Shown here: in pieces, positions 1 through 64,000 of the stretch
How the letters are laid out: each line of letters begins with the position of its first letter
How positions within the stretch are numbered: position 1 is the first letter of the stretch
Origin: Gemmatimonadota bacterium
GTDB taxonomy: Bacteria > Gemmatimonadota > Gemmatimonadetes > Gemmatimonadales > Gemmatimonadaceae
Direction of reading: 5' to 3'
DNA: 64,000 nucleotides
Assembly (NCBI GenBank): GCA_031127075.1
Contig: JARIFA010000007.1
Location: 1-64,000 of the forward strand
Notes under the pieces: generated by a model
The model's database searches: none
The model's input: the letters and a program-made list of their open reading frames with translations, nothing else
What the model was told of the DNA's origin: nothing
Made by a program: the position numbers and the translations under genes

Positions 1-1128
1 GTGAAGGAAGGGGACCTCGTGGCCGGCACGCACGGCCGCAGCTTCTGGATCCTCGACGATCTCTCGGCGCTCCGGCAGGTGACGGCCGAGGCGCTCGCGA
101 AGCCGGCGCACCTCTTCGCCCCGCGCGACGCGTATCGCATCGAGTGGGGGGGCGGCTTCGGCGGCGGGATGCGCGGCCCGGGTGCCGGCGCGTCGAACCC
201 CGGCCAGAATCCGCCGACCGGCGTGATCGTGCGCTACCACCTCGCGACGGCGGGGCAGGCGGTGAAGCTCGAGTTCCTCGCACCGGACGGCAGCGTCATC
301 AAGGCGTATGAGGCCGCCGATTCCGCGACGCTCGCGGCGGAGCGCGCCGCCGCGGCGAACGCGCCAGCTGGCGGCCGCTTCGGTGGCGGTGCGGCGCAGC
401 GCCCCGCGAACGCGGCGGGGATGAACAGCTTCGCGTGGGATATGCGGTACCCCGACGCGAGCACCTTCCGCGGGATGATCCTCTGGGCGGGGGGCACGCG
501 CGGTCCCGTCGCGCCGGCCGGGACGTACACGGTGCGGATGACCGTCGCGGGGCAGGCGCCGCAGACGGCGACGTTCAAACTGCTGAACGATCCGCGCTCG
601 GAGGCGACCGACGCCGACCTCGTGGCACAGTTCGACTTCCTGATGAAGGTGCGCGACAAGACCACCGAGGCCAACGACGCCGTGAAGCAGGTCCGCTGGG
701 TGCGCGGCGAGATGCAGGACCGCCTCACCGCCGCGCCGCGGCTCCGTCGGATGGCGACCGATCTCGACTCGGCGATGTCGCGCATCGAGCGGGAGGTCTA
801 CCAGGTGAAGAACCAGAGCGGACAGGATCCGCTCAACTATCCGGTGCGCCTCAACAACCGCATCGCGGGGCTCTCTGGGGTGGCGTCGTCCGGGCCGTAC
901 CGTCCGACGGCGCAGGCGGAGCAGGTACTCACCGAGTTGTCGACCGCGCTCGGCGTGCAGCTCACACGGCTCCAGCGCGTCTTCGACGAGGATCTCAAGA
1001 AGTTCAATGACGAGCTCCGGAAGCTCGGGCTCGAGCCGATCGTGCCGAAGGCGGAGGAGAAGCCGGTCGCGCGGCCGACGGTGACGATGGACGACGACGA
1101 CACGATGGACGAGGTCGTCCCGCGGTGA
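1..1128 (+). CDS. C-terminal part of an exported BNR/sortilin-like repeat protein (5' truncated)
   Basis: The reading frame is already open at base 1, so the gene is cut by the window edge and the GTG at base 1 is probably an internal Val. The sequence aligns by eye with the C-terminal third of the complete BNR-repeat protein at 39962-43108. Both share a GRSFWILDDLSxLRQ segment, a PAHLF motif, a Gly-rich stretch, a Fn3-like region and a helical tail. In the full-length paralogue this region follows the beta-propeller repeats. Proteins of this type are exported and often annotated as glycosyl hydrolase or VPS10/WD40-like, but no catalytic activity can be assigned. The C-terminus is acidic (MDDDDTMDE). 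The exact function is unknown. Confidence 0.75.
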   Translation: MKEGDLVAGTHGRSFWILDDLSALRQVTAEALAKPAHLFAPRDAYRIEWGGGFGGGMRGPGAGASNPGQNPPTGVIVRYHLATAGQAVKLEFLAPDGSVIKAYEAADSATLAAERAAAANAPAGGRFGGGAAQRPANAAGMNSFAWDMRYPDASTFRGMILWAGGTRGPVAPAGTYTVRMTVAGQAPQTATFKLLNDPRSEATDADLVAQFDFLMKVRDKTTEANDAVKQVRWVRGEMQDRLTAAPRLRRMATDLDSAMSRIEREVYQVKNQSGQDPLNYPVRLNNRIAGLSGVASSGPYRPTAQAEQVLTELSTALGVQLTRLQRVFDEDLKKFNDELRKLGLEPIVPKAEEKPVARPTVTMDDDDTMDEVVPR

Positions 1129-1163
1129 CGGATGCCGAGCCATCGGCCGGGTCGGGGGGCGCG

Positions 1164-1658
1164 ATGAGCGCCCCCCTGCTCGTGCGCGACGCGACACCGG
1201 CCGACTCGTCGGCGGTGCTCGCGATGAACAATGCTGCCACGCCGAACGTGAACGCGCTCGACGAGACCGAGTGGGGCTGGCTCGTCGCGCACGCGACGTA
1301 TTACCGGGTGGCGGCGGACGCGGAGGGGATTGCGGGGTTCATCCTCTGCGTTCCGGCGGGGCTCGACTACTGGAGCCTCAACTACGCTTGGTTCACCGCG
1401 CGGCTCCCCGACTTCCTGTACCTGGACCGCGTGGTGGTGGCGGAGCGCGCGCGGAACCGTGGGGTGGGGACGGCGCTCTACGCCGACCTGCACGCGACCG
1501 TCGCCGGACGGTGGCCCTCCGTCACCCTCGAGGTGAACCTTCGCCCGCCGAACCCCGGCTCGCAGCGCTTTCATGAGCGGCTCGGGTATCGCCCGATGGG
1601 GGTGCGGGAGTCGGAGGATGGGGCGTACGCGGTGCAGATGTACGCGCGCGACGTGTGA
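1164..1658 (+). CDS. GNAT family N-acetyltransferase
   Basis: This encodes a small acyl-CoA-dependent acyltransferase of about 164 residues. The acetyl-CoA pyrophosphate-binding motif A is visible as RARNRGVGTALYADL, preceded by the usual YLDRVVV strand, and a typical C-terminal FHERLGYRPMG follows. The ORF opens at a GTG at 1125 that overlaps the upstream stop, but the ATG at 1164 is preferred. It begins the conserved first strand (LLVRDATPADS) and has a G-rich Shine-Dalgarno-like run just upstream. The substrate cannot be predicted. A perfect inverted repeat follows the stop codon. Confidence 0.8.
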   Translation: MSAPLLVRDATPADSSAVLAMNNAATPNVNALDETEWGWLVAHATYYRVAADAEGIAGFILCVPAGLDYWSLNYAWFTARLPDFLYLDRVVVAERARNRGVGTALYADLHATVAGRWPSVTLEVNLRPPNPGSQRFHERLGYRPMGVRESEDGAYAVQMYARDV

Positions 1659-1664
1659 ACGACC

Positions 1665-1699
1665 GAGGCGATCCGCTCTAGCATGGAGCGGATCGCCTC
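1665..1699. terminator. Bidirectional hairpin between convergent genes
   Basis: A perfect 14-bp inverted repeat (GAGGCGATCCGCTC / GAGCGGATCGCCTC) with a 7-nt loop lies between the stop codons of the GNAT gene and fabI, which converge. There is no clear T-tract on either side, so termination is inferred from position and stem strength. Confidence 0.6.
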
Positions 1700-1726
1700 T
1701 CGGTAAGGCGCATCACCCCGCCGGGA

Positions 1727-2641
1727 TCACCCCGCGATCGGCGGCACCGTGCTCGGGTCCACCGCCATCCCCATCGCGTGGATCCCCTTATCGACGTAGA
1801 GCGTGACGCCGGTGACCGCGGAAGCGAGCGGGGAGCAGAGGAAGGCCGTCGCCGTGCCCACCTCGATCGCCTCGAGCCGCTCCTTCAGCGGGGCGTTCCC
1901 CTCGCAGTATTTGACCATATCGTCGATGATCCCGATGGCGCTCGCCGCCCGTGAGGCGTACGGGCCAGCGGAGATCGTATTCACGCGGATGCCGTACTTT
2001 CGGCCTGCCTCGTAGGCGAGGACGCGGGTGTCGCTCTCGAGCGCGGCCTTGGCCGACGACATCCCGCCGCCGTAGCCCGGGATCGCGCGCTCGCTCGCGA
2101 GGTAGGTGAGCGAGGCGACGCTGCCGCCCGCGCGCATCAGCGGCCCGAACTCGCGCAGCATCGACACGAGCGAATACGCGCTCGCGCCGACCGCGGCGAG
2201 ATACCCGGCACGGCTTGTCTCGAGGAGGGGCTTCTTCACCTCGGGGCCGTTCGCGAGGGAGTGCACGAGGATGTCGATCGACCCCTCGCCGAAGTCCTCG
2301 CGCACGCGCGCGGCGAGCCCGGCGATGGAGAAGTCGCCCACGTCCTTGTAACGCTTGCTCTCGCGCACGTCGGCCGGCGCGTCCTCGAGCCGGTCGTAGA
2401 CGGCGTCGAGGGGGTAGATCTTCTCGAAGCTGAGCAGCGAGCCGTCGCTGAGGGTGCGCGACCCGTCGAGCTTCCCGCGCTCGAGGAGGTTCAGGAAGAT
2501 GTTGAGGGCCGGCGGCCAGGTGGCGACGCAGACGGTCGCGCCCGCCTCGATGAGGCACTTGGCGATGGCCCAGCCGAAGCCGTTGTCGTCGGCGACGCCG
2601 GCCACGAGGGCGCGCTTGCCGCGGAGATCGATGGGAAGCAT
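1727..2641 (-). CDS. fabI: Enoyl-[acyl-carrier-protein] reductase FabI, plant/Chlamydia-type long form
   Basis: This enzyme carries out the NADH-dependent last step of each fatty-acid elongation cycle in the cytoplasm. The ATG at 2641 gives 304 residues and starts [15 protein letters not shown]; the longer ORF in the track has no matching sequence upstream. The N-terminal nucleotide-binding loop is [14 protein letters not shown]. The catalytic region is [20 protein letters not shown], containing the Tyr and Lys of the SDR-type site. A long insert ([18 protein letters not shown] ... YPLDAVYD) after the second strand is known from chloroplast, apicomplexan, Bacteroidetes and Chlamydia enzymes and is absent from E. 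coli FabI. The gene lies 76 bp downstream of tsaC and may have its own transcript. Confidence 0.93.
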
Positions 2642-2717
2642 CCCGTGATATCGCCGGGGCCGGGTGCCCGGGGCAAGGGGGACGTCCGCCCGGACCTGCC
2701 GCCGATGCCGTCCGACG

Positions 2718-3815
2718 CTACACGTGCGCGGCGCGCGCGAGGCGGTCGCGGATCCCATCCCACGCGGGATCCGACGGGACCTGCTCCACCAGCACGGTCG
2801 TGCCGCATGCGTCGTCCACCGCGTGCAGCGCGGCGTAGAGCTCGGCCGCATACGCGAGCGGTGACGCCTCGAGATGGAGGTGGATGTGTAGTTCCGAGGC
2901 GGCGGCGCGTCCGGCTTCGCTCCAGGTGATCGCCGCGAGGGTGTTCTCCATCGCGCTGCCGGGCGTCGTCGCGCGGGTCCCGGCCGCCGACGCATCGAGG
3001 CCGCGGCGTCGGCCGGTCGTCACCGCCTGCGCCATCGCGTCGGCGTCGAGCAGTCGCACCGTCGCCCGTGGCGCGTAATGCCGCGCGATCATTCCCGGCG
3101 CGGCCCGCGGCGCTTCCGCCTCCGTCACCGGCACGGGATCCTGCAACGGTCCCACCACCGCCTCGAGCTCGGCACGCGTGATGGTCCCGGGGCGGAGCAG
3201 CGTCGGCGGCGTCGTCGTGCAGTCCACCACCGTGCTCTCGATCCCGACCGGCGTGCGTCCCCCATCGAGGATCAGCGCCACGCGATCGCCGAGCGACCGC
3301 GCCACCTGCGCCCCCGTGACGGGCGAGAGTGCCGTGAAGCGGTTCGCGCTCGGCGCGGCGATCGGGAGGCCCACCGCGGCGAGCAGCGCGCGTGCCACCG
3401 GATGGGCGGGGATGCGGATCGCCACGGTCTCCCGGCCCGCCGTCACCTCGTCGGGGACGAGGGCACGCTTGGGGAGCACGAGCGTGAGGGGGCCGGGCCA
3501 CCAGTGCGTGGCGAGCTGCTCGGCGACGCCGGGCCACGTCGTCACCAGCGTCCTCGCCGTCGCGACGTCGGGGACGTGCACGATCAGCGGATTAAAGGCG
3601 GGACGCCCCTTGGCCGCGAAGATGCGCCGGACCGCCGCGGCATCGAGTGCGTGCGCGCCGAGTCCGTACACGGTCTCCGTCGGGAAGGCGACGAGCTCAC
3701 CGCGTCGGAGGTGATCGGCTGCCTCGCGCAGCAGCGCCGGATCTGGATGCGTGGGATCGATCGGGCGAAGCACGCCCGGCGCCGTGGCCGGCGGTGTGAC
3801 GGCTTCGTCGGTCAA
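2718..3815 (-). CDS. tsaC: L-threonylcarbamoyladenylate synthase, TsaC/Sua5 family (two-domain)
   Basis: The product makes threonylcarbamoyl-AMP from Thr, bicarbonate and ATP, the first step in t6A37 modification of ANN-decoding tRNAs. The YrdC domain covers roughly residues 15-210, with motifs [43 protein letters not shown] and [12 protein letters not shown]-terminal Sua5 domain follows a [10 protein letters not shown] linker, so this is the longer Sua5-like form rather than E. coli TsaC. The start is assigned to a TTG at 3815, which overlaps the TGA of the upstream M20 gene as TTGA. No other start codon lies close by. It is the last gene of a tightly overlapping four-gene run, though its function looks unrelated to the other three. 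Confidence 0.9.
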
Positions 3816-5080
3816 CGCGACACGCCGGTCGCGAGACTCGTCCCGGCCGCAGTCGCCACACGCGCGCAGGCGGCGAGCACCGCGCCACCGACGAAGAGTG
3901 CCGTCTCCTCGGGGTCGAATCGTGGCGTGTGGGCGCCCGCGGCGCTCCGGCCCTCGCCGAGGGTGCCGATGCGCAGGAAGCACCCCGGCATCCGCTCGGT
4001 GTAGAAGGCGAAGTCTTCGCCTCCCATGTTCGCCGTCGGCAGCGCCGTCAACGCGGACGCGCCGAGCACCTCGCGCACCGCGGTGCGCGCGCAGGCGGCG
4101 GCGGTCGGGGTGTTCAGCAGCGGCGGCGTCCCTTCGCTCAGCGTGCAGACCGCCCGCACCCCGTGCAGCGCGGCGACCGACTCGGCCACCGCCCGCACGC
4201 CGTCGCAGAGGAGGGTGCGCGCCGCGCGGGTCGTCGCGCGGATGGTGCCGGCCACGCGCGCGCGCTCGGGGATCACATTCGCCGCGCTCCCGGCGTCGGC
4301 GACGGTCACCGAGACGACGCCGGGGAGCCCCGGGTCGAGGCGTCGCGAGACGAGCGTCTGCACTTCCATCACGAAGGCCGCGAGCGCGACGATCGGATCA
4401 CGCGCGTCCTGTGGGCGAGCGCCGTGTCCACCGCGGCCGTGGAAGACGACGTCGAAGGTGTCGGTGCTCGCTGCGATCGCACCGTCGGTCGCGACCACCT
4501 CGCCGACGGGGAAGCGCCAATCGACGTGCCCACCGAAGATCGCGTGGACGCCGTCGAGCACGCCGCTCGCGAGCACGCGCGCGGCGCCCTCGCCCACCTC
4601 CTCCGCCGGTTGCAGCACGAGGCGCACCGTGCCTGCGGCTGGCGCCTTCGCGAGGAGGATGCCGGCGGCGACGGTCCACGCGGCGTGCATGTCGTGCCCG
4701 CAGGCGTGCATCACGCCAGGGTGCACGGAGGCGAAGGGGAGCCCCGTCTCCTCGGCGATGGGGAGCGCGTCGATGTCGCCGCGGAGCGCGATGACCGGTG
4801 CGGCGGGATCGGTGCCGGGGATGGTCGCGACGAGCCCGGTCCCCGCGACCTCGCGGATCTCGGTGATCCCCGCGGCTTCGAGCGCGGCGCGGAGGGTGCG
4901 CTGTGTCGTGTGCTCCTGCCAGGAGAGCTCGGGGGCGGCGTGCAGCGCGCGCCGGAGCGCGAGCACGCGCTCCCGTTCCTCGGGAGTGAATCGTGCCACC
5001 GCGCCGGCCACGCGTGCCGCCCGGGCGGCATCGCCCGTCGGCGCCGCGCCCTCAGGCCCCACGCCTGCGGCGTCGCTCAC
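3812..5080 (-). CDS. M20 family metallo-amidohydrolase, probable N-acyl (N-succinyl) amino acid deacylase
   Basis: This zinc-dependent amidohydrolase has 422 residues counted from a GTG at 5080 that overlaps the upstream stop as GTGA. Metal-ligand motifs are in order: LRGDIDALP, HACGHDMH, LQPAEEVGEGAAR, and a late GGEDFAFY. A lid/dimerisation domain carries GRGGHGARPQ. Relatives include hippurate hydrolase and N-acyl-L-amino acid hydrolases. It sits directly after an N-succinylamino acid racemase-like gene and a COG3375-like GNAT. That order matches the D-to-L amino acid conversion operon known from Geobacillus, which suggests it removes succinyl or other acyl groups from the L-isomer. The substrate itself is inferred from context only. 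Confidence 0.85.
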   Translation of the reverse strand: MSDAAGVGPEGAAPTGDAARAARVAGAVARFTPEERERVLALRRALHAAPELSWQEHTTQRTLRAALEAAGITEIREVAGTGLVATIPGTDPAAPVIALRGDIDALPIAEETGLPFASVHPGVMHACGHDMHAAWTVAAGILLAKAPAAGTVRLVLQPAEEVGEGAARVLASGVLDGVHAIFGGHVDWRFPVGEVVATDGAIAASTDTFDVVFHGRGGHGARPQDARDPIVALAAFVMEVQTLVSRRLDPGLPGVVSVTVADAGSAANVIPERARVAGTIRATTRAARTLLCDGVRAVAESVAALHGVRAVCTLSEGTPPLLNTPTAAACARTAVREVLGASALTALPTANMGGEDFAFYTERMPGCFLRIGTLGEGRSAAGAHTPRFDPEETALFVGGAVLAACARVATAAGTSLATGVSR

Positions 5081-6201
5081 GCGCGCAGCTCCTCCGTGCG
5101 CACCGTCAACGCCTCGATGCGCGCGCGGTCGACCTCGACACCGATGCCCGCCCGGCCGAGCGGCACCCGCACCATCCCGTACGCGTCCATCGTCCACTCG
5201 GGCGTCACCACGTCCTGCGCCCAGTACCGCGCGCTCGGAGAGAGATCGCCGGGGAGCGTGAAGTTCGGGAGGGAGGCGAGCGCGACGTTGTACGCGCGGC
5301 CGATCCCGCTCTCGAGCATCCCGCCGCACCAGACGGGGATCCCCTCCGCCTGGCAGAAGTCGTGGATCGCGAGGGAGGGCCCGAAGCCCCCGACGCGGCC
5401 CGGCTTGATGTTGATGATCCGTCCCGCCTGCAGCGTGACCATATCCTGCGCCCGGTCGAGCGAGATGATCGACTCGTCGAGACAGAGCGGGGTGCGGAGT
5501 CGCCGCTGCAGCGTCGCGTGGCGCACGAGGTCATCATTAGCGAGCGGCTGCTCGATCATCATCAGGTCGAGCCCGTCGAGCCCCGCGAGATGGTCGGCGT
5601 CGGCGAGGGTGTAGGCGTTGTTGGCATCGGCCATCAGGTGCGCGTCGGGACCCACCGCCTCGCGCACCGCGCGCACCCACGCCACGTCCTTCCCGGGGGC
5701 GATCTTGATCTTGACCTTCTGGTAGCCCGCCGCGACCGACTCGCGCGCCTTCTCGATGAGCCGCTCCACCGTCGGCTGGATCCCGAGTGAGATCCCCGTC
5801 GCGATCTGCTCGCGCGTGCCGCCGATGAGCCGCGCGAGCGGGAGTCCCGCCTGTGTCGCGGCGAGCCCCCACATCCCCATCTCGAGCGCCGCCTTCGCCA
5901 TATGGTGGCCGCGGACGTCCTCGTCGAGTCGCGCGAAGACATCGCCCGGCGCGGCGATCGACTGCCCGAGGAGCCGCGGCGCGAGGACGCGCACGATCGT
6001 GGGCCACGCCGTATCGAGCGTCTCCGGGGAGTAGTTCGGGAGGTCATCCACCACGCACTCACTCCACGTGGAGGCTCCATCAGCATCGGTGAGCTCGCAG
6101 AGGAGGATGCGGCGGTCGCGCATCTCCCCGGACGAGATGCGGAACGGCTCCTTGAGCGGGAGTCGGATCTCGCGCAGGACGAGTCGATCGAGTCGCATCA
6201 C
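5077..6201 (-). CDS. N-succinylamino acid racemase / o-succinylbenzoate synthase family enolase
   Basis: This is an enolase-superfamily protein of the MenC-2/NSAR type. Visible catalytic elements are the KVKIKI strand (KxK near residue 164), metal ligands in MADANNAY, MIEQPL and CLDESI, and the second acid/base Lys in NIKPGRVGG near residue 266. The C-terminus contains the family signature PVWCGGMLESGIGRA. The start is either the GTG at 6201, overlapping the upstream TGA, or the adjacent ATG at 6198. Family members catalyse o-succinylbenzoate synthesis, N-succinylamino acid racemisation, or both. Flanking GNAT and M20 genes, plus futalosine-pathway genes at 18.5-19.9 kb, favour racemisation over menaquinone synthesis; this is an inference. 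Confidence 0.88.
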   Translation of the reverse strand: MMRLDRLVLREIRLPLKEPFRISSGEMRDRRILLCELTDADGASTWSECVVDDLPNYSPETLDTAWPTIVRVLAPRLLGQSIAAPGDVFARLDEDVRGHHMAKAALEMGMWGLAATQAGLPLARLIGGTREQIATGISLGIQPTVERLIEKARESVAAGYQKVKIKIAPGKDVAWVRAVREAVGPDAHLMADANNAYTLADADHLAGLDGLDLMMIEQPLANDDLVRHATLQRRLRTPLCLDESIISLDRAQDMVTLQAGRIINIKPGRVGGFGPSLAIHDFCQAEGIPVWCGGMLESGIGRAYNVALASLPNFTLPGDLSPSARYWAQDVVTPEWTMDAYGMVRVPLGRAGIGVEVDRARIEALTVRTEELRA

Positions 6202-6971
6202 GCCTCCGGGCGTACGAGGAGATAGGTGCCGCCGTCGGCGTCACGGACGAAGCCGCGGACCGTGTAGCCGCGGGCGAGGTAGTGCGTGAACGCGCGGCGT
6301 GTGGCGACGCGCCACGCACGCGCCGCGGCGAGGTCGGTCGCGGCGAGCGCGGAGATGTCACGCGGGATGCGGACGCCCACCATCGGTGCATCCACGAGCG
6401 GCCCTTCGGTCGCGTCCGCGGTCACCGCGAGCGGGAGTGCGGTCGGAAGCGCCTCGCACGGCGCGGCGGCGTGCGCGGGATCCACCGCCCACGCCACCAC
6501 GAACCGATCGGTGGGCATGTCGCCCTGCAGCGGGGAGTTGGTCGCGTCGCCGTACATCGCCGGCACGTACTCGTCGGCGCGCGCCCCCATCCGATTCAGG
6601 TTGAGGTGCGCGTTCTTCGCGACGAGCGGGTCGTACGTCCAATAGATGGTCTCGACGCCGAGAGCGGCGCAGCGTGCGCGCTGGTAGGCCTTGAGCGCCT
6701 CGCCGAGGTGCCGGCCCTGCTGTTCGGGCCGTACCGCGAGCATATCGGACCAATGAATGAGCGTGCCGTCCTTCAGTCCCGTGACACCGAAGACGAATCC
6801 CTGCAGCACCCCCGCGTCATCGAAGGCGCCGGCGACGACGCCCCCGGTCTTGAGGGCGACGAGGAGCATCGCGGCAGGGATCTTCTCGGTGAAGCCGCGG
6901 CCCCAGGTGAGCTCCTGGAGTTCGACGCAGGCGGCCCGGTCCGCGTGGGTGGTCAGGTCACGGATGTCCAC
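6198..6971 (-). CDS. COG3375-like GNAT acyltransferase, possible D-amino acid N-succinyltransferase
   Basis: This 257-residue GNAT protein has a motif A-like segment MLAVRPEQQGRHLGEALKAYQR. It also has the features IYWTYDPLVAKNAHLNLNRMGA and EYVPAMYGD, which I associate with the COG3375 family found beside NSAR genes. In the characterised Geobacillus pathway the equivalent enzyme succinylates D-amino acids before racemisation. It is the first gene of the operon and starts with GTG at 6971. A TAATTT box lies 7 nt upstream, with no room for a Shine-Dalgarno sequence, suggesting a leaderless message. The substrate is not demonstrable from sequence. Confidence 0.75.
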   Translation of the reverse strand: MDIRDLTTHADRAACVELQELTWGRGFTEKIPAAMLLVALKTGGVVAGAFDDAGVLQGFVFGVTGLKDGTLIHWSDMLAVRPEQQGRHLGEALKAYQRARCAALGVETIYWTYDPLVAKNAHLNLNRMGARADEYVPAMYGDATNSPLQGDMPTDRFVVAWAVDPAHAAAPCEALPTALPLAVTADATEGPLVDAPMVGVRIPRDISALAATDLAAARAWRVATRRAFTHYLARGYTVRGFVRDADGGTYLLVRPEA

Positions 6972-6977
6972 GGCGGG

Positions 6978-6984
6978 TAAATTA
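6978..6984. promoter_or_regulatory. Shared divergent -10 element (TAAATTA)
   Basis: Only 19 bp separate the GTG of the GNAT gene (6971, minus) and the ATG of the PAP2 gene (6991, plus). One AT core reads TAAATT 7 nt before the ATG on the plus strand and TAATTT 7 nt before the GTG on the minus strand. This symmetry suggests one bidirectional promoter driving two leaderless transcripts. Confidence 0.5.
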
Positions 6985-6990
6985 CGACGT

Positions 6991-7782
6991 ATGCGATGCG
7001 AACGGGTGGGCCGCTGGTCGGGCGGAATGACGTGTCGACGCGCGCCGTGGCGATGGATCGTCCTCCTCGGTCTCGTGCTGCCGAGCTCGGTCGCCTCGCC
7101 CCTCGGGGCCCAGCCCCTCGACCTCCGCGTCCGTCAGGTCGTCCGCAGTGACGCCTGGCAGGCGAACACCACCCTCGGTGCCCTCAGCGATGCCGGCAAT
7201 ACCTGGGGGGCGCCCGGGGTGATCCTGCTCGGGACGGGCCTCTGGCTCGGCGGTCGCCTGGCCGACGACCCGCGGATGGCGACGATCGGCTTCCGGGCCT
7301 TCGAGGCGATCGGCGTCTCCGGCGTCATCACCGGGACGATCAAGGGCATCGTGGGACGGGCGCGCCCGCGCATCAGTCCGACCGACGCCGGTGACCTCCA
7401 GCTGATGCGCGGTGCCCGCGAGGGGAACGACTACCAATCCTTCCCGTCAGGGCACACCACCGCCGCCTTCGCCTTCGCCGCCGCGGTGACCGCCGAGACG
7501 CGCCGCCTCGCCCCGGACCGCGCACGGACCGTGGCGCTCACGACCTACGGCCTCGCGACCGCCACCGCCTTCGCGCGGATGTACAGCGACGCGCACTGGC
7601 TGACCGATGTGATGGCGGGCGCGGCGGTCGGCATCGCCACCGGGCACGCGGCCTCACGTTGGCACGCAAAACGTCCCGGCCACGCGATCGACCGCATCTT
7701 CCTCGGCGGCGATGTCGCCCCGCTGCTCCGTTCGACGCCCGCCGGCCACACCATCCTCGGCGCGACGATCACGTGGCCGTAG
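6991..7782 (+). CDS. Exported PAP2-family phosphatase
   Basis: This is an acid-phosphatase/lipid-phosphatase-like membrane or periplasmic protein of 263 residues. The three PAP2 motifs are present: KGIVGRARPR (KxxxxxxRP), SFPSGHTTAAF (PSGH) and RMYSDAHWLTDVMAG (SRxxxxxHxxxD-like). The N-terminus has a basic stretch and a hydrophobic signal segment ending near LGAQ. The ATG at 6991 lies 7 nt after a TAAATT box. An internal ATG at 7027 is a less likely alternative. It probably dephosphorylates undecaprenyl pyrophosphate or phosphatidic acid derivatives, but the substrate is not determined. Confidence 0.85.
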   Translation: MRCERVGRWSGGMTCRRAPWRWIVLLGLVLPSSVASPLGAQPLDLRVRQVVRSDAWQANTTLGALSDAGNTWGAPGVILLGTGLWLGGRLADDPRMATIGFRAFEAIGVSGVITGTIKGIVGRARPRISPTDAGDLQLMRGAREGNDYQSFPSGHTTAAFAFAAAVTAETRRLAPDRARTVALTTYGLATATAFARMYSDAHWLTDVMAGAAVGIATGHAASRWHAKRPGHAIDRIFLGGDVAPLLRSTPAGHTILGATITWP

Positions 7783-8315
7783 CCGGTATCTTCGTCGTCA
7801 TCGAGCTCGAGGGGGCGCTCGCCGAGCGGATCCACGGGCAGCAGCGCGCCTTCGATCCGAAGATGGCTCGGCATCTGCCACCGCACATCACGCTCATCGG
7901 GTCGTCGGGTGCCGGTCCAATCCGCGCGGACACGCCGGTCGACGAGCTCCGGGCGCGGATCCTCCCGATCGCGGCGACCACCGCACCTATCACCCTGCAC
8001 TTCGGTGCGCCCGAACGCTTCGTGCAGCGCGAGATCGTCTCGCTTCCGCTCGACCCACACGGGCCGCTCCGCACCCTGCACGAACGCTTGGCGACCTGTG
8101 GGCTCACCTGTGCACCCGCACGATACCCGTTCACGCCGCACTGCACCCTGACGATGTATCCCACACTCACCGCGGAGCGGCTGCGGGCGGTGATGGCGGT
8201 GCGCGAGCCTGAGCCGTTCCTCGTGGGCCGACTGCGAGTCTACCTCACCCGGGAGCCGCAGCCGGCGCGGCACCTGTTCGATGCGCCGCTCGGTGTGGCG
8301 CTGGAGCACGCGTGA
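7773..8315 (+). CDS. 2H phosphoesterase / 2'-5' RNA ligase family protein
   Basis: The 180-residue product has the two HxT motifs of 2H phosphoesterases, as PHITLIG near residue 35 and HCTLTMY near residue 125. The start is a GTG at 7773 inside the last codons of the PAP2 gene (10-nt overlap), chosen because it begins the first predicted strand VAGIFVVIELEG. Members act on 2',5'- or cyclic phosphodiesters, but the physiological substrate is usually unknown. It is translationally coupled on both sides, since its stop overlaps the next gene as GTGA. Confidence 0.75.
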   Translation: MAVAGIFVVIELEGALAERIHGQQRAFDPKMARHLPPHITLIGSSGAGPIRADTPVDELRARILPIAATTAPITLHFGAPERFVQREIVSLPLDPHGPLRTLHERLATCGLTCAPARYPFTPHCTLTMYPTLTAERLRAVMAVREPEPFLVGRLRVYLTREPQPARHLFDAPLGVALEHA

Positions 8316-9265
8316 CGTCTCGTCGGATGATGAACGCGCAAGTCGCGTGGGGGCGCGTGCCGCGCCACGTGTTGCTCATCGCAAGTCTCTGGTCCAGCCC
8401 GCTCGTCGCGCAGGGACGACTGCTGCGGGCCTCGGACAACGACACCCTGCCCGCCAAGCCGCCGACGGCCCGCCTCGCCTATGGGCCCGACTCCCTGCAG
8501 TTCGGCGAGCTGCGTCTCCCCGACGGGGCGGGGCCCTTCCCCATCGCGATCGTGATTCACGGGGGGTGTTGGGTCTCGCGGTTCGCGACGCTGCGCAACA
8601 GCGCCGCCGTCAGCGACGCGCTCCGCGACGCGGGGATCGCCACCTGGAACATCGAGTATCGCCGTGCGGACAGCCCGGGCGGTGGGTGGCCGAACACCTT
8701 CCTCGACGCTGCGCGCGCCACCGACCAGCTCCGGGCGATAGCCAGGAGCTATCCGCTCGATCTCTCACGCGTCGTCGCCATCGGACATTCGGCGGGCGGA
8801 CATCTCGCGATGTGGCTCGCCGCCGCGGATCGGGTACCCGCAGGGAGCGCCATCGCGCGCCGCGACCCGTTGCCGCTCGTGGGTGCCGTCGCGCTCGCCG
8901 GTATCGCGGACCTCACGGAGTTCCGCACCTATTCGCGCTTCACCTGTGGCGATGTCGTCGATGGTCTGATGGGTGGGTCGCCGGAGCAGGTGCCCGAGCG
9001 GTACGCGGCGGGCGCGCCGCGCCAGCTCTTTCCGTTGCGCGTCCCGCACGTGCAGATCGTCGGGACGGAGGACCGGGTGCTGCCGGCGGCGGCGCGCGAG
9101 GCGCATCGTGCCGCCGCGACGGCCGCCGGCAGTCCGTTCGCCCTCGTCGTCGTCGAGGGGGCCGGGCACCATGAGCTCCTCTCACCTCGGAGCGCGACCT
9201 GGCCGGCGGTACTGGCCGAGGTGCGACGGCTCCTCACCCCGGCAGTGGCGACTCCCGATCGATGA
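8312..9265 (+). CDS. Exported alpha/beta hydrolase (BD-FAE/prolyl oligopeptidase-like)
   Basis: This serine hydrolase has the oxyanion-hole motif IHGGCW, the nucleophile elbow GHSAGGH, an Asp in GTEDRVLP and a His in GAGHHEL, so the catalytic triad is complete. The N-terminus has a hydrophobic signal-like segment (HVLLIASLWSSPLVAQG). The GTG at 8312 overlaps the previous stop; ATGs at 8327 and 8330 are alternatives. The fold resembles carbohydrate esterases and arylformamidases. The export signal argues against a cytosolic kynurenine formamidase role. Its 3' end overlaps the convergent hydrolase gene by 32 nt. Confidence 0.8.
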   Translation: MTSRRMMNAQVAWGRVPRHVLLIASLWSSPLVAQGRLLRASDNDTLPAKPPTARLAYGPDSLQFGELRLPDGAGPFPIAIVIHGGCWVSRFATLRNSAAVSDALRDAGIATWNIEYRRADSPGGGWPNTFLDAARATDQLRAIARSYPLDLSRVVAIGHSAGGHLAMWLAAADRVPAGSAIARRDPLPLVGAVALAGIADLTEFRTYSRFTCGDVVDGLMGGSPEQVPERYAAGAPRQLFPLRVPHVQIVGTEDRVLPAAAREAHRAAATAAGSPFALVVVEGAGHHELLSPRSATWPAVLAEVRRLLTPAVATPDR

Positions 9266-10190
9266 CGCGGAGCGTCGCGAGCCAGTCGCGGAGCGTCCCG
9301 AAGTAGGTCGCGGAGTCGGCGGCGAAGGCGCGGTCGTGCCCACCCGTCAGCGTCGCGAACGTCTTCGGCGCCTCGAACGCCGCGAAGAGCTGCTGCCCCA
9401 TCGTGAAGGGAATCGCGCCGTCGTCCTCCGCGTGCAGGAGCAGTTTCGGCATCGCGATGCTGTCGGCACGGTCGAGGCTCGCGAAGCGTTCGCGTGCGAG
9501 CCAGCGCACGGGGAGCCACGGATAGCGTCCAGCGCCGACGTCTGGAATCGAGGTGAACGCACCCTCGAGAGCGAGTCCCGCCGCACCGACCCGCGCGGCC
9601 AGGTGCGTCGCGACGCCCGAGCCGAGCGAGTGGCCGAAGATCACCACGTGTGACGGATCGACGCCGCGCTCGGTCGTGAGCCAGTCGAAGGTCGCGCGCG
9701 CGTCGCGATACAGCCCTTCTTCTGTGAGGGGCCCGTCGTCGCTCGCGCCGTAGCCGCGATAGTCGACGAGGACGAGCCCGACGCCGAGGGCGCGCATCGG
9801 GTGGATCCACGCCTGCCGGAGCGGGACGGAGATGTTCGCCGCGTTCCCGTGGAGGAAGAGGACCCAGAGCGGGGCGTCCTCGGTGGAGAATGTGTCGGTG
9901 GGCACCGGTGCCCCGGTTGCGCCGAGATCTGGGATCGCCCGCTCGGCCGCGCTCATCGGCGGGATCACCCAGGCGGAGAGCGTCAGTGAGTCCGGGGTGG
10001 GGATCCGCACCGCCTCGACCGGGAGGTCAGCAGCTGCGGCGACCATCGTACGGCCACCGTACTGATCGGGATGGAAAACGAACGACGTCTCGTTCGCCAT
10101 CATATACACCGCCGCACCGAGGTAGCCGCCGATGGCGACGACGAGAGGGACCGCGATGAGCCAGCGCCGCCGTCGCACCGCCGTATTCAC
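9234..10190 (-). CDS. Membrane-anchored alpha/beta hydrolase (ABHD12/13-like)
   Basis: The N-terminus has a basic run and one transmembrane helix (WLIAVPLVVAIGGYLGAAVYMM), followed by a periplasmic serine hydrolase domain. Motifs are FLHGNAANIS (oxyanion region), DYRGYGASDG-like, FGHSLGSGVA (nucleophile Ser), LHAEDDGAIPF (Asp) and GGHDRAF (His). The start is a GTG at 10190 overlapping the TlpA stop as GTGA, which links it to the TlpA/DsbD operon. The family comprises predicted esterases or peptidases of the alpha/beta-hydrolase fold, and the substrate is unknown. Confidence 0.8.
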   Translation of the reverse strand: MNTAVRRRRWLIAVPLVVAIGGYLGAAVYMMANETSFVFHPDQYGGRTMVAAAADLPVEAVRIPTPDSLTLSAWVIPPMSAAERAIPDLGATGAPVPTDTFSTEDAPLWVLFLHGNAANISVPLRQAWIHPMRALGVGLVLVDYRGYGASDDGPLTEEGLYRDARATFDWLTTERGVDPSHVVIFGHSLGSGVATHLAARVGAAGLALEGAFTSIPDVGAGRYPWLPVRWLARERFASLDRADSIAMPKLLLHAEDDGAIPFTMGQQLFAAFEAPKTFATLTGGHDRAFAADSATYFGTLRDWLATLRVIDRESPLPG

Positions 10191-10720
10191 CGGAGCGCCT
10201 TCTGGATGGCCGTTTCGATGTCCTGGTCGCCGCCGAGTCCGGTGTAGACGACCTTCCCGGTGCGGTCGGTGACGACCACATAGCTCGTCGCCGGCACATC
10301 GTAGTCACCGACGGCGTCCCCGCGACGGTCGTAGAAGTGCGTGAAGCCGGTGAGGTGATCGGTCACGTAGCGGCGCACCCGCTCCGGCGACTGGTTCACG
10401 CTCACGGCGACGCCGACGAAGGCGACACGACCGGCGTACTTCCGCTGCGCAGCCTGCATCCGCGGCTCGAGCTCGCGGCAGTTGCTGCACCAGGTGGCCC
10501 AGAACTCGATGACGGCGGGCTTCCCGGCGATGGCCGTTCCGAGTCGCGCAGGGCGGCCGTCGAGCGTCTCGAGTGCGACGTCGGGCGCCGCGGCACCGAC
10601 CTCGATACCGAGCTGCGCTCCTGCGGCGCGCGGGGTGACGAGGCCCACGGCCGCGATGAGGATCGCGAAGGTACGCAGGCCGCGGCGGAGGATGACGGGG
10701 AGGACGGTCGTGGCGCGCAT
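10187..10720 (-). CDS. TlpA-like thioredoxin-fold protein
   Basis: This is an exported thiol-disulfide oxidoreductase of about 177 residues. It has a signal-like N-terminus (ILRRGLRTFAILIAAVGLV), the redox motif WATWCSNC and a cis-Pro region VPATSYVV. The ATG at 10720 lies 8 nt after the stop of the DsbD-like gene. That neighbour likely passes electrons from cytoplasmic thioredoxin to this protein, which would act in periplasmic disulfide reduction or cytochrome c maturation. The long ORF upstream in the track is a shadow. Confidence 0.88.
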   Translation of the reverse strand: MRATTVLPVILRRGLRTFAILIAAVGLVTPRAAGAQLGIEVGAAAPDVALETLDGRPARLGTAIAGKPAVIEFWATWCSNCRELEPRMQAAQRKYAGRVAFVGVAVSVNQSPERVRRYVTDHLTGFTHFYDRRGDAVGDYDVPATSYVVVTDRTGKVVYTGLGGDQDIETAIQKALR

Positions 10721-10728
10721 CGAATCCA

Positions 10729-11436
10729 CTAAAAGAGGAGTTTGCCCATCTCGATCAGGTAGTACTCGGCCACGCCGAGCATCGCGAGCGCGAAGAGGCG
10801 CTTCACCCAGAGCATCCAGGCGCCCGCCCGCGGCAGGCGCGCGACCGCGCCGCTCGAGAGCCCGACGAGGACGAGGAGGGTGCACATCCCGAACGAGAAG
10901 GCGAGGAGATAGACGAAGCCGAGGAGCCCGCTCCCCGTGCGCGTCACCCACGTGAGGACGGCGGCCATCACGGGGGCGCCGCAGGGGGCGGCGACGAGCC
11001 CCGACATCGCGCCCATCACGAAGGCGCCGCCGGCGCGACCGCCCGTGCCCGCCGTCGCCGCGCGGCCCGCCAGCGCCGCCGGAAGCCGGATCGGGATGAC
11101 GTCGAGCATCGCGAGGGCGGAGAGGAGGAGCAGGTTCGCCATCGCGAAGTAGAGCCACGGATTGGTGCTCACCGTGCCGAACATCGTGCCGGTGAGTCCC
11201 GCGACGACGCCGAGCAGCGCATAGACCGTCGCGAGCCCAATCACGTAGCTGAGCGTGAGCACCAGGGTCCGCGCCATCGGGGGCCGCGTACCGTCCGCGT
11301 TCGCCCCGCCGACGATCGCCGCGGTGATCGGGATCATCGGGTAGATACAGGGGGTCAGCGAGGTCAGGACGCCGGCCAGATAGAGGAACGGCAGCGCCGA
11401 GAGAGGGCTTTCCGAGAGGCGCTGGGCGAGGTCCAT
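10729..11436 (-). CDS. CcdA/DsbD-type transmembrane electron transporter
   Basis: This is a polytopic membrane protein of 235 residues with six or more hydrophobic segments. The two essential Cys regions are SLTPCIYPMIPIT near residue 30 and AAPCGAPVMA near residue 150, as in the membrane domain of DsbD/CcdA. It moves reducing equivalents across the inner membrane. The downstream TlpA-like gene supplies a likely periplasmic partner. The soluble alpha and gamma domains of full DsbD are absent, so this is the short CcdA-like form. Confidence 0.88.
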   Translation of the reverse strand: MDLAQRLSESPLSALPFLYLAGVLTSLTPCIYPMIPITAAIVGGANADGTRPPMARTLVLTLSYVIGLATVYALLGVVAGLTGTMFGTVSTNPWLYFAMANLLLLSALAMLDVIPIRLPAALAGRAATAGTGGRAGGAFVMGAMSGLVAAPCGAPVMAAVLTWVTRTGSGLLGFVYLLAFSFGMCTLLVLVGLSSGAVARLPRAGAWMLWVKRLFALAMLGVAEYYLIEMGKLLF

Positions 11437-11542
11437 GGGGGGAAAGATGGGTGGGGCGCGGCGAGGAGAGGGAGTGGCGTCGACCGGACGCGCCGTCAGG
11501 TGCTAGCCGAGACCGACGGCGCCTCGCACATTCCCGCCCGGT

Positions 11543-11576
11543 CCTGATACCTGGACCCTGACCCCTCATCCCTGGA
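11543..11576. repeat. Intergenic CTGATACCTG/CTGACCCCT repeat (dispersed family)
   Basis: A degenerate run of CCTGATACC, CCTGACCCC and CATCCCTGG units lies directly upstream of the amidohydrolase start. The same units recur at 50841-50866 and 59971-60119, always between genes. Confidence 0.5.
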
Positions 11577-11582
11577 AGAGGA

Positions 11583-13208
11583 ATGCCCCTCCGCCCTCGC
11601 TTCGTTCCCCTCGCGGCGCTCCTGCTCGCCGCCCCCCTCCTGGCCCAGCGCGCCCCCGCGGCGCGTCCGGACACCGCTACCACCATCGTCACCCGGCAGT
11701 ACGGCGACCTCGCGGCCGGCCCGTACAAGCGGCTCGTGATCCGGAACGCGATGGTCGTACCCGGCCACGGCGGTCCGACCGCCGGCCCGTACGACATCGT
11801 GATCGTCGGGAACACCATCGCCGAGATGATCCCCTTCGATCCCGTCGCGGCCGAGCGGCGCGGGGCCGGGTCGCGCCCCACGGGGGACCGCGTGATCGAC
11901 GCCACCGGGATGACGGTGATGCCCGGGATGATTGACCTGCATACGCACCTGCGGACGCAGCCGATGGAGCTGGACTATGTGTACTATCTGAAGCTCGCGC
12001 ACGGCACGACGACGATGGTGAATGCGGCGGACCGCGGCGTCGATTCGGCGCTGACACAGGCGCGGCTCTCGGCGCGCAACGAGATCATCGCGCCGCGGAT
12101 GTTCCCGCTGGTGGGATGGGGTGCGACGACCCGTTTCTCACGGATCGAGCTCGATGATCCCGCCAAGGCGCCGGAGGTGGCCCGCCAGATGGCGGCCAAC
12201 GGGATCCGCGTCATCTCGATGGATAGCAACGGCTGGAGCCGCGCGATCATCAAGGCAATTGCGGACGCCGCGCGCGCCAACGGGATGATCACCTCGTTTC
12301 ATATCCCACCGTCGACCGTGGCCGTGGCCGACGCGGCCGACGTCGCTTGCCTCGGCGTCACCATGATCGAGCACCACTATGGATACGCCGAGTCGGCGCT
12401 CGACCGGACGACGCAGAACTTCGAGCGGACCTACGAGTTCGGGAACGAGAACCACCGGTTCCGCGCCGCGGGGCGCGTGTGGACCGAGACCAACCGCGAC
12501 CGGCTGCTGACGCAGATCGCCGACTCGATGGCCAAGTGCGGCGTGACGATGCTCCCGACGCGCGTGGTGTACGAGGCGAACCGTGATGTGATCCGTGCGA
12601 CGAGCCTCCCGTGGCACGAGAAGTACACGCACCAGGCGCTCCTCAACTGGAACTACCCGAACCCCGCCTATCACGGCGCGTTCCATTACGACTGGACCTC
12701 GGACGACGAGGCGTACTGGGCCTCGGCGTACGAGCTCTGGGGGAAGCTGATCTTCGAGCACAACCGTCGGGGCGGACGCGTGGCCTACGGCACCGACGAC
12801 AATTACATCTGGGCGACGCCGGGGTTCAGCAGCGTCCGAGAGTTGCAGCTGCTGCGTGAGACGGGGATGCACAGTCTCGAGGTGCTGCGCGCTGCAACCA
12901 AGACGAGCGCCGAGGTGTTGGGTGAAGCGAAGCTCGGGCTCGTGCGCCCGGGGTATCTCGCCGACCTGGTCCTCGTGGACGGCAACCCCGCGAACAACCT
13001 CAAGTTCATGTACAGCTTCGGCGACCTGACGGTGGATGCGCAGGGGAAGATGTACCGGACGCGTGGCATCGTGCACACGATCAAGGATGGCGTCGTAATG
13101 GAGAACGGTAACCTGATGCGCGAGGTCGAGCGGATGGTGCGGCAGTCGAAGCAGGGGGTGTCGCCGTCCAACGTGATCACGGCGCCTTTCCTCCCGGCGC
13201 GGCCGTAA
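11583..13208 (+). CDS. Exported metal-dependent amidohydrolase
   Basis: This 541-residue protein has an N-terminal signal peptide (FVPLAALLLAAPLLAQ) and an amidohydrolase-superfamily TIM barrel. Visible motifs are the first metal site GMIDLHTHLR, a SFHIPPSTVAVADAADV segment with a barrel His, EHHYGYAE, a late GTDDN, and the closing PGYLADLVLVDGNP that completes the composite beta-sandwich. It would act in the periplasm or outside on an amide, ester or cyclic substrate that cannot be named. A GGAAGAGG Shine-Dalgarno sequence lies just before the ATG. Such exported amidohydrolases are abundant in Gemmatimonadota-like genomes. Confidence 0.85.
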   Translation: MPLRPRFVPLAALLLAAPLLAQRAPAARPDTATTIVTRQYGDLAAGPYKRLVIRNAMVVPGHGGPTAGPYDIVIVGNTIAEMIPFDPVAAERRGAGSRPTGDRVIDATGMTVMPGMIDLHTHLRTQPMELDYVYYLKLAHGTTTMVNAADRGVDSALTQARLSARNEIIAPRMFPLVGWGATTRFSRIELDDPAKAPEVARQMAANGIRVISMDSNGWSRAIIKAIADAARANGMITSFHIPPSTVAVADAADVACLGVTMIEHHYGYAESALDRTTQNFERTYEFGNENHRFRAAGRVWTETNRDRLLTQIADSMAKCGVTMLPTRVVYEANRDVIRATSLPWHEKYTHQALLNWNYPNPAYHGAFHYDWTSDDEAYWASAYELWGKLIFEHNRRGGRVAYGTDDNYIWATPGFSSVRELQLLRETGMHSLEVLRAATKTSAEVLGEAKLGLVRPGYLADLVLVDGNPANNLKFMYSFGDLTVDAQGKMYRTRGIVHTIKDGVVMENGNLMREVERMVRQSKQGVSPSNVITAPFLPARP

Positions 13209-13279
13209 GGGGGTCCAGCGCTTCGACCCCGGGAGGGCTGTGAGGGAAACCGCCCTACTGGGGTCGGCCGTTAGATTGC

Positions 13280-13320
13280 AGGGCGGAGTCGGCGAGGTGC
13301 CGGCCCCGCCCTGACCTTTT
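13280..13320 (+). terminator. Strong hairpin followed by CTTTT just upstream of ettA
   Basis: Two 14-nt arms (13280-13293 and 13299-13312) pair with one mismatch and one G-U around a 5-nt loop, followed by GACCTTTTC. It could terminate transcription from the amidohydrolase gene. Alternatively it could form part of the ettA 5' leader, since a TTAGATT box lies immediately upstream. The two roles cannot be separated by sequence. Confidence 0.5.
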
Positions 13321-13332
13321 CTGGAATCGACC

Positions 13333-15009
13333 GTGGCCGGACCGCAATTCATCTACGTCATGAAGGGGCTGAAGAAGGTCATCCCCCCTTCCCGCATCAT
13401 CCTCGACGACATCTGGCTCTCGTTCTACCCCGGCGCCAAGATCGGCGTCCTCGGCCCCAACGGCGCCGGTAAGTCGTCGCTCCTGAAGATCATGGCCGGT
13501 GTCGACCAGGACTTCCAAGGGGAAGCCTGGGCGCACAAGGGCACCAAGATCGGCTACCTGCCGCAGGAGCCCCAGCTCGACGAGTCACTCGACGTCCGCG
13601 GCAACGTGGAACTCGGCGTGAAGGCGCAGCGCGACCTACTCGTGAAGTTCGAGCAGATCTCCGCGAAGTTCGCCGAACCAATGAGCGACGACGAGATGAA
13701 CGCGCTCATCGAGGAGCAGGGGAAGGTGCAGGAGCGGATCGACGCGCTCGACCTCTGGAACCTCGACAACAAGATCGAGGTCGCGATGGACGCGCTTCGG
13801 CTCCCGCCGGGCGACGCGGGCGTCACGACCCTCTCGGGCGGTGAGAAGCGCCGCGTCGCGCTCTGCCGTCTCCTCCTCGAGGAGCCGGATATGCTCCTCC
13901 TCGACGAGCCGACCAACCACCTCGACGCCGAGTCGGTGGCGTGGCTCGAGAAGTTCCTCGAGACCTTCCCCGGGACCGTGGTCGCCATCACGCACGACCG
14001 CTACTTCCTCGACAACGTCGCCAAGTGGATCCTCGAGCTTGACCGCGGGCGCGGCGTGCCGTACGAGGGGAACTACTCCGGTTGGCTCCAGCAGAAGCAG
14101 ACGCGGCTCGCGCAGGAGGAGAAGGTCGCCTCGGCGCGGCAGCGCTCCCTCGAGCGCGAGCTCGAGTGGGTGCGGATGGCGCCGCGCGCGCGGCAGGCGA
14201 AGAGCAAGGCGCGTCTGCAGGCGTACGAGGAGCTGGCGAGCGAGGCGCAGCAGGAGCGCGTCGCGCAGAACGAGATCATCATCCCGCCGGCCCCGCGACT
14301 CGGCAACGACGTCGTCATCGCCAAGGGACTCACGAAGGGCTTCGGCGACCGTCTCCTGATCGACAAGCTCAACTTCTCGCTCCCGCGCGGCGGGATCGTC
14401 GGGATCATCGGCCCGAACGGGGCGGGCAAGACGACGCTCTTCCGGATGATCTCCGGCGCGGAGAAGCCCGACGGCGGTTCGCTGACCGTCGGCGAGACGG
14501 TGCAGCTGGCCTACGCTGACCAGACGCGCACGCTCGACGGGAACAAGACCGTCTGGGAGGAGATCTCCGGCGGCAACGAGCTCGTGACCGTCGGCAAGAA
14601 GGAGCTCAACAGCCGCGCCTATCTCTCGAGCTTCAACTTCAAGGGCACCGACCAGCAGAAGAAGGTCGGCATCCTCTCCGGCGGTGAGCGGAACCGGCTC
14701 CACCTGGCCAAGACGCTGATGAGCGGCGGCAACCTGCTCCTTCTCGACGAGCCGACGAACGACCTCGACGTGGACACGCTCCGTGCGCTGGAAGTCGCGC
14801 TCCTCGACTATTCCGGCTGCGCGGTGGTGATCTCCCACGACCGCTGGTTCCTCGACCGCGTGGCGACGCATATCCTCGCCTTCGAGGGGAACTCGGAGGT
14901 CGTCTGGTTCGAGGGGAACTACCAGGCGTACATCGAAGATCTGCGGAAGCGGAAGGGCGCGGATGCGGATCAGCCGCATCGGATCAAGTTCAAGCCGCTC
15001 ACCCGGTGA
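13333..15009 (+). CDS. ettA: Energy-dependent translational throttle protein EttA (ABC-F)
   Basis: This soluble ABC-F ATPase binds the ribosomal E site and regulates the first elongation steps according to ATP/ADP. It has 558 residues, close to E. coli EttA. There are two ABC domains with Walker A motifs GPNGAGKSS (residue ~40) and GPNGAGKTT (~360). Signatures are [11 protein letters not shown] and [11 protein letters not shown], and Walker B motifs are [14 protein letters not shown] and [14 protein letters not shown]. Between the domains lie the arm/linker residues typical of EttA ([23 protein letters not shown]). The GTG start is supported by collinearity with known EttA N-termini ([15 protein letters not shown]). 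Confidence 0.95.
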
Positions 15010-15052
15010 CGTACCCGCGTCGACCCGTGCAGCAGCCACACGAGGTGTGCCG

Positions 15053-15472
15053 ATGACCCGCATGCTCTTCCTGAACCTCCCCGTGGCGGATCTTCCGCGC
15101 GCGATGGATTTCTGGACCGCCCTCGGCTTCTCGTTCAATCCGCAGTTCACCGACGAGAACGCCGCCTGTCTGGTGATCAGTGAGCACGCCGGGGTGATGC
15201 TTCTGACGCCGCCGATGTTCGCGCGATTCACCACGCAGCCGGTCTCCGACGCCCAGCAGGTGACCGGCGCGCTCTTCGCTGTCACCTGCGAGAGCCGCGC
15301 GGCGGTGGATGCGATGGTCGGTGCGGCGATCGCACATGGTGGACGAGAGGCGATGCCGCCGCAGGATCACGGGTTCATGTATCAGTGGAGCTTCCGCGAT
15401 CCGGACGGGCATCACTGGGAGCCGTTCTGGATGGATCCGGCGGCGGTCGAGCCGGCTGGTGACGAGGCCTAG
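15053..15472 (+). CDS. VOC-superfamily (glyoxalase-like) protein
   Basis: A 139-residue single VOC-module protein starting TRMLFLNLPVADLPRAMDFW and ending with FRDPDGHHWEPFWMDP. These are the usual first and last strands of the two beta-alpha-beta-beta-beta units. A GAGGTG Shine-Dalgarno-like sequence precedes the ATG at 15053, so the longer ORF start is rejected. Members include dioxygenases, glyoxalase I and resistance proteins. With only one putative metal ligand pair (HH near the C-terminus) obvious, the activity is unassigned. Confidence 0.75.
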   Translation: MTRMLFLNLPVADLPRAMDFWTALGFSFNPQFTDENAACLVISEHAGVMLLTPPMFARFTTQPVSDAQQVTGALFAVTCESRAAVDAMVGAAIAHGGREAMPPQDHGFMYQWSFRDPDGHHWEPFWMDPAAVEPAGDEA

Positions 15473-15480
15473 CACCTCAC

Positions 15481-15501
15481 ACGATGCTCGTGGAGCATCG
15501 T
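15481..15501 (+). terminator. Perfect hairpin after the VOC gene
   Basis: A 9-bp perfect inverted repeat, ACGATGCTC-GTG-GAGCATCGT, begins 9 nt after the VOC stop codon. It has no T-tract. Its position fits transcription termination or mRNA end protection. Confidence 0.5.
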
Positions 15502-15614
15502 CTCGTCGCATCCGAAGGGTGCCACCGAGCGCGGCGGCGACGGTGTGGCGACGGATGGGGGCGCGTTATCATTCGCGGCAGACAGTTCGTCTCTCCCCTG
15601 CCAGCGGTAGTCAA

Positions 15615-18080
15615 ATGATCCAGAAGCTTCGTGGTCCCGATGCGTGGTCGGTTCGGTGCATGCGGCTGGTGGCGGTGGCGCTGATCGCATGGGGCGTCGT
15701 CGGCTGCGCGGCGCCCGAGCGATCCACCGCGCCGGTGGCGGTGGACACGTTGCCGACCCCGGTGGCACCGGTCATGGTGCGCCTGTGGTCGGATTCGGCC
15801 TCGTGGCCTGGCGGGCGCATCCCTGTGGCAGGCGACCTCGTGGTGATCCCTGCCGGCACGCGGATGCGCCTCGACGTGTCTCCCCCATCGCTCAGGGGCC
15901 TCGACATTCAGGGTGAGATCGAGGCGGATACCTCGCGCGACCTCGATCTCGTCGTCGGGTGGATTCGGGTCGCTGGCGCGCTGCGCATCGGGACCGAGGC
16001 GCAGCCATACACCCGCCGTGCCCGGATCACGCTCACCGGGTCGGGTGATACCGAGGCGATCACGGGGATGGGTACCCGGGTCATCGGCGTGCTGCCCGGT
16101 GGCCGGCTGACGCTACAAGGCCCGTCGCGCCGAGCGTGGACGCGTCTCGCGGCGACGGTTGGCACCGGTGCGACCACGATCACGATGAGTCAGGACGTCG
16201 ATTGGCGGGTCGGAGACCGCATCGTCATCGCGCCGTCGGGCTTCGATCCATTTCAGGCGGAGGACCGTCGCATCACGGCCATCGAGGGGCGTTTCGTCAC
16301 GCTCGATCAGGCCCTTCGATACCCGCACTATGGCCAGGTGCAGGAGATCGCGGGACGGACCGTCGACGAGCGTGCTGAAGTGGGGCTGCTCTCGCGGAAC
16401 ATCACGATCCAAGGCGCGGGGACCCTGGTCGACGGTGTCCCGACCTCACCGGATGGACAGGGTGGTCACATCATGATCCTCGCCGGCGCGACCGCCATGG
16501 TGGCCGGTGTGGAGCTCGTGAACATGGGGCAGCGTGGTCGGCTGGGTCATTATCCCATCCATTGGCACCTCGCCGGTTCGGCGCCTGGGCAGTACATCCG
16601 GAACAGCGTGATCTGGCGGAGCCACAATCGCTGCATCACGGTGCACGGGACGCGTGATCTCTGGGTCGATGGCAATGTCTGCTACGACCATCTGGGGCAC
16701 GGCTACTTCCTCGAAGAGGGCGCCGAGACGGGGAACCGTCTCTTCGGCAACCTCGGCGTGCTTGCCCGGCGCCCCGCGCCGGCCGACCGGCTCCTGCCGA
16801 CCGATGAGCGACCCGCCACGTTCTGGGTGACCAATCCGAACAACAGTCTGGTGGGCAACGTCGCGGCCGGCTCCGAAGGCTTCGGCTTCTGGTACGCGCT
16901 GCCCGACGCCCCTCTGGGTCCGTCCACCGGACAGCCGGACCGCCCGAATCGGACACCGCTGCTGGAGTTCAGCAGCAACGTGGCGCACTCGAACCACCAG
17001 ACCGGACTCCACGTCGACGATGCGCCGCAGGCGAACGGGACCACGACCGCCACGATGTACAACCCCTCGCTCGTTCCGGGGCAGACGGGATCCCCGAATG
17101 TACCCGCCAGATTCACCGGCTTCCTCGCGTACAAAAACGGCAATCGCGGCGTCTGGCTGCGTGGAAACCAACACTATCTGGAGGACGCGATCCTCGCGGA
17201 CAACCACATCGGGGCGACGTTTGCGAGCGTCGAGAGCTATCTCACCGGCTCGCTCCTCGTGGGAGCGACAGCGAACACCATCGGGACACGGGATCTGTAC
17301 CGGGGATTCGAGTACTACGATGGGCCCGTCGGCGCGCGAGAGGTGACCTTCGTCGGATTCGACGGTCGGGGGCAGATCCCGTGGAGTGCGCTTGGCTTCA
17401 ACCGACACAATGCCTTCTCCCTCAGCACGGCGAGTGCGTCACGGGACCTCATCTTCATCCGATCCACGCCGCTGTACATCGAGTCGCCGGATCCACTCAA
17501 AGACGGTGACAAGTCGGCGGTCTTCCAAGATGTGACGGGATCGGTCACGGGTGTGCCCGGACGGTGGGTGACCGCCAACACGCCGTTTCTCACGACGACG
17601 GCGTGCACCCTGCAACCCGCGTGGAACGCGCGCAGCTGCCCGGGACCGTACCTCAAGCTGATCATCGAGGGTGGCGGTGCGGTGACCGCGATCGCGCCGG
17701 TCGACGCCGTGCGTGACGGCGAGGCGACCGAACGCTTCGTCGGCGATGGCACGTCGACGAGCCGGATCGTGGTGTCCGCGATGCCGGGTAGCCAGTACGA
17801 CCTGTCACTCGGGCAGCGCCCAACGGGTCTCTCGATCCGCTTGGCGGAGGGACGCTCCGGGGAATGGGTCTTCCTGTCGATCGCCGCGGCGATGCCGCCG
17901 ACCACCGTCGCGAGCGGGACCTCTCGGTTGCTCGAGGTCGCCTCGGCGGCGGAGGTGGCGGCCGGCAATGGGACGACCTACGCGTATGATCCCGTGCGTG
18001 GGCGCATCTACGTCAAGGCGATGGTGGCGAACGTCGCGCAGTACTTCCAAACCACCGTGGGAATCCTCTTCGCGCCCTGA
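15615..18080 (+). CDS. G8-domain/beta-helix lipoprotein
   Basis: The product of about 821 residues begins with a lipoprotein signal (VALIAWGVVGC, lipobox Cys near residue 31). A G8 domain occupies roughly residues 52-180, recognisable from WSDSASWPGGRIPVAGD, VVIPAG and the repeated glycines. A right-handed parallel beta-helix follows, rich in Asn/His/Gly turns (IHWHLAG, NHQTGLHVDD). G8 plus beta-helix is the architecture of animal CEMIP/TMEM2 hyaluronan-binding or -degrading proteins, so polysaccharide binding or cleavage at the cell surface is plausible but unproven. ATG 15660 is an alternative start that keeps the lipobox. Confidence 0.7.
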   Translation: MIQKLRGPDAWSVRCMRLVAVALIAWGVVGCAAPERSTAPVAVDTLPTPVAPVMVRLWSDSASWPGGRIPVAGDLVVIPAGTRMRLDVSPPSLRGLDIQGEIEADTSRDLDLVVGWIRVAGALRIGTEAQPYTRRARITLTGSGDTEAITGMGTRVIGVLPGGRLTLQGPSRRAWTRLAATVGTGATTITMSQDVDWRVGDRIVIAPSGFDPFQAEDRRITAIEGRFVTLDQALRYPHYGQVQEIAGRTVDERAEVGLLSRNITIQGAGTLVDGVPTSPDGQGGHIMILAGATAMVAGVELVNMGQRGRLGHYPIHWHLAGSAPGQYIRNSVIWRSHNRCITVHGTRDLWVDGNVCYDHLGHGYFLEEGAETGNRLFGNLGVLARRPAPADRLLPTDERPATFWVTNPNNSLVGNVAAGSEGFGFWYALPDAPLGPSTGQPDRPNRTPLLEFSSNVAHSNHQTGLHVDDAPQANGTTTATMYNPSLVPGQTGSPNVPARFTGFLAYKNGNRGVWLRGNQHYLEDAILADNHIGATFASVESYLTGSLLVGATANTIGTRDLYRGFEYYDGPVGAREVTFVGFDGRGQIPWSALGFNRHNAFSLSTASASRDLIFIRSTPLYIESPDPLKDGDKSAVFQDVTGSVTGVPGRWVTANTPFLTTTACTLQPAWNARSCPGPYLKLIIEGGGAVTAIAPVDAVRDGEATERFVGDGTSTSRIVVSAMPGSQYDLSLGQRPTGLSIRLAEGRSGEWVFLSIAAAMPPTTVASGTSRLLEVASAAEVAAGNGTTYAYDPVRGRIYVKAMVANVAQYFQTTVGILFAP

Positions 18081-18092
18081 GCCCGGTGGCGC

Positions 18093-18533
18093 TCAGTTCC
18101 GTCGCGCGCCCTGGGCGATCCAGCGGCGGAGATTCTCGGCGTCGATGGAATCGAGCGGAGCGCCGCCGAGCGGCATCCGGGAACCGATGCCCTGCGTGCC
18201 GTCGATCCGGCGCATGAGGTAGCTCCCACCGGCGTTGAACGGCACGACGAGGATGCCCGGCTCGGCCCGGGACGGAACACTGACGAGCGCATCGTAGGCG
18301 AGGCCGGCGGCGAGCGGCATCGTCGCTGCGGCGCCGTGGCAACCACTCAGCGAGCACCCTCGGCGGACGAAGATCTCCTGCACGTCCGTTGCGAACGAGG
18401 GCGTTTCCCGGATGCCACGGACCCATGGGATGTCCGGCGGCTCCGGTGGTGCAGCCGCCTCGCTGCAGGCGGCAATCGTGCATCCCATCACCACGACCGC
18501 GACCGTGGTGTGGAGTTCCCGGTAACGTCTCAT
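18093..18533 (-). CDS. Small lipoprotein with an atypical c-type haem motif (CX4CH)
   Basis: This 146-residue protein has a lipoprotein signal with lipobox TIAAC (Cys23). Its core resembles planctomycete-type cytochrome c domains: VQEIFVRRGCSLSGCHG supplies Cys60, Cys65 and His66, spaced CX4CH rather than CX2CH. A later SRMPLGG could provide the Met axial ligand, followed by the family-like helix LRRWIAQGA. Covalent haem attachment is therefore possible but not certain. The gene is the last of the mqnB-mqnD run and overlaps mqnD as ATGA, which fits a role near quinone-linked electron transfer. Confidence 0.6.
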   Translation of the reverse strand: MRRYRELHTTVAVVVMGCTIAACSEAAAPPEPPDIPWVRGIRETPSFATDVQEIFVRRGCSLSGCHGAAATMPLAAGLAYDALVSVPSRAEPGILVVPFNAGGSYLMRRIDGTQGIGSRMPLGGAPLDSIDAENLRRWIAQGARRN

Positions 18534-19312
18534 GGCACTCCCACCAACCGCGCGATCGCGCGCATGCCGTCCTCACCCACATCGAGACTGTGGCGGTTCA
18601 CGTAGAGCGCGATGTGCTGGTCGCAGACGGCGTCGCTCATCTCCTGCGCGTGCACGCGCACGTAGGCACGGCTCGCCTCGGGATGGTCGAACGCGTGTTG
18701 CACGGAGGCACGGATGGCGGACGCCATCGCCGCCACGAGCGCGGGGTCGAGATCGGCACGGGCGCAGATTCCCGCGAGGGGCACCGGAAGCCCCGTGTCG
18801 CGCTCCCACCAGTCGCCCAGATCGATCACCTGGGTGAGCCCGTGCTCGGCGTAGGTGAACCGGCTCTCGTGGATGATGAGCCCCGCGGCGACCTCCCCCT
18901 CAGCCACCGCGCGCAGGATGCGGTCGTAGCGCATCTCCACGACCGCGCCCAGCGCGGGGGCGGCGAGCCCGAGCAACCGGAACGCCGTCGTCTCCCGCCC
19001 CGGGATGGCGATCGGGCCGCGCGCCGCCGCCTCGAGGGACATCGTCGTCCGCGCGACGACGAGCGGGCCCACACCGTGACCGAGTGCGGCGCCACTTCGC
19101 AGCATCCGGTATCGGTCACCGACCGCCGCGAAGGCGCCGACACTCAGCTTGGTGAGATCGAACTCACCCGTGTGCGCCCGGCGGTTGAGCTCCTCGATGT
19201 CGAGCAGCACCGGTCGCACGCGGAACGGGGCGTCCACGAGCCCGTGCGCCAGCGCGTGGAACGCGAAGGTGTCGTTCGGGCAGGGGGAATAGCCGAATGT
19301 GAGCTCGGTCAT
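18530..19312 (-). CDS. mqnD: 1,4-dihydroxy-6-naphthoate synthase MqnD
   Basis: This enzyme converts cyclic dehypoxanthinyl futalosine to 1,4-dihydroxy-6-naphthoate in the futalosine route to menaquinone. The product of 260 residues begins TFGYSPCPNDTFAFHAL, the hallmark of the family, and has a periplasmic-binding-protein-like fold. Further signatures are LDIEELNRRAHTGEFDLTKLSVGA, IAIPGRETTAF and GLIIHESRFTY. The ATG at 19312 overlaps the mqnB stop as ATGA, so the longer ORF is a shadow. Confidence 0.92.
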   Translation of the reverse strand: MTELTFGYSPCPNDTFAFHALAHGLVDAPFRVRPVLLDIEELNRRAHTGEFDLTKLSVGAFAAVGDRYRMLRSGAALGHGVGPLVVARTTMSLEAAARGPIAIPGRETTAFRLLGLAAPALGAVVEMRYDRILRAVAEGEVAAGLIIHESRFTYAEHGLTQVIDLGDWWERDTGLPVPLAGICARADLDPALVAAMASAIRASVQHAFDHPEASRAYVRVHAQEMSDAVCDQHIALYVNRHSLDVGEDGMRAIARLVGVP

Positions 19313-19875
19313 TGGGAGAGCTCCGCGACGAGGCGCGGCGTCGCGGCGATGATCGCCGCGAACGCGTCGTCGAACGCCCAGCGCGCGCGGTCCGTCTCCT
19401 CGACGGCATTGGAGATGGCGCGCACCTCGAGGGCCGGCACCCCCGCGAGCGCGGCGGCGCGCAGCACCGCGAACCCTTCCATCGCCTCCACCTCGACGTC
19501 GGTGGTGGTCCCGCCCACCCGTGCGCTCGTGCCGATCACGCGGAGGACGGCGTGCGGCAGCGCGCGCTGCGCCCCCGCGATGAGCGCGGGGGCTGGTTCG
19601 AGCACGCTCGGTGCCCACGCTGCGGGGATCGCGAGGTCGGTGTAGCGGGCGGCGCTCCCGATCACGAGCGACGGCGGCACGAGGCCGCTCGCGCGCCACG
19701 CGCCGGCGATTCCCACGTGGAGCACCAGCGCGGGGCGCTCGGCCGCGATCGATGCCGCGGTCGATGCCGCGGCCTCCACCGGCCCGACGCCGCAGACGAG
19801 CGTGCGCCACCCGTCGGCCGGCGCGAGCTCGCGCGCGGTCGCGGCGACGACGAGTACGTCCGCGCGCGAGGGCAT
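19309..19875 (-). CDS. mqnB: Futalosine hydrolase MqnB
   Basis: This nucleosidase removes hypoxanthine from futalosine to give dehypoxanthine futalosine in menaquinone synthesis. It is a PNP/MTAN-fold protein of 188 residues with LVVAATARELAP at the N-terminus, HVGIAGAW, and the active-site region VEVEAMEGFAVLRAA, followed by LEVRAISNAV. Coupling to mqnD by ATGA supports the futalosine assignment over other nucleosidases. It starts 5 nt after the preceding secreted-protein gene. Confidence 0.9.
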   Translation of the reverse strand: MPSRADVLVVAATARELAPADGWRTLVCGVGPVEAAASTAASIAAERPALVLHVGIAGAWRASGLVPPSLVIGSAARYTDLAIPAAWAPSVLEPAPALIAGAQRALPHAVLRVIGTSARVGGTTTDVEVEAMEGFAVLRAAALAGVPALEVRAISNAVEETDRARWAFDDAFAAIIAATPRLVAELSQ

Positions 19876-19880
19876 CCGGC

Positions 19881-20450
19881 TCAGTGCATCATCCCGCCAC
19901 GCGCCACCATCAGGTGGTGGCGCGTGTGGTGTTCGCCCACGGTGAGCAGCCCGATGAAGCCGAGGCCGCGGATCCGCGCGACGGCGGTGGCATCGTCGGC
20001 GTTCGTGGCGCGCACGGTGACGCGCACGCCCTCCGGCGTCTCGGCCGCGGTCCAGGTGACCCCGGTGACCATATGCCCGTGCTCCCGCGCCATCCGACGG
20101 ATCGCGTCACGCGTGCGCCCTGTACCGGTCACGCTGAAGATCGCGCCGCCCGGCACCGGCGACTGCGCCACGGTGCTGCGGAGCGTGACCTGCTCCATAT
20201 CGATGAGGTGCTGGCGGAGCGCTTCGAGGTTGACCTTCGACCAGTCGGTCGAGGGATCGGCCTCGAGGAGCCGCACGATCTCCGCGATCGCGGCGAAGGC
20301 GGATTGGCCCGTCTCGGTGGCGGTCGCAGGGGCGGTGGTCGCGGTCGGCGGCTCGTGACGCATCGCGCTGCCGTGTTCGTGCGCCTGCGCGCGGAGGGTC
20401 GTGGCGACGACACAGGACAGGACGAGGGTCGCGACTCGGGGAAGGCGCAT
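19881..20450 (-). CDS. Exported protein with His/Met-rich ends, unknown function
   Basis: A 189-residue protein with a signal peptide (VATLVLSCVVATTLRAQA) that I cannot assign to a named family. The mature N-terminus has HEHGSAMRHE and the C-terminus has EHHTRHHLMVARGGMMH, both of which look able to bind metal. The centre contains a predicted helix (IAEIVRLLEADPSTDWSKVNLEALRQHLIDME) and an alpha/beta region (GVRVTVRATNADDATAVARI). It is the first gene of the mqnB-mqnD operon. A periplasmic metal-handling role is speculation based on composition. Confidence 0.6.
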   Translation of the reverse strand: MRLPRVATLVLSCVVATTLRAQAHEHGSAMRHEPPTATTAPATATETGQSAFAAIAEIVRLLEADPSTDWSKVNLEALRQHLIDMEQVTLRSTVAQSPVPGGAIFSVTGTGRTRDAIRRMAREHGHMVTGVTWTAAETPEGVRVTVRATNADDATAVARIRGLGFIGLLTVGEHHTRHHLMVARGGMMH

Positions 20451-20571
20451 CAGAGCTCCGGCGGGGAGGGGGTGCGCGGAAATCTAGGGCGCGCGTGGTC
20501 GGGGAATCACCTCGGGACGACGCGGCGGTGGTCCGACTCCGCTCACGACGTCCCTCGCGCATCCTCACGCC

Positions 20572-21417
20572 ATGCGCCTCCGCTCGCTCCGCCGATCGCT
20601 CGTCTGTCTCGCCGTGCTGCTCGGGCCTTCGGCCCTCGCGGCCCAACGGCTGGAGGCGGCCGTCACCGCCGGCGTTGCGAGCGGCGACTACCTCTTCACC
20701 CGCGGCGTCACGAGCTACACGCTCGTCGGCGGCCTCACCGTCTCGGCGGACCGCTGGCGTCTCGGGCTCGAGGTGCCGCTCGTCCGACAGGATGCGACGG
20801 CGGTCGCCTGGGTCGCGGGGATGCCGTTTCCGGTGGGTGGGCCCGACGCCGCGCAGCTGCGCGATCGCCTCGGGGAAACGGCCGTCCCACTCGCGCCAGA
20901 TGGGTATCGCACCACCCTCGCCGATCCGACCTTCACCGTCGGGACCGACCTCGCGCTCACCGACGACGGCAGTGTGCGTCTTGGGATCGTCGGCGCGGTG
21001 AAGGTGCCCGCGGCCGGCGTGGAGACCGGCGTCGGCACCGGGGCCACCGACGTCGGCCTCTCCGGGCACTGGTCGGCGATGGGGAACCGCTCCTTCGCCG
21101 TCGTCGACTTCGGCTATTGGTGGCTCGGTGACCTCCCCGACCTCGCCCTCGACGATCTCATCACCGGGCGCTTCACGATGGGGCGGAGCTTCGGCGAAAT
21201 GGGACGCTTCTCGGCGATGCTGCGCTGGGAGGCGGCGACGGCGGTGATCCCGCAGGTGGATCCTCGGTATAGCGTGGGCGTGGGGATGGGCGTCGCTGTG
21301 GCGCGCGAGGAGAGTCTGACGCTCGCGGTGGATCGCGGCACGAGTGAGACGGCGCCCGACTGGCGCCTCACGATGCGCTGGCGGCACGGGGTGCCCGCGG
21401 GAGGGTGGGGGCGCTAG
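20572..21417 (+). CDS. Exported beta-barrel-like outer membrane protein, hypothetical
   Basis: The 281-residue product has a signal peptide (LVCLAVLLGPSALAAQ). The rest consists of alternating hydrophobic/polar strands with Gly/Asp turns (FTVGTDLALTDDGSVRLGIVGAVKVP, RFSAMLRWEAATAVIP) and a final strand DWRLTMRWRHG, typical of small outer-membrane barrels. No specific family is recognised. It is divergent from the mqn operon across a 121-bp spacer. Confidence 0.6.
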   Translation: MRLRSLRRSLVCLAVLLGPSALAAQRLEAAVTAGVASGDYLFTRGVTSYTLVGGLTVSADRWRLGLEVPLVRQDATAVAWVAGMPFPVGGPDAAQLRDRLGETAVPLAPDGYRTTLADPTFTVGTDLALTDDGSVRLGIVGAVKVPAAGVETGVGTGATDVGLSGHWSAMGNRSFAVVDFGYWWLGDLPDLALDDLITGRFTMGRSFGEMGRFSAMLRWEAATAVIPQVDPRYSVGVGMGVAVAREESLTLAVDRGTSETAPDWRLTMRWRHGVPAGGWGR

Positions 21418-21484
21418 TCGCGTCCCCGGCACGGGAGCGCTACGATTGGCCGTCGTTGGATTGACGTCCTCTCGGAGCCTCCCG

Positions 21485-22879
21485 TTGCCTTACCCCCGCC
21501 GCGTCGGCGCTACTCTCCTTGTATGGCTCGCCTCGGCGATCGGGCTTCCGGCGCAGGCGACGCTGCGGGGCGTCGTGCACGACTCGTTGCTCACCCATCG
21601 TCCGCTGGCAGGAGCCACGGTCGTCGTCCACGGCACCGACCGCACCGCGCTCACCGATCGCCGCGGGCGATTCACGATTCCGGATCTTCCGCTTGGATCG
21701 CACGTCGTCGGATTCTTTCACCCGACCTTCGATTCACTCGATCTGGCGGCGCCCGGTCAGCGGGTAGAGCTCATCGCTGGTCGGTCGACGATGGTCCAAC
21801 TCGCGACCCCATCCATCCGCGGCGCGAGCCTGCTGCTCTGTCGGCGACCGCCGGAGCCGTCGACGTTGGTCCTGACCGGGACCGTGCGTGCGGCGGCGGG
21901 TGACGCGCCACTTGAGCGCGCCGTGGTCGAGGTGCGTTGGTTCGAACTCGCGCTCGGTGGGGCCCGGGCGCGCGAGACGATGTTCGTCGCGACTGACACC
22001 ACCGCAGCCGACGGCCGCTACCGGCTCTGCGGTGTGCCGACGGATATCGCGCTCACGATGGTGGCGACCATGGCCGGTCAGACGACCGGCCCGGTCGCGT
22101 TGGCCTTCGATTCCGTCGGCGTCGCCCGTCGCGACCTGCGCGTGAGCCTCTCCGACCCTGCCGCGGCGACGATGCTGGTTGATACGATCGAGGCGCGCCA
22201 TCCCGCCGGTCTCGGGCGGCTCACCGTCGTCGTGCGTGACCCGTCGGGGGCATCGGTCGGTCGTGCCATCGTCGGGCTCCGCGGGACCGATCGCGCGGAT
22301 ACCACCGATGTCACCGGTCGCGTGGTGATCGCCGACGTTCCCTCGGGGACACAGACCATCGCGGTTCGGGCCCTCGGGCGCCAGCCGCAGGAGCTGGTGA
22401 TCGACATCGTGCCCGGTGCCGCGACGCCGGTCACGATCACCCTCGATCGCTTCGTGACCCTGCTTCCGGCCGTCGCCGTCGTCGGGCAGGCGCCGGATGC
22501 CCGACGTGCGGGGATCGAGCGCCGCGTGCGCGCGGGCATTGGCTATGTCATCGCGGGCGAGGACGCGCGGGCGCTCGCCTTCTCATCAGTCGGTTGGGCG
22601 CGGATCCCTGGGGTGACGCTCTCGTCAGGGCGCGTCTTCTCCGGACCGCTGATCGTGCAGGACGATCCGGTGCCGATGATGCGCGGGTTCGGTGGCGAGC
22701 GCTGCCGTGCGGATGTTTGGGTGGATGGCATCCGGTTCTCCAACCTCTCGGGGTGGGAGCTACGCGGGATGCTGGTCAACGCCCGGACGGTCGAGGTGTA
22801 TTCGTCGGCGTCTCGCGTCCCTGTGGAGTTCACCACCGTCAGTGCGAGCCCCTGCGGGGCCGTGCTCATCTGGTCCTGA
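21485..22879 (+). CDS. Exported protein with carboxypeptidase-regulatory-like repeats and a plug-like C-terminus
   Basis: The start is set at a TTG (21485) with GGAG 7 nt upstream, giving a clean signal peptide (VGATLLVWLASAIGLPAQA). Three Ig-like CarboxypepD_reg modules follow. They are visible as LRGVVHDSLLTHRPLAGATVVVHGTDRTALTDRRGRF, then LTGTVRAAAGDAPLERAVVEVRW, then LTVVVRDPSGASVGRAIVGL. The C-terminal 100 residues resemble a TonB plug segment (CRADVWVDGIRFSNLSGWEL ... VEVYSSASRVPVEF) but no barrel follows. The function is probably structural or binding at the envelope. Confidence 0.65.
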   Translation: MPYPRRVGATLLVWLASAIGLPAQATLRGVVHDSLLTHRPLAGATVVVHGTDRTALTDRRGRFTIPDLPLGSHVVGFFHPTFDSLDLAAPGQRVELIAGRSTMVQLATPSIRGASLLLCRRPPEPSTLVLTGTVRAAAGDAPLERAVVEVRWFELALGGARARETMFVATDTTAADGRYRLCGVPTDIALTMVATMAGQTTGPVALAFDSVGVARRDLRVSLSDPAAATMLVDTIEARHPAGLGRLTVVVRDPSGASVGRAIVGLRGTDRADTTDVTGRVVIADVPSGTQTIAVRALGRQPQELVIDIVPGAATPVTITLDRFVTLLPAVAVVGQAPDARRAGIERRVRAGIGYVIAGEDARALAFSSVGWARIPGVTLSSGRVFSGPLIVQDDPVPMMRGFGGERCRADVWVDGIRFSNLSGWELRGMLVNARTVEVYSSASRVPVEFTTVSASPCGAVLIWS

Positions 22880-22884
22880 TACCG

Positions 22885-23775
22885 ATGCGACACTTCCTTT
22901 CCCTGCTCCTTGCCTCGGCGCTCGCCCTCCCCGCGCAATCGACCGCCGTCGTGATGCTCGGCACCGGTACGCCGAACGCCGACCCTGACCGCAGTGGCCC
23001 GGCCGTCGCCGTGGTGCGCGGCGGCCGGTCGTATCTCGTCGATGCGGGGCCCGGCGTCGTGCGCCGCGCCGCCGCCGCGGCACAGGTCCACGGCGATACC
23101 GCGCTCCTCCCGCGGAACCTCCGCGTCCTCTTCCTCACGCACCTCCACTCCGATCACACCGTCGGCCTCCCCGACCTGATCCTCTCCGCGTGGACCCTCG
23201 AACGCGAGGTGCCGCTCGAGGTCTACGGCCCGCCGGGCACGCAGGCGATGGTCGACCACCTCCTCGCCGCGTATGCCGCCGACATCCGGAACCGGCTCGA
23301 CGGCCTCGAGCCCGCGAACCCCACGGGCTACCAGGTGCGTGTGCACGAGATCGCGCCGGGCCAGGTCTACGCCGACGGGAACCTCAGGGTCACCGCCTTC
23401 GCGGTCCCGCACGGCGACTGGGAGGTCGCCCTCGGGTATCGGTTCGACGCGCCGGATCGTTCCATCGTCATCTCTGGCGACACCCGTGCGAGCGATGCCG
23501 TCGTCACCGCATGCAACGGGTGTGACCTCCTCGTCCACGAGGTCTACTCGGCCGAGCGCTTCCGCACCCGCCCGCCTGAATGGCAGGCGTATCACGCGCG
23601 GGCGCATACCTCGACCTCCGAACTCGCCGCCCTCGCCACCCGGGCCGCTCCCCGCGCCCTGGTGCTCTACCACCAGTTGTACTGGGGCACCGACGACGCG
23701 GGGCTCCTCGCCGAGGTGCGGGCAGCGGGATATCGCCGTGCCGTCGTCGCGGCGCGCGACCTCGGCCGCTACTGA
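22885..23775 (+). CDS. Exported metallo-beta-lactamase-fold hydrolase
   Basis: The 296-residue product has a short signal peptide (HFLSLLLASALALPAQ). It has the metallo-beta-lactamase metal motif FLTHLHSDHTVGLPD, a later FAVPHGDW, an Asp in SGDTRASD and a C-terminal His in ALVLYHQLYWG. The overall order resembles RNase Z/arylsulfatase-type enzymes, but the protein is exported, so a phosphodiesterase or sulfatase role is more likely than tRNA processing. It starts 5 nt after the upstream gene's stop, indicating co-transcription. Confidence 0.8.
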   Translation: MRHFLSLLLASALALPAQSTAVVMLGTGTPNADPDRSGPAVAVVRGGRSYLVDAGPGVVRRAAAAAQVHGDTALLPRNLRVLFLTHLHSDHTVGLPDLILSAWTLEREVPLEVYGPPGTQAMVDHLLAAYAADIRNRLDGLEPANPTGYQVRVHEIAPGQVYADGNLRVTAFAVPHGDWEVALGYRFDAPDRSIVISGDTRASDAVVTACNGCDLLVHEVYSAERFRTRPPEWQAYHARAHTSTSELAALATRAAPRALVLYHQLYWGTDDAGLLAEVRAAGYRRAVVAARDLGRY

Positions 23776-23815
23776 GGCGGCGCGCCCGCCGTTGGCCGCG
23801 CCTGCCTCGCCCCGG

Positions 23816-23821
23816 TAAGAT
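23816..23821 (+). promoter_or_regulatory. -10-like box TAAGAT, 5 nt before the start codon
   Basis: TAAGAT ends 5 nt upstream of the ATG of the hybrid kinase gene. The spacing leaves no room for a ribosome-binding site and suggests a leaderless transcript. Confidence 0.4.
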
Positions 23822-23826
23822 TCGGT

Positions 23827-26109
23827 ATGAGCCCGGAGCGCGCCCTCGCGGCGATGTTGAAGGACGGAGGACCGGAGTTCTCCCCGCGCGACGTGGTGGC
23901 GTTCACCAAGCTCGCCGAGGGACTCAGCGCCGCGCAGACGCTGGAGGAGCTCCTCTGGGCCGTCGCCCACGAGGCGCTCGGCGCGATGCAACTCGAGGAC
24001 GTGATCATCTACCTCGTCGACCAGTCGCGCGGGGTCTGCGTCCAGGCCGCCGCCTACGGGCCGAAGAACCCCGAGGGCCGGACGATCAAGGCCCCGATCG
24101 AGATCCCGATCGGGAACGGGATCGTCGGGCGGGTGGCGAAAAGCGGGGAGGCGGCGCTCGTCCCCGACGTGCGCATCGATCCCGACTACATCCCCGACGA
24201 CGTCGCGCGCCGCTCCGAACTGACGGTGCCGATCATCGTCGACGGAGAAGTCCTCGCCGTCATCGACAGCGAGCACAGCATCGCGGGGTTCTTCACGCCG
24301 CGGCACCAGACGGTGTTCATGGCGATCGCGCGCCTCGCCGCGCCTCGCATCGAGCAGTTCGTCCTCCGTAGACGGCTACACGAGGCCGGGGATGCGCGGC
24401 TCCAATCACAGGTGCAGCGCCTCGAGCGTCGGTTCGCCCGCGAGCAGAAGGCCCGCCGTGAGGCCGAGCGGCTGCTCGAGACGAAGTCGCGCGAGTTATA
24501 TGAGCTCAACCAGGCGCTCACGTCGCAGGCCTCCGGATTGCAGGCGCAGTTGCTCGAGTCCACCGGTGAGACCATCAAGATTCGCGAGATCTACCAGACC
24601 GTCCTCGACCGACTCCCCTTCCAGCTCGGGATCTTCGACGCCGATGGCGTCTATACCTATGCGAATCCCGCGGCAATCGCCGACCCGGAGGTCCGCGAGT
24701 GGATCATCGGAAAGAGCAATCGGGAGTATGGGCAACGCCGCGGCCTCCCCGAGGCGGTGATCGCCGAGCGCGATGCGCTGATCCGGCAGGTCGCCGAGTC
24801 CGGTGTGGCGGTTGAGTTCGATGAATCATTCACGACGAAAACCGGGGAGCTTCGGCACTTCCGCCGGACGATCGCCCCCATCAGAGGCTTTGATGGGACG
24901 GTGGTGCGCCTCATCGGCGCGGGGCTCGACATCACCGAGATGCGGCGCGTGGAGGAGCAGCTCCGGCAGTCGCAGAAGATGGAGGCGGTCGGGCTCCTCG
25001 CCGGCGGCGTCGCGCATGACTTCAACAATCTTCTGACGGTCGTCACCGGCATTGCCGAGGTCCTTCGCACCGACCTCGCCGCATCGCCGGATCGCGTCGC
25101 GATGGTCGACGAGCTCATCGCGGCGGTGAAACGTGGGTCGGACCTCACCCGGAAGCTCCTCGCCTTCAGCCGCCGGACCGTCGTGGAGCCGCGGGTCATC
25201 GAGCTCACCGATGCGATTCGCCAGGCGAGCATCCTCTTCGGACGCCTCCTCTCGGAGCGCATCACGCTCGCCCTCGATCTGCCGGACGGCGAGCTCAACG
25301 TCCGCATCGACCCCGGCGCGCTCGATCAGCTCCTCTTCAATCTCGCGGTGAACGCCCGCGACGCGATGCCCGCGGGCGGTACCTTCCGTATCACCGTCGC
25401 CAGCGAGACGCTCACGGCCGCTGCCGCGGCGCGTCTCGAACTGCCGGCAGGCCCCTATGTACGTATCGAGGTGAGCGACACGGGCGTCGGGATGCCCCCG
25501 GCGGTGCTCGCCCGGATCTTCGAGCCCTTCTTCACCACCAAGCCGACCGGGCAGGGGACCGGCCTCGGCCTCGCGACAGTGTATGCGATCGTCGCCCAAG
25601 CGAAGGGCGCCATCCGCGTGAAGAGCGTCGAGCGACAGGGGGCCAGTTTCACCATTCACCTCCCACAGGTGAGTGAATCCGCGCGCCGCCCCTCCATCAG
25701 CGGCGTCGCCGGCGAGGGCATCGCCCGTGGGACGGAGCGCATCCTCGTCGCCGAGGACGAGGACGGCGTGCGAAAACTGGTGTGTCGTCTGTTGAAGTCG
25801 CTCGGCTATGAGGTGCTCGAGGCGCGGCGCGGCGAGCAGGCGCTCTCGCTCGGCGAGGCGGTGGGTCGACTCGACCTCCTCCTCACCGACATCCGGATGC
25901 CCGACTTCACCGGAATCGAGGTCGCCGACCGGCTGCGTGCGCAGCGCCCGGGCCTCCGCGTCCTCTTCATGAGCGGCTACATCGACGATCCGGATCTGCG
26001 GGGCCGACTCGCCACCGACCGGAGTCTCGTCCTCGACAAGCCCTTCACCACCGCCCAACTCGCGGAGAAGGTGCGTGCCGCTCTCGAAGCGCCGACGGAC
26101 TCAGCCTGA
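23827..26109 (+). CDS. Hybrid sensor histidine kinase (GAF-PAS-HisKA-HATPase-REC)
   Basis: This 760-residue soluble sensor kinase has no transmembrane segment. A GAF domain lies near residues 30-180 (GNGIVGRVAKSGEAALVPDV), a coiled coil near 190-245, and a PAS domain near 255-375 ending DITEMRRVEEQL. The dimerisation helix carries GGVAHDFNNLLTVV (His397). An ATPase domain follows with NLAVNARDAMPAGG (N-box), DTGVGMPP, FEPFFTTK and GTGLGLATVYAIV. A C-terminal receiver domain has LLLTDIRMPD (Asp688) and LDKPF. It probably senses a cytoplasmic ligand and relays phosphate internally. Its 3' end overlaps the convergent REC-EAL gene by 9 nt. Confidence 0.9.
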   Translation: MSPERALAAMLKDGGPEFSPRDVVAFTKLAEGLSAAQTLEELLWAVAHEALGAMQLEDVIIYLVDQSRGVCVQAAAYGPKNPEGRTIKAPIEIPIGNGIVGRVAKSGEAALVPDVRIDPDYIPDDVARRSELTVPIIVDGEVLAVIDSEHSIAGFFTPRHQTVFMAIARLAAPRIEQFVLRRRLHEAGDARLQSQVQRLERRFAREQKARREAERLLETKSRELYELNQALTSQASGLQAQLLESTGETIKIREIYQTVLDRLPFQLGIFDADGVYTYANPAAIADPEVREWIIGKSNREYGQRRGLPEAVIAERDALIRQVAESGVAVEFDESFTTKTGELRHFRRTIAPIRGFDGTVVRLIGAGLDITEMRRVEEQLRQSQKMEAVGLLAGGVAHDFNNLLTVVTGIAEVLRTDLAASPDRVAMVDELIAAVKRGSDLTRKLLAFSRRTVVEPRVIELTDAIRQASILFGRLLSERITLALDLPDGELNVRIDPGALDQLLFNLAVNARDAMPAGGTFRITVASETLTAAAAARLELPAGPYVRIEVSDTGVGMPPAVLARIFEPFFTTKPTGQGTGLGLATVYAIVAQAKGAIRVKSVERQGASFTIHLPQVSESARRPSISGVAGEGIARGTERILVAEDEDGVRKLVCRLLKSLGYEVLEARRGEQALSLGEAVGRLDLLLTDIRMPDFTGIEVADRLRAQRPGLRVLFMSGYIDDPDLRGRLATDRSLVLDKPFTTAQLAEKVRAALEAPTDSA

Positions 26110-27267
26110 GCCGATGGGCCGCCACCGGATCTCGCGGTGCGGTCGGCCGAACAGATACCCCTGGGTGAGCTCGATCCCCAGATCCCAGAGCGCCTCCGCC
26201 TCCTCGGCCTTCTCGACACCCTCGGCGATGATCTGGATGTTCATCGACTGGCAGAGGATCACCATCGACGCCACGACCGCGCGGCGCGTCATGCTCTCGT
26301 GGATGTCGCGGATCAGCGACATGTCGAGCTTCACGATACTGGGCTCGAGCTGCGTGATCGAGGAGAGTCCGGAGTAGCCGGCCCCGAGGTCGTCCACGGC
26401 GAGCCGATAGCCCATCTCGCGGAGCTGTTTGACGCGCGACGGAAGGTTCAGCGACGCGTCGAGCTTCGTCCGCTCCGTGATCTCGAGCACCACACGCGAC
26501 GCGAAGGCGGAGAGCGGGGCCGCCGGATCGACGAGGTCCGGGTCCGCGAGGTCCTCGGCCACGATGTTCACCAGTGCGAGCGCCCCGTCCGGGAACGAGG
26601 GGATGCTCTCCGCCACGCGGGTCCGGATCCGGCGTGAGAGCTCGCGTCCCCGCTCGATCCGTTGTGCCGAGGTCACGAAGACCTCCGGTTGCGAGAGTTG
26701 CGGCTCGTCGGAGCGCAACAACGCCTCGAAGGCGAAGAGCTGCGTCCCCTTGTGGCTGGTGATCGGCTGCCACGCCATCCAGAGCCCTGCCATCGCCTCG
26801 TCCACGAGCCGGCTCGCCGTCACGCGCGCGGCGTCTTCGGAGCGGACGGCATCGAGCGCCTCCTTCTGCAGTCGCGCGAAGGAGCGCGCGAGACCGGCTT
26901 TTCGCACCGTCGCCTCGAGCTCCGCCAGATCCACCGGCTTCATCAGGTACCGGAAGGCCCCGAGGTTCACGGCGAGGATCGCCGACTCGAGTTGCGGCGC
27001 GGCGGTCATCAGGATGAACGGCAGGGAGGCATCCCGGTCCCGCACCTCGGCGAGGAACTGCAGACCAGACGAGCCCGGCATGTTGATGTCGCTGACGATG
27101 ACATCGACCGTCTCCTCCGCGAGCAGTCGCTTCGCCTCATCGACAGATCCCGCGGTGAGCGGGGCGAAGCCCGCGTGTTCGAGGAGCCGGGCGAGCGCGG
27201 TGCGCATCGGCCGATCGTCGTCGACCAGCAGGACGCGGAGGCGGGAGGGAGCGATCTGGTCGGTCAT
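26101..27267 (-). CDS. Response regulator with EAL cyclic-di-GMP phosphodiesterase domain
   Basis: The 388-residue product has an N-terminal receiver domain (VLLVDDD, SDINMPG with Asp60, LMKPVDL with Lys110). A C-terminal EAL domain begins near residue 165. Catalytic and metal-binding elements are all recognisable: FEALLRS, LVNIVAEDL, LEITERT, VDDLGAGYSGL, IVKLDMSLI, IIAEGVEKAEEAEAL and LTQGYLFGRP. An active phosphodiesterase is therefore likely. No GGDEF domain is present. Its ATG overlaps the stop of the upstream REC-kinase gene as ATGA, making that kinase its likely phosphodonor. Confidence 0.92.
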   Translation of the reverse strand: MTDQIAPSRLRVLLVDDDRPMRTALARLLEHAGFAPLTAGSVDEAKRLLAEETVDVIVSDINMPGSSGLQFLAEVRDRDASLPFILMTAAPQLESAILAVNLGAFRYLMKPVDLAELEATVRKAGLARSFARLQKEALDAVRSEDAARVTASRLVDEAMAGLWMAWQPITSHKGTQLFAFEALLRSDEPQLSQPEVFVTSAQRIERGRELSRRIRTRVAESIPSFPDGALALVNIVAEDLADPDLVDPAAPLSAFASRVVLEITERTKLDASLNLPSRVKQLREMGYRLAVDDLGAGYSGLSSITQLEPSIVKLDMSLIRDIHESMTRRAVVASMVILCQSMNIQIIAEGVEKAEEAEALWDLGIELTQGYLFGRPHREIRWRPIGSG

Positions 27268-28394
27268 ACGGGCTGGGACCGGGGGAGGACGATCCCGAGG
27301 GTCGTCCCTGCGGCGTCCACGGTGAGGAGGGCATGGCCGCCGTGCGCCTCTGCGACGAGTCGCGCGAGGTGCAGGCCGAGGCCGATGTCGTGCCGGGCCC
27401 CGCGGCGGCGCAGCTCGGTTGCGCCGAATCGCCCGAAGAGGAGTGGGGCCTCCGATTCGGGGAGCCCGGTGCTCCGGTCGCACACCGTGCAGGTGATCTT
27501 CGTCGCGTCGGCCGTGGCGCCGACGCGGACGGTGTCGCCGTCCGGGGCGTAGCGGAGCGCGTTCACCACGAGGTTGGCGAGTGCGCGACGCACGAGGTCG
27601 GCGTCGAGGTCGACGGTGAGATCCGCACCCGGGTCGGCCACGAGCGAGAGTCCCTGCGCCGTCGCCATCGGGCTGAGCTCGCGTACGACCGCGTCGACGA
27701 GGGGCCGCAGCGCGGTCGGGGCTCGGATGGCTCGCAGCACGCCGGCCTCGAGTCCGCGCACGTCGAGCAGATCGTCCACGAGTGCCTTGAGGCGGTCGGC
27801 CGCGGCGGTCGCCCCGTCGACCGACTCCTTCATATCAGGGGTCAGCGCCTCGAACTCGAGGAGCTTGAGGTTCGCGAGGAGCCCGGCGAGCGGATTCCGG
27901 AGGTCGTGCACCAGGATCGCCGCGAGTTCGTCCTTCCGCGCATCGACCTCCTCGAGGGTGCGCCGCAGCGCCTCACGCTCCACCCAGAGCGCCCGCGACC
28001 TCAGGAAGGCTCGCACCCGGAGTTCCACCTCGCCGAGGTCGAACGGCTTGGCGATGAAGTCGTCCACCCCGGCCTGAAGCCCCGCGAGTCGGTGCGCCCG
28101 GTCGGCGAAGGCGGTCACCAGCACGATCGGGAGGTGGGCCTCGGGGTGCAGCTCGCGCAGGCGGCGGGCCACGCTCAGGCCGTCGAGATCCGGGAGCACC
28201 ACGTCGAGCAGGACCAGGTCCACCGGCTCGGTCGCGGCGAGCCGCAACGCTTCCTCCCCCGTCGTCGCCTCAAGGACGTGACAGATGGGGGCGAACAGGC
28301 TCCGGAGCACCTCCCGGGCCGACGAGGTGTCGTCGACGATCAGGAGGGTCGGCAGGGTCGGCGGGGTCGCGTCGGACGTGGCGGCGGCGGGCAT
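27264..28394 (-). CDS. REC-histidine kinase hybrid
   Basis: The 376-residue protein has a receiver domain first (LLIVDDTSSAREVL, LLDVVLPDLDG with Asp64, AKPFDL) and a histidine kinase second. The H-box is AAILVHDLRNPLAGLL (His163). A compact ATPase domain has NLVVNALRYAPDG and GLGLHLARLVAEAHGG. There is no membrane segment or other sensor domain, so it must take its input from a partner protein. The divergent H-NOX gene 51 bp away is the best candidate. The ATG at 28394 has a TATACT box 12 nt upstream; the ORF upstream of it is a shadow. Confidence 0.9.
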   Translation of the reverse strand: MPAAATSDATPPTLPTLLIVDDTSSAREVLRSLFAPICHVLEATTGEEALRLAATEPVDLVLLDVVLPDLDGLSVARRLRELHPEAHLPIVLVTAFADRAHRLAGLQAGVDDFIAKPFDLGEVELRVRAFLRSRALWVEREALRRTLEEVDARKDELAAILVHDLRNPLAGLLANLKLLEFEALTPDMKESVDGATAAADRLKALVDDLLDVRGLEAGVLRAIRAPTALRPLVDAVVRELSPMATAQGLSLVADPGADLTVDLDADLVRRALANLVVNALRYAPDGDTVRVGATADATKITCTVCDRSTGLPESEAPLLFGRFGATELRRRGARHDIGLGLHLARLVAEAHGGHALLTVDAAGTTLGIVLPRSQPV

Positions 28395-28406
28395 CGGCTC
28401 TGTAGC

Positions 28407-28438
28407 AGTATAGCGCGCTCCGCCCGACGGGGTAACGT
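28407..28438. promoter_or_regulatory. Divergent promoter region between the kinase and H-NOX genes
   Basis: On the minus strand TATACT (28407-28412) lies 12 nt before the kinase start. On the plus strand TAACGT (28433-28438) lies 7 nt before the H-NOX ATG, inside the palindrome TAACGTTA. The palindrome could also be an operator. Confidence 0.45.
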
Positions 28439-28445
28439 TATCGAT

Positions 28446-28988
28446 ATGAAAGGCATGGTCTTCACCCACTTCCTCGATTTCGTGACCGAGCAGTTCGGTC
28501 CCGAGATGGCCGATGACATCATCGAGGCCAACGATCTGCCGAGTGGCGGCGCCTACACCTCGGTCGGCACGTACAGCCACAGTGAGATGGTGGCGATGGT
28601 CGGAACCCTCGCAGAGCGCACCGGCGTCCCTGCCGACGGCCTCGTCCGCGCCTTCGGTGAGCGGCTGAGCGACACCTTCGCGCGCGACTTCCCTGACTTC
28701 TATCGTCGGGCGACGAACCTCTTCGACTTCCTCGAGAGCATCGAGCAGCACATCCACGTCGAGGTCCGGAAGCTCTACCCGGATGCTGAACTCCCGACGT
28801 TTCGCACGGAATCACGCACGCTGACGCGCCTCGTAATCCGCTACACCAGCCCCCGCCGGATGGGGCACCTCTCCGAAGGGCTCATCACCGGGTCGGCGCG
28901 CCAGTTCGGCGTCGAGGTTCGCGTCCACGCCGAACCCCTCGCCGAGACCGACGGCCTCGACGTCCGTTTCACCATCGACCTCGCGTAG
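28446..28988 (+). CDS. H-NOX haem gas-sensor protein
   Basis: A stand-alone haem-nitric oxide/oxygen-binding domain of 180 residues. The N-terminus MKGMVFTHFLDFVTEQFG is typical of the family. The proximal haem His is predicted as His104 in EQHIHVEVRKLYPDAELP. The haem-propionate motif YxSxR is present as YTSPR (residues 133-137), and the usual GxxxG-containing tail LSEGLITGSARQFG follows. I do not see the distal Tyr that marks oxygen-binding members (the aligned position looks like Leu), favouring NO selectivity. It lies beside a sensor-less histidine kinase and an EAL response regulator, as in known bacterial H-NOX circuits. Confidence 0.92.
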   Translation: MKGMVFTHFLDFVTEQFGPEMADDIIEANDLPSGGAYTSVGTYSHSEMVAMVGTLAERTGVPADGLVRAFGERLSDTFARDFPDFYRRATNLFDFLESIEQHIHVEVRKLYPDAELPTFRTESRTLTRLVIRYTSPRRMGHLSEGLITGSARQFGVEVRVHAEPLAETDGLDVRFTIDLA

Positions 28989-29039
28989 CCGGCCCGCTCC
29001 CACCGCCCACGCGCCCGCCATACCCCTCACGGATTCCCC

Positions 29040-30467
29040 ATGCGCCTCCGTCGCGTCCTCGCCTGCGTCGCCCTCATCGCCCCGCTCGCGGCGACGGCCC
29101 AGGAGACCCCCACCCAGCGTGCGGCCGCGGCCGATGTGGTCCGTCGCCTCGGTGACCTCCGCACCACCATCGATGCCGCCGGGCTCGCCCGCCGACTCAC
29201 CACCGCGCGGAGTGCGACACGCGACGCCGTCGTCGAACGCGCACGGCAGCTCTGGGAGACCGAGCTGCAGGCGATGTCGGACGACATCACTCGGCATCCG
29301 GAGATCGGCTTCCAGGAGCGGCGGTCGGTCGACGTGCTCGTGGCCTGGCTCCGCGCGCACGACTTCGATGTGACCGTCGGCGTCGCCGACCTGCCGACCG
29401 CCTTCACGGCGACCTATCGCAAGGGCACCCCGGGGCCGAACCTCGGCGTCATCGTCGAGTACGATGCGCTTCGTGGCACCATGCGTGATTACCACGGCGA
29501 CCAGCACAGCGCCCAAGGTCCGATCGGACTCGCCGCGGCGGTGGCCGTCGCAGAGTTCCTGACGCGCACCGGCACGCCGGGCACGGTCACCGTGATCGGC
29601 ACACCGGCGGAGGAGATGATGCCGCCCCCGTCGAAGACGGTGATGCACGAGCGGGGCGTCTTCAACGGCCTCGACGTCGCCGTGCGGTCCCACTCGAGCA
29701 CCGACACGCAACGCCCCGCGCCCGGGTTCGGCTCCTGCTGCCTCAATATCGACGGCGTGAAGTACGTCTTCTCCGGCGCGCCCGCGCACCAGATGATGCC
29801 GTGGGAGGGCCGCGATGCGCTCACCGCCGTGGTGCGCTTCTTCACGAACGTCGACGGGATCCGGAAGAACATCCGCCCTGAGGCGCGCATCCAGGGGATC
29901 ATCAGCGAGGGCGGGAAGGCCCCGAACGTCGTCCCCGACCGCGCCGTTGCCGACTTCTACATCCGGTATCCGGACGAGGTCTACCTCGCGCAGGTGCGGC
30001 AGATGGTCGACGACGCCGCGCGCGCGGCCGCGCTCGCCACGGGGACGCGCGTCAGCATCGAACCCTATGGCAGCATGCGCGACGGCATCTCCGTCGGCGC
30101 GCTGAATGAGGTCGCCTTCGCCTATGTGCGGAAGTACGGCGCCACCCGGGTGAAGGAGGAGCCACAGAAGCCGCAGGGATGGGAGGAGACGGGCTCCGTC
30201 TCGCGTGACCTCCCGGGTGTCGGCTTCAGCGCCTACACCTCGAGCGGTGGCTTCCATACGTACGAGATGGAGGCCGACGCGCTGAACGAGATCGGCCACA
30301 CCGGCTTCCGGATCGATGCGATGGCGATGGCCGCGCTACTGCACGACTTCGCCACCGATGCGGGCTTCCGCACGAAGGTGCGCGAGGAGTTCACGGCAAC
30401 GAAGGGACTCTTCGGCGATTACCTCACCGCGCTCCGTCCCGCGTATCCCATCCCGGCGATCCGCTGA
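29040..30467 (+). CDS. Exported M20D-family peptidase/amidohydrolase
   Basis: The 475-residue protein has a signal peptide (VLACVALIAPLAATAQ) and an M20 fold resembling p-aminobenzoyl-glutamate hydrolase. Motifs include DDITRHPEIGFQE, VEYDALRG, GDQHSAQGP in place of the common GHN segment, GTPAEE, the lid domain FSGAPAHQMMPWEG, and a late FHTYEMEAD. The ligand region differs from the canonical one, so metal content and activity need care. It would act on amides or peptides outside the cytoplasm. Confidence 0.82.
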   Translation: MRLRRVLACVALIAPLAATAQETPTQRAAAADVVRRLGDLRTTIDAAGLARRLTTARSATRDAVVERARQLWETELQAMSDDITRHPEIGFQERRSVDVLVAWLRAHDFDVTVGVADLPTAFTATYRKGTPGPNLGVIVEYDALRGTMRDYHGDQHSAQGPIGLAAAVAVAEFLTRTGTPGTVTVIGTPAEEMMPPPSKTVMHERGVFNGLDVAVRSHSSTDTQRPAPGFGSCCLNIDGVKYVFSGAPAHQMMPWEGRDALTAVVRFFTNVDGIRKNIRPEARIQGIISEGGKAPNVVPDRAVADFYIRYPDEVYLAQVRQMVDDAARAAALATGTRVSIEPYGSMRDGISVGALNEVAFAYVRKYGATRVKEEPQKPQGWEETGSVSRDLPGVGFSAYTSSGGFHTYEMEADALNEIGHTGFRIDAMAMAALLHDFATDAGFRTKVREEFTATKGLFGDYLTALRPAYPIPAIR

Positions 30468-30473
30468 GCTGGC

Positions 30474-31325
30474 TCACCGCACCCGCGCGCCGACGCATCC
30501 CATCGTCAGCATCGGCCGCACGCGCCCGAGCAGCCACGCCGTCGCGAGCGCGCGCCACCCGCCGAGTGCGGGATGCCGCAGCCACGGGCCGCGCGCGCGA
30601 CGGGCGTAGGCGCAGAACCCGTCGAGCACCGGCCCCCCGCACTCCATCACGGTGATCGCCTCGTAGCCCGCCGCGCCCATCGCGGCAGGGATCCCGTCGA
30701 GCGTCCAGAGATTCTCCGCGGGGATGCCGGCCCGGGCTGCGCCCCAGCGCAGCCCCCGCGGCCTGACCCCCTCGGCGGCGGTCAGGGTCCGCGTCGCTGC
30801 GCCCGTGACCGCGAGGTCGCTGAACCCCAGCCGCGTCCCGGGCGCTGCCGCGCGCGCGACGCCGCGCAGCCACGCCGCACGTGTATGGAAGTGATACGCC
30901 GCGTCCACACAGACGACCGCCGTCGCGTCGGGGGCGTGCGTGGCGAGTGCGAACGTCTCCGCCGTCGCGGGGATGACCGTGATGCGGTCGGCGAGCCCCC
31001 ACGCGGCGATCCGCGCGCGCACCGCCGCGCCCACTGCGGGATCCGGCTCGACCCCGACCACCCGCGCCGCACCGAACGCCGTCACCCAGAGGGCGAGCGA
31101 ATCGCCGTAGCCGCAGGCGACATCGACCACGACGTCGCCCGCACGCAGTCCCGCCACCTCACCGACACGCTGCGCGAGGGTGCGTGCGGCATCGGGATAC
31201 GATGCGCGCTGCGCGGGCGACCCCGCCCCGACCGGCGCGTCCCACCAGCCCAAGTTCGTCCACCGCGTCGCCGCCGTCCCGTTGAGCAGCGCGGGATCCA
31301 CCACGGGACGCGGAGCCTCACGCAC
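30474..31325 (-). CDS. Class I SAM-dependent methyltransferase
   Basis: The 283-residue product has the SAM-binding motif I VVVDVACGYGDSLAL, an acidic motif II VVGVEPDP, and a VCVDAAYHFHTRAAWL region as in sterol/tocopherol/ubiquinone-type C- or O-methyltransferases. The GTG start at 31325 lies 1 nt before the upstream gene's stop, so it is co-transcribed with the DUF2490 gene. The substrate cannot be deduced. Confidence 0.8.
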   Translation of the reverse strand: MREAPRPVVDPALLNGTAATRWTNLGWWDAPVGAGSPAQRASYPDAARTLAQRVGEVAGLRAGDVVVDVACGYGDSLALWVTAFGAARVVGVEPDPAVGAAVRARIAAWGLADRITVIPATAETFALATHAPDATAVVCVDAAYHFHTRAAWLRGVARAAAPGTRLGFSDLAVTGAATRTLTAAEGVRPRGLRWGAARAGIPAENLWTLDGIPAAMGAAGYEAITVMECGGPVLDGFCAYARRARGPWLRHPALGGWRALATAWLLGRVRPMLTMGCVGARVR

Positions 31326-31326
31326 G

Positions 31327-32136
31327 TCAGCGACGGGTCACCACCCAGTTGAGCGTCAGCGTGTGGTTCACCTCGTTCGCGGCGCGCGCGGGGAGCGCGT
31401 TCCAGAGGTGCATGTAGCCGACGTCGAGCCGCTGGCCGGGGCGCAGGGGGAGTCCCACCCCCGCCATCAGCCGGTTCTGCGTGAGCCGCCCCGAGGCGCC
31501 GCCGTGGCCCACCGGCATCAGCAGCTCCTCCTGCAGGTAGCCCAGCATCGGCGCGGCACTCGCGCGCCGCGCGATCGGCGTCTGCGCGCGCACCATATAC
31601 CGCGCACGCTGTTGGTATCCGAATGCGCCCGGCGTCCCCTCCGGCGCGCTCGCGATCCAGCGCTGCTCCCACCGGTAGCGATGTGTGAGCGCCACCGGTC
31701 CCACCGCGTGCGAGAGCACGAGCTGCTGCCAGAGCCGGTGCTCGCGGAGCGGCGCATCGGTGGGGAGCTCCCCGTACGGTGCGGTCGCCACATAGGTGTA
31801 TCCCGCGCCCGCGCGCAGCCCAGGCGCGAGCGTCACGAGTACGCCAGGCCGCAGCAGCAGCTGCTGCGGCTCCGCCCCGAGCCCCATCCGGCGCCAGTTG
31901 CCGTCGAACCAGAGCGAGGTGCGCTCGCTCACCGGCGACTCGGCTGACACCACGAGCCAGGTCGCCAGCTGGTGCGTGGTGGGCCAGCTCCCCTGCGCCG
32001 CGAGCGGCTCCGCTCCAAGGCCGAGCAGTGCGCCGAGCAGTGTGCCGAGCGCGAGGAGCACCGGTCGAATGCGGAGGGTGCGCTGACGGATTGATGGACG
32101 CGATGGCAGGCGCAGTGGCAGGCGCATTGGCGGCAT
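31327..32136 (-). CDS. DUF2490-family outer membrane protein
   Basis: The 269-residue product has a signal peptide (VLLALGTLLGALLGLGAEPLAAQ). Its beta-barrel pattern matches DUF2490: HQLATWLVVSAESPVSERTSLWFDGNWR, GYTYVATAPYG, EHRLWQQLVLSH, THRYRWEQRW and a final strand NHTLTLNWVVTRR. Two in-frame ATGs (32136 and 32127) are possible starts. The very long antisense-like ORF reported upstream in this frame is not a gene. The function is unknown. Confidence 0.78.
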   Translation of the reverse strand: MPPMRLPLRLPSRPSIRQRTLRIRPVLLALGTLLGALLGLGAEPLAAQGSWPTTHQLATWLVVSAESPVSERTSLWFDGNWRRMGLGAEPQQLLLRPGVLVTLAPGLRAGAGYTYVATAPYGELPTDAPLREHRLWQQLVLSHAVGPVALTHRYRWEQRWIASAPEGTPGAFGYQQRARYMVRAQTPIARRASAAPMLGYLQEELLMPVGHGGASGRLTQNRLMAGVGLPLRPGQRLDVGYMHLWNALPARAANEVNHTLTLNWVVTRR

Positions 32137-32163
32137 CCCGGAATCATCGCGAGATTCCGGACT

Positions 32164-34107
32164 ATGCGCACCTGCCACCGCCCGCCATCCGTGCCCTCGC
32201 GCGTCGCCGGATGGCGCCGCCGCCGCTGGCGCGTCGTCTCCCTGTCCGCGCTCGCCCTGCTCACCGCCTGCGACCCGGACGCTCGGGGCGCGACGCAGGT
32301 GAAGATGCACGACAACGCCTTCAACGCCCCCGTCGTCCGCATCCCCGACGGCGCGGGGGTCATCTTCACCAACGCCGGTCGTAACCCGCACAACATCGTC
32401 CCCGTCGATCCCGCGCGCTGGGGCACCGCGGTCACACGTGCTGATGGCGCGGCCGGCGCCGATACCGCCGCCGTCACCTCGGGTGAAAAGCAGGCGCTCA
32501 CCTTCGCCGGCCCCGGTGTCTATGCGTATTACTGCTCGTACCACGGCACCAAGGAGGGGCAGGGGATGGCCGGCGCCGTCATCGTCGGCGACGTCGCGTA
32601 CGAGGGGGCGGCGCAGGGGAAGCTCGCCGCGGTCGATACGGCCACCGGCACCGTCCGCCGCGTCCCGCAACAGCATGCCACGATCCAGGGCGCCGTCGAC
32701 GCCGCCGTCCCCGGGGACCTCATCCTCGTCGATTCGGGCGTCTACCGCGAGGAGGTGCAGGTCACCACGCCCGCGCTCGTAATCCGCGGCACCGATCGCA
32801 ACGCCGTCGTCGTCGACGGCGAGTTCGTCCGCCCCAACGGCTTCAACGTCCTCGCCGACGGCGTGGCGATCGAGAACCTCACGGCGCGGAACCACACCTT
32901 CAACGGCGTCTTCTGGACCGGCGTCACCGGGTATCGTGGCCGCTACCTCACCACCTACAACAACGGCGACTACGGGATCTACGCCTTCGACGCGACGGAC
33001 GGCCTCCTCGAGGACAGCTATGCGAGCGGTTCCCCCGACGCGGGGTTCTACATCGGCCAGTGCGATCCCTGCCGCGCCGTCATCCGACGCGTGATCGCGG
33101 AGCACAACGCCGTCGGGTACTCCGGCACCAACTCGAGCGGCGACCTCCACATCCTGAGCAGCGTCTGGCGCTTCAACCGCGGGGGGCTCGTCCCCAACTC
33201 GCTCGACACGGAGCTCTACCCGCCGCAGCACCACACCACCATCCGCGGCAACCTCATCTACGCGAACCAGAGCCGCACCGCGCCCGGGAAGGGGCTCTCC
33301 CCGCTCGCGTGGGGGAACGGCGTCGTCATCGGTGGTGGGCGCGAGAACGTCGTCGAGGGGAACGTCATCCTCGACCACGCGGGCCACGGGGTGATGATCG
33401 CGCCCCTCATCGACGCGCACTGGTGGCCCGCCGTCGGGAACCGCGTCCTCGACAACCGGATCCTCGGCTCCGGCCGCGCCGACGTCTCCGTCGGTGGCCC
33501 CACGAGCGCGGACAACTGCATCGGCCCGTCGCAGGGCCCAATGACGACGGCGCCCCGCCTCCTCGCCTGTGAGCTCCTCGGCGATTCCGTCGTCCAGCGC
33601 CGCGGCGACGAGAACGACCTCGTCCCCGCGCTCGCCCTCGCGATGCGGATGTGGCGGCTCCGCGATCCCACCTACCCCGACTGGCGGACGCAGCCGGTGC
33701 CGCCCCCGCAGCCGACGATGCCCGATCCCATCGGCGCGCCGGCGCTCCCCGCGGTGAACGTCTTCGCGGGCCTCGCGGACGAGCTCGCGGTCGCTCCGTT
33801 TCCCGTGATCACCGATTCGGTCGTCACAGCCTACCTCGCGAACGCGTCCACACCCACCGGCCCGCGGCCGCGCCTCGACCGGGCGATGGCCACGCTCCAA
33901 GCCTGGATGCCCCTCTCCCTCGCGCGGCTCGGCGCGGTGGGCATCCTCCTCGTCGCCTGGGCGGTCCGCATCCGCCGGCGCACCCGTGGAAGCGCCGATG
34001 TGCAGGCGGGCCACGCGGCACGCCGCGTCTGGCGACTCGCCGCGGCCGCCGTCGTCGCCTGGATCGGCCTCGCCCTCGCGGTGGCCGTCCGTTTCAGCGC
34101 GATGTAG
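32164..34107 (+). CDS. Cupredoxin + right-handed beta-helix lipoprotein with C-terminal membrane anchor
   Basis: The 647-residue product has a lipobox (LALLTAC, Cys36). A plastocyanin-like domain follows, with all four type-1 copper ligands apparent: His76 in NPHNIV and CSYHGTKEGQGM giving Cys124, His127 and Met135. From about residue 165 a NosD-like parallel beta-helix begins (ATIQGAVDAAVPGDLILVDSGVY, then Asn-rich rungs). One or two hydrophobic segments near the C-terminus (LGAVGILLVAWAV, LAAAAVVAWIGLALAVAV) would anchor it. It ends 4 nt before a Tat-exported copper oxidase gene, and the two probably work together in the envelope. The substrate is unknown. Confidence 0.78.
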   Translation: MRTCHRPPSVPSRVAGWRRRRWRVVSLSALALLTACDPDARGATQVKMHDNAFNAPVVRIPDGAGVIFTNAGRNPHNIVPVDPARWGTAVTRADGAAGADTAAVTSGEKQALTFAGPGVYAYYCSYHGTKEGQGMAGAVIVGDVAYEGAAQGKLAAVDTATGTVRRVPQQHATIQGAVDAAVPGDLILVDSGVYREEVQVTTPALVIRGTDRNAVVVDGEFVRPNGFNVLADGVAIENLTARNHTFNGVFWTGVTGYRGRYLTTYNNGDYGIYAFDATDGLLEDSYASGSPDAGFYIGQCDPCRAVIRRVIAEHNAVGYSGTNSSGDLHILSSVWRFNRGGLVPNSLDTELYPPQHHTTIRGNLIYANQSRTAPGKGLSPLAWGNGVVIGGGRENVVEGNVILDHAGHGVMIAPLIDAHWWPAVGNRVLDNRILGSGRADVSVGGPTSADNCIGPSQGPMTTAPRLLACELLGDSVVQRRGDENDLVPALALAMRMWRLRDPTYPDWRTQPVPPPQPTMPDPIGAPALPAVNVFAGLADELAVAPFPVITDSVVTAYLANASTPTGPRPRLDRAMATLQAWMPLSLARLGAVGILLVAWAVRIRRRTRGSADVQAGHAARRVWRLAAAAVVAWIGLALAVAVRFSAM

Positions 34108-34111
34108 CGCG

Positions 34112-35086
34112 GTGCCCACGCGCCGCGAGCTCTTCTTCGGCGCCGCGGGCGCCGTCGGCGCACTCGCGCTCGGCGCCGGCGCTCGTCAGGTACGCACCGC
34201 CTTCCGCACCGCGAGCGAGCGCCCGCGCGGTGCCGACCTGATGGCGCACGGCCCCTACGGCCACGGCGTCGAGCCGCCGGACACCCTCGGCCCCGCCGCC
34301 CTCGATGCCGCGACCATCCCGCCGCCCCCGGTGCGCGGTCCCATCACCCGCGACCTCACCATCACGCAGCGCCCCGTCGCCGTCGCGCAGGGTGCGACCC
34401 TCGACGCGTGGACCTTCGAGGGCACGATCCCCGGCCCGACGCTCCGCGTCACCGAGGGGGAGACGCTCACGCTCCGGGTGCGGAACCTCACCGGCCATCC
34501 GCACAACCTCCACACGCACGGCGCGCACGCGCCGGAGAGCGACGGATGGGAGCCGATCCCGCCCGCCGGCGACCGCACCTATGTGCTACAGCCACGCCCG
34601 GCGGGGATCTACCCGTACCACTGCGACCTCACGCCGGGCGCGCAGCATCTCGGCCGCGGACTCTACGGCCTGCTGATCGTCGATCCGATCGTGTGGCGCC
34701 CACCCGCGCAGGAACGCGTCCTCCTCCTCGGCGGCTTCGACACCGACGGCGACGGCCACTCCGACGCCTTCGGCTGGAACGGCGTCGCGGGGTTCCACGC
34801 GCGACATCCCATCAGGCTCGCGCGCACGGCACCGGTCCGGCTCTACGTCGCGAACTTCATCGTCGACGAACCCGTCGCGACCTTCCATCTCCACGCGCGC
34901 ACCTTCGATGTGTTCCGCTCCGGCACCCGCCCCACGCCCGACGAGCACACCGACGTCGTCCCGCTCACCCTCGGCGAACGCGCGATCCTCGAGTGCACCT
35001 TCGACGCGCCGGGCCGCTACATGTTCCACCCGCATCAGGCGCGGATGGCCGAGCGGGGCGCGATGGGGTGGTTCGCGGTCGGCTAG
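34112..35086 (+). CDS. Tat-exported two-domain multicopper oxidase (nitrite reductase/laccase-like)
   Basis: The 324-residue product from GTG 34112 has a twin-arginine signal (TRRELFFGAAGAVGALALG). Domain 1 has GHPHNLHTHG (type-1 His131, type-2/3 His136) and YPYHCDLTPGAQHLGRGL (His170, Cys171, His179), with Leu184 where the axial Met is expected. Domain 2 has FHLHARTF and a terminal MFHPHQARMAERGAMGWF. The layout resembles NirK or two-domain laccases. The axial Leu points to a high-potential type-1 site, more laccase-like than NirK-like. It is cotranscribed with the cupredoxin/beta-helix gene, a likely electron donor or acceptor. Its stop overlaps convergent trpA by 3 nt. Confidence 0.85.
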   Translation: MPTRRELFFGAAGAVGALALGAGARQVRTAFRTASERPRGADLMAHGPYGHGVEPPDTLGPAALDAATIPPPPVRGPITRDLTITQRPVAVAQGATLDAWTFEGTIPGPTLRVTEGETLTLRVRNLTGHPHNLHTHGAHAPESDGWEPIPPAGDRTYVLQPRPAGIYPYHCDLTPGAQHLGRGLYGLLIVDPIVWRPPAQERVLLLGGFDTDGDGHSDAFGWNGVAGFHARHPIRLARTAPVRLYVANFIVDEPVATFHLHARTFDVFRSGTRPTPDEHTDVVPLTLGERAILECTFDAPGRYMFHPHQARMAERGAMGWFAVG

Positions 35087-35892
35087 GGACGGGTCGCCGC
35101 CTTCATCTCCCGCACGAACGCCGTCACCGCCTCCCGCCGCGCCGGGGCCGTCTCGTGCGCACCGATCCGGCTCACCACCGCCGACCCGGAGATCGCCCCC
35201 GACACCCCCATCGCGCGCGCGGCGCGCACGTGCGACGGCTGTGCGATCCCGAACCCCAACAGCGCGGGAGCCGCGCCGGCGGCGCGGAGCGCCGCGACCA
35301 CCGACGCAGAGTCCGCCTGCACCGTGTCGTCGGCACCGGTGACGCCCCCACGCGACGTCACGTACACGTAGCCCGCGCTCGCTCTCGCCACCTCCGCCAC
35401 GCGTGACGCCGCCGCGCCGGGAGGCAGGATCCGTGCGAGCGCGACCCCGGCCCGCGCGAACGCCTCGGCGAACCACCGCTGCTCCAGCGACGGCGCATCG
35501 GGGATCACCACCGAATCGACGCCCGCCGTCGCACACTGCGCCGCGAACGCCTCGACGCCGGCGTGCACGATGAGGTTCGCGTAGACGAGCAGCCCGATCG
35601 GCACGGTGGGATGCGCGTCGCGCACGGCGCGCAGCAACGGCCAGCACGCCGAGATGCGTGTTCCCGCATCGAGCGCGCGCGTCACGGCCGATTGCACCGC
35701 CGGTCCATCGGCGATGGGATCCGAGAAGGGAAGGCCGAGCTCCAAGCCATCGGCCCCGGCCTCCACGGCCGCCGAGATCAGCGCGAGACTTTCGTCCATG
35801 GATGGATCGCCGAGGACGAAGAACGGCACGAAGGCCAACTCGTCGCGCGCGGCGAGCCGCGCGAACATCGCGGCGTAGCGGTCAGTGCCCAC
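35083..35892 (-). CDS. trpA: Tryptophan synthase alpha subunit
   Basis: TrpA cleaves indole-3-glycerol phosphate to indole and glyceraldehyde 3-phosphate within the alpha2-beta2 complex. It has 269 residues, the normal size. Catalytic Glu and Asp lie in [18 protein letters not shown]. Further family segments are [16 protein letters not shown], and the phosphate-binding [10 protein letters not shown] and ISGSAVV. The GTG start at 35892 lies inside the last codons of trpB (11-nt overlap), so the two are translationally coupled. It is the last gene of the trp operon. Confidence 0.94.
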
Positions 35893-37072
35893 CGTTGCCT
35901 CCCTCCGCCTGATACCGCAGCACCGTCGCGAGATCTTTATCCCCGCGACCGGAGAGGTTCACGAGGATGTCGAGCGGTCGCGCCGACGAGCGCGCGAGCT
36001 CCAGCGCGCCCGCCACCGCGTGCGCGGACTCGAGCGCGGGGATGATCCCCTCGCTCCGCGCCACGAGCGAGAACGCCGCCATCGCGTCCGCATCGGTGCA
36101 CCCCACGTACCGCGCGCGCCCCGTCTCCTGCAGGTAGGCGTGCTCGGGCCCGACCCCCGGATAGTCGAGCCCCGCCGAGATGGAATGCGATTCCTGCACC
36201 TGCCCTTCGTCGTCCTGCAGGATCTGCGTGAAGCAGCCGTGGAGCACGCCGGGCCGGCCACGCTGCAGCGTGGCCCCGTGCCGCGGCGTCTGCAACCCCT
36301 CACCCGCGGGCTCGACACCCACCAGCTCCACGCTCGGATCCGGGATGAAATCGGTGAAGATGCCGATGGCGTTCGAGCCGCCGCCGACGCTCGCGACCAC
36401 CACATCCGGGAGTCGCCCCGTCGCCGCCAGGAACTGCGCGCGCGCCTCACGCCCGATCACGCGCTGGAACTCGCGCACGATGAGTGGGAAGGGATGTGGC
36501 CCCGCGACGGTGCCGAGGAGGTAGTGCGTCGACTCGTACGACGCGGACCAGTCGCGAAGCGCCTCGTTGATCGCGGCCTTGAGCGTCGCGCCTCCCTGCG
36601 TCACCGGCACGACCTCGGCCCCCATCAGCCGCATCCGCTGCACGTTCGGCTGCTGCCGCTCGATGTCGGCGGCGCCCATGTAGATACGCGTGGGGATGCC
36701 GAGCACCGCGCCGGTGAGTGCGGTCGCCACCCCGTGCTGACCGGCACCGGTCTCCGCGATGAGCCGCGTCTTGCCGAGCCGACGCGCGAGCAGCCCCTGC
36801 CCGAGCGCCTGGTTGGTCTTGTGCGCGCCACCGTGCAGCAGGTCCTCGCGCTTGAACCAGAGCCGTGAGCCCGTTTCGGTGCCGAGGTGCCGGCACTGAT
36901 AGAGCGGCGTCGCACGCCCGGCGTACGTGCTGAGGAGCGTCTCCAGCTCGGCGCCGAACGTGGGATCGGCTTGTGCGGCGAGGAACTCCGCCTCGAGCGA
37001 TTCGAGCGCGGGGACGAGGATCTCGGGGACGAAGCTGCCGCCGAAGCGGCCGTAATAGGCGGACTGGATCAT
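35882..37072 (-). CDS. trpB: Tryptophan synthase beta subunit
   Basis: This PLP enzyme condenses indole with serine to form Trp. It has 396 residues. The N-terminus [18 protein letters not shown] is canonical for TrpB1. The PLP Lys lies in [15 protein letters not shown], with [14 protein letters not shown] and the phosphate loop VGGGSNAIG. The C-terminal [10 protein letters not shown] is also typical. It has an ATGA-type junction with the upstream trpCF gene. Confidence 0.96.
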
Positions 37073-38559
37073 GCGGGCGTGCTCATAGAGACCATCTCAG
37101 GGGGAGCGGCGTGGGCGCCGAGGATCTGGAAGAGTTGAGCGAGGCGAGCGGGGTCCTTCTGCCCGGGCGCGACCTCCACGCCCGAATTGACGTCGAGCCC
37201 GCCGACCCCGAGTGCAGCGGCCGCGGCGGCGTTCTCCGGGGAGATCCCACCGGCGAGGATCACCTGGTCGCGGTCGGGGTGATCGGCGAGGAGCTGCCAG
37301 TCGAACCGGCGGCCGGTGCCGCCGTGCTGGCCGGCCACATAGGTGTCGAGCACCACGCGGTCGGCACCGGGGAACCGCAGCGCCGGGAGCGCCTCGTGCA
37401 CGCGCAGCGCCTTCCAGATCTCCACGCCGGACGGGAGCACGGCGCGCAGCGCACGCACCATCGCGGGGGATTCATCCCCGCTCAGCTGCACGGCGCCGAG
37501 ATCGAGCGCGCGCACGGCCTCGGCGATGGTCTCGATCGGCACGTCGACGAAGACACCCACCCAGGTGAGCGGGGCGGCCGCGCGCACCGCCCCGGCCTGC
37601 GCGAGTGTCACACGACGCGGTGATCGTTCCGCGAAGATGAGCCCGCCGTGCGTCGCGCCCTCGGCGTGCGCCGTCGCCGCGTCCCCGGGGCGCGTGAGCC
37701 CGCAGATCTTCGTGAGCCCGAACCGAAGGCGGCGCACGGCGCGCGGCACGTCCGGCTCGGTCATCAACGCCGAGCCTACGAGGAACGCATCGACCAACGG
37801 CGCGAGCGCGCGCACGTCGGCGTGGGTGCGGATCCCGGACTCGCAGACGCGCACGCGGTCGGGCGGTACCAGCGGCGCGAGCCGCCGCGTCGTGTCGAGG
37901 TCCACCTGCAGCGTGCGGAGGTCGCGGTTGTTGATCCCGATGACCGGCGCGACCAACCTGATGGCGCGCACGAGCTCCGCCTCTGTGTGCACCTCGGTGA
38001 GTGTGGCGATCCCCGCCGCGCGCGCGGCGGCGGCGCAGGCGAGGTACGCCGCATCGTCGAGCACGGAACACATCAGCAGGATGGCGTCCGCCCCCGCGGC
38101 CCGCGCCTCGAACACCTGGTACGGATCCACCACGAAGTCCTTGCAGAGCACCGGCACGTCCACCGCGGCGCGCACGGCGCGGAGGTCGTCGAGGCTCCCC
38201 CCGAAGTAGGGCGTGTCACAGAGCACTGAGATGGCCGCGGCGAAGGGCGCATACGCGCGCGCGATCTCCGCCGGCGCGTGCGCCGTGCGCAACACCCCCG
38301 CCGACGGCGAGGCGCGCTTGTGCTCGAGGATGAACCCGGGCCGCTGGCGCCGGAGGGCGGCGGTGAAGTTGCGGTCGGACGGCGTGCAGGCGGCGCGCAC
38401 CGTGGCCAGCGGGCGCCGCGCCTGCCGCTCGCGGAGGTCGGCACGCGTGCGCGCGACGATCTCGCCCAGCACGCCCGACGCCACGCTCGGACCGTCGCCC
38501 GAACCCATACCCGAACCCGGGTGTTCGGGCGCGCCCTCAGCCACGCGTCCCACCGGCAT
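37069..38559 (-). CDS. trpCF: Bifunctional indole-3-glycerol phosphate synthase / phosphoribosylanthranilate isomerase
   Basis: The product of about 496 residues joins two TIM barrels in the E. coli TrpC order. The IGPS half (to about residue 280) has [57 protein letters not shown] and [12 protein letters not shown]. The PRAI half begins [13 protein letters not shown] and contains [10 protein letters not shown] and [19 protein letters not shown] with the catalytic Cys and Asp. The ATG at 38559 overlaps trpD by 23 nt. A downstream ATG at 38508 and a GTG near MLGEIV are alternative starts. Confidence 0.93.
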
Positions 38560-39652
38560 CCGTCACGCACGCCTCGTGCGAACAGGCGACCCACCGCGCG
38601 AGCCGCTCCGCCGCGCGGCCGCTCGCGAGCACGTCGAGTGCGAGCGTCACCCCCTCGCGCAGGCTCCCCGCACGGTCCGTGATGAAGGCGAGCGCCCCCA
38701 CGTTGGCAGCGATCGCGTCGCGATGCGCTGGCGCGCCCCGGCCCTCCAGCACCGCGCGGAGCAGCGCGGCGTTCGCCGCCGCGTCCCCGCCGGCGAGCGC
38801 CTCGAGCGGATACCGGGTGAGCCCGAGCGCCTCCGGGGTGATCTCGAGCGTGGTCACGTGGCCGTCGCGCAGGAGCGCCCCCTGCGTGGGCCCGTGCAGC
38901 GCGATCTCATCCAGCCCGTCGCCGTGCACCACGAGCGCCACCTCGGCGCCGAGCTGGCCGAGCGTCTCGGCGAGCGGGGCGCAGAGCGCGGGATCGTACA
39001 CGCCGACCAGTTGGTGCGTCGGACGGCTCGGGTTCACGAGCGGGCCGAGGAGGTTGAAGATCGTGCGCGTGCCGAAGGCACGGCGGACGGGGGCCGCGTG
39101 TCGCATCCCGGGATGGTGTTCCGGCGCGAAGAGGAAGCAGATGCCGACCGCATCGAGGCAACGGCGCGCCTGCGCCGGGGTCGCGCTGAGTCGCACGCCG
39201 AGCGCCTCCAGCACGTCGGCGGAACCGGAACGCGAGGAGACGGCGCGGTTGCCGTGCTTGGCGACGGGGATGCCGAGTTCCGCGGCGACGATCGCGGCGG
39301 CGGTGGAGATGTTGATGCTGCGGGCGCCGTCGCCGCCGGTGCCACAGGTGTCGGCGAAGTGGTAGTCGGGGCGGGTGAAGGGGGCGGCGGCGGCGCGGAG
39401 GGCCGCGGCCGCGCCGGCGATCTCCGCCGGCGTCTCCCCGCGGACCTTCAGCGCGGCGAGGACCGCAGCGAGCACCGGCCCCGGGATCGTGCCGGCGACG
39501 ATCGCCTCGAAGAGCTGCTCCGATTCGCCGGCCTCGAGGGAGCGCTCGAGTGCTGTGAGGACGGGGCGGGGGAGGGCGTCACGGCGGGCCGTGGGCGCGT
39601 GGGCGACCGAGGTCCGCGGAGCGGGGCGCAGGGAGGACGGGACGGCGGGCAT
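38537..39652 (-). CDS. trpD: Anthranilate phosphoribosyltransferase
   Basis: TrpD transfers phosphoribose from PRPP to anthranilate, and here it is the first structural gene of the operon. The product has 371 residues from ATG 39652. The PRPP motif DTCGTGGDGARSINIST is intact, followed by VAKHGNRAVSSRSGSADVLEALG and the dimer/hinge segment RTIFNLLGPLVNP. An unconserved N-terminal extension of about 25 residues precedes the helical domain. No glutamine amidotransferase domain is fused. Expression should depend on the attenuator directly upstream. Confidence 0.94.
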   Translation of the reverse strand: MPAVPSSLRPAPRTSVAHAPTARRDALPRPVLTALERSLEAGESEQLFEAIVAGTIPGPVLAAVLAALKVRGETPAEIAGAAAALRAAAAPFTRPDYHFADTCGTGGDGARSINISTAAAIVAAELGIPVAKHGNRAVSSRSGSADVLEALGVRLSATPAQARRCLDAVGICFLFAPEHHPGMRHAAPVRRAFGTRTIFNLLGPLVNPSRPTHQLVGVYDPALCAPLAETLGQLGAEVALVVHGDGLDEIALHGPTQGALLRDGHVTTLEITPEALGLTRYPLEALAGGDAAANAALLRAVLEGRGAPAHRDAIAANVGALAFITDRAGSLREGVTLALDVLASGRAAERLARWVACSHEACVTDAGGTRG

Positions 39653-39679
39653 ACGAGGGGGCTCCGAGGGAGAGGGAAC

Positions 39680-39807
39680 CCGCCGTGGGAAAGGCGCCTG
39701 CAAACGAAACAGCCCACGGCGGTGAACGCAGTGGGCTGAGGTGAGACGCGGAGGTCGTCGGTGACCTAGACGCGGAGAGCCCGGCTGCGAGAGGTATCGC
39801 GCCAGGG
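39680..39807 (-). promoter_or_regulatory. trp operon attenuator leader (protector, antiterminator, terminator segments)
   Basis: Mutually exclusive pairings can be drawn on the minus-strand RNA. Segment 1 (CCCTGGC, 39807-39801, containing the second Trp codon) pairs with segment 2 (GCCGGG, 39785-39780). Segment 2, extended as CGCAGCCGGGCT (39789-39778), pairs with segment 3 AGCCCACTGCG (39737-39727). Segment 3 also pairs with segment 4 as CAGCCCAC/GTGGGCTG to form a terminator. A further 10-bp perfect repeat, CCGCCGTGGG (39722-39713) with CCCACGGCGG (39689-39680), would compete for segment 4 or cover the region before trpD. This is the classical ribosome-stalling layout. Confidence 0.85.
39702..39738 (-). 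terminator. Attenuator intrinsic terminator of the trp leader
   Basis: On the minus strand, CAGCCCAC and GTGGGCTG form an 8-bp stem that extends by GCG/CGC across a single mismatch to a TTCAC loop. The U-rich TTTCGTTT follows immediately. It lies 50 nt before trpD. Confidence 0.85.
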
Positions 39808-39840
39808 ACGCCAGCAGGAGGTCGACGAGCGGTTCGCCAT
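39766..39840 (-). CDS. trpL: trp operon leader peptide
   Basis: A 24-codon ORF, MANRSSTSCWRPWRDTSRSR followed by ALRV and TAG, lies about 110 nt upstream of trpD and is absent from the supplied ORF track because it is too short. It contains two Trp codons separated by two residues (W-R-P-W) in a 24-residue peptide. The second Trp codon overlaps RNA segment 1 of the attenuator. A ribosome stalled there under Trp shortage would free segment 2 to pair with segment 3 and prevent terminator formation. No Shine-Dalgarno sequence precedes the ATG, and a TATCGT box lies 10 nt upstream, so the message may be leaderless. Confidence 0.85.
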   Translation of the reverse strand: MANRSSTSCWRPWRDTSRSRALRV

Positions 39841-39850
39841 TGGAGGGGGG

Positions 39851-39856
39851 ACGATA
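39851..39856 (-). promoter_or_regulatory. Candidate -10 box (TATCGT) of the trp operon
   Basis: TATCGT on the minus strand ends 10 nt before the trpL ATG. A weak -35-like TTGTGG lies 17 nt further upstream, within the loop region of the preceding terminator hairpin. Assignment is by position. Confidence 0.4.
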
Positions 39857-39860
39857 GTGC

Positions 39861-39893
39861 GACCGGCCCCGGGCCACAAGCCCGGGGCCGGTC
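39861..39893 (-). terminator. Perfect GC hairpin between the BNR gene and the trp leader
   Basis: A perfect 14-bp inverted repeat GACCGGCCCCGGGC / GCCCGGGGCCGGTC with a 5-nt loop lies 68 nt after the stop of the upstream BNR gene. No U-tract follows. It probably insulates the trp leader from upstream transcription. Confidence 0.6.
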
Positions 39894-39961
39894 GCGGCCA
39901 TCCGTCATCCCTCGACCGTCGTCCGGCGCGTCGCCCACCGCGCCGGCCCGCGATCCCGCCC

Positions 39962-42900
39962 TTACATCACCACCTTCGGCCGCGGCGTCCTCGTGATCAG
40001 CCCCGGCACGCCGGCGCGCTCCAGCAGCTGATTGAACGCCTGCACCTCCGTCGTCTCGAAGGTCGTGACGCGCGCCCTGAGCGCCGCCCACTCCCGCTCG
40101 AGCTCCGCCAACCGCTCGCGCACCGGCTGCGTCACGCCGGGGTGCCCCTCGAGCTGGCCGAGGAGGAAGCCGAACTGGCCGTTGATCCCGTTCGCGTAGT
40201 TGATGATGTCCTGGCCGTTCGCCGCCTTCGTGGTCATCGCCGGGTCGAGCGTATCGGCCTTCGCCGTCAGCTGACGCCCGGCGATCCCGATCGAGTCGGC
40301 CATCGGCACGTCACGCGTGCGCGAGACGATCCCCGTGACCTGCGTCTTCACGTCGCGCACGCGGAGCACCGCGTCGTGGATCTCCCCGATCCGCGCGACG
40401 AGCGCGTTCGCAAGGCTGTCGCGCTCGGCGATGATCGCCGTCGGGATCGGTTCGAGCCGCGGGTCCGCCGTCACGTCGAACGCCTGCGACTGTGTGACGC
40501 CGCCGACCGTGAGCCGCACCGTGTAGCGCCCCGGCACCACCTTCGCGCCGCCGCCGGCCGGCGCGCCGAAGAGGAGCACCCCCTGCAACGACGTCGGCGC
40601 ATCGCGGCGGAGGTCCCAGGTGAAGGTGTTGAGCCCCGCCTTCGGGGCGAGGCGCGCCGGTCCCGTCCCCTTGGTCGAGTAGGTGCGTAGCACCGCGCCG
40701 CGCGCATCGAGGAAGGCGAGGGTCACGGCGGTGGTCGAATCGGGTGCGGTCGCGAGGCGATAGTGCACCGTCGCGCCGGATGCCGGGTTCCGCCCCACGC
40801 TTCCCGCGCCGCCGCCCCCCCACCCGCCGCCGAAGTCGGCGAGCGTCGTGGCGCGCGGCGTGAAGAGATGCGCCGGCGCCTTGGCGATCTCCGGCGTCAT
40901 CTGCCGGAGCGGCGAGAGGTCGTCGAGGATCCAGAACGACCGCCCTTCGGTGGAGGCGATGAGATCGCCGTGCCGCACCTCGAGGTCGGTCACCGGGGTC
41001 ACCGGCATCCCCACGAGCGGCTGCCAGCGCGCCCCGTCGTCGACGGAGAACCATGCGCCCGTCTCCGTGCCCGCGTAGAGCAGCCCGCGCCGCGTCGGAT
41101 CCTCGCGCACCACGCGCACCGGCTCGCCGGCGCGCAGCCCGGTCACGCGGAGCGTCCACGTCTTGCCGTAGTCGGTCGACTTGTAGAGGAGCGGGGTGGG
41201 GTCTCCCACACGGTCGCGCCGGAAGGCGATCCACACCGTCGCCGGATCGAACGGCGACACCTCAATCTCGTTTACGAGCCCATCGCCCGCGTCGGGCGGG
41301 GTGATGTTGGTCCAGGTCGCGCCGCCGTCGCGCGTGAGCTGCACGAGCCCGTCGTCGGTCCCCACATAGAGGGTCCGCGCGTCGTGCATCGACTCGTGGA
41401 TCACGACGATCGTGCCGTAGACCTCGCCGCCGGCCCCTTCGTTGGTGATCGGCCCGCCCCCCCACCCCTGCCGCGCCGGGTCGTCGCGGGTGAGGTCCTT
41501 CCCGCCGGCGAGCGGCGCCCAGGTGGTCCCGCGGTCGGAGGTGCGGAAGAGGACGTTCCCGCCGTGGTAGATCACGTTCGCGTCGTGCTGCGAGACGAGG
41601 ATCGGCGCCGTCCAGTTGAAGCGATAGCGCGTCGAGTCGGTGCGCTCGGTGAGGTTCATCTCGGGCCACGGCATGATCGCCCGCGACGTCCAGGTGCGCT
41701 GGTCGAGCTCGTCGATGATCCCCTGATAGCAGCCGCCGTAGACGAAGCGCGAGTCCCGCGCGCTCACGCCGATGTTCGCGCTCTCGCAGCCGGCGCCGTC
41801 CCACCAGTCACGGACGGAGACGCTCCCCGCGACGCCGCGGCTGCGGATCACCACCGAGGAGTTGTCCTGCTGGCCGCTGTAGAGCTTGTACGGGACGTCG
41901 TCGTCGACGGTCACGTGGTAGAACTGCGCCGTCGGCTGGTTGTCCTGCGCGCTCCAGCTGCGGCCACCGTCGAGGGAGATCGAGGCGCCACCGTCGTTCG
42001 CGTTGATCAGGTGGCTCGGGTTCGTCGGATTGATCCAGAGCTGGTGGTTGTCGCCGTGCGTCGCGTTGACGGTCGTGAACGTCGCGCCGCCGTCGATCGA
42101 GCGCATCACCGGCGCGTTCATCACCCACACCACGTCCGCGTTCTGCGGGTCGGCCGTGACGTTCATGTAGTACCACGACCGGGTCTGGATCAGTCGGTCG
42201 CCGGACATCTTCCGCCAGCTCTTCCCGGCGTCGTCCGAGCGATAGAGCCCACCGTTCGGCTCGGCCTCGACGATCGCGTACACGCGGTCCGGGTTCGCCG
42301 GCGAGACGGCCACGCCGATCTTCCCCATCAGCGCGGGGAGCCCCTGGGTCAGGCGCGTCCAGGTGCTGCCGCCGTCGGTCGACTTCCAGATCCCGCTCCC
42401 CGCGCCGCCGCTGCGCACGAACCAGGGTGTCCGCTGATGGTCCCAGAACGCGGCGTAGAGGATCCGCGGGTTGCTCGGATCCATCGAGAGATCGCTCGCG
42501 CCGCTCGTCGCATTCGCGCCGGCGAGTACCAACGTCCACGTCGCGCCGCCATCGATGGTGCGATAGATCCCGCGCTCCGGCGTCCCCTTCCAGCGATCGC
42601 CCTGCACGGCCACGTACACCACGTCGGGATCCGATGGGTGGATGCGCACCGCCGAGATCTGCCGCGTGGCCGCGAGGCCGACATGCACCCAGGTGCGTCC
42701 CTGGTCGGTCGACTTGTAGACGCCGTCGCCGTACGTCGACGACTGCCCACGGATCGCGTGCTCGCCGGTCCCTACGTAGAGCACGTTCGCGTCCGACGGC
42801 GCCACGGCGATCGCGCCGATGGAACTCGTCTTGAACTGGCCGTCGGAGATGTTCCTCCAGTTGATCCCGGCGTCATCGGTGCGCCAGAGCCCGCCGCCGG

Positions 42901-43108
42901 TGTAGCCGGCGAAGTACGTCAGCGGCTTGGCGGGGATGCCGGCCACCGCGTTCGCCCGCCCGCCGCGTGAGGGGCCGATGTTGCGCCACGCGAGCTTCGC
43001 CACCTCTGCGTACGTGGAGTCGGGGCGAGGGGCCGCCGCGGCGCCGCGCGACTGCGCCGAGGCGATGGCCGGACCGAGCAGAAGGAGGGCAGGGAGGAGA
43101 CGACGCAT
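39962..43108 (-). CDS. Exported BNR/VPS10-like beta-propeller repeat protein
   Basis: The 1048-residue protein has a signal peptide (LLPALLLLGPAIASAQ). It begins with the family segment AWRNIGPSRGGRANAVAGIP. Many BNR/sortilin-type repeats follow, shown by recurring S/T-x-D-x-G-x-T-W boxes (KSTDQGRTWVHV, RTIDGGATWTLV, KSTDGGSTWTRL, YKSTDYGKTWTL). The last 350 residues match the truncated protein at the start of the window, with GRSFWILDDLSPLRQ and a Fn3-like and helical tail. Such proteins are annotated as glycosyl hydrolases or sortilin-like, but sialidase residues are not obvious. The ATG at 43108 fits the signal peptide. Confidence 0.85.
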   Translation of the reverse strand: MRRLLPALLLLGPAIASAQSRGAAAAPRPDSTYAEVAKLAWRNIGPSRGGRANAVAGIPAKPLTYFAGYTGGGLWRTDDAGINWRNISDGQFKTSSIGAIAVAPSDANVLYVGTGEHAIRGQSSTYGDGVYKSTDQGRTWVHVGLAATRQISAVRIHPSDPDVVYVAVQGDRWKGTPERGIYRTIDGGATWTLVLAGANATSGASDLSMDPSNPRILYAAFWDHQRTPWFVRSGGAGSGIWKSTDGGSTWTRLTQGLPALMGKIGVAVSPANPDRVYAIVEAEPNGGLYRSDDAGKSWRKMSGDRLIQTRSWYYMNVTADPQNADVVWVMNAPVMRSIDGGATFTTVNATHGDNHQLWINPTNPSHLINANDGGASISLDGGRSWSAQDNQPTAQFYHVTVDDDVPYKLYSGQQDNSSVVIRSRGVAGSVSVRDWWDGAGCESANIGVSARDSRFVYGGCYQGIIDELDQRTWTSRAIMPWPEMNLTERTDSTRYRFNWTAPILVSQHDANVIYHGGNVLFRTSDRGTTWAPLAGGKDLTRDDPARQGWGGGPITNEGAGGEVYGTIVVIHESMHDARTLYVGTDDGLVQLTRDGGATWTNITPPDAGDGLVNEIEVSPFDPATVWIAFRRDRVGDPTPLLYKSTDYGKTWTLRVTGLRAGEPVRVVREDPTRRGLLYAGTETGAWFSVDDGARWQPLVGMPVTPVTDLEVRHGDLIASTEGRSFWILDDLSPLRQMTPEIAKAPAHLFTPRATTLADFGGGWGGGGAGSVGRNPASGATVHYRLATAPDSTTAVTLAFLDARGAVLRTYSTKGTGPARLAPKAGLNTFTWDLRRDAPTSLQGVLLFGAPAGGGAKVVPGRYTVRLTVGGVTQSQAFDVTADPRLEPIPTAIIAERDSLANALVARIGEIHDAVLRVRDVKTQVTGIVSRTRDVPMADSIGIAGRQLTAKADTLDPAMTTKAANGQDIINYANGINGQFGFLLGQLEGHPGVTQPVRERLAELEREWAALRARVTTFETTEVQAFNQLLERAGVPGLITRTPRPKVVM

Positions 43109-43182
43109 GGACGAACCCGGCGGTGGGGGGTGGTGGGAATCGGAAACGCGCTCCAACATATCGCCGAATCCGCACCCCCACG

Positions 43183-44820
43183 ATGATGAGACGCCTCCTA
43201 CCCGCCGTCCTCCTGCTCCTCGCCTGCGCCACCACCCTCCTCGAGGGGCAGGGCGCCACGTCGCGTCCGGCACGTTCGGCCCGGGCCGCGTCGCCGGCGC
43301 CGGCCACCACGCCGGCCATGCCGCCCAAGCCGACCCTGGTCGTCTTTCTGACCGTCGACCAGCTCGGGAGCGATTATCTGGCGCGCTTCGGCGGGAACCT
43401 CACCGGCGGCCTCAGACGGCTCCGTGATGAGGGCGCGACCTGGCTGTATGGCGTACATGATCACGCCATCACAGAAACAGCACCAGGACATGCAGCGACT
43501 ATGTCGGGCCGATTCCCGGTCCACACCGGGATCGCCAGCAACTCCCAGGGGGTCAACACCCGCGAAGCCCCCCTCATCGATTCCGACGACACCGGCGCCT
43601 CGCCCTTCCGGTTCCGCGGCACCGTCCTCCTCGACTGGATGCTCGCGGCGAACCCCGCCACCCGCTCCCTCTCCGTCTCCCGGAAGGACCGCGGCGCGAT
43701 CCTCCCCGTCGGCACCGTGAAGACCCACGTCTATTGGTTCGCCGCCAACGGACGCTTCACCACCTCGCGCTACTACCGCGACACCCTCCCCACCTGGGTC
43801 GCCCGCTTCAACGCCCGCAACATCCCGGCCCGCTACGCGGGCCAGGAGTGGACGCCGCTCCTCCCCGCCGACCGCTACGCCGAGCCGGATTCCATCAGCT
43901 TCGAAGCCGACGGCGACTACACCTTCCCGCATCGCCTCACCCGCGACTCCGTCCGCGCCGGCCGCGACATCCGCGACTGGCCCTGGATGGACTCCCTCAC
44001 TCTCGCCTTCGCCCTCGAGGGCACCCGCGCCCTCGCCCTCGGCGCCGACGCGAATCGCACCGACCTCCTCGCGATCTCCCTCTCCACCACCGACGCCATC
44101 GGCCACCGCTACGGCCCCGACTCCAAGGAGATCCACGACCAGGTCCTGCGCCTCGATCGCTATCTCGGGCAGTTCCTCGATTCGCTCATCGCCATCCGCG
44201 GTCGCGACCGCGTGATCGTCGCCCTCACCGCCGACCACGGTGTGCAGCCGATCCCCGAGCTCCGCTCGGCGTGGTATCCGAATCACGACGCGCAGCGCGT
44301 CGATCCGGCCCCGGCGTGGCGCGCCGTCCGCGCCGCGCTCCGCCGCGCCGGCGTCGACTCCACTGCCGTCGACAGCGACGACGGGTTCCGGGTCGTCGAC
44401 GCCGACGCCTTCCGCCGTGCGAACGTCGATCCCGACGCGATCGCGCGCGTCTGGGTGCAGGAGCTTCGGCAGATGAACGGCGTCGCGCACGCCGACCTCC
44501 TCACCGATCTCGCCCGCGCCGACACCACGACGAACGTCCTCGCGCGCCGGTGGCTCCATCAGTTCGCCCCCGACGGGCCCATCCGCGCCGTCGTCTCGCT
44601 CGAGCCCTTCGCCTACTGGAAGTCGACCACCTACGCCACGCACGGCTCCCCGAACGAGCCCGACGCGCGCGTCCCCGTCCTCTTCTGGGGCGCCGGTATC
44701 GCCGCGGGGCATCGAGCCGGCGAGGCGCGCGTCGTCGATATGGCGCCGACCCTCGCCCAGCGGCTTGGCATCCGGCCCCTCGAACGCCTCGACGGCGTCC
44801 CCCTCACCTTGCATCCCTGA
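43183..44820 (+). CDS. Exported alkaline phosphatase-superfamily phosphatase (PafA-like)
   Basis: The 545-residue product has a signal segment (LLPAVLLLLACATTLLEG). The catalytic core shows VVFLTVDQLGSDY, the nucleophile region ETAPGHAATMSG with the Thr, SLSTTDAIGHRYGPDS, LTADHGVQPIPE and THGSPNEPDARVPVLFWG, which supply the two-metal ligands of the superfamily. The Thr nucleophile and this order resemble phosphate-irrepressible PafA monoesterases. Phosphodiesterase activity is also possible. It starts divergently from the BNR gene across 74 bp. The next gene follows after 11 nt, so they are probably co-transcribed. Confidence 0.86.
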   Translation: MMRRLLPAVLLLLACATTLLEGQGATSRPARSARAASPAPATTPAMPPKPTLVVFLTVDQLGSDYLARFGGNLTGGLRRLRDEGATWLYGVHDHAITETAPGHAATMSGRFPVHTGIASNSQGVNTREAPLIDSDDTGASPFRFRGTVLLDWMLAANPATRSLSVSRKDRGAILPVGTVKTHVYWFAANGRFTTSRYYRDTLPTWVARFNARNIPARYAGQEWTPLLPADRYAEPDSISFEADGDYTFPHRLTRDSVRAGRDIRDWPWMDSLTLAFALEGTRALALGADANRTDLLAISLSTTDAIGHRYGPDSKEIHDQVLRLDRYLGQFLDSLIAIRGRDRVIVALTADHGVQPIPELRSAWYPNHDAQRVDPAPAWRAVRAALRRAGVDSTAVDSDDGFRVVDADAFRRANVDPDAIARVWVQELRQMNGVAHADLLTDLARADTTTNVLARRWLHQFAPDGPIRAVVSLEPFAYWKSTTYATHGSPNEPDARVPVLFWGAGIAAGHRAGEARVVDMAPTLAQRLGIRPLERLDGVPLTLHP

Positions 44821-44831
44821 CCCCTCCTCCG

Positions 44832-45746
44832 ATGGCGAAGGCGCCCGCACCCCTCGAACAGCGCACGCTCGGTCGCACCGGCGGCGCGATGACCATCCTC
44901 GGCCTCGGCACCCGCCGCCTCGCCACGGCCGGCCAGCAGGCCACCATCCGCGTCGTTCGTGAGGCGATCGATGCGGGCGTCAACGTCCTCGAAGTCGCCC
45001 CCGCCTTCGCCGACGGACGCGCGGAGCGATGGATAGGCCTCGCCCTCCGCGATGGGTATCGCGAGCGCGTGCAACTCATCTGGCAGTGCGGCGCCTATCT
45101 CCGCGACTACAAGACCTCGATGGCGCAGTTCGAGGCGACGCTCCGCCACCTGCGTACCGACCATCTCGATATGTGGTCGTTCCACGAGGTCATCTACGAC
45201 AACGATCCCGACTGGATCTACGAGCACGGGGGCCTCGACGCCGCGCAGGAGGCCCGCGACCAGCGGCGCGTGCGGTACATCGGCTTCCACGGCGAGAAGT
45301 CACCGCACATCGCGCTCAAGCTCCTCCAGCGCGGCTTCGCGTGGGACGCGGTGTTGATGCCCCTCAACCCCTTCGACGCGAGCTTCCGCTCCTTCGAGAA
45401 GCAGGTCCTCCCCGAGGTGATCCGCCGCGGCGGCGCCGTCATCGGCACTAAGGCCCTCGCCGGGGGCGCCATCCCCGCGGGGAAGGTGGTGAAGGTCGAC
45501 GACGCCTTCCGCTACGTCTGGTCCCTCCCCGTCTCCAGCGTCCTCGTCGGGTGCGATTCGAGCCCAATCCTCAAGAAGACCCTCAAGACCGCCGCCGATT
45601 TCCAGCTCTTCCACGCCGGCGAGATGGACGCGATGCGCCAGAAGGCGCGCGCCACCGCCGGCGACGGCCGCTGCGAACGCTACAAGACCACGCAGGAGTT
45701 CGACGGCGCGGGCGGACTCGCCGCGCACGGCTTCACCACGAAGTGA
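44832..45746 (+). CDS. Aldo/keto reductase-fold protein lacking catalytic residues
   Basis: This 304-residue TIM-barrel protein has recognisable AKR order: RTLGRTGGAMTILGLGT at the N-terminus, an aligned NVLEVAPAFADGRAERWIG segment, MWSFHEV with the conserved His118, and GGAVIGTKALAGG with SSVLVGCDS near the nucleotide site. By eye the catalytic Asp aligns with Glu54, the Tyr with Phe59 and the Lys with Gln85, so three of the four tetrad residues appear to be substituted. It may bind NADPH without normal reductase chemistry. It starts 11 nt after the phosphatase gene. Confidence 0.78.
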   Translation: MAKAPAPLEQRTLGRTGGAMTILGLGTRRLATAGQQATIRVVREAIDAGVNVLEVAPAFADGRAERWIGLALRDGYRERVQLIWQCGAYLRDYKTSMAQFEATLRHLRTDHLDMWSFHEVIYDNDPDWIYEHGGLDAAQEARDQRRVRYIGFHGEKSPHIALKLLQRGFAWDAVLMPLNPFDASFRSFEKQVLPEVIRRGGAVIGTKALAGGAIPAGKVVKVDDAFRYVWSLPVSSVLVGCDSSPILKKTLKTAADFQLFHAGEMDAMRQKARATAGDGRCERYKTTQEFDGAGGLAAHGFTTK

Positions 45747-45831
45747 CATCGCTGATCGGCCCACCGTATCGCTCCCGCATCGATCTGACGTCGCCGACCG
45801 GCGCGCTGAATCGCTCCCACACCGTGACCCT

Positions 45832-47937
45832 GTGACCCTCCGACTCCGTCGTTCCCTCGCGCTCCTCGTCGCCTGCGCGCTTCCCCTCGGCGCGCAGACC
45901 CTTGGTGGCTACACCCCCGCCCGTGCCGCGGCGCAGCGCAGCGCCGAGCAGGCCGCGATCCGCCGCCCCGACACGGCGCGCGTGGGCGTCACCGCCCGCG
46001 CCCTCGCCGACCGACCGCACATCGCCGGCACCGCCGCGCAGGCACGCACCCGCGACCTCGTCATCGACGCGATGAAGGCCGCCGGCCTCGAGACCGAGGT
46101 GCGTGAGTACAAGGTCTGGCTCCCGCACACCGTCGAGTACGGCGTCTGGCGCGTCTCGCCCGATCCGAAGCGGCTCGAACTGCGTGAAGGCGAGCTCCCC
46201 GAGGATCCCACCACCCTCGCGCATCCCGAGTATCCCACCGTCAACGGCTACTCCGGCACCGGCGATGTCACCGGCGAGGTCGTCTACGTCAACTACGGCC
46301 TCGTCGAGGACTACGCCATCCTCGACTCCCTCGGCGTCTCGGTGAGGGGGAAGGTCGCCATCGCGCGCTACGGACGGAGCTTCCGCGGCATCAAGGCGCG
46401 CGAGGCCGAGCGGCACGGCGCCGTCGCGCTCCTGATGTACAGCGATCCCGCCGACGACGGCTACGTGCAGGGCGACGTCTATCCCGAGGGACCCTTCCGC
46501 AACGATCGTGGCGTGCAGCGCGGCAGCGTGATGAACGGCGCCGGCGATCCGAGCACGCCGGGGTATCCCTCGCGGGCGAACGCGCCGCGCATCCCGCTCG
46601 ACTCGATGCCCGTCCCGCGCATCCCCGTGCTTCCGCTCTCGTACGGCAACGCCGTCGAGCTCCTGAAGGACGTGCGCGGCACCGACGTCCCGCGCGGGTG
46701 GCAGGGGGGCCTCGCCTTCCGCTATCACGTCGGCCCCGGCCCCGTGCAGGCGCGCGTGCAGGTCTTCAGCGACTCCGCGACCGCCGCCTACAAGTCGATC
46801 TGGAACACCTTCGGCATCGTGCGCGGCACCGAGTTCCCCGACGAGATCGTCGTCATCGGCGCGCACCGCGATGCCTGGAGCCCCGGCGCCGTCGACAACG
46901 TCTCCGGCACCGCGAGCGTCGTCGAGGCCGCGCGCGCGGTGGCCGAGCAGATGAAGACCGGCTGGCGCCCGCGCCGCACGCTGATGTTCGCCACCTGGGA
47001 CGCGGAGGAGTGGGGGCTCGTCGGCTCCACGGAGTACGTGGAAGACGATTCGCTCCGTCTGATGCGCGGCGGCGTCGCCTACTTCAATCAGGACGTCAGC
47101 GCGAGCGGGCCGAGCTTCGGCGGCGGTGGCTCTCCCACGCTGCGCGGGATGCTCCGCGAGGTCGCGGGCACCATCCCCGACCCGAGCGGCGCGGGGAGCG
47201 TGTACGACGTCTGGCGCACGCGCGCCGGCGTTCGCGCGGGCGAGGAGCCCGCGATGGGCGATCCGGGTGGCGGCTCCGACTTCGCCGGCTTCTACAACCA
47301 CCTCGGCATCCCGCACGCGGATTGGGGCTTCGGCGGTGGGAACGGCATCTATCACTCGAACTACGACTCCTACACGTTCATGGAGCGGTTCGGGGATCCC
47401 GGGTATCGCTATCACACCGCCGCCGCACGCATCGGGACCGCGATGATGATGCGCATCGCGAACGCCGACATCCTTCCGTACGACTATGTGGAGTTCGCGC
47501 GCACGATGCGCCGCTATCTCCCGCCGATCGATGCGAACCTCCGGACGCGCGGGTGGGCGGGGTCGAGTGCGCCCCTCGCCGCCGCGATCGACCGCATGGA
47601 GGCCGCCGCGCAGGCGTTCAATGCCGCGCGCGATGCGGCCCTCGCCGCCAACCTCCCCGCCGCGCGCCAGCGCGCCACCAACCAGGCGCTGCTACAGGTG
47701 GAGCGCGCGATGACGCGCCCGCAGGGGCTCCGCACGCGTCCCTGGTATCGCAACCTCATCTATGTGGCCGACGTCGACAACGGATACAGCACGATGGTCT
47801 TCCCGTCGGTGAACGAGGCCATCCGCTACGGTGATGCGGGGCAGTTCGCGGAGGAACTGGGGGATCTGGTGGGGCGGTTCGATGCGGCGACGGGAGCGCT
47901 GCGCGCGGCGGAAAGGGCGCTCAAGGCTGGAAGCTGA
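45832..47937 (+). CDS. Exported M28B peptidase (glutamate carboxypeptidase II-like)
   Basis: The 701-residue product has a signal peptide (SLALLVACALPLGAQ). The architecture follows PSMA/NAALADase: a protease-associated domain (residues ~130-270, GKVAIARYGRSFRGIKA) inserted in a zinc peptidase domain, and a transferrin-receptor-like dimerisation domain at the end. Zinc ligands and the catalytic Glu are in IGAHRDAW, GAVDNVSGTA, WDAEEWGLVGS, and a late YHSNYDSY. It likely trims C-terminal acidic residues from peptides. The start is a GTG at 45832. Its stop codon lies within a 17-nt sequence that recurs at 50039-50055. Confidence 0.88.
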   Translation: MTLRLRRSLALLVACALPLGAQTLGGYTPARAAAQRSAEQAAIRRPDTARVGVTARALADRPHIAGTAAQARTRDLVIDAMKAAGLETEVREYKVWLPHTVEYGVWRVSPDPKRLELREGELPEDPTTLAHPEYPTVNGYSGTGDVTGEVVYVNYGLVEDYAILDSLGVSVRGKVAIARYGRSFRGIKAREAERHGAVALLMYSDPADDGYVQGDVYPEGPFRNDRGVQRGSVMNGAGDPSTPGYPSRANAPRIPLDSMPVPRIPVLPLSYGNAVELLKDVRGTDVPRGWQGGLAFRYHVGPGPVQARVQVFSDSATAAYKSIWNTFGIVRGTEFPDEIVVIGAHRDAWSPGAVDNVSGTASVVEAARAVAEQMKTGWRPRRTLMFATWDAEEWGLVGSTEYVEDDSLRLMRGGVAYFNQDVSASGPSFGGGGSPTLRGMLREVAGTIPDPSGAGSVYDVWRTRAGVRAGEEPAMGDPGGGSDFAGFYNHLGIPHADWGFGGGNGIYHSNYDSYTFMERFGDPGYRYHTAAARIGTAMMMRIANADILPYDYVEFARTMRRYLPPIDANLRTRGWAGSSAPLAAAIDRMEAAAQAFNAARDAALAANLPAARQRATNQALLQVERAMTRPQGLRTRPWYRNLIYVADVDNGYSTMVFPSVNEAIRYGDAGQFAEELGDLVGRFDAATGALRAAERALKAGS

Positions 47938-47941
47938 ACGC

Positions 47942-49138
47942 TCAGTACCTACTGACACTCCGATCCACCGTCACACTCCACCGGTCGATGCCGCCGGTGA
48001 GATTGATCACTCGGTCGAACCCCGCGCTCCGCAGGTATTCCGCCACCATCGCGCTCCGCATCCCGTGATGGCAGAGTACGACGATGTCGCGGTCGCGCGG
48101 GAGTTCGCCATGGCGGCGTGGCACCTCCGCCATCGGGATATGCGTGCTCCCGTCGAGCGCGGCGACCTCGACCTCCCATCCCTCGCGCACGTCGAGGACC
48201 ACGAGCGGGTCGCCCTTCGCGAGGCGCACCGACAGCGCCTCAGGGTCGATCGCACGCGGCATCTCCGTCGCTGAACCACCGGCGGTCGCCCCGCGCGCCG
48301 CGCCCGTCGCACCATTCGCGCCCGAAGTACCGTTCGCGCCCGAAGTACCGTTCGCGCTCGGCGCCCCGCAGAACGCTTCGTAATCCGCGAGCAGCTCCGT
48401 CTGTGCGCGCGTCGCGCACCAGGCGCACGCCGCGTTCCGCGCGATCGCGACCTCGTGCATCTGGGCGCCGAGCGCGTCCACGAGGAGCAGTCGCCCGACG
48501 AGCGGTGTACCGATGCCGAGGAGCAGCTTGATCGCTTCGGTCGCCTGCAACGCGCCGAGCGTCCCCGGGAGCACGCCGAGCACGCCGCCGGTGGCGCAGT
48601 CGGCGACGGTGCCGGGCGCGGGGGGCTCGGGGTGCACGCAGCGATAGCAGGGGCCGTCGGCGGTCGCGTAGACGCTGATCCGGCCCTCGAAGCGATGCAC
48701 GCTCGCCTGCACGAGCGGCTTCCCTTCGAGGACGCAGGCGTCGTTCAGCAGATAGCGCGTCGCGAAGGCATCGGTGCAATCGAGGACCACGTCGTAGTCC
48801 GCGACGATCCCGCGCGCGTTCGCGCGCGTGAGCGCCGTCTGCCACGTATCGATCCGCACCTCGGGGTTCAGCGCCTCGAGCCGCGCGCGCGCGGCCGCCG
48901 TCTTCGGCGTGCCGACGCTCGGCGTGTCGAAGAGCACCTGCCGCTGGAGGTTGTGCAGCGCGACGGTATCGTGGTCGACGAGCCCCAGCGTGCCGACCCC
49001 CGCGGCGGCGAGGTAGAGCGCGGCGGGGGATCCGAGTCCCCCCACGCCGACGACGAGGACGCGGGCGCGCCCGAGGGCGGCCTGCCCCTCCGGCCCCACC
49101 TGCGGCAGCACCAGATGCCGCGCGTAGCGGCTCGTCAT
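47942..49138 (-). CDS. moeB: MoeB/ThiF-type adenylyltransferase with C-terminal rhodanese domain
   Basis: The 398-residue E1-like enzyme activates the C-terminus of a ubiquitin-like sulfur carrier (MoaD or ThiS). The ATP-binding domain has VVGVGGLGSPAALYLAAAGVG, the Arg finger in NLQRQVLF, a DCTDAFATRYLLNDA region and two zinc CxxC pairs (CYRC and CAWC). A rhodanese domain starts near residue 295, with the sulfur-accepting Cys in VVLCHHGMRS. A hexapeptide-repeat linker (NGTSGA) joins the two. MoeB-rhodanese fusions can supply sulfur as well as activation. It overlaps the NrtR-like gene as ATGA. The carrier protein is not in the window. Confidence 0.88.
   Translation of the reverse strand: MTSRYARHLVLPQVGPEGQAALGRARVLVVGVGGLGSPAALYLAAAGVGTLGLVDHDTVALHNLQRQVLFDTPSVGTPKTAAARARLEALNPEVRIDTWQTALTRANARGIVADYDVVLDCTDAFATRYLLNDACVLEGKPLVQASVHRFEGRISVYATADGPCYRCVHPEPPAPGTVADCATGGVLGVLPGTLGALQATEAIKLLLGIGTPLVGRLLLVDALGAQMHEVAIARNAACAWCATRAQTELLADYEAFCGAPSANGTSGANGTSGANGATGAARGATAGGSATEMPRAIDPEALSVRLAKGDPLVVLDVREGWEVEVAALDGSTHIPMAEVPRRHGELPRDRDIVVLCHHGMRSAMVAEYLRSAGFDRVINLTGGIDRWSVTVDRSVSRY
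48315..48356. repeat. 18-bp tandem repeat encoding the MoeB linker
   Basis: TTCGCGCCCGAAGTACCG occurs twice in tandem (48315-48332 and 48333-48350) followed by a partial third copy. On the minus strand it encodes NGTSGA repeats between the adenylyltransferase and rhodanese domains. Confidence 0.75.
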
Positions 49139-49704
49139 GCGCGCCGGAACTCCTGCGCCGGCCGCCCGCGCCCCTCGCTTCGCCACGCGTCCGTCGCCTC
49201 CACCAGCCCCGCCGCGGCGAGCGTGCGCCGGAAGCTCGCCTTGTGCAGACGCTTCTCCAGCAGGAGCTCGTACGTCGCCTGGAGCGCCGCGAGCGTGAAG
49301 CGGGTCGGCAGCAGATGGAAGGCGATTCCGTCGCGGTCCATCCGGTCGCGCAACGCGCGGACCGCCGTCGTCACCGCCGTGCGCTGCCGGGCCGGGAGCC
49401 CGCGCGGCGCCTCGATCGCCGCCCAGCGCATCCCCTTCGGCGCCTCCGTCCCCTCGCGCACCACCGCCACGTAGGTCACCGTCACCGCCGCCCGCGACGG
49501 ATGCGCCGACGCGTCCCCGAGTGCCCCCACCTGCGCGAGCCACGCGGGGGCGCGGCCGAGCGTCTGTTTGGCGAGCCGTGCGGCGGTGGCGTCGAGGGTC
49601 TTGCCCGTCGGGAGCGCGACCCAGGGACAGATCCCCCCGGTGCGCAGCAGGACGGCCAGCGCGCCGTCGCGCCGCGTGATGCAGACCAGGTCGATCGCGG
49701 TCAG
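49135..49704 (-). CDS. NrtR-like regulator (degenerate Nudix + winged helix)
   Basis: The 189-residue protein resembles Nudix-related transcriptional regulators. A Nudix-like fold comes first (AIDLVCITRRDGALAVLLRTGG), but the Nudix box is degenerate (ARLAKQTLG where REXXEEXG is expected), so hydrolysis is unlikely. The C-terminal FTLAALQATYELLLEKRLHKASFRRTLAAAGLVEATD matches the NrtR winged helix, and the final GRPAQEFRR is also typical. No ATG, GTG or TTG exists near the domain start. A CTG at 49704 overlaps the yggX TGA as CTGA and is my choice of start. NrtR proteins usually control NAD synthesis; the target here is unknown. Confidence 0.72.
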   Translation of the reverse strand: MTAIDLVCITRRDGALAVLLRTGGICPWVALPTGKTLDATAARLAKQTLGRAPAWLAQVGALGDASAHPSRAAVTVTYVAVVREGTEAPKGMRWAAIEAPRGLPARQRTAVTTAVRALRDRMDRDGIAFHLLPTRFTLAALQATYELLLEKRLHKASFRRTLAAAGLVEATDAWRSEGRGRPAQEFRRA

Positions 49705-49979
49705 TGCGCGATCGTCCCCTGCTTCGACGTGTCCACCTCGTCGAGCTGGCCGGCACGGAAGAGGTACGCGTCCATGTTTTTCGTGAGGAACTGCCGCGCC
49801 TGCGGGTCCATCACGTTGAGGCCGTAGTGGTTGATCAGCATCGTCTGCTGCTTGAGCCACTCCGCCCAGCAGTCAGGGCAGGTCCCGTCGAGGATCCGCG
49901 CGCCGATCGCGCCGGGGAAGGGCGACTTCTCGAAGCCGGGCTTGGACTGGCCGCAGCGGAGGCAGGTGATAGCGGGCAT
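49701..49979 (-). CDS. yggX: YggX-like Fe(2+)-trafficking/oxidative damage protection protein
   Basis: The 92-residue product matches YggX in its helical half: WAEWLKQQTMLINHYGLNVMDPQARQFL followed by MDAYLFRAG. Unlike E. coli YggX, it has two CxxC pairs (Cys6/Cys9 in CLRC and Cys34/Cys37 in CPDC), enough for a zinc-ribbon-like or Fe site. YggX limits oxidative damage to Fe-S clusters. A TAGATT box 6 nt upstream of the ATG suggests a leaderless start of the yggX-nrtR-moeB operon. Confidence 0.85.
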   Translation of the reverse strand: MPAITCLRCGQSKPGFEKSPFPGAIGARILDGTCPDCWAEWLKQQTMLINHYGLNVMDPQARQFLTKNMDAYLFRAGQLDEVDTSKQGTIAH

Positions 49980-49985
49980 AGGGGA

Positions 49986-49991
49986 AATCTA
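49986..49991 (-). promoter_or_regulatory. -10-like box TAGATT upstream of yggX
   Basis: TAGATT on the minus strand ends 6 nt before the yggX ATG, with no ribosome-binding site between them. Confidence 0.45.
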
Positions 49992-50014
49992 CTCGGGGAA
50001 AGGGCGCAAGCGGG

Positions 50015-50113
50015 GAAGCTGAAGGCTGAAAGCTGGATGCTGGAAGCTGAACGCTGAAGGCTGAAGGCTGAACACTGAACGCGGGAAGCTTCAAGCATTC
50101 AGCTTCCAGCATC
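50015..50113. repeat. GCTGAAG/GCTGAAC heptad repeats within a 16-bp perfect inverted repeat
   Basis: The spacer between yggX and the dipeptidase gene is built from GCTGAAG, GCTGAAA, GCTGGAA and GCTGAAC units. GATGCTGGAAGCTGAA (50036-50051) and its exact reverse complement (50098-50113) bracket 46 nt, so the transcript could fold into a long hairpin. The 17-nt core GCTGGAAGCTGAACGCT also occurs at 47926-47942. Confidence 0.75.
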
Positions 50114-50120
50114 GAGCGGG

Positions 50121-50834
50121 TCACGCACCGGGAGTATTGCCCAGCGCCCAACTCTCCCAACCTCGAAAATCAAAGTGCCACCACTCGGCCTCGTAGACCG
50201 TGAACCCCTCGGCCTCCATCGCCCGCCGCAACCGCGCGCGGTTCGCCCGCTCGGCCTCGGTCCCCCCCGCGTAGTCCGGGTACGCCCGTTCCGTGAACTC
50301 GTCATACCCGCTCGGCATCGGGAGCGGTGCCCCGGTCCGCAGGTCGTAGAGTGTCAGATCCACCGCCGCCCCCCGATTGTGCCGCGAGCCGCGGCTCGGG
50401 TCCGCCACGAAGACCCGCTGTGAGTCGGGCGTCGCCTCCCAGAACATCTTCGTCACATACCAGGGCCGATATGCGTCGAAGACCAGCAGCCCGAGCCCCT
50501 CGGCGGCGAGCGCCTGCTGCACCCGCCCCAACGCCTCCGCTGCCGGCCGCTGTAACCGCGCCGTCGCGCGATCGTACATCGCGACGCCCATGAAGTTGTC
50601 CGCCGTCGCGTAACGGATGTCGAGCCGGATCCGCGCGTCGACCGACGTCAGGTCGATGAGGTCAGGCGCGGCCTTGCCGGTCTCCACCGGCGGCATCGCC
50701 ACCAGTGCCTCGGCTCGCAGCTCGGCGATCGGCCGGCGCGGCGTGATGCGGAAGGGAGATGTCTGTGCGCCGAGGCATCCGGCGCCGAGCAGGAGGAGGA
50801 GCGAGAGGGGTGAGCGGAGGCGGCGGAGTCTCAC
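50121..50834 (-). CDS. Exported M15D D-Ala-D-Ala dipeptidase (VanX/DdpX-like)
   Basis: The 237-residue zinc dipeptidase has a signal/lipoprotein-like N-terminus (LSLLLLLGAGCLGAQ). Zinc ligands are in SRHNRGAAVDLTL (SxHxxxxxxD) and EAEWWHFDF (ExxH). The family Arg is in DAYRPWYVTKMFW and the N-terminal core is LDIRYATADNFMG. It hydrolyses D-Ala-D-Ala in the periplasm, more likely for peptidoglycan recycling than vancomycin resistance, as no vanH or vanA lies nearby. The start is a GTG at 50834. Confidence 0.88.
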   Translation of the reverse strand: MRLRRLRSPLSLLLLLGAGCLGAQTSPFRITPRRPIAELRAEALVAMPPVETGKAAPDLIDLTSVDARIRLDIRYATADNFMGVAMYDRATARLQRPAAEALGRVQQALAAEGLGLLVFDAYRPWYVTKMFWEATPDSQRVFVADPSRGSRHNRGAAVDLTLYDLRTGAPLPMPSGYDEFTERAYPDYAGGTEAERANRARLRRAMEAEGFTVYEAEWWHFDFRGWESWALGNTPGA

Positions 50835-50840
50835 GAAGCC

Positions 50841-50866
50841 ACCTGATCCCTGACCCCTGATACCTG
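50841..50866. repeat. Intergenic CCTGATCCCTGACCCCTGATACCTG repeat copy
   Basis: Three heptamer/octamer units (CTGATCC, CTGACCCC, CTGATACC) fill the 34-bp gap between the zinc-ribbon gene and the dipeptidase gene. They match the units at 11543 and 59971-60119. Confidence 0.5.
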
Positions 50867-50868
50867 TC

Positions 50869-51078
50869 TCACGGTAGCCCTGCGATGTACCGCGCCACGC
50901 GGCCGCACTTCGTACACGTCAGGATCACATGCGTGCGGGGCGGCGGCGGGAGGTCAGGCGGCGATCGATCGATCTCTCCCGCGCAGGATGGACAGCTCAG
51001 CGGCGCGCCGTTCCGATCATTCGCGATCAGGTGGAGCGCCTGTGCCGGGTTGTACGAGTTGGGCCGTGGCTTCCGCAT
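50869..51078 (-). CDS. Small zinc-ribbon protein, hypothetical
   Basis: The 69-residue protein has two Cys pairs, CPSC near residue 29 and CTKC near residue 55, fitting a zinc ribbon split by a Pro-rich loop. A TAAATT box 8 nt upstream of the ATG supports it being a genuine, probably leaderless gene. No family name or function can be given. Confidence 0.55.
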   Translation of the reverse strand: MRKPRPNSYNPAQALHLIANDRNGAPLSCPSCAGEIDRSPPDLPPPPRTHVILTCTKCGRVARYIAGLP

Positions 51079-51086
51079 CAGGAAAC

Positions 51087-51092
51087 AATTTA
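51087..51092 (-). promoter_or_regulatory. -10-like box TAAATT upstream of the zinc-ribbon gene
   Basis: TAAATT on the minus strand lies 8 nt before the ATG, in a locally AT-rich stretch. Confidence 0.4.
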
Positions 51093-51153
51093 GTCGGATT
51101 TTGCGCTGCGAAGGATTCGCGGTCCTCGCGTCAGCGGATACCCGGTAACGCTA

Positions 51154-51636
51154 TCAGCGTTCCGGTGAGGCCCCGCACCCCGCGGTCCTACGCGTGTCGA
51201 CAATCGAGAAGATCCGCCACCGGCCCGCCCCTTTCACCAGCTGGAAGGCGTCCACCCCGCAGTGCGAGAACCGCGGCCCCAAGAAGAACCAGTAGTCCAC
51301 CCAGACCGTCGCCAGCGGGCCGTCGATCTGGATCGTGGGTGCCCCGAGCCGCTCGTCGAGCAGCACCCCCTGCGGCGCGCGCGCGATCGACGTCACCCAC
51401 CCGTCCACGCGGTCGAACACCACCGCGGTGTCCCGCAGCGATTGCATCGACGCGTTCGGCACGAAGAGCGCCCGGATCGTCGCGGTGTCCCGTGCGCGCA
51501 TCGCGTCGAAGAGCTGGACGACCACCCCGTGGATCTGGGCGGAATCGGTCGCGACCACGGCCCCCTGCGCAAGCATGGGGCGGGGGACCACCCAGAGCGC
51601 GACAATCGCGAACGCGAGACGCCACGCGAGCGTCAT
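51154..51636 (-). CDS. Exported NTF2/SnoaL-like domain protein
   Basis: The 160-residue protein has a signal peptide (LAFAIVALWVVPRPMLAQ). Its cone-shaped alpha+beta fold is recognisable from VVQLFDAMRARDTATIRALFVPNASM, a central LATVWVDYWFFLG and a closing GAGRWRIFSIVDTRR strand. Such domains bind small ligands or act as lumicrine enzymes or immunity proteins, and no active site is apparent. An alternative GTG start lies 15 nt upstream of the chosen ATG. Confidence 0.65.
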   Translation of the reverse strand: MTLAWRLAFAIVALWVVPRPMLAQGAVVATDSAQIHGVVVQLFDAMRARDTATIRALFVPNASMQSLRDTAVVFDRVDGWVTSIARAPQGVLLDERLGAPTIQIDGPLATVWVDYWFFLGPRFSHCGVDAFQLVKGAGRWRIFSIVDTRRTAGCGASPER

Positions 51637-51686
51637 CCGTCCCGGACGCACGGACGCGCGGCCCCCCGCCCTCCGCCTCGCCCGCC

Positions 51687-53207
51687 TCACAGCACCGGCA
51701 GCGCGCGGATGCGCTGCTGCCACTCCGCGGGCCCCTCCTCGTGCACGTTCCGACCCGACGCGTCCACCGCCACCGTCACCGGCATCTCCTCCACCTCGAA
51801 TTCATAGATGGCCTCCATCCCCAGATCGGCGAACGCCACCACGCGCGATTTCCGGATCGCCTTCGACACCAGATACGCCGCGCCCCCCACCGCCATCAGG
51901 TACGCCGCGCGATGCTTCCGAATCGCCTCGAGCCCCGCCGCCCCGCGCTCCGCCTTCCCGACCATCGCGATGAGCCCTGTCTTGTCGAGCATCATCTCGG
52001 TGAACTTGTCCATCCGTGTCGCCGTCGTCGGCCCCGCGGGCCCCACCGCCTCGTCGCGCACCGGATCCACCGGCCCCACGTAATAGATCACGCGGTTCGT
52101 GAAGTCCACGCCATCGGGAAGTGACTCCCCCTTCGCGAAGAGATCCGCGATCCGCTTGTGCGCCGCGTCACGCCCCGTCAGCATCCGCCCGCTCAGCAAC
52201 AGCCGGTCGCCGGCCGTCCACGACTCCACCTCGGCGCGCGTCAACGTGTCGAGATTCACCCGCTTCGCATTCGCATCGGGCCGCCACGTCACTGCCGGCC
52301 AATCCTCGAGCCGCGGGATCGGCAACTGCGCCACCCCGCTCCCGTCGAGCGTGAAGTGCGCGTGCCGCGTCGCCGCGCAGTTCGGGATCATCGCGATCGG
52401 CTTCGACGCCGCGTGCGTCGGGAAGTCCCAGATCTTCACGTCGAGCACCGTCGACAACCCGCCCAACCCCTGCGCGCCGATCCCGAGCGCATTGATCTTG
52501 TCGTGCAGCTCGATCCGCAGCTCCTCCAACTTGTTCTGCGGCCCACGCGCCTTGAGCTGCGCCATATCGATGTGCTCCATCAGCGATTCCTTCGCGAGCA
52601 GCATCGCCTTCTCCGCGCTCCCGCCGATCCCGATCCCGAGCATCCCCGGCGGGCACCACCCCGCCCCCATCAGCGGCACCGTCTTCAGCACCCAGTCCAC
52701 GATCGAATCGCTCGGGTTGAGCATCGCGAACTTCGCCTTGTTCTCCGAGCCGCCCCCCTTCGCCGCGAGCTTCACCTCCACGGTGTCGCCCGGCACGAGC
52801 TCCACGTGCACCACCGCCGGCGTGTTATCACGCGTGTTCTGACGCGTGAACGCCGGGTCCGCGACGATCGACGCCCGCAGGATGTTCTCCGGCAACAGAT
52901 AGGCGCGCCGCACCCCCTCGTCCACCATCTCCTGGATCGAGCGCGTCGTCTCCCACCGCACCTCCATTCCCACCTTCAGGAACACGACCACACTCCCCGT
53001 GTCCTGACAGATCGGGCGCTGCCCCTCGGCGCACATCCGCGAGTTCGTCAGAATCTGCGCGATCGCGTCCTTCGCGGCCGGGCTCTGCTCGCGGGCGTAC
53101 GCCTCGCCGAGCGCGTGGATGTAGTCGGGCGGATGGTAGTAGGAGATGTGCTGCAGCGCGTCCGCGATCGACTGGATGAAGTCGTCCTGCCGGATGGTCG
53201 TGGCCAT
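51687..53207 (-). CDS. fumA: Class I (iron-sulfur) fumarate hydratase
   Basis: This TCA-cycle enzyme interconverts fumarate and malate. It has 506 residues combining the alpha (NSRMCAEGQRPICQDTGS, KGGGSENKAKFAML) and beta (LLLSGRMLTGRDAAHKRI, YYVGPVDP, GPTTATRMDKFTE) modules of the heat-labile fumarase. Candidate [4Fe-4S] ligands are the Cys in ICQDTG, WCPPGM and PNCAATRH. The longer ORF listed in the track is an artefact of readthrough of the opposite strand. A TATCTT box 7 nt before the ATG suggests leaderless transcription. Confidence 0.93.
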   Translation of the reverse strand: MATTIRQDDFIQSIADALQHISYYHPPDYIHALGEAYAREQSPAAKDAIAQILTNSRMCAEGQRPICQDTGSVVVFLKVGMEVRWETTRSIQEMVDEGVRRAYLLPENILRASIVADPAFTRQNTRDNTPAVVHVELVPGDTVEVKLAAKGGGSENKAKFAMLNPSDSIVDWVLKTVPLMGAGWCPPGMLGIGIGGSAEKAMLLAKESLMEHIDMAQLKARGPQNKLEELRIELHDKINALGIGAQGLGGLSTVLDVKIWDFPTHAASKPIAMIPNCAATRHAHFTLDGSGVAQLPIPRLEDWPAVTWRPDANAKRVNLDTLTRAEVESWTAGDRLLLSGRMLTGRDAAHKRIADLFAKGESLPDGVDFTNRVIYYVGPVDPVRDEAVGPAGPTTATRMDKFTEMMLDKTGLIAMVGKAERGAAGLEAIRKHRAAYLMAVGGAAYLVSKAIRKSRVVAFADLGMEAIYEFEVEEMPVTVAVDASGRNVHEEGPAEWQQRIRALPVL

Positions 53208-53214
53208 AGGGGAA

Positions 53215-53220
53215 AAGATA
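53215..53220 (-). promoter_or_regulatory. -10-like box TATCTT upstream of fumA
   Basis: TATCTT on the minus strand ends 7 nt before the fumarase ATG. The intervening TTCCCCT is not a ribosome-binding site. Confidence 0.45.
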
Positions 53221-53273
53221 CATCCCGCCCGACCCCGAACGCCCCCCGAATGTCCTCGCGCGCCGGCCGCGCA

Positions 53274-53279
53274 TAGGAT
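53274..53279 (+). promoter_or_regulatory. -10-like box TAGGAT upstream of the IDO gene
   Basis: TAGGAT ends 6 nt before the ATG at 53286. The 78-bp divergent spacer with fumA thus holds two close-set boxes, one for each direction. Confidence 0.45.
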
Positions 53280-53285
53280 GACCGC

Positions 53286-54401
53286 ATGAGCCTCGCGCGC
53301 TTCGGCATCGACCCCCTCACCGGCTTCGTCCCCCCGGAGCCGATCCCCGCCGCCCTCCCCACCGGTGCGGTGGCCTGGGACGCCCTCGTCCCGAACCTGA
53401 GTGCGCATCTGCGCGCCCACACCATCCGCGACGCGCTCCGCGCGCTCCCGCCCCTCGACCTCGCCACCCTCGATGCGCCCGCCGAGCGCGAACGCGCCTT
53501 CCTGCTGCTGACGCACTACGCGAACGCCTATGTCTGGGGCGGCGCCACGCCCGATCTCCATATCCCCGCCGTCGTCGCGGTGCCGCTCTGTGCCCTCGCC
53601 ACGCAGCTCGGCCGCCCGCCGATCGCGCAGTACGCGACGATGACGCTCCACAACTGGACCCTCGTCGATCCGCAGCGCCCCCTCGGCGTCGACAACGCCC
53701 GAACGCAGGTGCGCTTCCTCGGTGGCGTCGACGAAGACTGGTTCTTCATCGCGTCGATGGGAGTCGAGCTCGCCGGCGCGCCGCTGCTCCCGATCGTCTG
53801 GGACGCCGCCGCCGCGTCGGTCGATGGGAGCGATGACGCGCTGCGCGCGCAGCTCGAGGCCTTCACCGCCGGCCTCCCCGGCGTGCACGCCGCGCTCGAG
53901 GCGGTGCGCCGCTGGTGCGACCCGCACACGTATTACCACCGCGTGCGCCCCTACGTCACCGGGTGGCCCGCGCCGGGTGTCGTCTACGAGGGCGTCGATG
54001 ACGCGCCGCGTCGCTACCTCGGTGGCAGCGCCGGCCAGAGCGCGCTGATCCAATCGTTCGATGCCGTGCTCGGCGTGCATCACCCCGCCGCCCCGGCGGG
54101 GGCGTATCTGCGGATGGTGCGTGACTATATGCCGCCTCCGCACCGCGCCTTCGTCACCGAGGTCGAGCGTACGTCGCGTGTCCGCGCGCGCGCTGAAGCG
54201 GGGAGCCCCGCGCTCCGGGCCGCCTATGATGCGGCGATCGACGCCGTCACGCGCTTCCGCGCCGCCCACCTCCGCCTCGCGCACGATTACATCGTGGAAC
54301 CCGCCGGGACCCGCGACGCGACCGGCACCGGCGGCACCGCGCTCGAGGATTTCCTGCGCGGTGCGCAGGGCGATACCGAACAGGCGCGACTCGTCCGATG
54401 A
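53286..54401 (+). CDS. ido: Indoleamine 2,3-dioxygenase family protein
   Basis: This haem dioxygenase oxidises L-Trp to N-formylkynurenine. The 371-residue product aligns with eukaryotic-type IDO rather than bacterial TDO. It has YYHRVRPYVTGW, GGSAGQSALIQSFDAVLGVHH, YLRMVRDYMPPPHRAFVTEVE, and RAAHLRLAHDYIVEPAG with the proximal His predicted at 328. The Gly-rich GTGGTALEDFL completes the C-terminus. It is followed 67 nt later by kynureninase, making a Trp-catabolic pair. No clear formamidase gene lies beside them. Confidence 0.92.
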   Translation: MSLARFGIDPLTGFVPPEPIPAALPTGAVAWDALVPNLSAHLRAHTIRDALRALPPLDLATLDAPAERERAFLLLTHYANAYVWGGATPDLHIPAVVAVPLCALATQLGRPPIAQYATMTLHNWTLVDPQRPLGVDNARTQVRFLGGVDEDWFFIASMGVELAGAPLLPIVWDAAAASVDGSDDALRAQLEAFTAGLPGVHAALEAVRRWCDPHTYYHRVRPYVTGWPAPGVVYEGVDDAPRRYLGGSAGQSALIQSFDAVLGVHHPAAPAGAYLRMVRDYMPPPHRAFVTEVERTSRVRARAEAGSPALRAAYDAAIDAVTRFRAAHLRLAHDYIVEPAGTRDATGTGGTALEDFLRGAQGDTEQARLVR

Positions 54402-54468
54402 TCGCAGCGCGACGCACTGTGCCACTCGCCCTGACGCGCCCCCTGAAGCATCCGCTGACAGACCCCCG

Positions 54469-55809
54469 ATGACCCAATCGATGCCCGCTCCACTCGATCC
54501 CCTCACCGCCGACGCCGCGGCCCTCGACGCCGCCGACCCACTCGCGCCATTCCGCGAGCGCTTCGACCTCTCGGACGACGTCATCTACCTCGATGGCAAC
54601 TCCCTCGGCCCGCTGCCGACGGGTGCGGCCGAGCGCATCGCGGTCGTCGTGCGAGAGGAGTGGGGCGAAGGGCTCATCCGCAGCTGGAACACCGCCGGGT
54701 GGATTGAGGCGCCGCTACGTGTGGGCGCCAAGATCGCGCGCCTCGTCGGCGCCGCGCCGCACGAGGTCGTCGTCGCGGATTCCACCTCGGTGAACCTCCA
54801 CAAGGTCATCCACGCCGCGCTCGCCGCGCAGCCGGGCCGGAAGACCATCCTCTCCGAGCCGGGGAACTTCCCCACCGATTTGTATCTCATCGAGTCGGCG
54901 ATCCGCACGCTGGGGAAGGGGCATCAGCTCGTGCTCGTGCCACGCGAGGAGATCGCCGCGCGGTGCGATACCGATACCGCGCTGGTGCTGCTGACGCACG
55001 TGCACTACCGCACCGCGGAGCTGTACGACATGGCGGCCGTCACGGCGGCCGCGCACGCCGCGGGCGCGCGCATCTGTTGGGACCTCAGCCATTCGCTCGG
55101 CGCGATGCCGATCGATCTAAACGCCGCGCGCGCCGATTACGCCGTCGGGTGCGGTTACAAGTTCCTCAACGGTGGCCCCGGCGCGCCGGCGATGGTGTTC
55201 GTCGCCGAGCGGCATCATGAGACGCTCGAGACGCCGATGGGGGGATGGATCGGGCATGCGCGCCCCTTCGCCTTCGAGGATACGTACGCGCCAGCACCGG
55301 GGATCGCGCGGTTGCAGTGCGGCACACCGCCGGTCTTGTCATTGGCGGCGCTCGAGGTCGGCGTGGATCTGATGCTCGAGGCCGATCTCACGCAGGTGGC
55401 CGCCAAGTCGCGCGCGCTGCGCGAGCGGTTGATGGCACGCGTCGCCGCGACCTGTGGGCCTTACGGGGCCGAGGTTATCGGCCCGCCGATCGGCCAGCCG
55501 CGTGGGAGCCACGTGAGCGTCGCGCATCCGTCGGCGTATGCGGTGATGCAGGCGTTGATCGCGCGGCCGCGCCGTCGGAGCACCATCGGCGATTTCCGGG
55601 TGGCGCCGTCGGCGCCGGCGCGGGCCGGTGTGGCCGGGAGCCTGGTGGAGAGCGAGGATGCCCCGTTGGCGGGGGTGATGCGGTTCGGGATCACCCCCCT
55701 CTACCTGCGATTCGCGGACGTTGACCGCGCGGTGGAGTCGATCGAGGAGGTGTTGCGGACGGGGGTGTGGCAGGAGCCGCGATTCCAGGTGCGGCGGGCG
55801 GTGACGTAG
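54469..55809 (+). CDS. kynU: Kynureninase
   Basis: This PLP enzyme cleaves kynurenine to anthranilate and alanine. The product has 446 residues from ATG 54469 (ATG 54481 is an alternative). Family segments include VIYLDGNSLGPLP, WIEAPLRVGAKIARLVGA, ADSTSVNLHKV, SEPGNFPTDLYL, and the Schiff-base region YAVGCGYKFLNGGPGAP (Lys231). The C-terminal MRFGITPLYLRFADVD is typical. A stretch of about 20 residues (SAPARAGVAGSLVESEDAP) sits between IGDFR and MRFG, where other kynureninases I recall are shorter. It supplies anthranilate, the substrate of TrpD. Confidence 0.94.
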   Translation: MTQSMPAPLDPLTADAAALDAADPLAPFRERFDLSDDVIYLDGNSLGPLPTGAAERIAVVVREEWGEGLIRSWNTAGWIEAPLRVGAKIARLVGAAPHEVVVADSTSVNLHKVIHAALAAQPGRKTILSEPGNFPTDLYLIESAIRTLGKGHQLVLVPREEIAARCDTDTALVLLTHVHYRTAELYDMAAVTAAAHAAGARICWDLSHSLGAMPIDLNAARADYAVGCGYKFLNGGPGAPAMVFVAERHHETLETPMGGWIGHARPFAFEDTYAPAPGIARLQCGTPPVLSLAALEVGVDLMLEADLTQVAAKSRALRERLMARVAATCGPYGAEVIGPPIGQPRGSHVSVAHPSAYAVMQALIARPRRRSTIGDFRVAPSAPARAGVAGSLVESEDAPLAGVMRFGITPLYLRFADVDRAVESIEEVLRTGVWQEPRFQVRRAVT

Positions 55810-55878
55810 ACCACCCACCCTGTCCGTATCCCGATTTCATTATTGTTCCTTCACTATCTCTCGATTACTAGGGGTCTT

Positions 55879-56613
55879 ATGACGATTCGTCGCAGCGGTT
55901 CATCGGATGCGCACGGACGCGCAGCGGCTTTCATCGATCCGTATTGGCTCCTCGGGCGGGGCGCTGAGCCCACCCCGGCGCTCGTCCAGGCCTTGCAGGC
56001 TGCTGTGGGCGCCGGGATGCGCCTTGAGCGCGTGACCTGGTATCTCGAGTCCGACGGCGGTCGGCATCCGTCAGCGCTGATACCTCGGGTGACGGTACGC
56101 GTCGCGGCGCGCGACGATCTCGACGACGGATTCGAGGTCATCCGTGCGATGGATGCGGACCTGCGCGCCGCGGCGACGTCGGGCGTCTACGACGCACTCC
56201 TCGTCGCTACGCACGACGACCGGCTCGCCGTCACGCTCGAGGAGGTCAAGCGTCGCGGCGTGCTCGTCTTCGTCTGCGCGACCACGGCGGAGGAGCCGGA
56301 CGCTCGGATCGTCCGGATCGCGGACGAGATGATCGAGCCGCGCGCGGGCGCGGCGCGCGAGGAGGACGCCGGTCCCCCGGATGAGACGGCGGTCGAGGCG
56401 ATCGAGGCGGCGGTGGCGCAGTGGCTCACCGAGGCGGATGCGCTCGAGGCCGACCGCACGCGCCAGTACATCGGGACGCGCGTGGGCCTGCCGCGCCCGG
56501 TCGACTCCCGTCTCCTCTTCCTGACACGCACGCGGGTGGGGCGCGACCTGCGGGAGAGCGAGCGCGTGCTCTTACGGCGTCGGTTCCGCGAGCGCGTCGA
56601 GGCGCTCACGTAG
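55879..56613 (+). CDS. NYN/PIN-like domain protein (LabA/DUF88-like), putative
   Basis: The 244-residue protein has AAAFIDPYWLLG near the N-terminus and YDALLVATHDDRLAVTLEEVKRRGVLVFVC in the middle. These resemble the first and fourth strands of NYN nuclease domains, which bear conserved Asp residues. A C-terminal Arg/Glu-rich helix follows. An AGGGG Shine-Dalgarno sequence 4-5 nt before the ATG fixes the start. The upstream spacer is unusually AT-rich for this window. Ribonuclease activity is only suggested. Confidence 0.55.
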   Translation: MTIRRSGSSDAHGRAAAFIDPYWLLGRGAEPTPALVQALQAAVGAGMRLERVTWYLESDGGRHPSALIPRVTVRVAARDDLDDGFEVIRAMDADLRAAATSGVYDALLVATHDDRLAVTLEEVKRRGVLVFVCATTAEEPDARIVRIADEMIEPRAGAAREEDAGPPDETAVEAIEAAVAQWLTEADALEADRTRQYIGTRVGLPRPVDSRLLFLTRTRVGRDLRESERVLLRRRFRERVEALT

Positions 56614-56634
56614 CATCAGCCGCCGGGCAGTGCA

Positions 56635-57936
56635 TCAATGGCGCAGCCTGAGGACCCGGTTTTCCCCAACGAAGGGCCGTGGCTCTCGATCGAGGACGAG
56701 CTCGATCAGCGTCGTCGTGAACGGCCAGAAGAGTGAGACGTTTCGGTCGGGCCACGCCGTGGTGAGGTCGATGGCCCCATCCCACCCGTCGGCTCGGGCG
56801 CTCCCCATCCCGCGGTAGCCCACCGCGCTCGAGCCGCTCCGCGCCAGCACCCGGAGCTGCAGGGCTGCGATCGTCGAGCGCCGCACGTCCCTGAGCTGCA
56901 CGTGAAAGGCCCGATAACTCGGGTCCCGCCGGTTCCGATGGACGTCACTCGCCACCCCGACCAGTCGCGTGCGGACCCCCGCGCGGTCGGTGGCCTCGAA
57001 CTCCACGTGATGGTCCGGTACCGGCGCGCCCCGCTCGTCGCGCACCCGCACAATCAATTGCTGCCACGCCTCGCGCGGCGTGTGACGCCCCACCCAGCGC
57101 GCGCGCCACGCGGCGTCCGCCCCCTCCGTCGTCACTGCGAGCGCCTCGGCTACCATCGTCGCCAGGTCGCCGGTCGGGCGTGAGAGCAGCGCCCCGTGGT
57201 GCCTCTCCGGCACGAAGGCCAGTGGCACGTCCCTCGGCCGCACCCCATCGATCCGTACCCGCTCCGTCCCGCCCCGGGAGAGATCCACGGTGAGCTTCCG
57301 GACGTCGAGCGCGCTCCCCGCCCAGCGCACCACCCCATCGCTCCCCGCCGCGTCGGTCACCGCGGCCACCGGCCAGGCGAGCGCCCCCGTGCCGCAGATG
57401 GAGTAGCTCCACCGCGCCACCGGGTGCTCGAGGTCGGCGCGGAGGAGGTCCCGGTGCGCGAGGTCCCATGTCTCGAGGCTCGCGAGCTCCAGCGCGTCGA
57501 GGACCCCGTCCCCCACCTCGAGAAAATCCTCCCCGAGGGTGCGGTTCCCCTTGGCGACCATTCCCACGAAGCTGCGCCCCTTATGCGCGAGCGGGGAGCC
57601 GAAGTGCGCCGGCCCGAGCCCCACGAAGTGCGTCACCTGCGCGCGCCGCGCGGGATGCGCGGCGAGCCAGGCCCGCACGACCAGCGCCCCCGCCGAGTGC
57701 GCCACGATCCGCAGCGGCGTCCCGCCAGCCAGATCGCGCCGGGCGCGGAGCGCCCGTTCGAACCCCTCGGCTAGATCGGCCAGCGTGAGCTCGTCGCTCA
57801 GGGAGCGCCAGTCGGCCACGTGGAGCGTGGTGGGGTCGAACCCGAGGGCGGTGAGTTTGGTGCGCCAGGGGGCGAAGGCGGCGCCGGAGTCGGAGTAACC
57901 GTGGACGAGGAAGACGGGGGCGGCCGTCACGCCCAC
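56635..57936 (-). CDS. Lipase/esterase-type alpha/beta hydrolase with C-terminal beta domain
   Basis: The 433-residue product starts directly with the hydrolase core: VFLVHGYSDSGAAFAPW (oxyanion His-Gly) and the nucleophile elbow IVAHSAGALVV. A possible acid/base pair lies later around FVPERHHGALL. Residues beyond about 290 form a separate beta-rich region (WQQLIVRVRDERGAPVPDHHVEFEATDRAG) that looks like an Ig/C2-type module. The start is GTG 57936, or the GTG at 57930 that overlaps the upstream TGA as GTGA. No signal peptide is seen. The substrate is unknown, probably an ester or lipid. Confidence 0.72.
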   Translation of the reverse strand: MGVTAAPVFLVHGYSDSGAAFAPWRTKLTALGFDPTTLHVADWRSLSDELTLADLAEGFERALRARRDLAGGTPLRIVAHSAGALVVRAWLAAHPARRAQVTHFVGLGPAHFGSPLAHKGRSFVGMVAKGNRTLGEDFLEVGDGVLDALELASLETWDLAHRDLLRADLEHPVARWSYSICGTGALAWPVAAVTDAAGSDGVVRWAGSALDVRKLTVDLSRGGTERVRIDGVRPRDVPLAFVPERHHGALLSRPTGDLATMVAEALAVTTEGADAAWRARWVGRHTPREAWQQLIVRVRDERGAPVPDHHVEFEATDRAGVRTRLVGVASDVHRNRRDPSYRAFHVQLRDVRRSTIAALQLRVLARSGSSAVGYRGMGSARADGWDGAIDLTTAWPDRNVSLFWPFTTTLIELVLDREPRPFVGENRVLRLRH

Positions 57937-58922
57937 CCCTCACTCCGCTTCCAGACCCGCCGCTCCAACCGCCACGACTTCTTCGCCGAGAAGGCCCCCT
58001 CTCCAGCGAAGAGCTCCGGATCCTCCACCGCCTCCGCGAAGTCGTTCCCCTTCGCCGACGCCTGATCCGCGAAGTGCAGCAGCTCCGCCTCGAGCGTCAT
58101 CGGCCGCACCGCGGCGCCATACTCGAGCACGCCGTGATGGCTCTGGATGAAGTGATGCAGCTCGAGCCGCTGCGCTGCTGAGAGCGTCTCGGCTGGGAGC
58201 GTGGCGAGCCGCTCCTCGAGCATCAGGGAGCCGAGCACCACGTGGCCCAGCAGGTGGCCCGCGGGGGTGAAGTCGAACCCCGCCAGCGTGACGGCGTACG
58301 CGCGGACCTTGCCGATGTCGTGCAGCAGCGCGCCAGCGGTCACGAGTGCCACGTCGCCCCCCATCGTCCCCACCGAGGCGCGCGCGATCGTCGCGACCTC
58401 CGTGGTGTGGAGCAGGAGCCCACCGAGCTGCGCGTGATGCCCGCGCGTGGCGCCGGGCGTCTCCCCGAACAGCTCGCGGAACGCGTCATCGGTGAAGACC
58501 GCGTCCACGGCGGCGCGCAGCGGGCCGCGCATCTCCGCGCGCCACGCATCCACCTGCGCCCAGAGCGCGAGCGGGTCCTGACTGATGCGCGGCAGGAACT
58601 GCGCGAGGATCGCGTCGCGCGTCATCGACGCGGCGGGGATCACGCGCGGCGGGCCGGTGAGCTTGAGCTGCAGCTTCCCCTTGTACTGCTCCACCTCGCC
58701 GATCAGCTGCACGAGCGCGCCGGCGCCGACACCCTGTACCTGCGGCAGGTATTCGTCCCAGACGTTGCACGAGAGCTCGCCCGAGGCGTTGCCGACGCGG
58801 AGGATCGCGTAGGGCTTCCCGCCGCTCGTGACCTTGTCCGCCCGCTCGCGCACCATTAGCACGTGCTGCACGCGCGCGCCCACGGGGAGGCGACGCAGAT
58901 CGAGCGGGGCGCTCAGTTCCAA
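57927..58922 (-). CDS. YhaM-like OB-fold + HD-domain 3'-5' exonuclease
   Basis: The product of about 331 residues has an N-terminal OB-fold (KPYAILRVGNASGELSCNVWDEYLP ... LIGEVEQYKGKLQLKL). An HD phosphohydrolase domain follows, with HHAQLGGLLLHTTEVA, ALLHDIGKVRAYAV, LGHVVLGS and LELHHFIQSHHGVLEYGA. This is the arrangement of Bacillus YhaM, which degrades RNA or DNA 3' ends. The TTG at 58922 is taken as the start. A CTG at 58916, overlapping the upstream TGA as CTGA, is an alternative. A later GTG would remove part of the conserved first strand. Confidence 0.85.
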   Translation of the reverse strand: MELSAPLDLRRLPVGARVQHVLMVRERADKVTSGGKPYAILRVGNASGELSCNVWDEYLPQVQGVGAGALVQLIGEVEQYKGKLQLKLTGPPRVIPAASMTRDAILAQFLPRISQDPLALWAQVDAWRAEMRGPLRAAVDAVFTDDAFRELFGETPGATRGHHAQLGGLLLHTTEVATIARASVGTMGGDVALVTAGALLHDIGKVRAYAVTLAGFDFTPAGHLLGHVVLGSLMLEERLATLPAETLSAAQRLELHHFIQSHHGVLEYGAAVRPMTLEAELLHFADQASAKGNDFAEAVEDPELFAGEGAFSAKKSWRLERRVWKRSEGWA

Positions 58923-59965
58923 CGGAAATCGGCGACGAAGAGGTTCGTCTCGCCGGTGGTCTTCGCGTACCGGTTTGACGCCCAGAGGAGCTGCTTCCCA
59001 TCGGGGCTGAACATCGGGAAGCCATCGAAGGTCCCGTCGAAGGTGATCCGCTCGAGCTGGTCGGCGCCGGCCATCGACTCGGATGCGGACACCATATACA
59101 GGTCGAAATTCCCGCTGCGCGGCGCGACGAAGTTCGTCGAGAAGATGATCTTCGTGCCGTCGGGGCTCCACGAGGGGCCGAAGTTCGCGCCGCCGAGCGC
59201 GGTGACCTGCCGCTGGTCGGAGCCGTCGGCGTTCATCACGAAGAGCTCGACCTTGCTGGGGCGGATGAGCCCCTGCGCGAGGAGCTCCCGATACTGCGCG
59301 AGCTCGGTGGCATCCTTCGGGTGGTGCGCGCGGTACACGATCTTCGTGCCGTCGGGGGACCACCAGGGGCCGCCGTCGTAGCCGGGCGTGGTGGTGAGCC
59401 GGCGGACGTCGGTGCCGTCGATGTTCATCGTGTAGATGTCGAGATCGCCGTCCTTGAGTGACGTGAAGACGATCTTCTTCCCATCGGGCGAGACGACCCC
59501 CTCGGCGGTGTACACGTCGTAATTCGTGAGGCGGGTCATCCCGCTCCCGTCACGGTTCACGGTGTAGATGTCGTACTTGTCGAGCGGCCAGACGTACCCC
59601 TTGGACGGGTCGGGCTTGGCGGGGCAGGCGTCGTCGTGCGCGGTGCTCGAGCCGAAGAGGAGCCGGTCGCTCCCCGGGATGAACCACCCACAGGTCGTCT
59701 TCCCGCGTCCGTCGGAGACGCGGCGCAGCCCGGTGCCGTCGGCGCGCATCACGAACTGCTGGTCGCAGGTGCGGCCGTCGCGCGTGGACTGGAGCGTGAT
59801 CCACTTCCCGTCGTTGCTCCAATACGCCTCGGCGTTCTCCCCGCCGAAGGTGAGCTGGCGCACGCTCGTCAGGCGAGATTCACCGGGGGTGGGCGCGACC
59901 ACGACCGCGGGGGAGCGGGAGAGGCAGCCGGTCAGAGCGAGGGCGAGGATCGGGAGGGGGCGCAT
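58913..59965 (-). CDS. TolB-like PD40 beta-propeller lipoprotein
   Basis: The 350-residue product has a lipoprotein signal (PILALALTGC, Cys14) and a chain of PD40 repeats visible as SNDGKWITLQSTRDG, SPDGKKIVFTSLKDGDLDIYTMNIDGT, SPDGTKIVYRAHH, SPDGTKIIFSTNF and SPDGKQLLWASNRY. It folds as a six- or seven-bladed propeller in the envelope, similar to TolB, but there are no tol/pal genes nearby. The heptamer repeat array lies immediately upstream of its ATG. Confidence 0.83.
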   Translation of the reverse strand: MRPLPILALALTGCLSRSPAVVVAPTPGESRLTSVRQLTFGGENAEAYWSNDGKWITLQSTRDGRTCDQQFVMRADGTGLRRVSDGRGKTTCGWFIPGSDRLLFGSSTAHDDACPAKPDPSKGYVWPLDKYDIYTVNRDGSGMTRLTNYDVYTAEGVVSPDGKKIVFTSLKDGDLDIYTMNIDGTDVRRLTTTPGYDGGPWWSPDGTKIVYRAHHPKDATELAQYRELLAQGLIRPSKVELFVMNADGSDQRQVTALGGANFGPSWSPDGTKIIFSTNFVAPRSGNFDLYMVSASESMAGADQLERITFDGTFDGFPMFSPDGKQLLWASNRYAKTTGETNLFVADFRWN

Positions 59966-59970
59966 GGGAG

Positions 59971-60020
59971 ATCAGGTATCAGGTATCAGGTATCAGGTAT
60001 CAGGTATCAGGTATCAGGGG
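59971..60020. repeat. ATCAGGT heptamer tandem array
   Basis: Six perfect copies of ATCAGGT plus a seventh ending GGG lie between the S41 protease and the PD40 lipoprotein genes. Degenerate units continue to 60060. Complementary units (CCTGAGACCTGACCCCTGACCCC) occupy 60084-60114, so an RNA of this spacer could fold back on itself. Confidence 0.9.
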
Positions 60021-60114
60021 TCGGGTATCAGGGGTCGGGCCTTAGGGAACAGGTCGGGCGACAGTCATCTGACATCTGACCCCCTTATCCCTGAGACCTG
60101 ACCCCTGACCCCTC

Positions 60115-61686
60115 CTACCTGGTGTTCGCCAGCGCGAGCAACTCCGCCGTCGTCCGCCCCTTCCGGAGTAGCTCCAGCGCGCGCTGTAACTGCACGTCCT
60201 CCCGGACGTCGCGTCGCTTGGCCACGGAGTCGCCGAAGACGCGCCGCGCGATGCGGTCGCTGACGAGGCGGTCCACGTACGCGCGGCCCGCGGACCAGGT
60301 GGCGTCATCCACCGTGATGCTCCGCGCGCCGAGTCGGGTACGGAACTCGCCGCGCATCGCGTCGGTCACCTGGAAGTTCGCGGCGAGGCCGGCGGAGCGG
60401 AGCGAGAAGGCGTACTCGTCGAGGGCGAGGTAGACCTCCTGCGACTTCGGCACGAGCGCCTTCGCCACCTGCTGCTCCGCGGTGGTCAGCGTGTCGTACG
60501 GGACGATGATGTCGGGGGTGATGGCGCCGCCGCCGTAGACGATTCGCCCGCCGTCCGACCGGAACTGCGGCCGCGCGCGGCGCGCGGCGTCGGTCTCGAG
60601 GGAGTCGGGCTCCACCTCGACGAGGTTCCCCGCGGCGTCGAGCACCCGCTCCTTCTGGATGGAGCGCCCGCTCGGCGTGAACCACTTCCCGGTCGTGAGT
60701 TTGATCGCGTAGCCGCCGTCGAGGCGGTACACCGACTGCACGAGCCCCTTCCCGAACGAGGTCGTGCCGACGATCAGCGCGCGGTCGTGGTCCTGCAACG
60801 CCCCCGCGACGATCTCGGACGCCGACGCGGTGTAGCCGTCGGTAAGGACGACGATGGGGATCGTCGGCGCGATCGGCGCCTCCTCGGCGACGTACTGCTC
60901 GGGGTCGCTGCCGCGGCCGCGCACCGTGGCGAGCTCCGTGCCGCGTGGGAGGAAGAAGTTCGCGAGGTTGAGCGCCTGATCGAGGAAGCCGCCGGTGTTC
61001 CGGCGGAGGTCGATCACGAGCCCCTTCGCCCCCTCGCGCTGCAACCGCTGGAGCTGCGCCGCGAACTCGCCCGTGGTGGTCTCGTTGAACTGCTGGAGCG
61101 GGATGTACGCGACCTTGTCCTCGAGCATCAGCGCGAACGGGATTGCGGGGATGCGGATGATGCGCCGCGTGAACTCCACCTCGAACGGCGCGTTCACCCC
61201 CGGGCGGCCGAAGCGCGCCTTCACCGTGGTACCCGGCGGGCCCTTCAGCCGGTCGGAGACCTGCGCGACCTTCCATCCCGCCGTCGAGGCGGTGTCGACC
61301 CCGATGATGCGGTCCCCTTCTCGGATCCCCGCCTCCTCGGCGGGGGTGTTGGGATAGACCTTCGAGATCATGATCGACCCGTTCTGGTCCTCGATCAGCA
61401 TCCCGATCCCGCCGTAGAAGCCGCCGGTCGTCGTGTTGAACGCCTCGAGCTCCTTGGGCGTGTAGAGCTCCGAGTACGGGTCGCGGAGCTCTTCGACGAG
61501 GCCGCGGGCGGCCTTCTCGTACAACGCCCCCGTGCCGATCGAGTCGACGAAGCGGTCGCCGACGATGGCGAGCACCTGGTCGAAGAGGCGGGCGCCGTTC
61601 TGGGTAGCGCGCTCCTGGACGACGAAGGCGCCGACGGCGAGCGGGAGGGCGATGGCCGCGAGGGCCAGGAGGCGCGGACGGGACAT
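60115..61686 (-). CDS. S41 family C-terminal processing peptidase
   Basis: The 523-residue periplasmic serine protease has an N-terminal signal or anchor segment (LLALAAIALPLAVGAFVV). It has an N-terminal helical domain, a PDZ domain (residues ~95-185: GGIGMLIEDQNGSIMISKVYPNTPAEEAG, GDRIIGVDT) and the protease core. The catalytic Ser is in DGYTASASEIVAGAL and the Lys in GTTSFGKGLVQ. Such proteases trim exported or membrane proteins after PDZ recognition of hydrophobic C-termini. A long C-terminal tail (residues 400-523) is helical and basic. Confidence 0.9.
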   Translation of the reverse strand: MSRPRLLALAAIALPLAVGAFVVQERATQNGARLFDQVLAIVGDRFVDSIGTGALYEKAARGLVEELRDPYSELYTPKELEAFNTTTGGFYGGIGMLIEDQNGSIMISKVYPNTPAEEAGIREGDRIIGVDTASTAGWKVAQVSDRLKGPPGTTVKARFGRPGVNAPFEVEFTRRIIRIPAIPFALMLEDKVAYIPLQQFNETTTGEFAAQLQRLQREGAKGLVIDLRRNTGGFLDQALNLANFFLPRGTELATVRGRGSDPEQYVAEEAPIAPTIPIVVLTDGYTASASEIVAGALQDHDRALIVGTTSFGKGLVQSVYRLDGGYAIKLTTGKWFTPSGRSIQKERVLDAAGNLVEVEPDSLETDAARRARPQFRSDGGRIVYGGGAITPDIIVPYDTLTTAEQQVAKALVPKSQEVYLALDEYAFSLRSAGLAANFQVTDAMRGEFRTRLGARSITVDDATWSAGRAYVDRLVSDRIARRVFGDSVAKRRDVREDVQLQRALELLRKGRTTAELLALANTR

Positions 61687-61779
61687 GAGAGAGGGGCGGG
61701 TGTCGGAGCGAAAGTTACCCGGGTGATACGCCCCGGGCCACGCGAGGGTTCACGCGTGCGGGCCGGCCAGGGTTCACCC

Positions 61780-61795
61780 GACGGCGCGCGCCGTC
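61780..61795. other. 16-bp palindrome at the 3' end of the repA-like gene
   Basis: GACGGCGCGCGCCGTC is a perfect palindrome overlapping the repA-like stop codon. It could end the transcript or be a protein-binding site. Two copies of AGGGTTCAC (61745-61753, 61769-61777) sit just beyond it. Confidence 0.35.
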
Positions 61796-62618
61796 AGCGC
61801 TCGTACCGCACCAGCCACTGCCGCCCCGCCTGCGTCATCTCGATCCGCTTGGCGAGCCCCGCGGCGAGCAGCATCTCGTGCGCCGGCTGCAGCACCCGCT
61901 GCAGGTGCGAGGGATACCGCTGGGTGAGGGGGAGCCGTTCGGCGAGCCGCTCGAGCGCCACCTCCCAAGGCTGGCCCGGCGCGACCCCCTGCGCCTCGAG
62001 GAGCCGGTAGAGTCGGCGGGCGACGGGGGAGCTGAGCGCGAGGTAGCGGCTGACGACGACGGTGGTGCTTCGGCCGGCGGCGAGGGTGGCGCGGAGTTGG
62101 GGCGCGACGATTACCCGCGCCTCCCCGGGCTCGTTGGAGGCGAGGGCGGGGAAGAGGGCGAGCTGGTCGACGTCGCTCTGCCGGCGCCGGTCGATGGTGA
62201 CGCTGGAGAGCAGCGTGAAGCGGGCGGGGCCGGCGTGCCCCTCGGCGTCGTGCCAGGCGCCGTCGCTCTCGAGGACGGTCCGCTCGAGGCGGCCGAGGGC
62301 GCCGCGGAGCTGCTCGTAGGTGCGGCCATCGACCTTCCGGCCGAGGGAGCGGAGGAAGGCGTGGAGGGTGAAGGCGAGGATGCCGTCGGCGGGGGTGTCG
62401 GCCTCCTGATAGCGCCGCATCAGCTCGACGTAGACGTCCTGGTCGAAGGTCCCCGGGAGGCGATCGCCGGGATTCGGGAGGACGCGCCAGCGGCCACCCT
62501 CGTCGGTGGTGAAATCGACCGGGGGGTCGTCGGCGCTGTCGGAGAGGCGGAAGAGCGGGAGGGCCTCGACGTCGCGGTCGAGGCAGGCGTGCTTGGCGGC
62601 GGGCCGCCGGCGCGTCAG
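61794..62618 (-). CDS. RepA-like replication initiator protein
   Basis: The ORF track lists only 208 residues from ATG 62420, but the frame continues upstream with clearly conserved sequence (RDVEALPLFRLSD, RWRVLPNP and LPGTFDQDVYVEL). No ATG, GTG or TTG occurs there. A CTG at 62618 overlapping the MerR stop as CTGA gives 274 residues and is my choice of start. The protein resembles plasmid-type replication initiator protein A homologues found on chromosomes of Myxococcota and Deinococcota, with winged-helix regions (YEQLRGALGRLERTVL, RRLYRLLEAQG). Whether it initiates replication or regulates transcription is open. Confidence 0.72.
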   Translation of the reverse strand: MTRRRPAAKHACLDRDVEALPLFRLSDSADDPPVDFTTDEGGRWRVLPNPGDRLPGTFDQDVYVELMRRYQEADTPADGILAFTLHAFLRSLGRKVDGRTYEQLRGALGRLERTVLESDGAWHDAEGHAGPARFTLLSSVTIDRRRQSDVDQLALFPALASNEPGEARVIVAPQLRATLAAGRSTTVVVSRYLALSSPVARRLYRLLEAQGVAPGQPWEVALERLAERLPLTQRYPSHLQRVLQPAHEMLLAAGLAKRIEMTQAGRQWLVRYER

Positions 62619-63160
62619 CGGAGGTCCTCGCGGCCGAGGGCGGCGCGGACCCCTTCGCGGAGGGCGACGAGGGTGGCGTCGCGGGCGGCGGGAGAGTCGT
62701 CGCGCACGTGGAGCTCGATCCCATCGGTGATGATGAGGCGGTGCCAGCGGGCGGGTGGGGCGTCGTCGTGGGCGACCTGGCGGTCGGTGCCCGTGCCGAG
62801 GGCGGGGGCGAGGGCCGCGGCGACGCGGCGCTCGAGCTCATCGCCGGCGATCCCCGGGAGTTCCGCCTTGATGGCGTCGAGGGTCTTCCCCTCGCGCTGG
62901 CGGATCTTGATGGCGAGGAGCTGGAGGAGGTGCTTGTAGTGGTACGTCGCGGCGGTGCCCTTCCCCTCGGGGTGGTCGAGGAGGCCCTGGGCCACGTAGA
63001 AGCGGATGGCGCGGGCGGAGAGGGCGGCGCGCGCCGAGCTGTTGGTGGGGCGCATCCCGGCGGCATCGACGAGGGCCGTCGCGTGGGCGGCGAGTCCCCG
63101 GGCGTTCCACGGCGCGTGGCGGGCGTGGGCGCGGAGGAGGGCGACGGGAGAGTCCGGCAT
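62615..63160 (-). CDS. MerR-type HTH regulator
   Basis: The 181-residue protein has a MerR-like winged helix (SARAIRFYVAQGLLDHPEGKGTAATYHYKHLLQLLAIKIRQREGKTLDAIKAEL). A C-terminal region contains RLIITDGIELHVRDD, which looks like a small ligand or oligomerisation domain. The usual effector Cys residues are absent. The ATG at 63160 has a TACACT box 9 nt upstream. It is translationally coupled to the RepA-like gene and probably controls or partners it. Confidence 0.8.
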   Translation of the reverse strand: MPDSPVALLRAHARHAPWNARGLAAHATALVDAAGMRPTNSSARAALSARAIRFYVAQGLLDHPEGKGTAATYHYKHLLQLLAIKIRQREGKTLDAIKAELPGIAGDELERRVAAALAPALGTGTDRQVAHDDAPPARWHRLIITDGIELHVRDDSPAARDATLVALREGVRAALGREDLR

Positions 63161-63169
63161 GGCCCGGAA

Positions 63170-63175
63170 AGTGTA
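63170..63175 (-). promoter_or_regulatory. -10-like box TACACT upstream of the MerR gene
   Basis: TACACT on the minus strand ends 9 nt before the MerR ATG. Confidence 0.4.
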
Positions 63176-63244
63176 GCGCCGAACCGACGACGCGGATAGC
63201 GTGGCCGGGTCGGCGCTGGGGGTCCTGCGCACGGACGGTGCGGC

Positions 63245-63985
63245 TTACTTCTTCGGCGCCGGCTTCTTCTTCGCTGAAGGCTTGGAGGCTGAAGGCTTCT
63301 TGGCGGCGGGCTTCTTCGCCGCCTTGGCCGGCTTCTTCGGGGCGGCCTTCTTCGGCGCCGGCTTGGCCGCCTTCTTCACCGGCTTGGCGGCCTTCTTCGC
63401 GGGCGTCGCCGGCTTCTTGGCGGCGGGCTTGGCCTTCGCTTTCGGGGTGGGCTTGGCGGCCTTCTTGGCGGGGGCCTTCGCTGCCGGCTTGGCCTTCGGG
63501 GCGGGCTTGGCCGGCGCCTTCGCGGTCGGCTTGGCCACCGGCTTGGCCGGCGCCGTTGCCTTGGCCGGGGCCGATGGCTTCGCGGGGGCGGCGGCGGGCT
63601 TCACCGGAGCCGGCGCGGGCGCGGCCGCGGCAATCTCCGCCGGGATCTCCATCTCCCCGGTCGTCTCGAAGATGCTCCGGACCCGCGGCTTCTCGGCCGG
63701 CTTCCGACCGCGGCGACGCGGAGCGGGCGGCTCGCCGAAGAGGTCGCCGTCCTCGTCGTCGCTGTCGTCCGCGACGGGCGCGACGCCCCCCTCCTCCTCG
63801 TCGTCGTCCGACTCGTCGGTCGAGTCCCAGAGGGAGTCCGACTGATCCTTGGACACGGTCCAGCCGCCATCCTCCTCGTCGTCGTCATACGAGGCGCGCC
63901 GGCTCCCGCCGCCGAAGCCAGACTCCTCGTCGTCGTCGGCGTCCGAAAAGAGCCGGTCGTCCATTCCGTCGCAGGTCAGCATCAT
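63245..63985 (-). CDS. Histone H1-like protein with acidic N-terminus and Lys/Ala/Pro repeat tail
   Basis: The product of about 246 residues is strongly bipartite. The first 85 residues are rich in Asp/Glu (DDDEESG, DDDEEDGG, DESDDDEEEGG), then an AT-hook-like PRRRGRKP follows, and the last 120 residues consist of KPAAKAPAKKAAKP-type repeats like bacterial H1/Hc1 proteins. The basic tail should bind DNA or RNA, and the acidic head may modulate it. An ATG at 63985 with GGAGGGG upstream is preferred, but a GTG at 63997 is possible and the frame remains open to the window edge. Confidence 0.72.
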   Translation of the reverse strand: MMLTCDGMDDRLFSDADDDEESGFGGGSRRASYDDDEEDGGWTVSKDQSDSLWDSTDESDDDEEEGGVAPVADDSDDEDGDLFGEPPAPRRRGRKPAEKPRVRSIFETTGEMEIPAEIAAAAPAPAPVKPAAAPAKPSAPAKATAPAKPVAKPTAKAPAKPAPKAKPAAKAPAKKAAKPTPKAKAKPAAKKPATPAKKAAKPVKKAAKPAPKKAAPKKPAKAAKKPAAKKPSASKPSAKKKPAPKK

Positions 63986-64000
63986 CAACCCCTCCACTAT

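Follow-up and report, generated by a model that had tools for sequence, protein, structure and literature searches.

The window, that is, the whole stretch of 64,000 nucleotides analysed here, comes from a lake-dwelling member of the Gemmatimonadota and carries on its minus strand the operon trpD-trpCF-trpB-trpA (39652-35083), in which trpC and trpF are fused. Directly upstream of trpD is a short open reading frame of 24 codons, which runs from an ATG at 39840 to a TAG at 39768-39766, and an intrinsic terminator sits between this leader ORF and the first structural gene. About 14 kb from the operon are genes for an indoleamine 2,3-dioxygenase (IDO) and a kynureninase. Table 1 collects the coordinates of these features. 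The genome to which the window belongs (G000) is 82% complete; its nearest relative (G346, trp locus L060) is 96% complete, belongs to the same genus, has a TrpD 84-85% identical to that of the window, and shares both the gene upstream of the leader and the trp operon.

Table 1. Features of the trp locus and of the kynurenine-related genes in the window
Feature	Position	Strand	Basis
trp leader ORF, MANRSSTSCWRPWRDTSRSRALRV and stop	39766..39840	-	ORF; kept without indels in L060 over codons 9-25
Trp codon 10	39811..39813	-	sequence and comparison of 12 leader peptides
Trp codon 13, within segment 1	39802..39804	-	sequence and comparison of 12 leader peptides
Probable promoter (-35 TTGTGG 39879-39874, 17-nt spacer, -10 TATCGT 39856-39851)	39851..39879	-	consensus search
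Perfect 16-bp inverted repeat GCGACCGGCCCCGGGC-TTGTG-GCCCGGGGCCGGTCGC, overlapping the -35 box	39859..39895	.	sequence; kept in L060
Segment 1 (5' arm of protector)	39797..39806	-	fold
Segment 2 (3' arm of 1:2, 5' arm of antiterminator 2:3)	39778..39790	-	stalled-ribosome fold, shuffle test
Segment 3 (3' arm of antiterminator, 5' arm of terminator)	39727..39738	-	stalled-ribosome fold, pairing conservation
Segment 4 (3' arm of terminator)	39710..39721	-	stalled-ribosome fold, terminator scan
U-rich tract GUUUCGUUU, predicted 3' end of attenuated transcript	39702..39710	-	sequence, terminator scan
Segment 5, CCCACGGCGG, complement of 39722-39713	39680..39689	-	sequence; kept in L060
trpD, first structural gene	38537..39652	-	TIGR01245 over cut-off
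trpC-trpF fusion	37069..38559	-	NF006945 over cut-off
trpB	35882..37072	-	TIGR00263 over cut-off
trpA	35083..35892	-	TIGR00262 over cut-off
Indoleamine 2,3-dioxygenase (IDO) gene	53286..54401	+	PF01231, E 1.7e-89
Kynureninase gene (homologous part), candidate anthranilate source	about 54517..55809	+	TIGR01814 over cut-off

An earlier note, made from the letters alone, had described this leader ORF with its two near-adjacent Trp codons and had drawn from it a complete set of protector, antiterminator and terminator pairings. The ORF is kept in L060, the Trp codons are codons 10 and 13, and codon 13 does lie within segment 1, as the note had said. Segment 1 pairs with segment 2 over 10 bp with one bulged A (nt 35-44 with 51-61, or 39806-39797 with 39790-39780), segment 2 with segment 3 over 10 bp (CGCAGccGGGCU, 39789-39778, with AGCCCaCUGCG, 39737-39727), and segment 3 with segment 4 in a GC-rich helix of 11 bp (CAGCCCACuGCG, 39738-39727, with CGCcGUGGGCUG, 39721-39710) that runs into the U-rich tract. 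The pairings are mutually exclusive in that 2:3 rules out both 1:2 and the terminator. In the minimum free energy fold of the leader RNA (-60.6 kcal/mol), 1:2 and 3:4 are both formed, and none of 200 shuffled sequences folds as well; when the part of the RNA that a ribosome on the Trp codons would occupy is omitted from folding, the computed structure has 2:3 instead, a duplex stronger than in more than 99% of shuffles.

The 10-bp repeat that the earlier note had proposed as a competitor for segment 4 (CCGCCGTGGG, 39722-39713, and its complement, segment 5) does exist and is kept in L060. The proposed competition falls away, as segment 5 is transcribed after the terminator and therefore comes too late to compete for segment 4 when intrinsic termination takes place; pairing between the two would require a transcript that has read through. 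By eye, similar complements also follow the terminators at three other loci (L081, L168 and L147).

The same element is found in ten other Gemmatimonadota, upstream of aroF-trpE-trpG-trpD-trpCF-trpB-trpA. Their leader peptides (e.g., MQHLVTLNLWWWPWRNSAVGRASV, ending at a stop codon) include the motifs WYWSWRD, WWWPWRD, WWRWRG, WWSWPG, WWWPWRN, and WWWPWRI, and each leader is followed by a terminator. Together with the window and L060, these ten make up a set of twelve in which the leader ORF, the Trp codons, and the 2:3 and 3:4 pairings are kept, invariably upstream of trp operon genes; the conservation in related genomes that the earlier note had proposed as a check is thus present. The Trp residues of codons 10 and 13 and the Arg that follows the second of them are each kept in at least 90% of the twelve leader peptides, the N-terminal half of which is without conservation. 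The window leader has two Trp codons, whereas each of the ten aroF-led ones has three or four. In the trp operons at L145, L147, L149, L061, and L081, the attenuator is immediately preceded by a class-V aminotransferase-like gene (~380 aa) with a YLNCAYMSPL motif.

We searched with two covariance models, R1, which was built from Gemmatimonadota elements, and R2, which was built from the ten aroF-led elements with the window and L060 held out. R2 recovers the window element with an E-value of 6.8e-9 in the window and as the best match genome-wide (E 2.1e-7, the next being 0.53). This held-out match is the strongest argument against chance, and what the earlier note observed is real and well outside what chance would give. 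Within the order, R1 matches strongly in 11 of 288 genomes, and a search of the phylum added one more genome, of another family; its weak matches in G198, G215, G096, G047, G288, and G192 were rejected, since they look like terminators or coding sequence and lack a convincing trp leader. Rfam, including its trp leaders, gives no match at the gathering score in the window or at 15 loci, the gammaproteobacterial ones among them.

Across the twelve leaders, 2:3 forms in the stalled-ribosome folds of all for the first Trp codon, and the 2:3 duplex beats shuffles in all (fraction of shuffles as strong, 0-0.07); the register of 1:2 in the window pair (window and L060) is shifted by one base relative to the rest. 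The earlier note had also proposed to look for covariation in the segments. Pairing is kept: the terminator arms pair in 93.4% of cells, three of the pairs having changes on both sides, and the antiterminator arms in 88.8%, as against 27-54% for slid controls, with exchanges of G-C to A-U and of U-A to C-G. However, covariation in the antiterminator is modest, with two pairs changed on both sides and 17 of 500 shuffles reaching the observed score, and without the window pair there is no excess over shuffles. Support for 2:3 rests more on kept pairing than on compensatory changes, and the case for a predicted attenuator is built on the held-out model, the setting in front of trp operons, and the conservation of both ORF and pairing.

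All twelve leaders have a sigma-70-like -10 box whose end is 6-10 nt from the ATG (6 or 7 nt in eight), and a usable Shine-Dalgarno sequence is absent from the interval between box and ATG in each of them. At sigma-70 promoters, such a spacing sets the start of transcription at or beside the AUG. Because of this spacing and the absence of a usable Shine-Dalgarno sequence, all twelve leader ORFs are probably leaderless, as read from promoter spacing only. In the window the -35 box is weak (three of six matches), and a stricter promoter scan made no call there. The 16-bp inverted repeat that overlaps it (39895-39859) occurs once in the window and has no T tract after it; it is a possible operator, or a possible terminator of the upstream gene.

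L060, whose leader peptide is MTNRLSISCWRPWRDSSRSRALRV, keeps the leader ORF and the pairings, one change in segment 2 being kept as a G-U pair. Identity between window and L060 is complete over the terminator (37/37), 95% over the palindrome plus promoter, 94% over codons 9-25 of the leader (without indels), 74% over the linker, and 63% in the upstream intergenic DNA, a pattern that fits selection on the attenuator. One could suppose instead that the attenuator worked while aroF, trpE, and trpG were still present and has since become a decaying relic that causes only constitutive partial termination, as the loss of the first operon genes and the mere two remaining Trp codons might suggest. 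We consider this improbable, since the two species share 88-100% identity over promoter, leader, terminator, and segment 5, compared with 63% for the upstream intergenic DNA, and since the ORF, 2:3, and 3:4 are all retained, the one change in segment 2 as a G-U pair.

That the conserved stretch is coding, as an N-terminal extension of TrpD, gains some appeal from the trpD frame, which is open back to 39901 in the window; the in-frame stops that L060 has in that same frame refute such an extension, and it is the leader frame that is free of indels and has the most synonymous changes of the frames (3/9), which leaves this reading with practically no weight. A role mainly in trans has a precedent in Sinorhizobium meliloti trpL, whose leaderless layout, with an sRNA that starts at the ATG, is like that of the window (PMC7298713). 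By analogy with rnTrpL/peTrpL, the terminated leader RNA or its peptide would be the main effector here, and attenuation in cis secondary. The lack of conservation in the N-terminal half of the peptide speaks against this, and we think it quite unlikely, slightly more so than the relic, although it would be compatible with attenuation in cis. Ribosome-mediated trp attenuation, as the earlier note had read the locus, remains the best reading.

Under ribosome-mediated attenuation, transcription would start at, or a few nucleotides from, the AUG of the leader ORF, which would be translated from a leaderless or nearly leaderless mRNA. With Trp-tRNA scarce, the ribosome is expected to stall on the two Trp codons (10 and 13) and to cover segment 1, so that 2:3 would pair, the terminator would be blocked, and trpD-trpCF-trpB-trpA would be transcribed. 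When tryptophan is plentiful, the ribosome at the stop codon would cover segment 2, or its release would let 1:2 form; with segment 2 occupied, 3:4 would form and transcription would end near 39702. We infer such stalling and termination in vivo, and likewise the start site.

The window TrpD is ~45% identical to most Gemmatimonadota TrpD and 52-61% identical to a minority, in which the gene order, where the upstream DNA could be read, is aroF-trpE-trpG-trpD-trpCF. In the TrpD tree, a branch with 100/100 support separates the window, these similar Gemmatimonadota, and Gammaproteobacteria from the native Gemmatimonadota TrpD. The gammaproteobacterial relatives have operons led by trpE or aroF, each with its own leader, and R1 also matches at the trp operons of Pseudoalteromonas, Neiella, and Alkalimonas. 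Because the window TrpD falls in the gammaproteobacterial-type clade rather than the native one, the operon probably came in together with its attenuator. Their joint transfer, in one or more events, would be the simplest reading.

The claim of the earlier note that the attenuator precedes an operon beginning with trpD is correct, and the relatives clarify how this came about: aroF, trpE, and trpG are missing between attenuator and trpD in the window lineage and present there in the relatives. The distance from the terminator to the first gene is 47 nt in the window and 11-46 nt in the relatives, as would be expected if aroF-trpE-trpG was deleted between leader and trpD. The element would thus have arrived with a proteobacterial-type aroF-trpE-trpG-trpD-trpCF-trpB-trpA operon, and it now adjoins trpD as a result of the loss; the switch was probably inherited from this larger operon and kept despite the loss of its first genes. 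A domain search of the window genome (82% complete) found no PF04715, and the chorismate-binding domain PF00425 (TrpE/PabB) was found in neither this genome nor G346, although it is present in four congeners; a missed trpE is possible in a genome of this completeness. TrpR was not found in the two genomes or in five relatives. Elsewhere in the genus, the genomes G049 and G266, both small (1.8 and 2.1 Mb) and almost complete, have no strong TrpD match and no chorismate-binding domain; they are probable tryptophan auxotrophs, and the genus therefore seems to lose tryptophan synthesis repeatedly.

How, then, might the shortened pathway be fed? G346 has the IDO and kynureninase pair on the contig of its trp operon (94 and 83% identical to those of the window), and among the genus members examined only these two genomes have the pair, the other congeners having only a distant kynureninase (32-35%). 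Given the pair in both genomes, a kynurenine-derived feed of anthranilate is plausible. The attenuator, preceding an operon that lacks trpE in a genome with a kynureninase, would therefore probably control the conversion of anthranilate to tryptophan, with the anthranilate coming from kynurenine via KynU or by uptake. We hold this salvage reading with less certainty than the attenuator itself, because IDO would also consume tryptophan and, together with tryptophan synthesis, could form a futile cycle; no formamidase was identified in the 82% complete genome. A role of the kynureninase in NAD synthesis was considered and is not supported, 3-hydroxyanthranilate dioxygenase (PF06052) being absent from both genomes within the limits of their completeness and of a search that matched none of 14 control genomes either.

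Taking everything together, we hold with high confidence that the window element is a classical ribosome-mediated trp attenuator, which probably arrived with a proteobacterial-type operon and now probably controls the step from anthranilate to tryptophan. More tentatively, and with somewhat less than even chances in our estimate, it may belong to a leaderless, TrpR-independent attenuator family of Gemmatimonadota that, in one freshwater lineage, is the sole known tryptophan control of a kynurenine-fed pathway without trpE, where it would prevent a futile cycle of tryptophan, kynurenine, anthranilate, and tryptophan by RNA alone after the feedback-inhibited enzyme was lost.

In its Trp-codon leader ORF, its 1:2/2:3/3:4 logic, and an operon with a trpC-trpF fusion, the element is similar to the gammaproteobacterial trpL of E. 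coli, Pseudoalteromonas, and kin, but it differs in having trpD first, neither anthranilate synthase nor TrpR found, and an apparently leaderless ORF. Sinorhizobium meliloti trpL is similar in its attenuation control, without Trp-dependent repression of initiation, and in its leaderless layout, which in the window is predicted from promoter spacing only; unlike the window element, it controls trpE(G) alone (PMC7298713). Classical trp attenuators outside Proteobacteria are known from Corynebacterium and Streptomyces (PMC1262725) and differ from that of the window in phylum and operon layout. The operon trpR-trpDCFBA-kynU-prsA of Chlamydia caviae, C. felis, and C. pecorum, which lacks trpE and draws anthranilate from kynurenine (PMC10242142), has its counterpart here in trpDCFBA genes with a kynureninase and without a detected anthranilate synthase, in a genome that is incomplete and with a putative anthranilate source; Chlamydia, however, uses the TrpR repressor and has kynU in the cluster, whereas the window has an attenuator and kynU ~14 kb away.

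According to a survey of 2010, regulation by leader peptides was known from Proteobacteria and Actinobacteria and, as a new addition, from Firmicutes, but from no other phylum (PMC2965389). The earlier note's impression that no such attenuator had been described for this lineage agrees with the open literature, in which we found no description of a trp attenuator in Gemmatimonadota. The mechanism is a known one, and the phylum and the operon context look new; to our knowledge, there is no earlier case of an attenuator controlling a trpE-less operon. The locus would extend classical ribosome-stalling attenuation to Gemmatimonadota and would offer a natural case of trp pathway control once the feedback-inhibited first enzyme is gone; its regulatory RNA has probably moved along with the operon and outlived the gene it usually precedes.

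Besides the trp elements, a leader-type element with the peptide MSRMSDTYWYYTTLLHGPSPKV and a stop codon was observed at another locus (L176; G252:C99:23087-23220, minus strand), behind TTGACA-N18-TAGTTA-N5-ATG and followed by a terminator. The gene downstream encodes a biopterin-dependent aromatic amino acid hydroxylase (PF00351), and the element is a candidate tyrosine-codon attenuator that is leaderless in layout, too.
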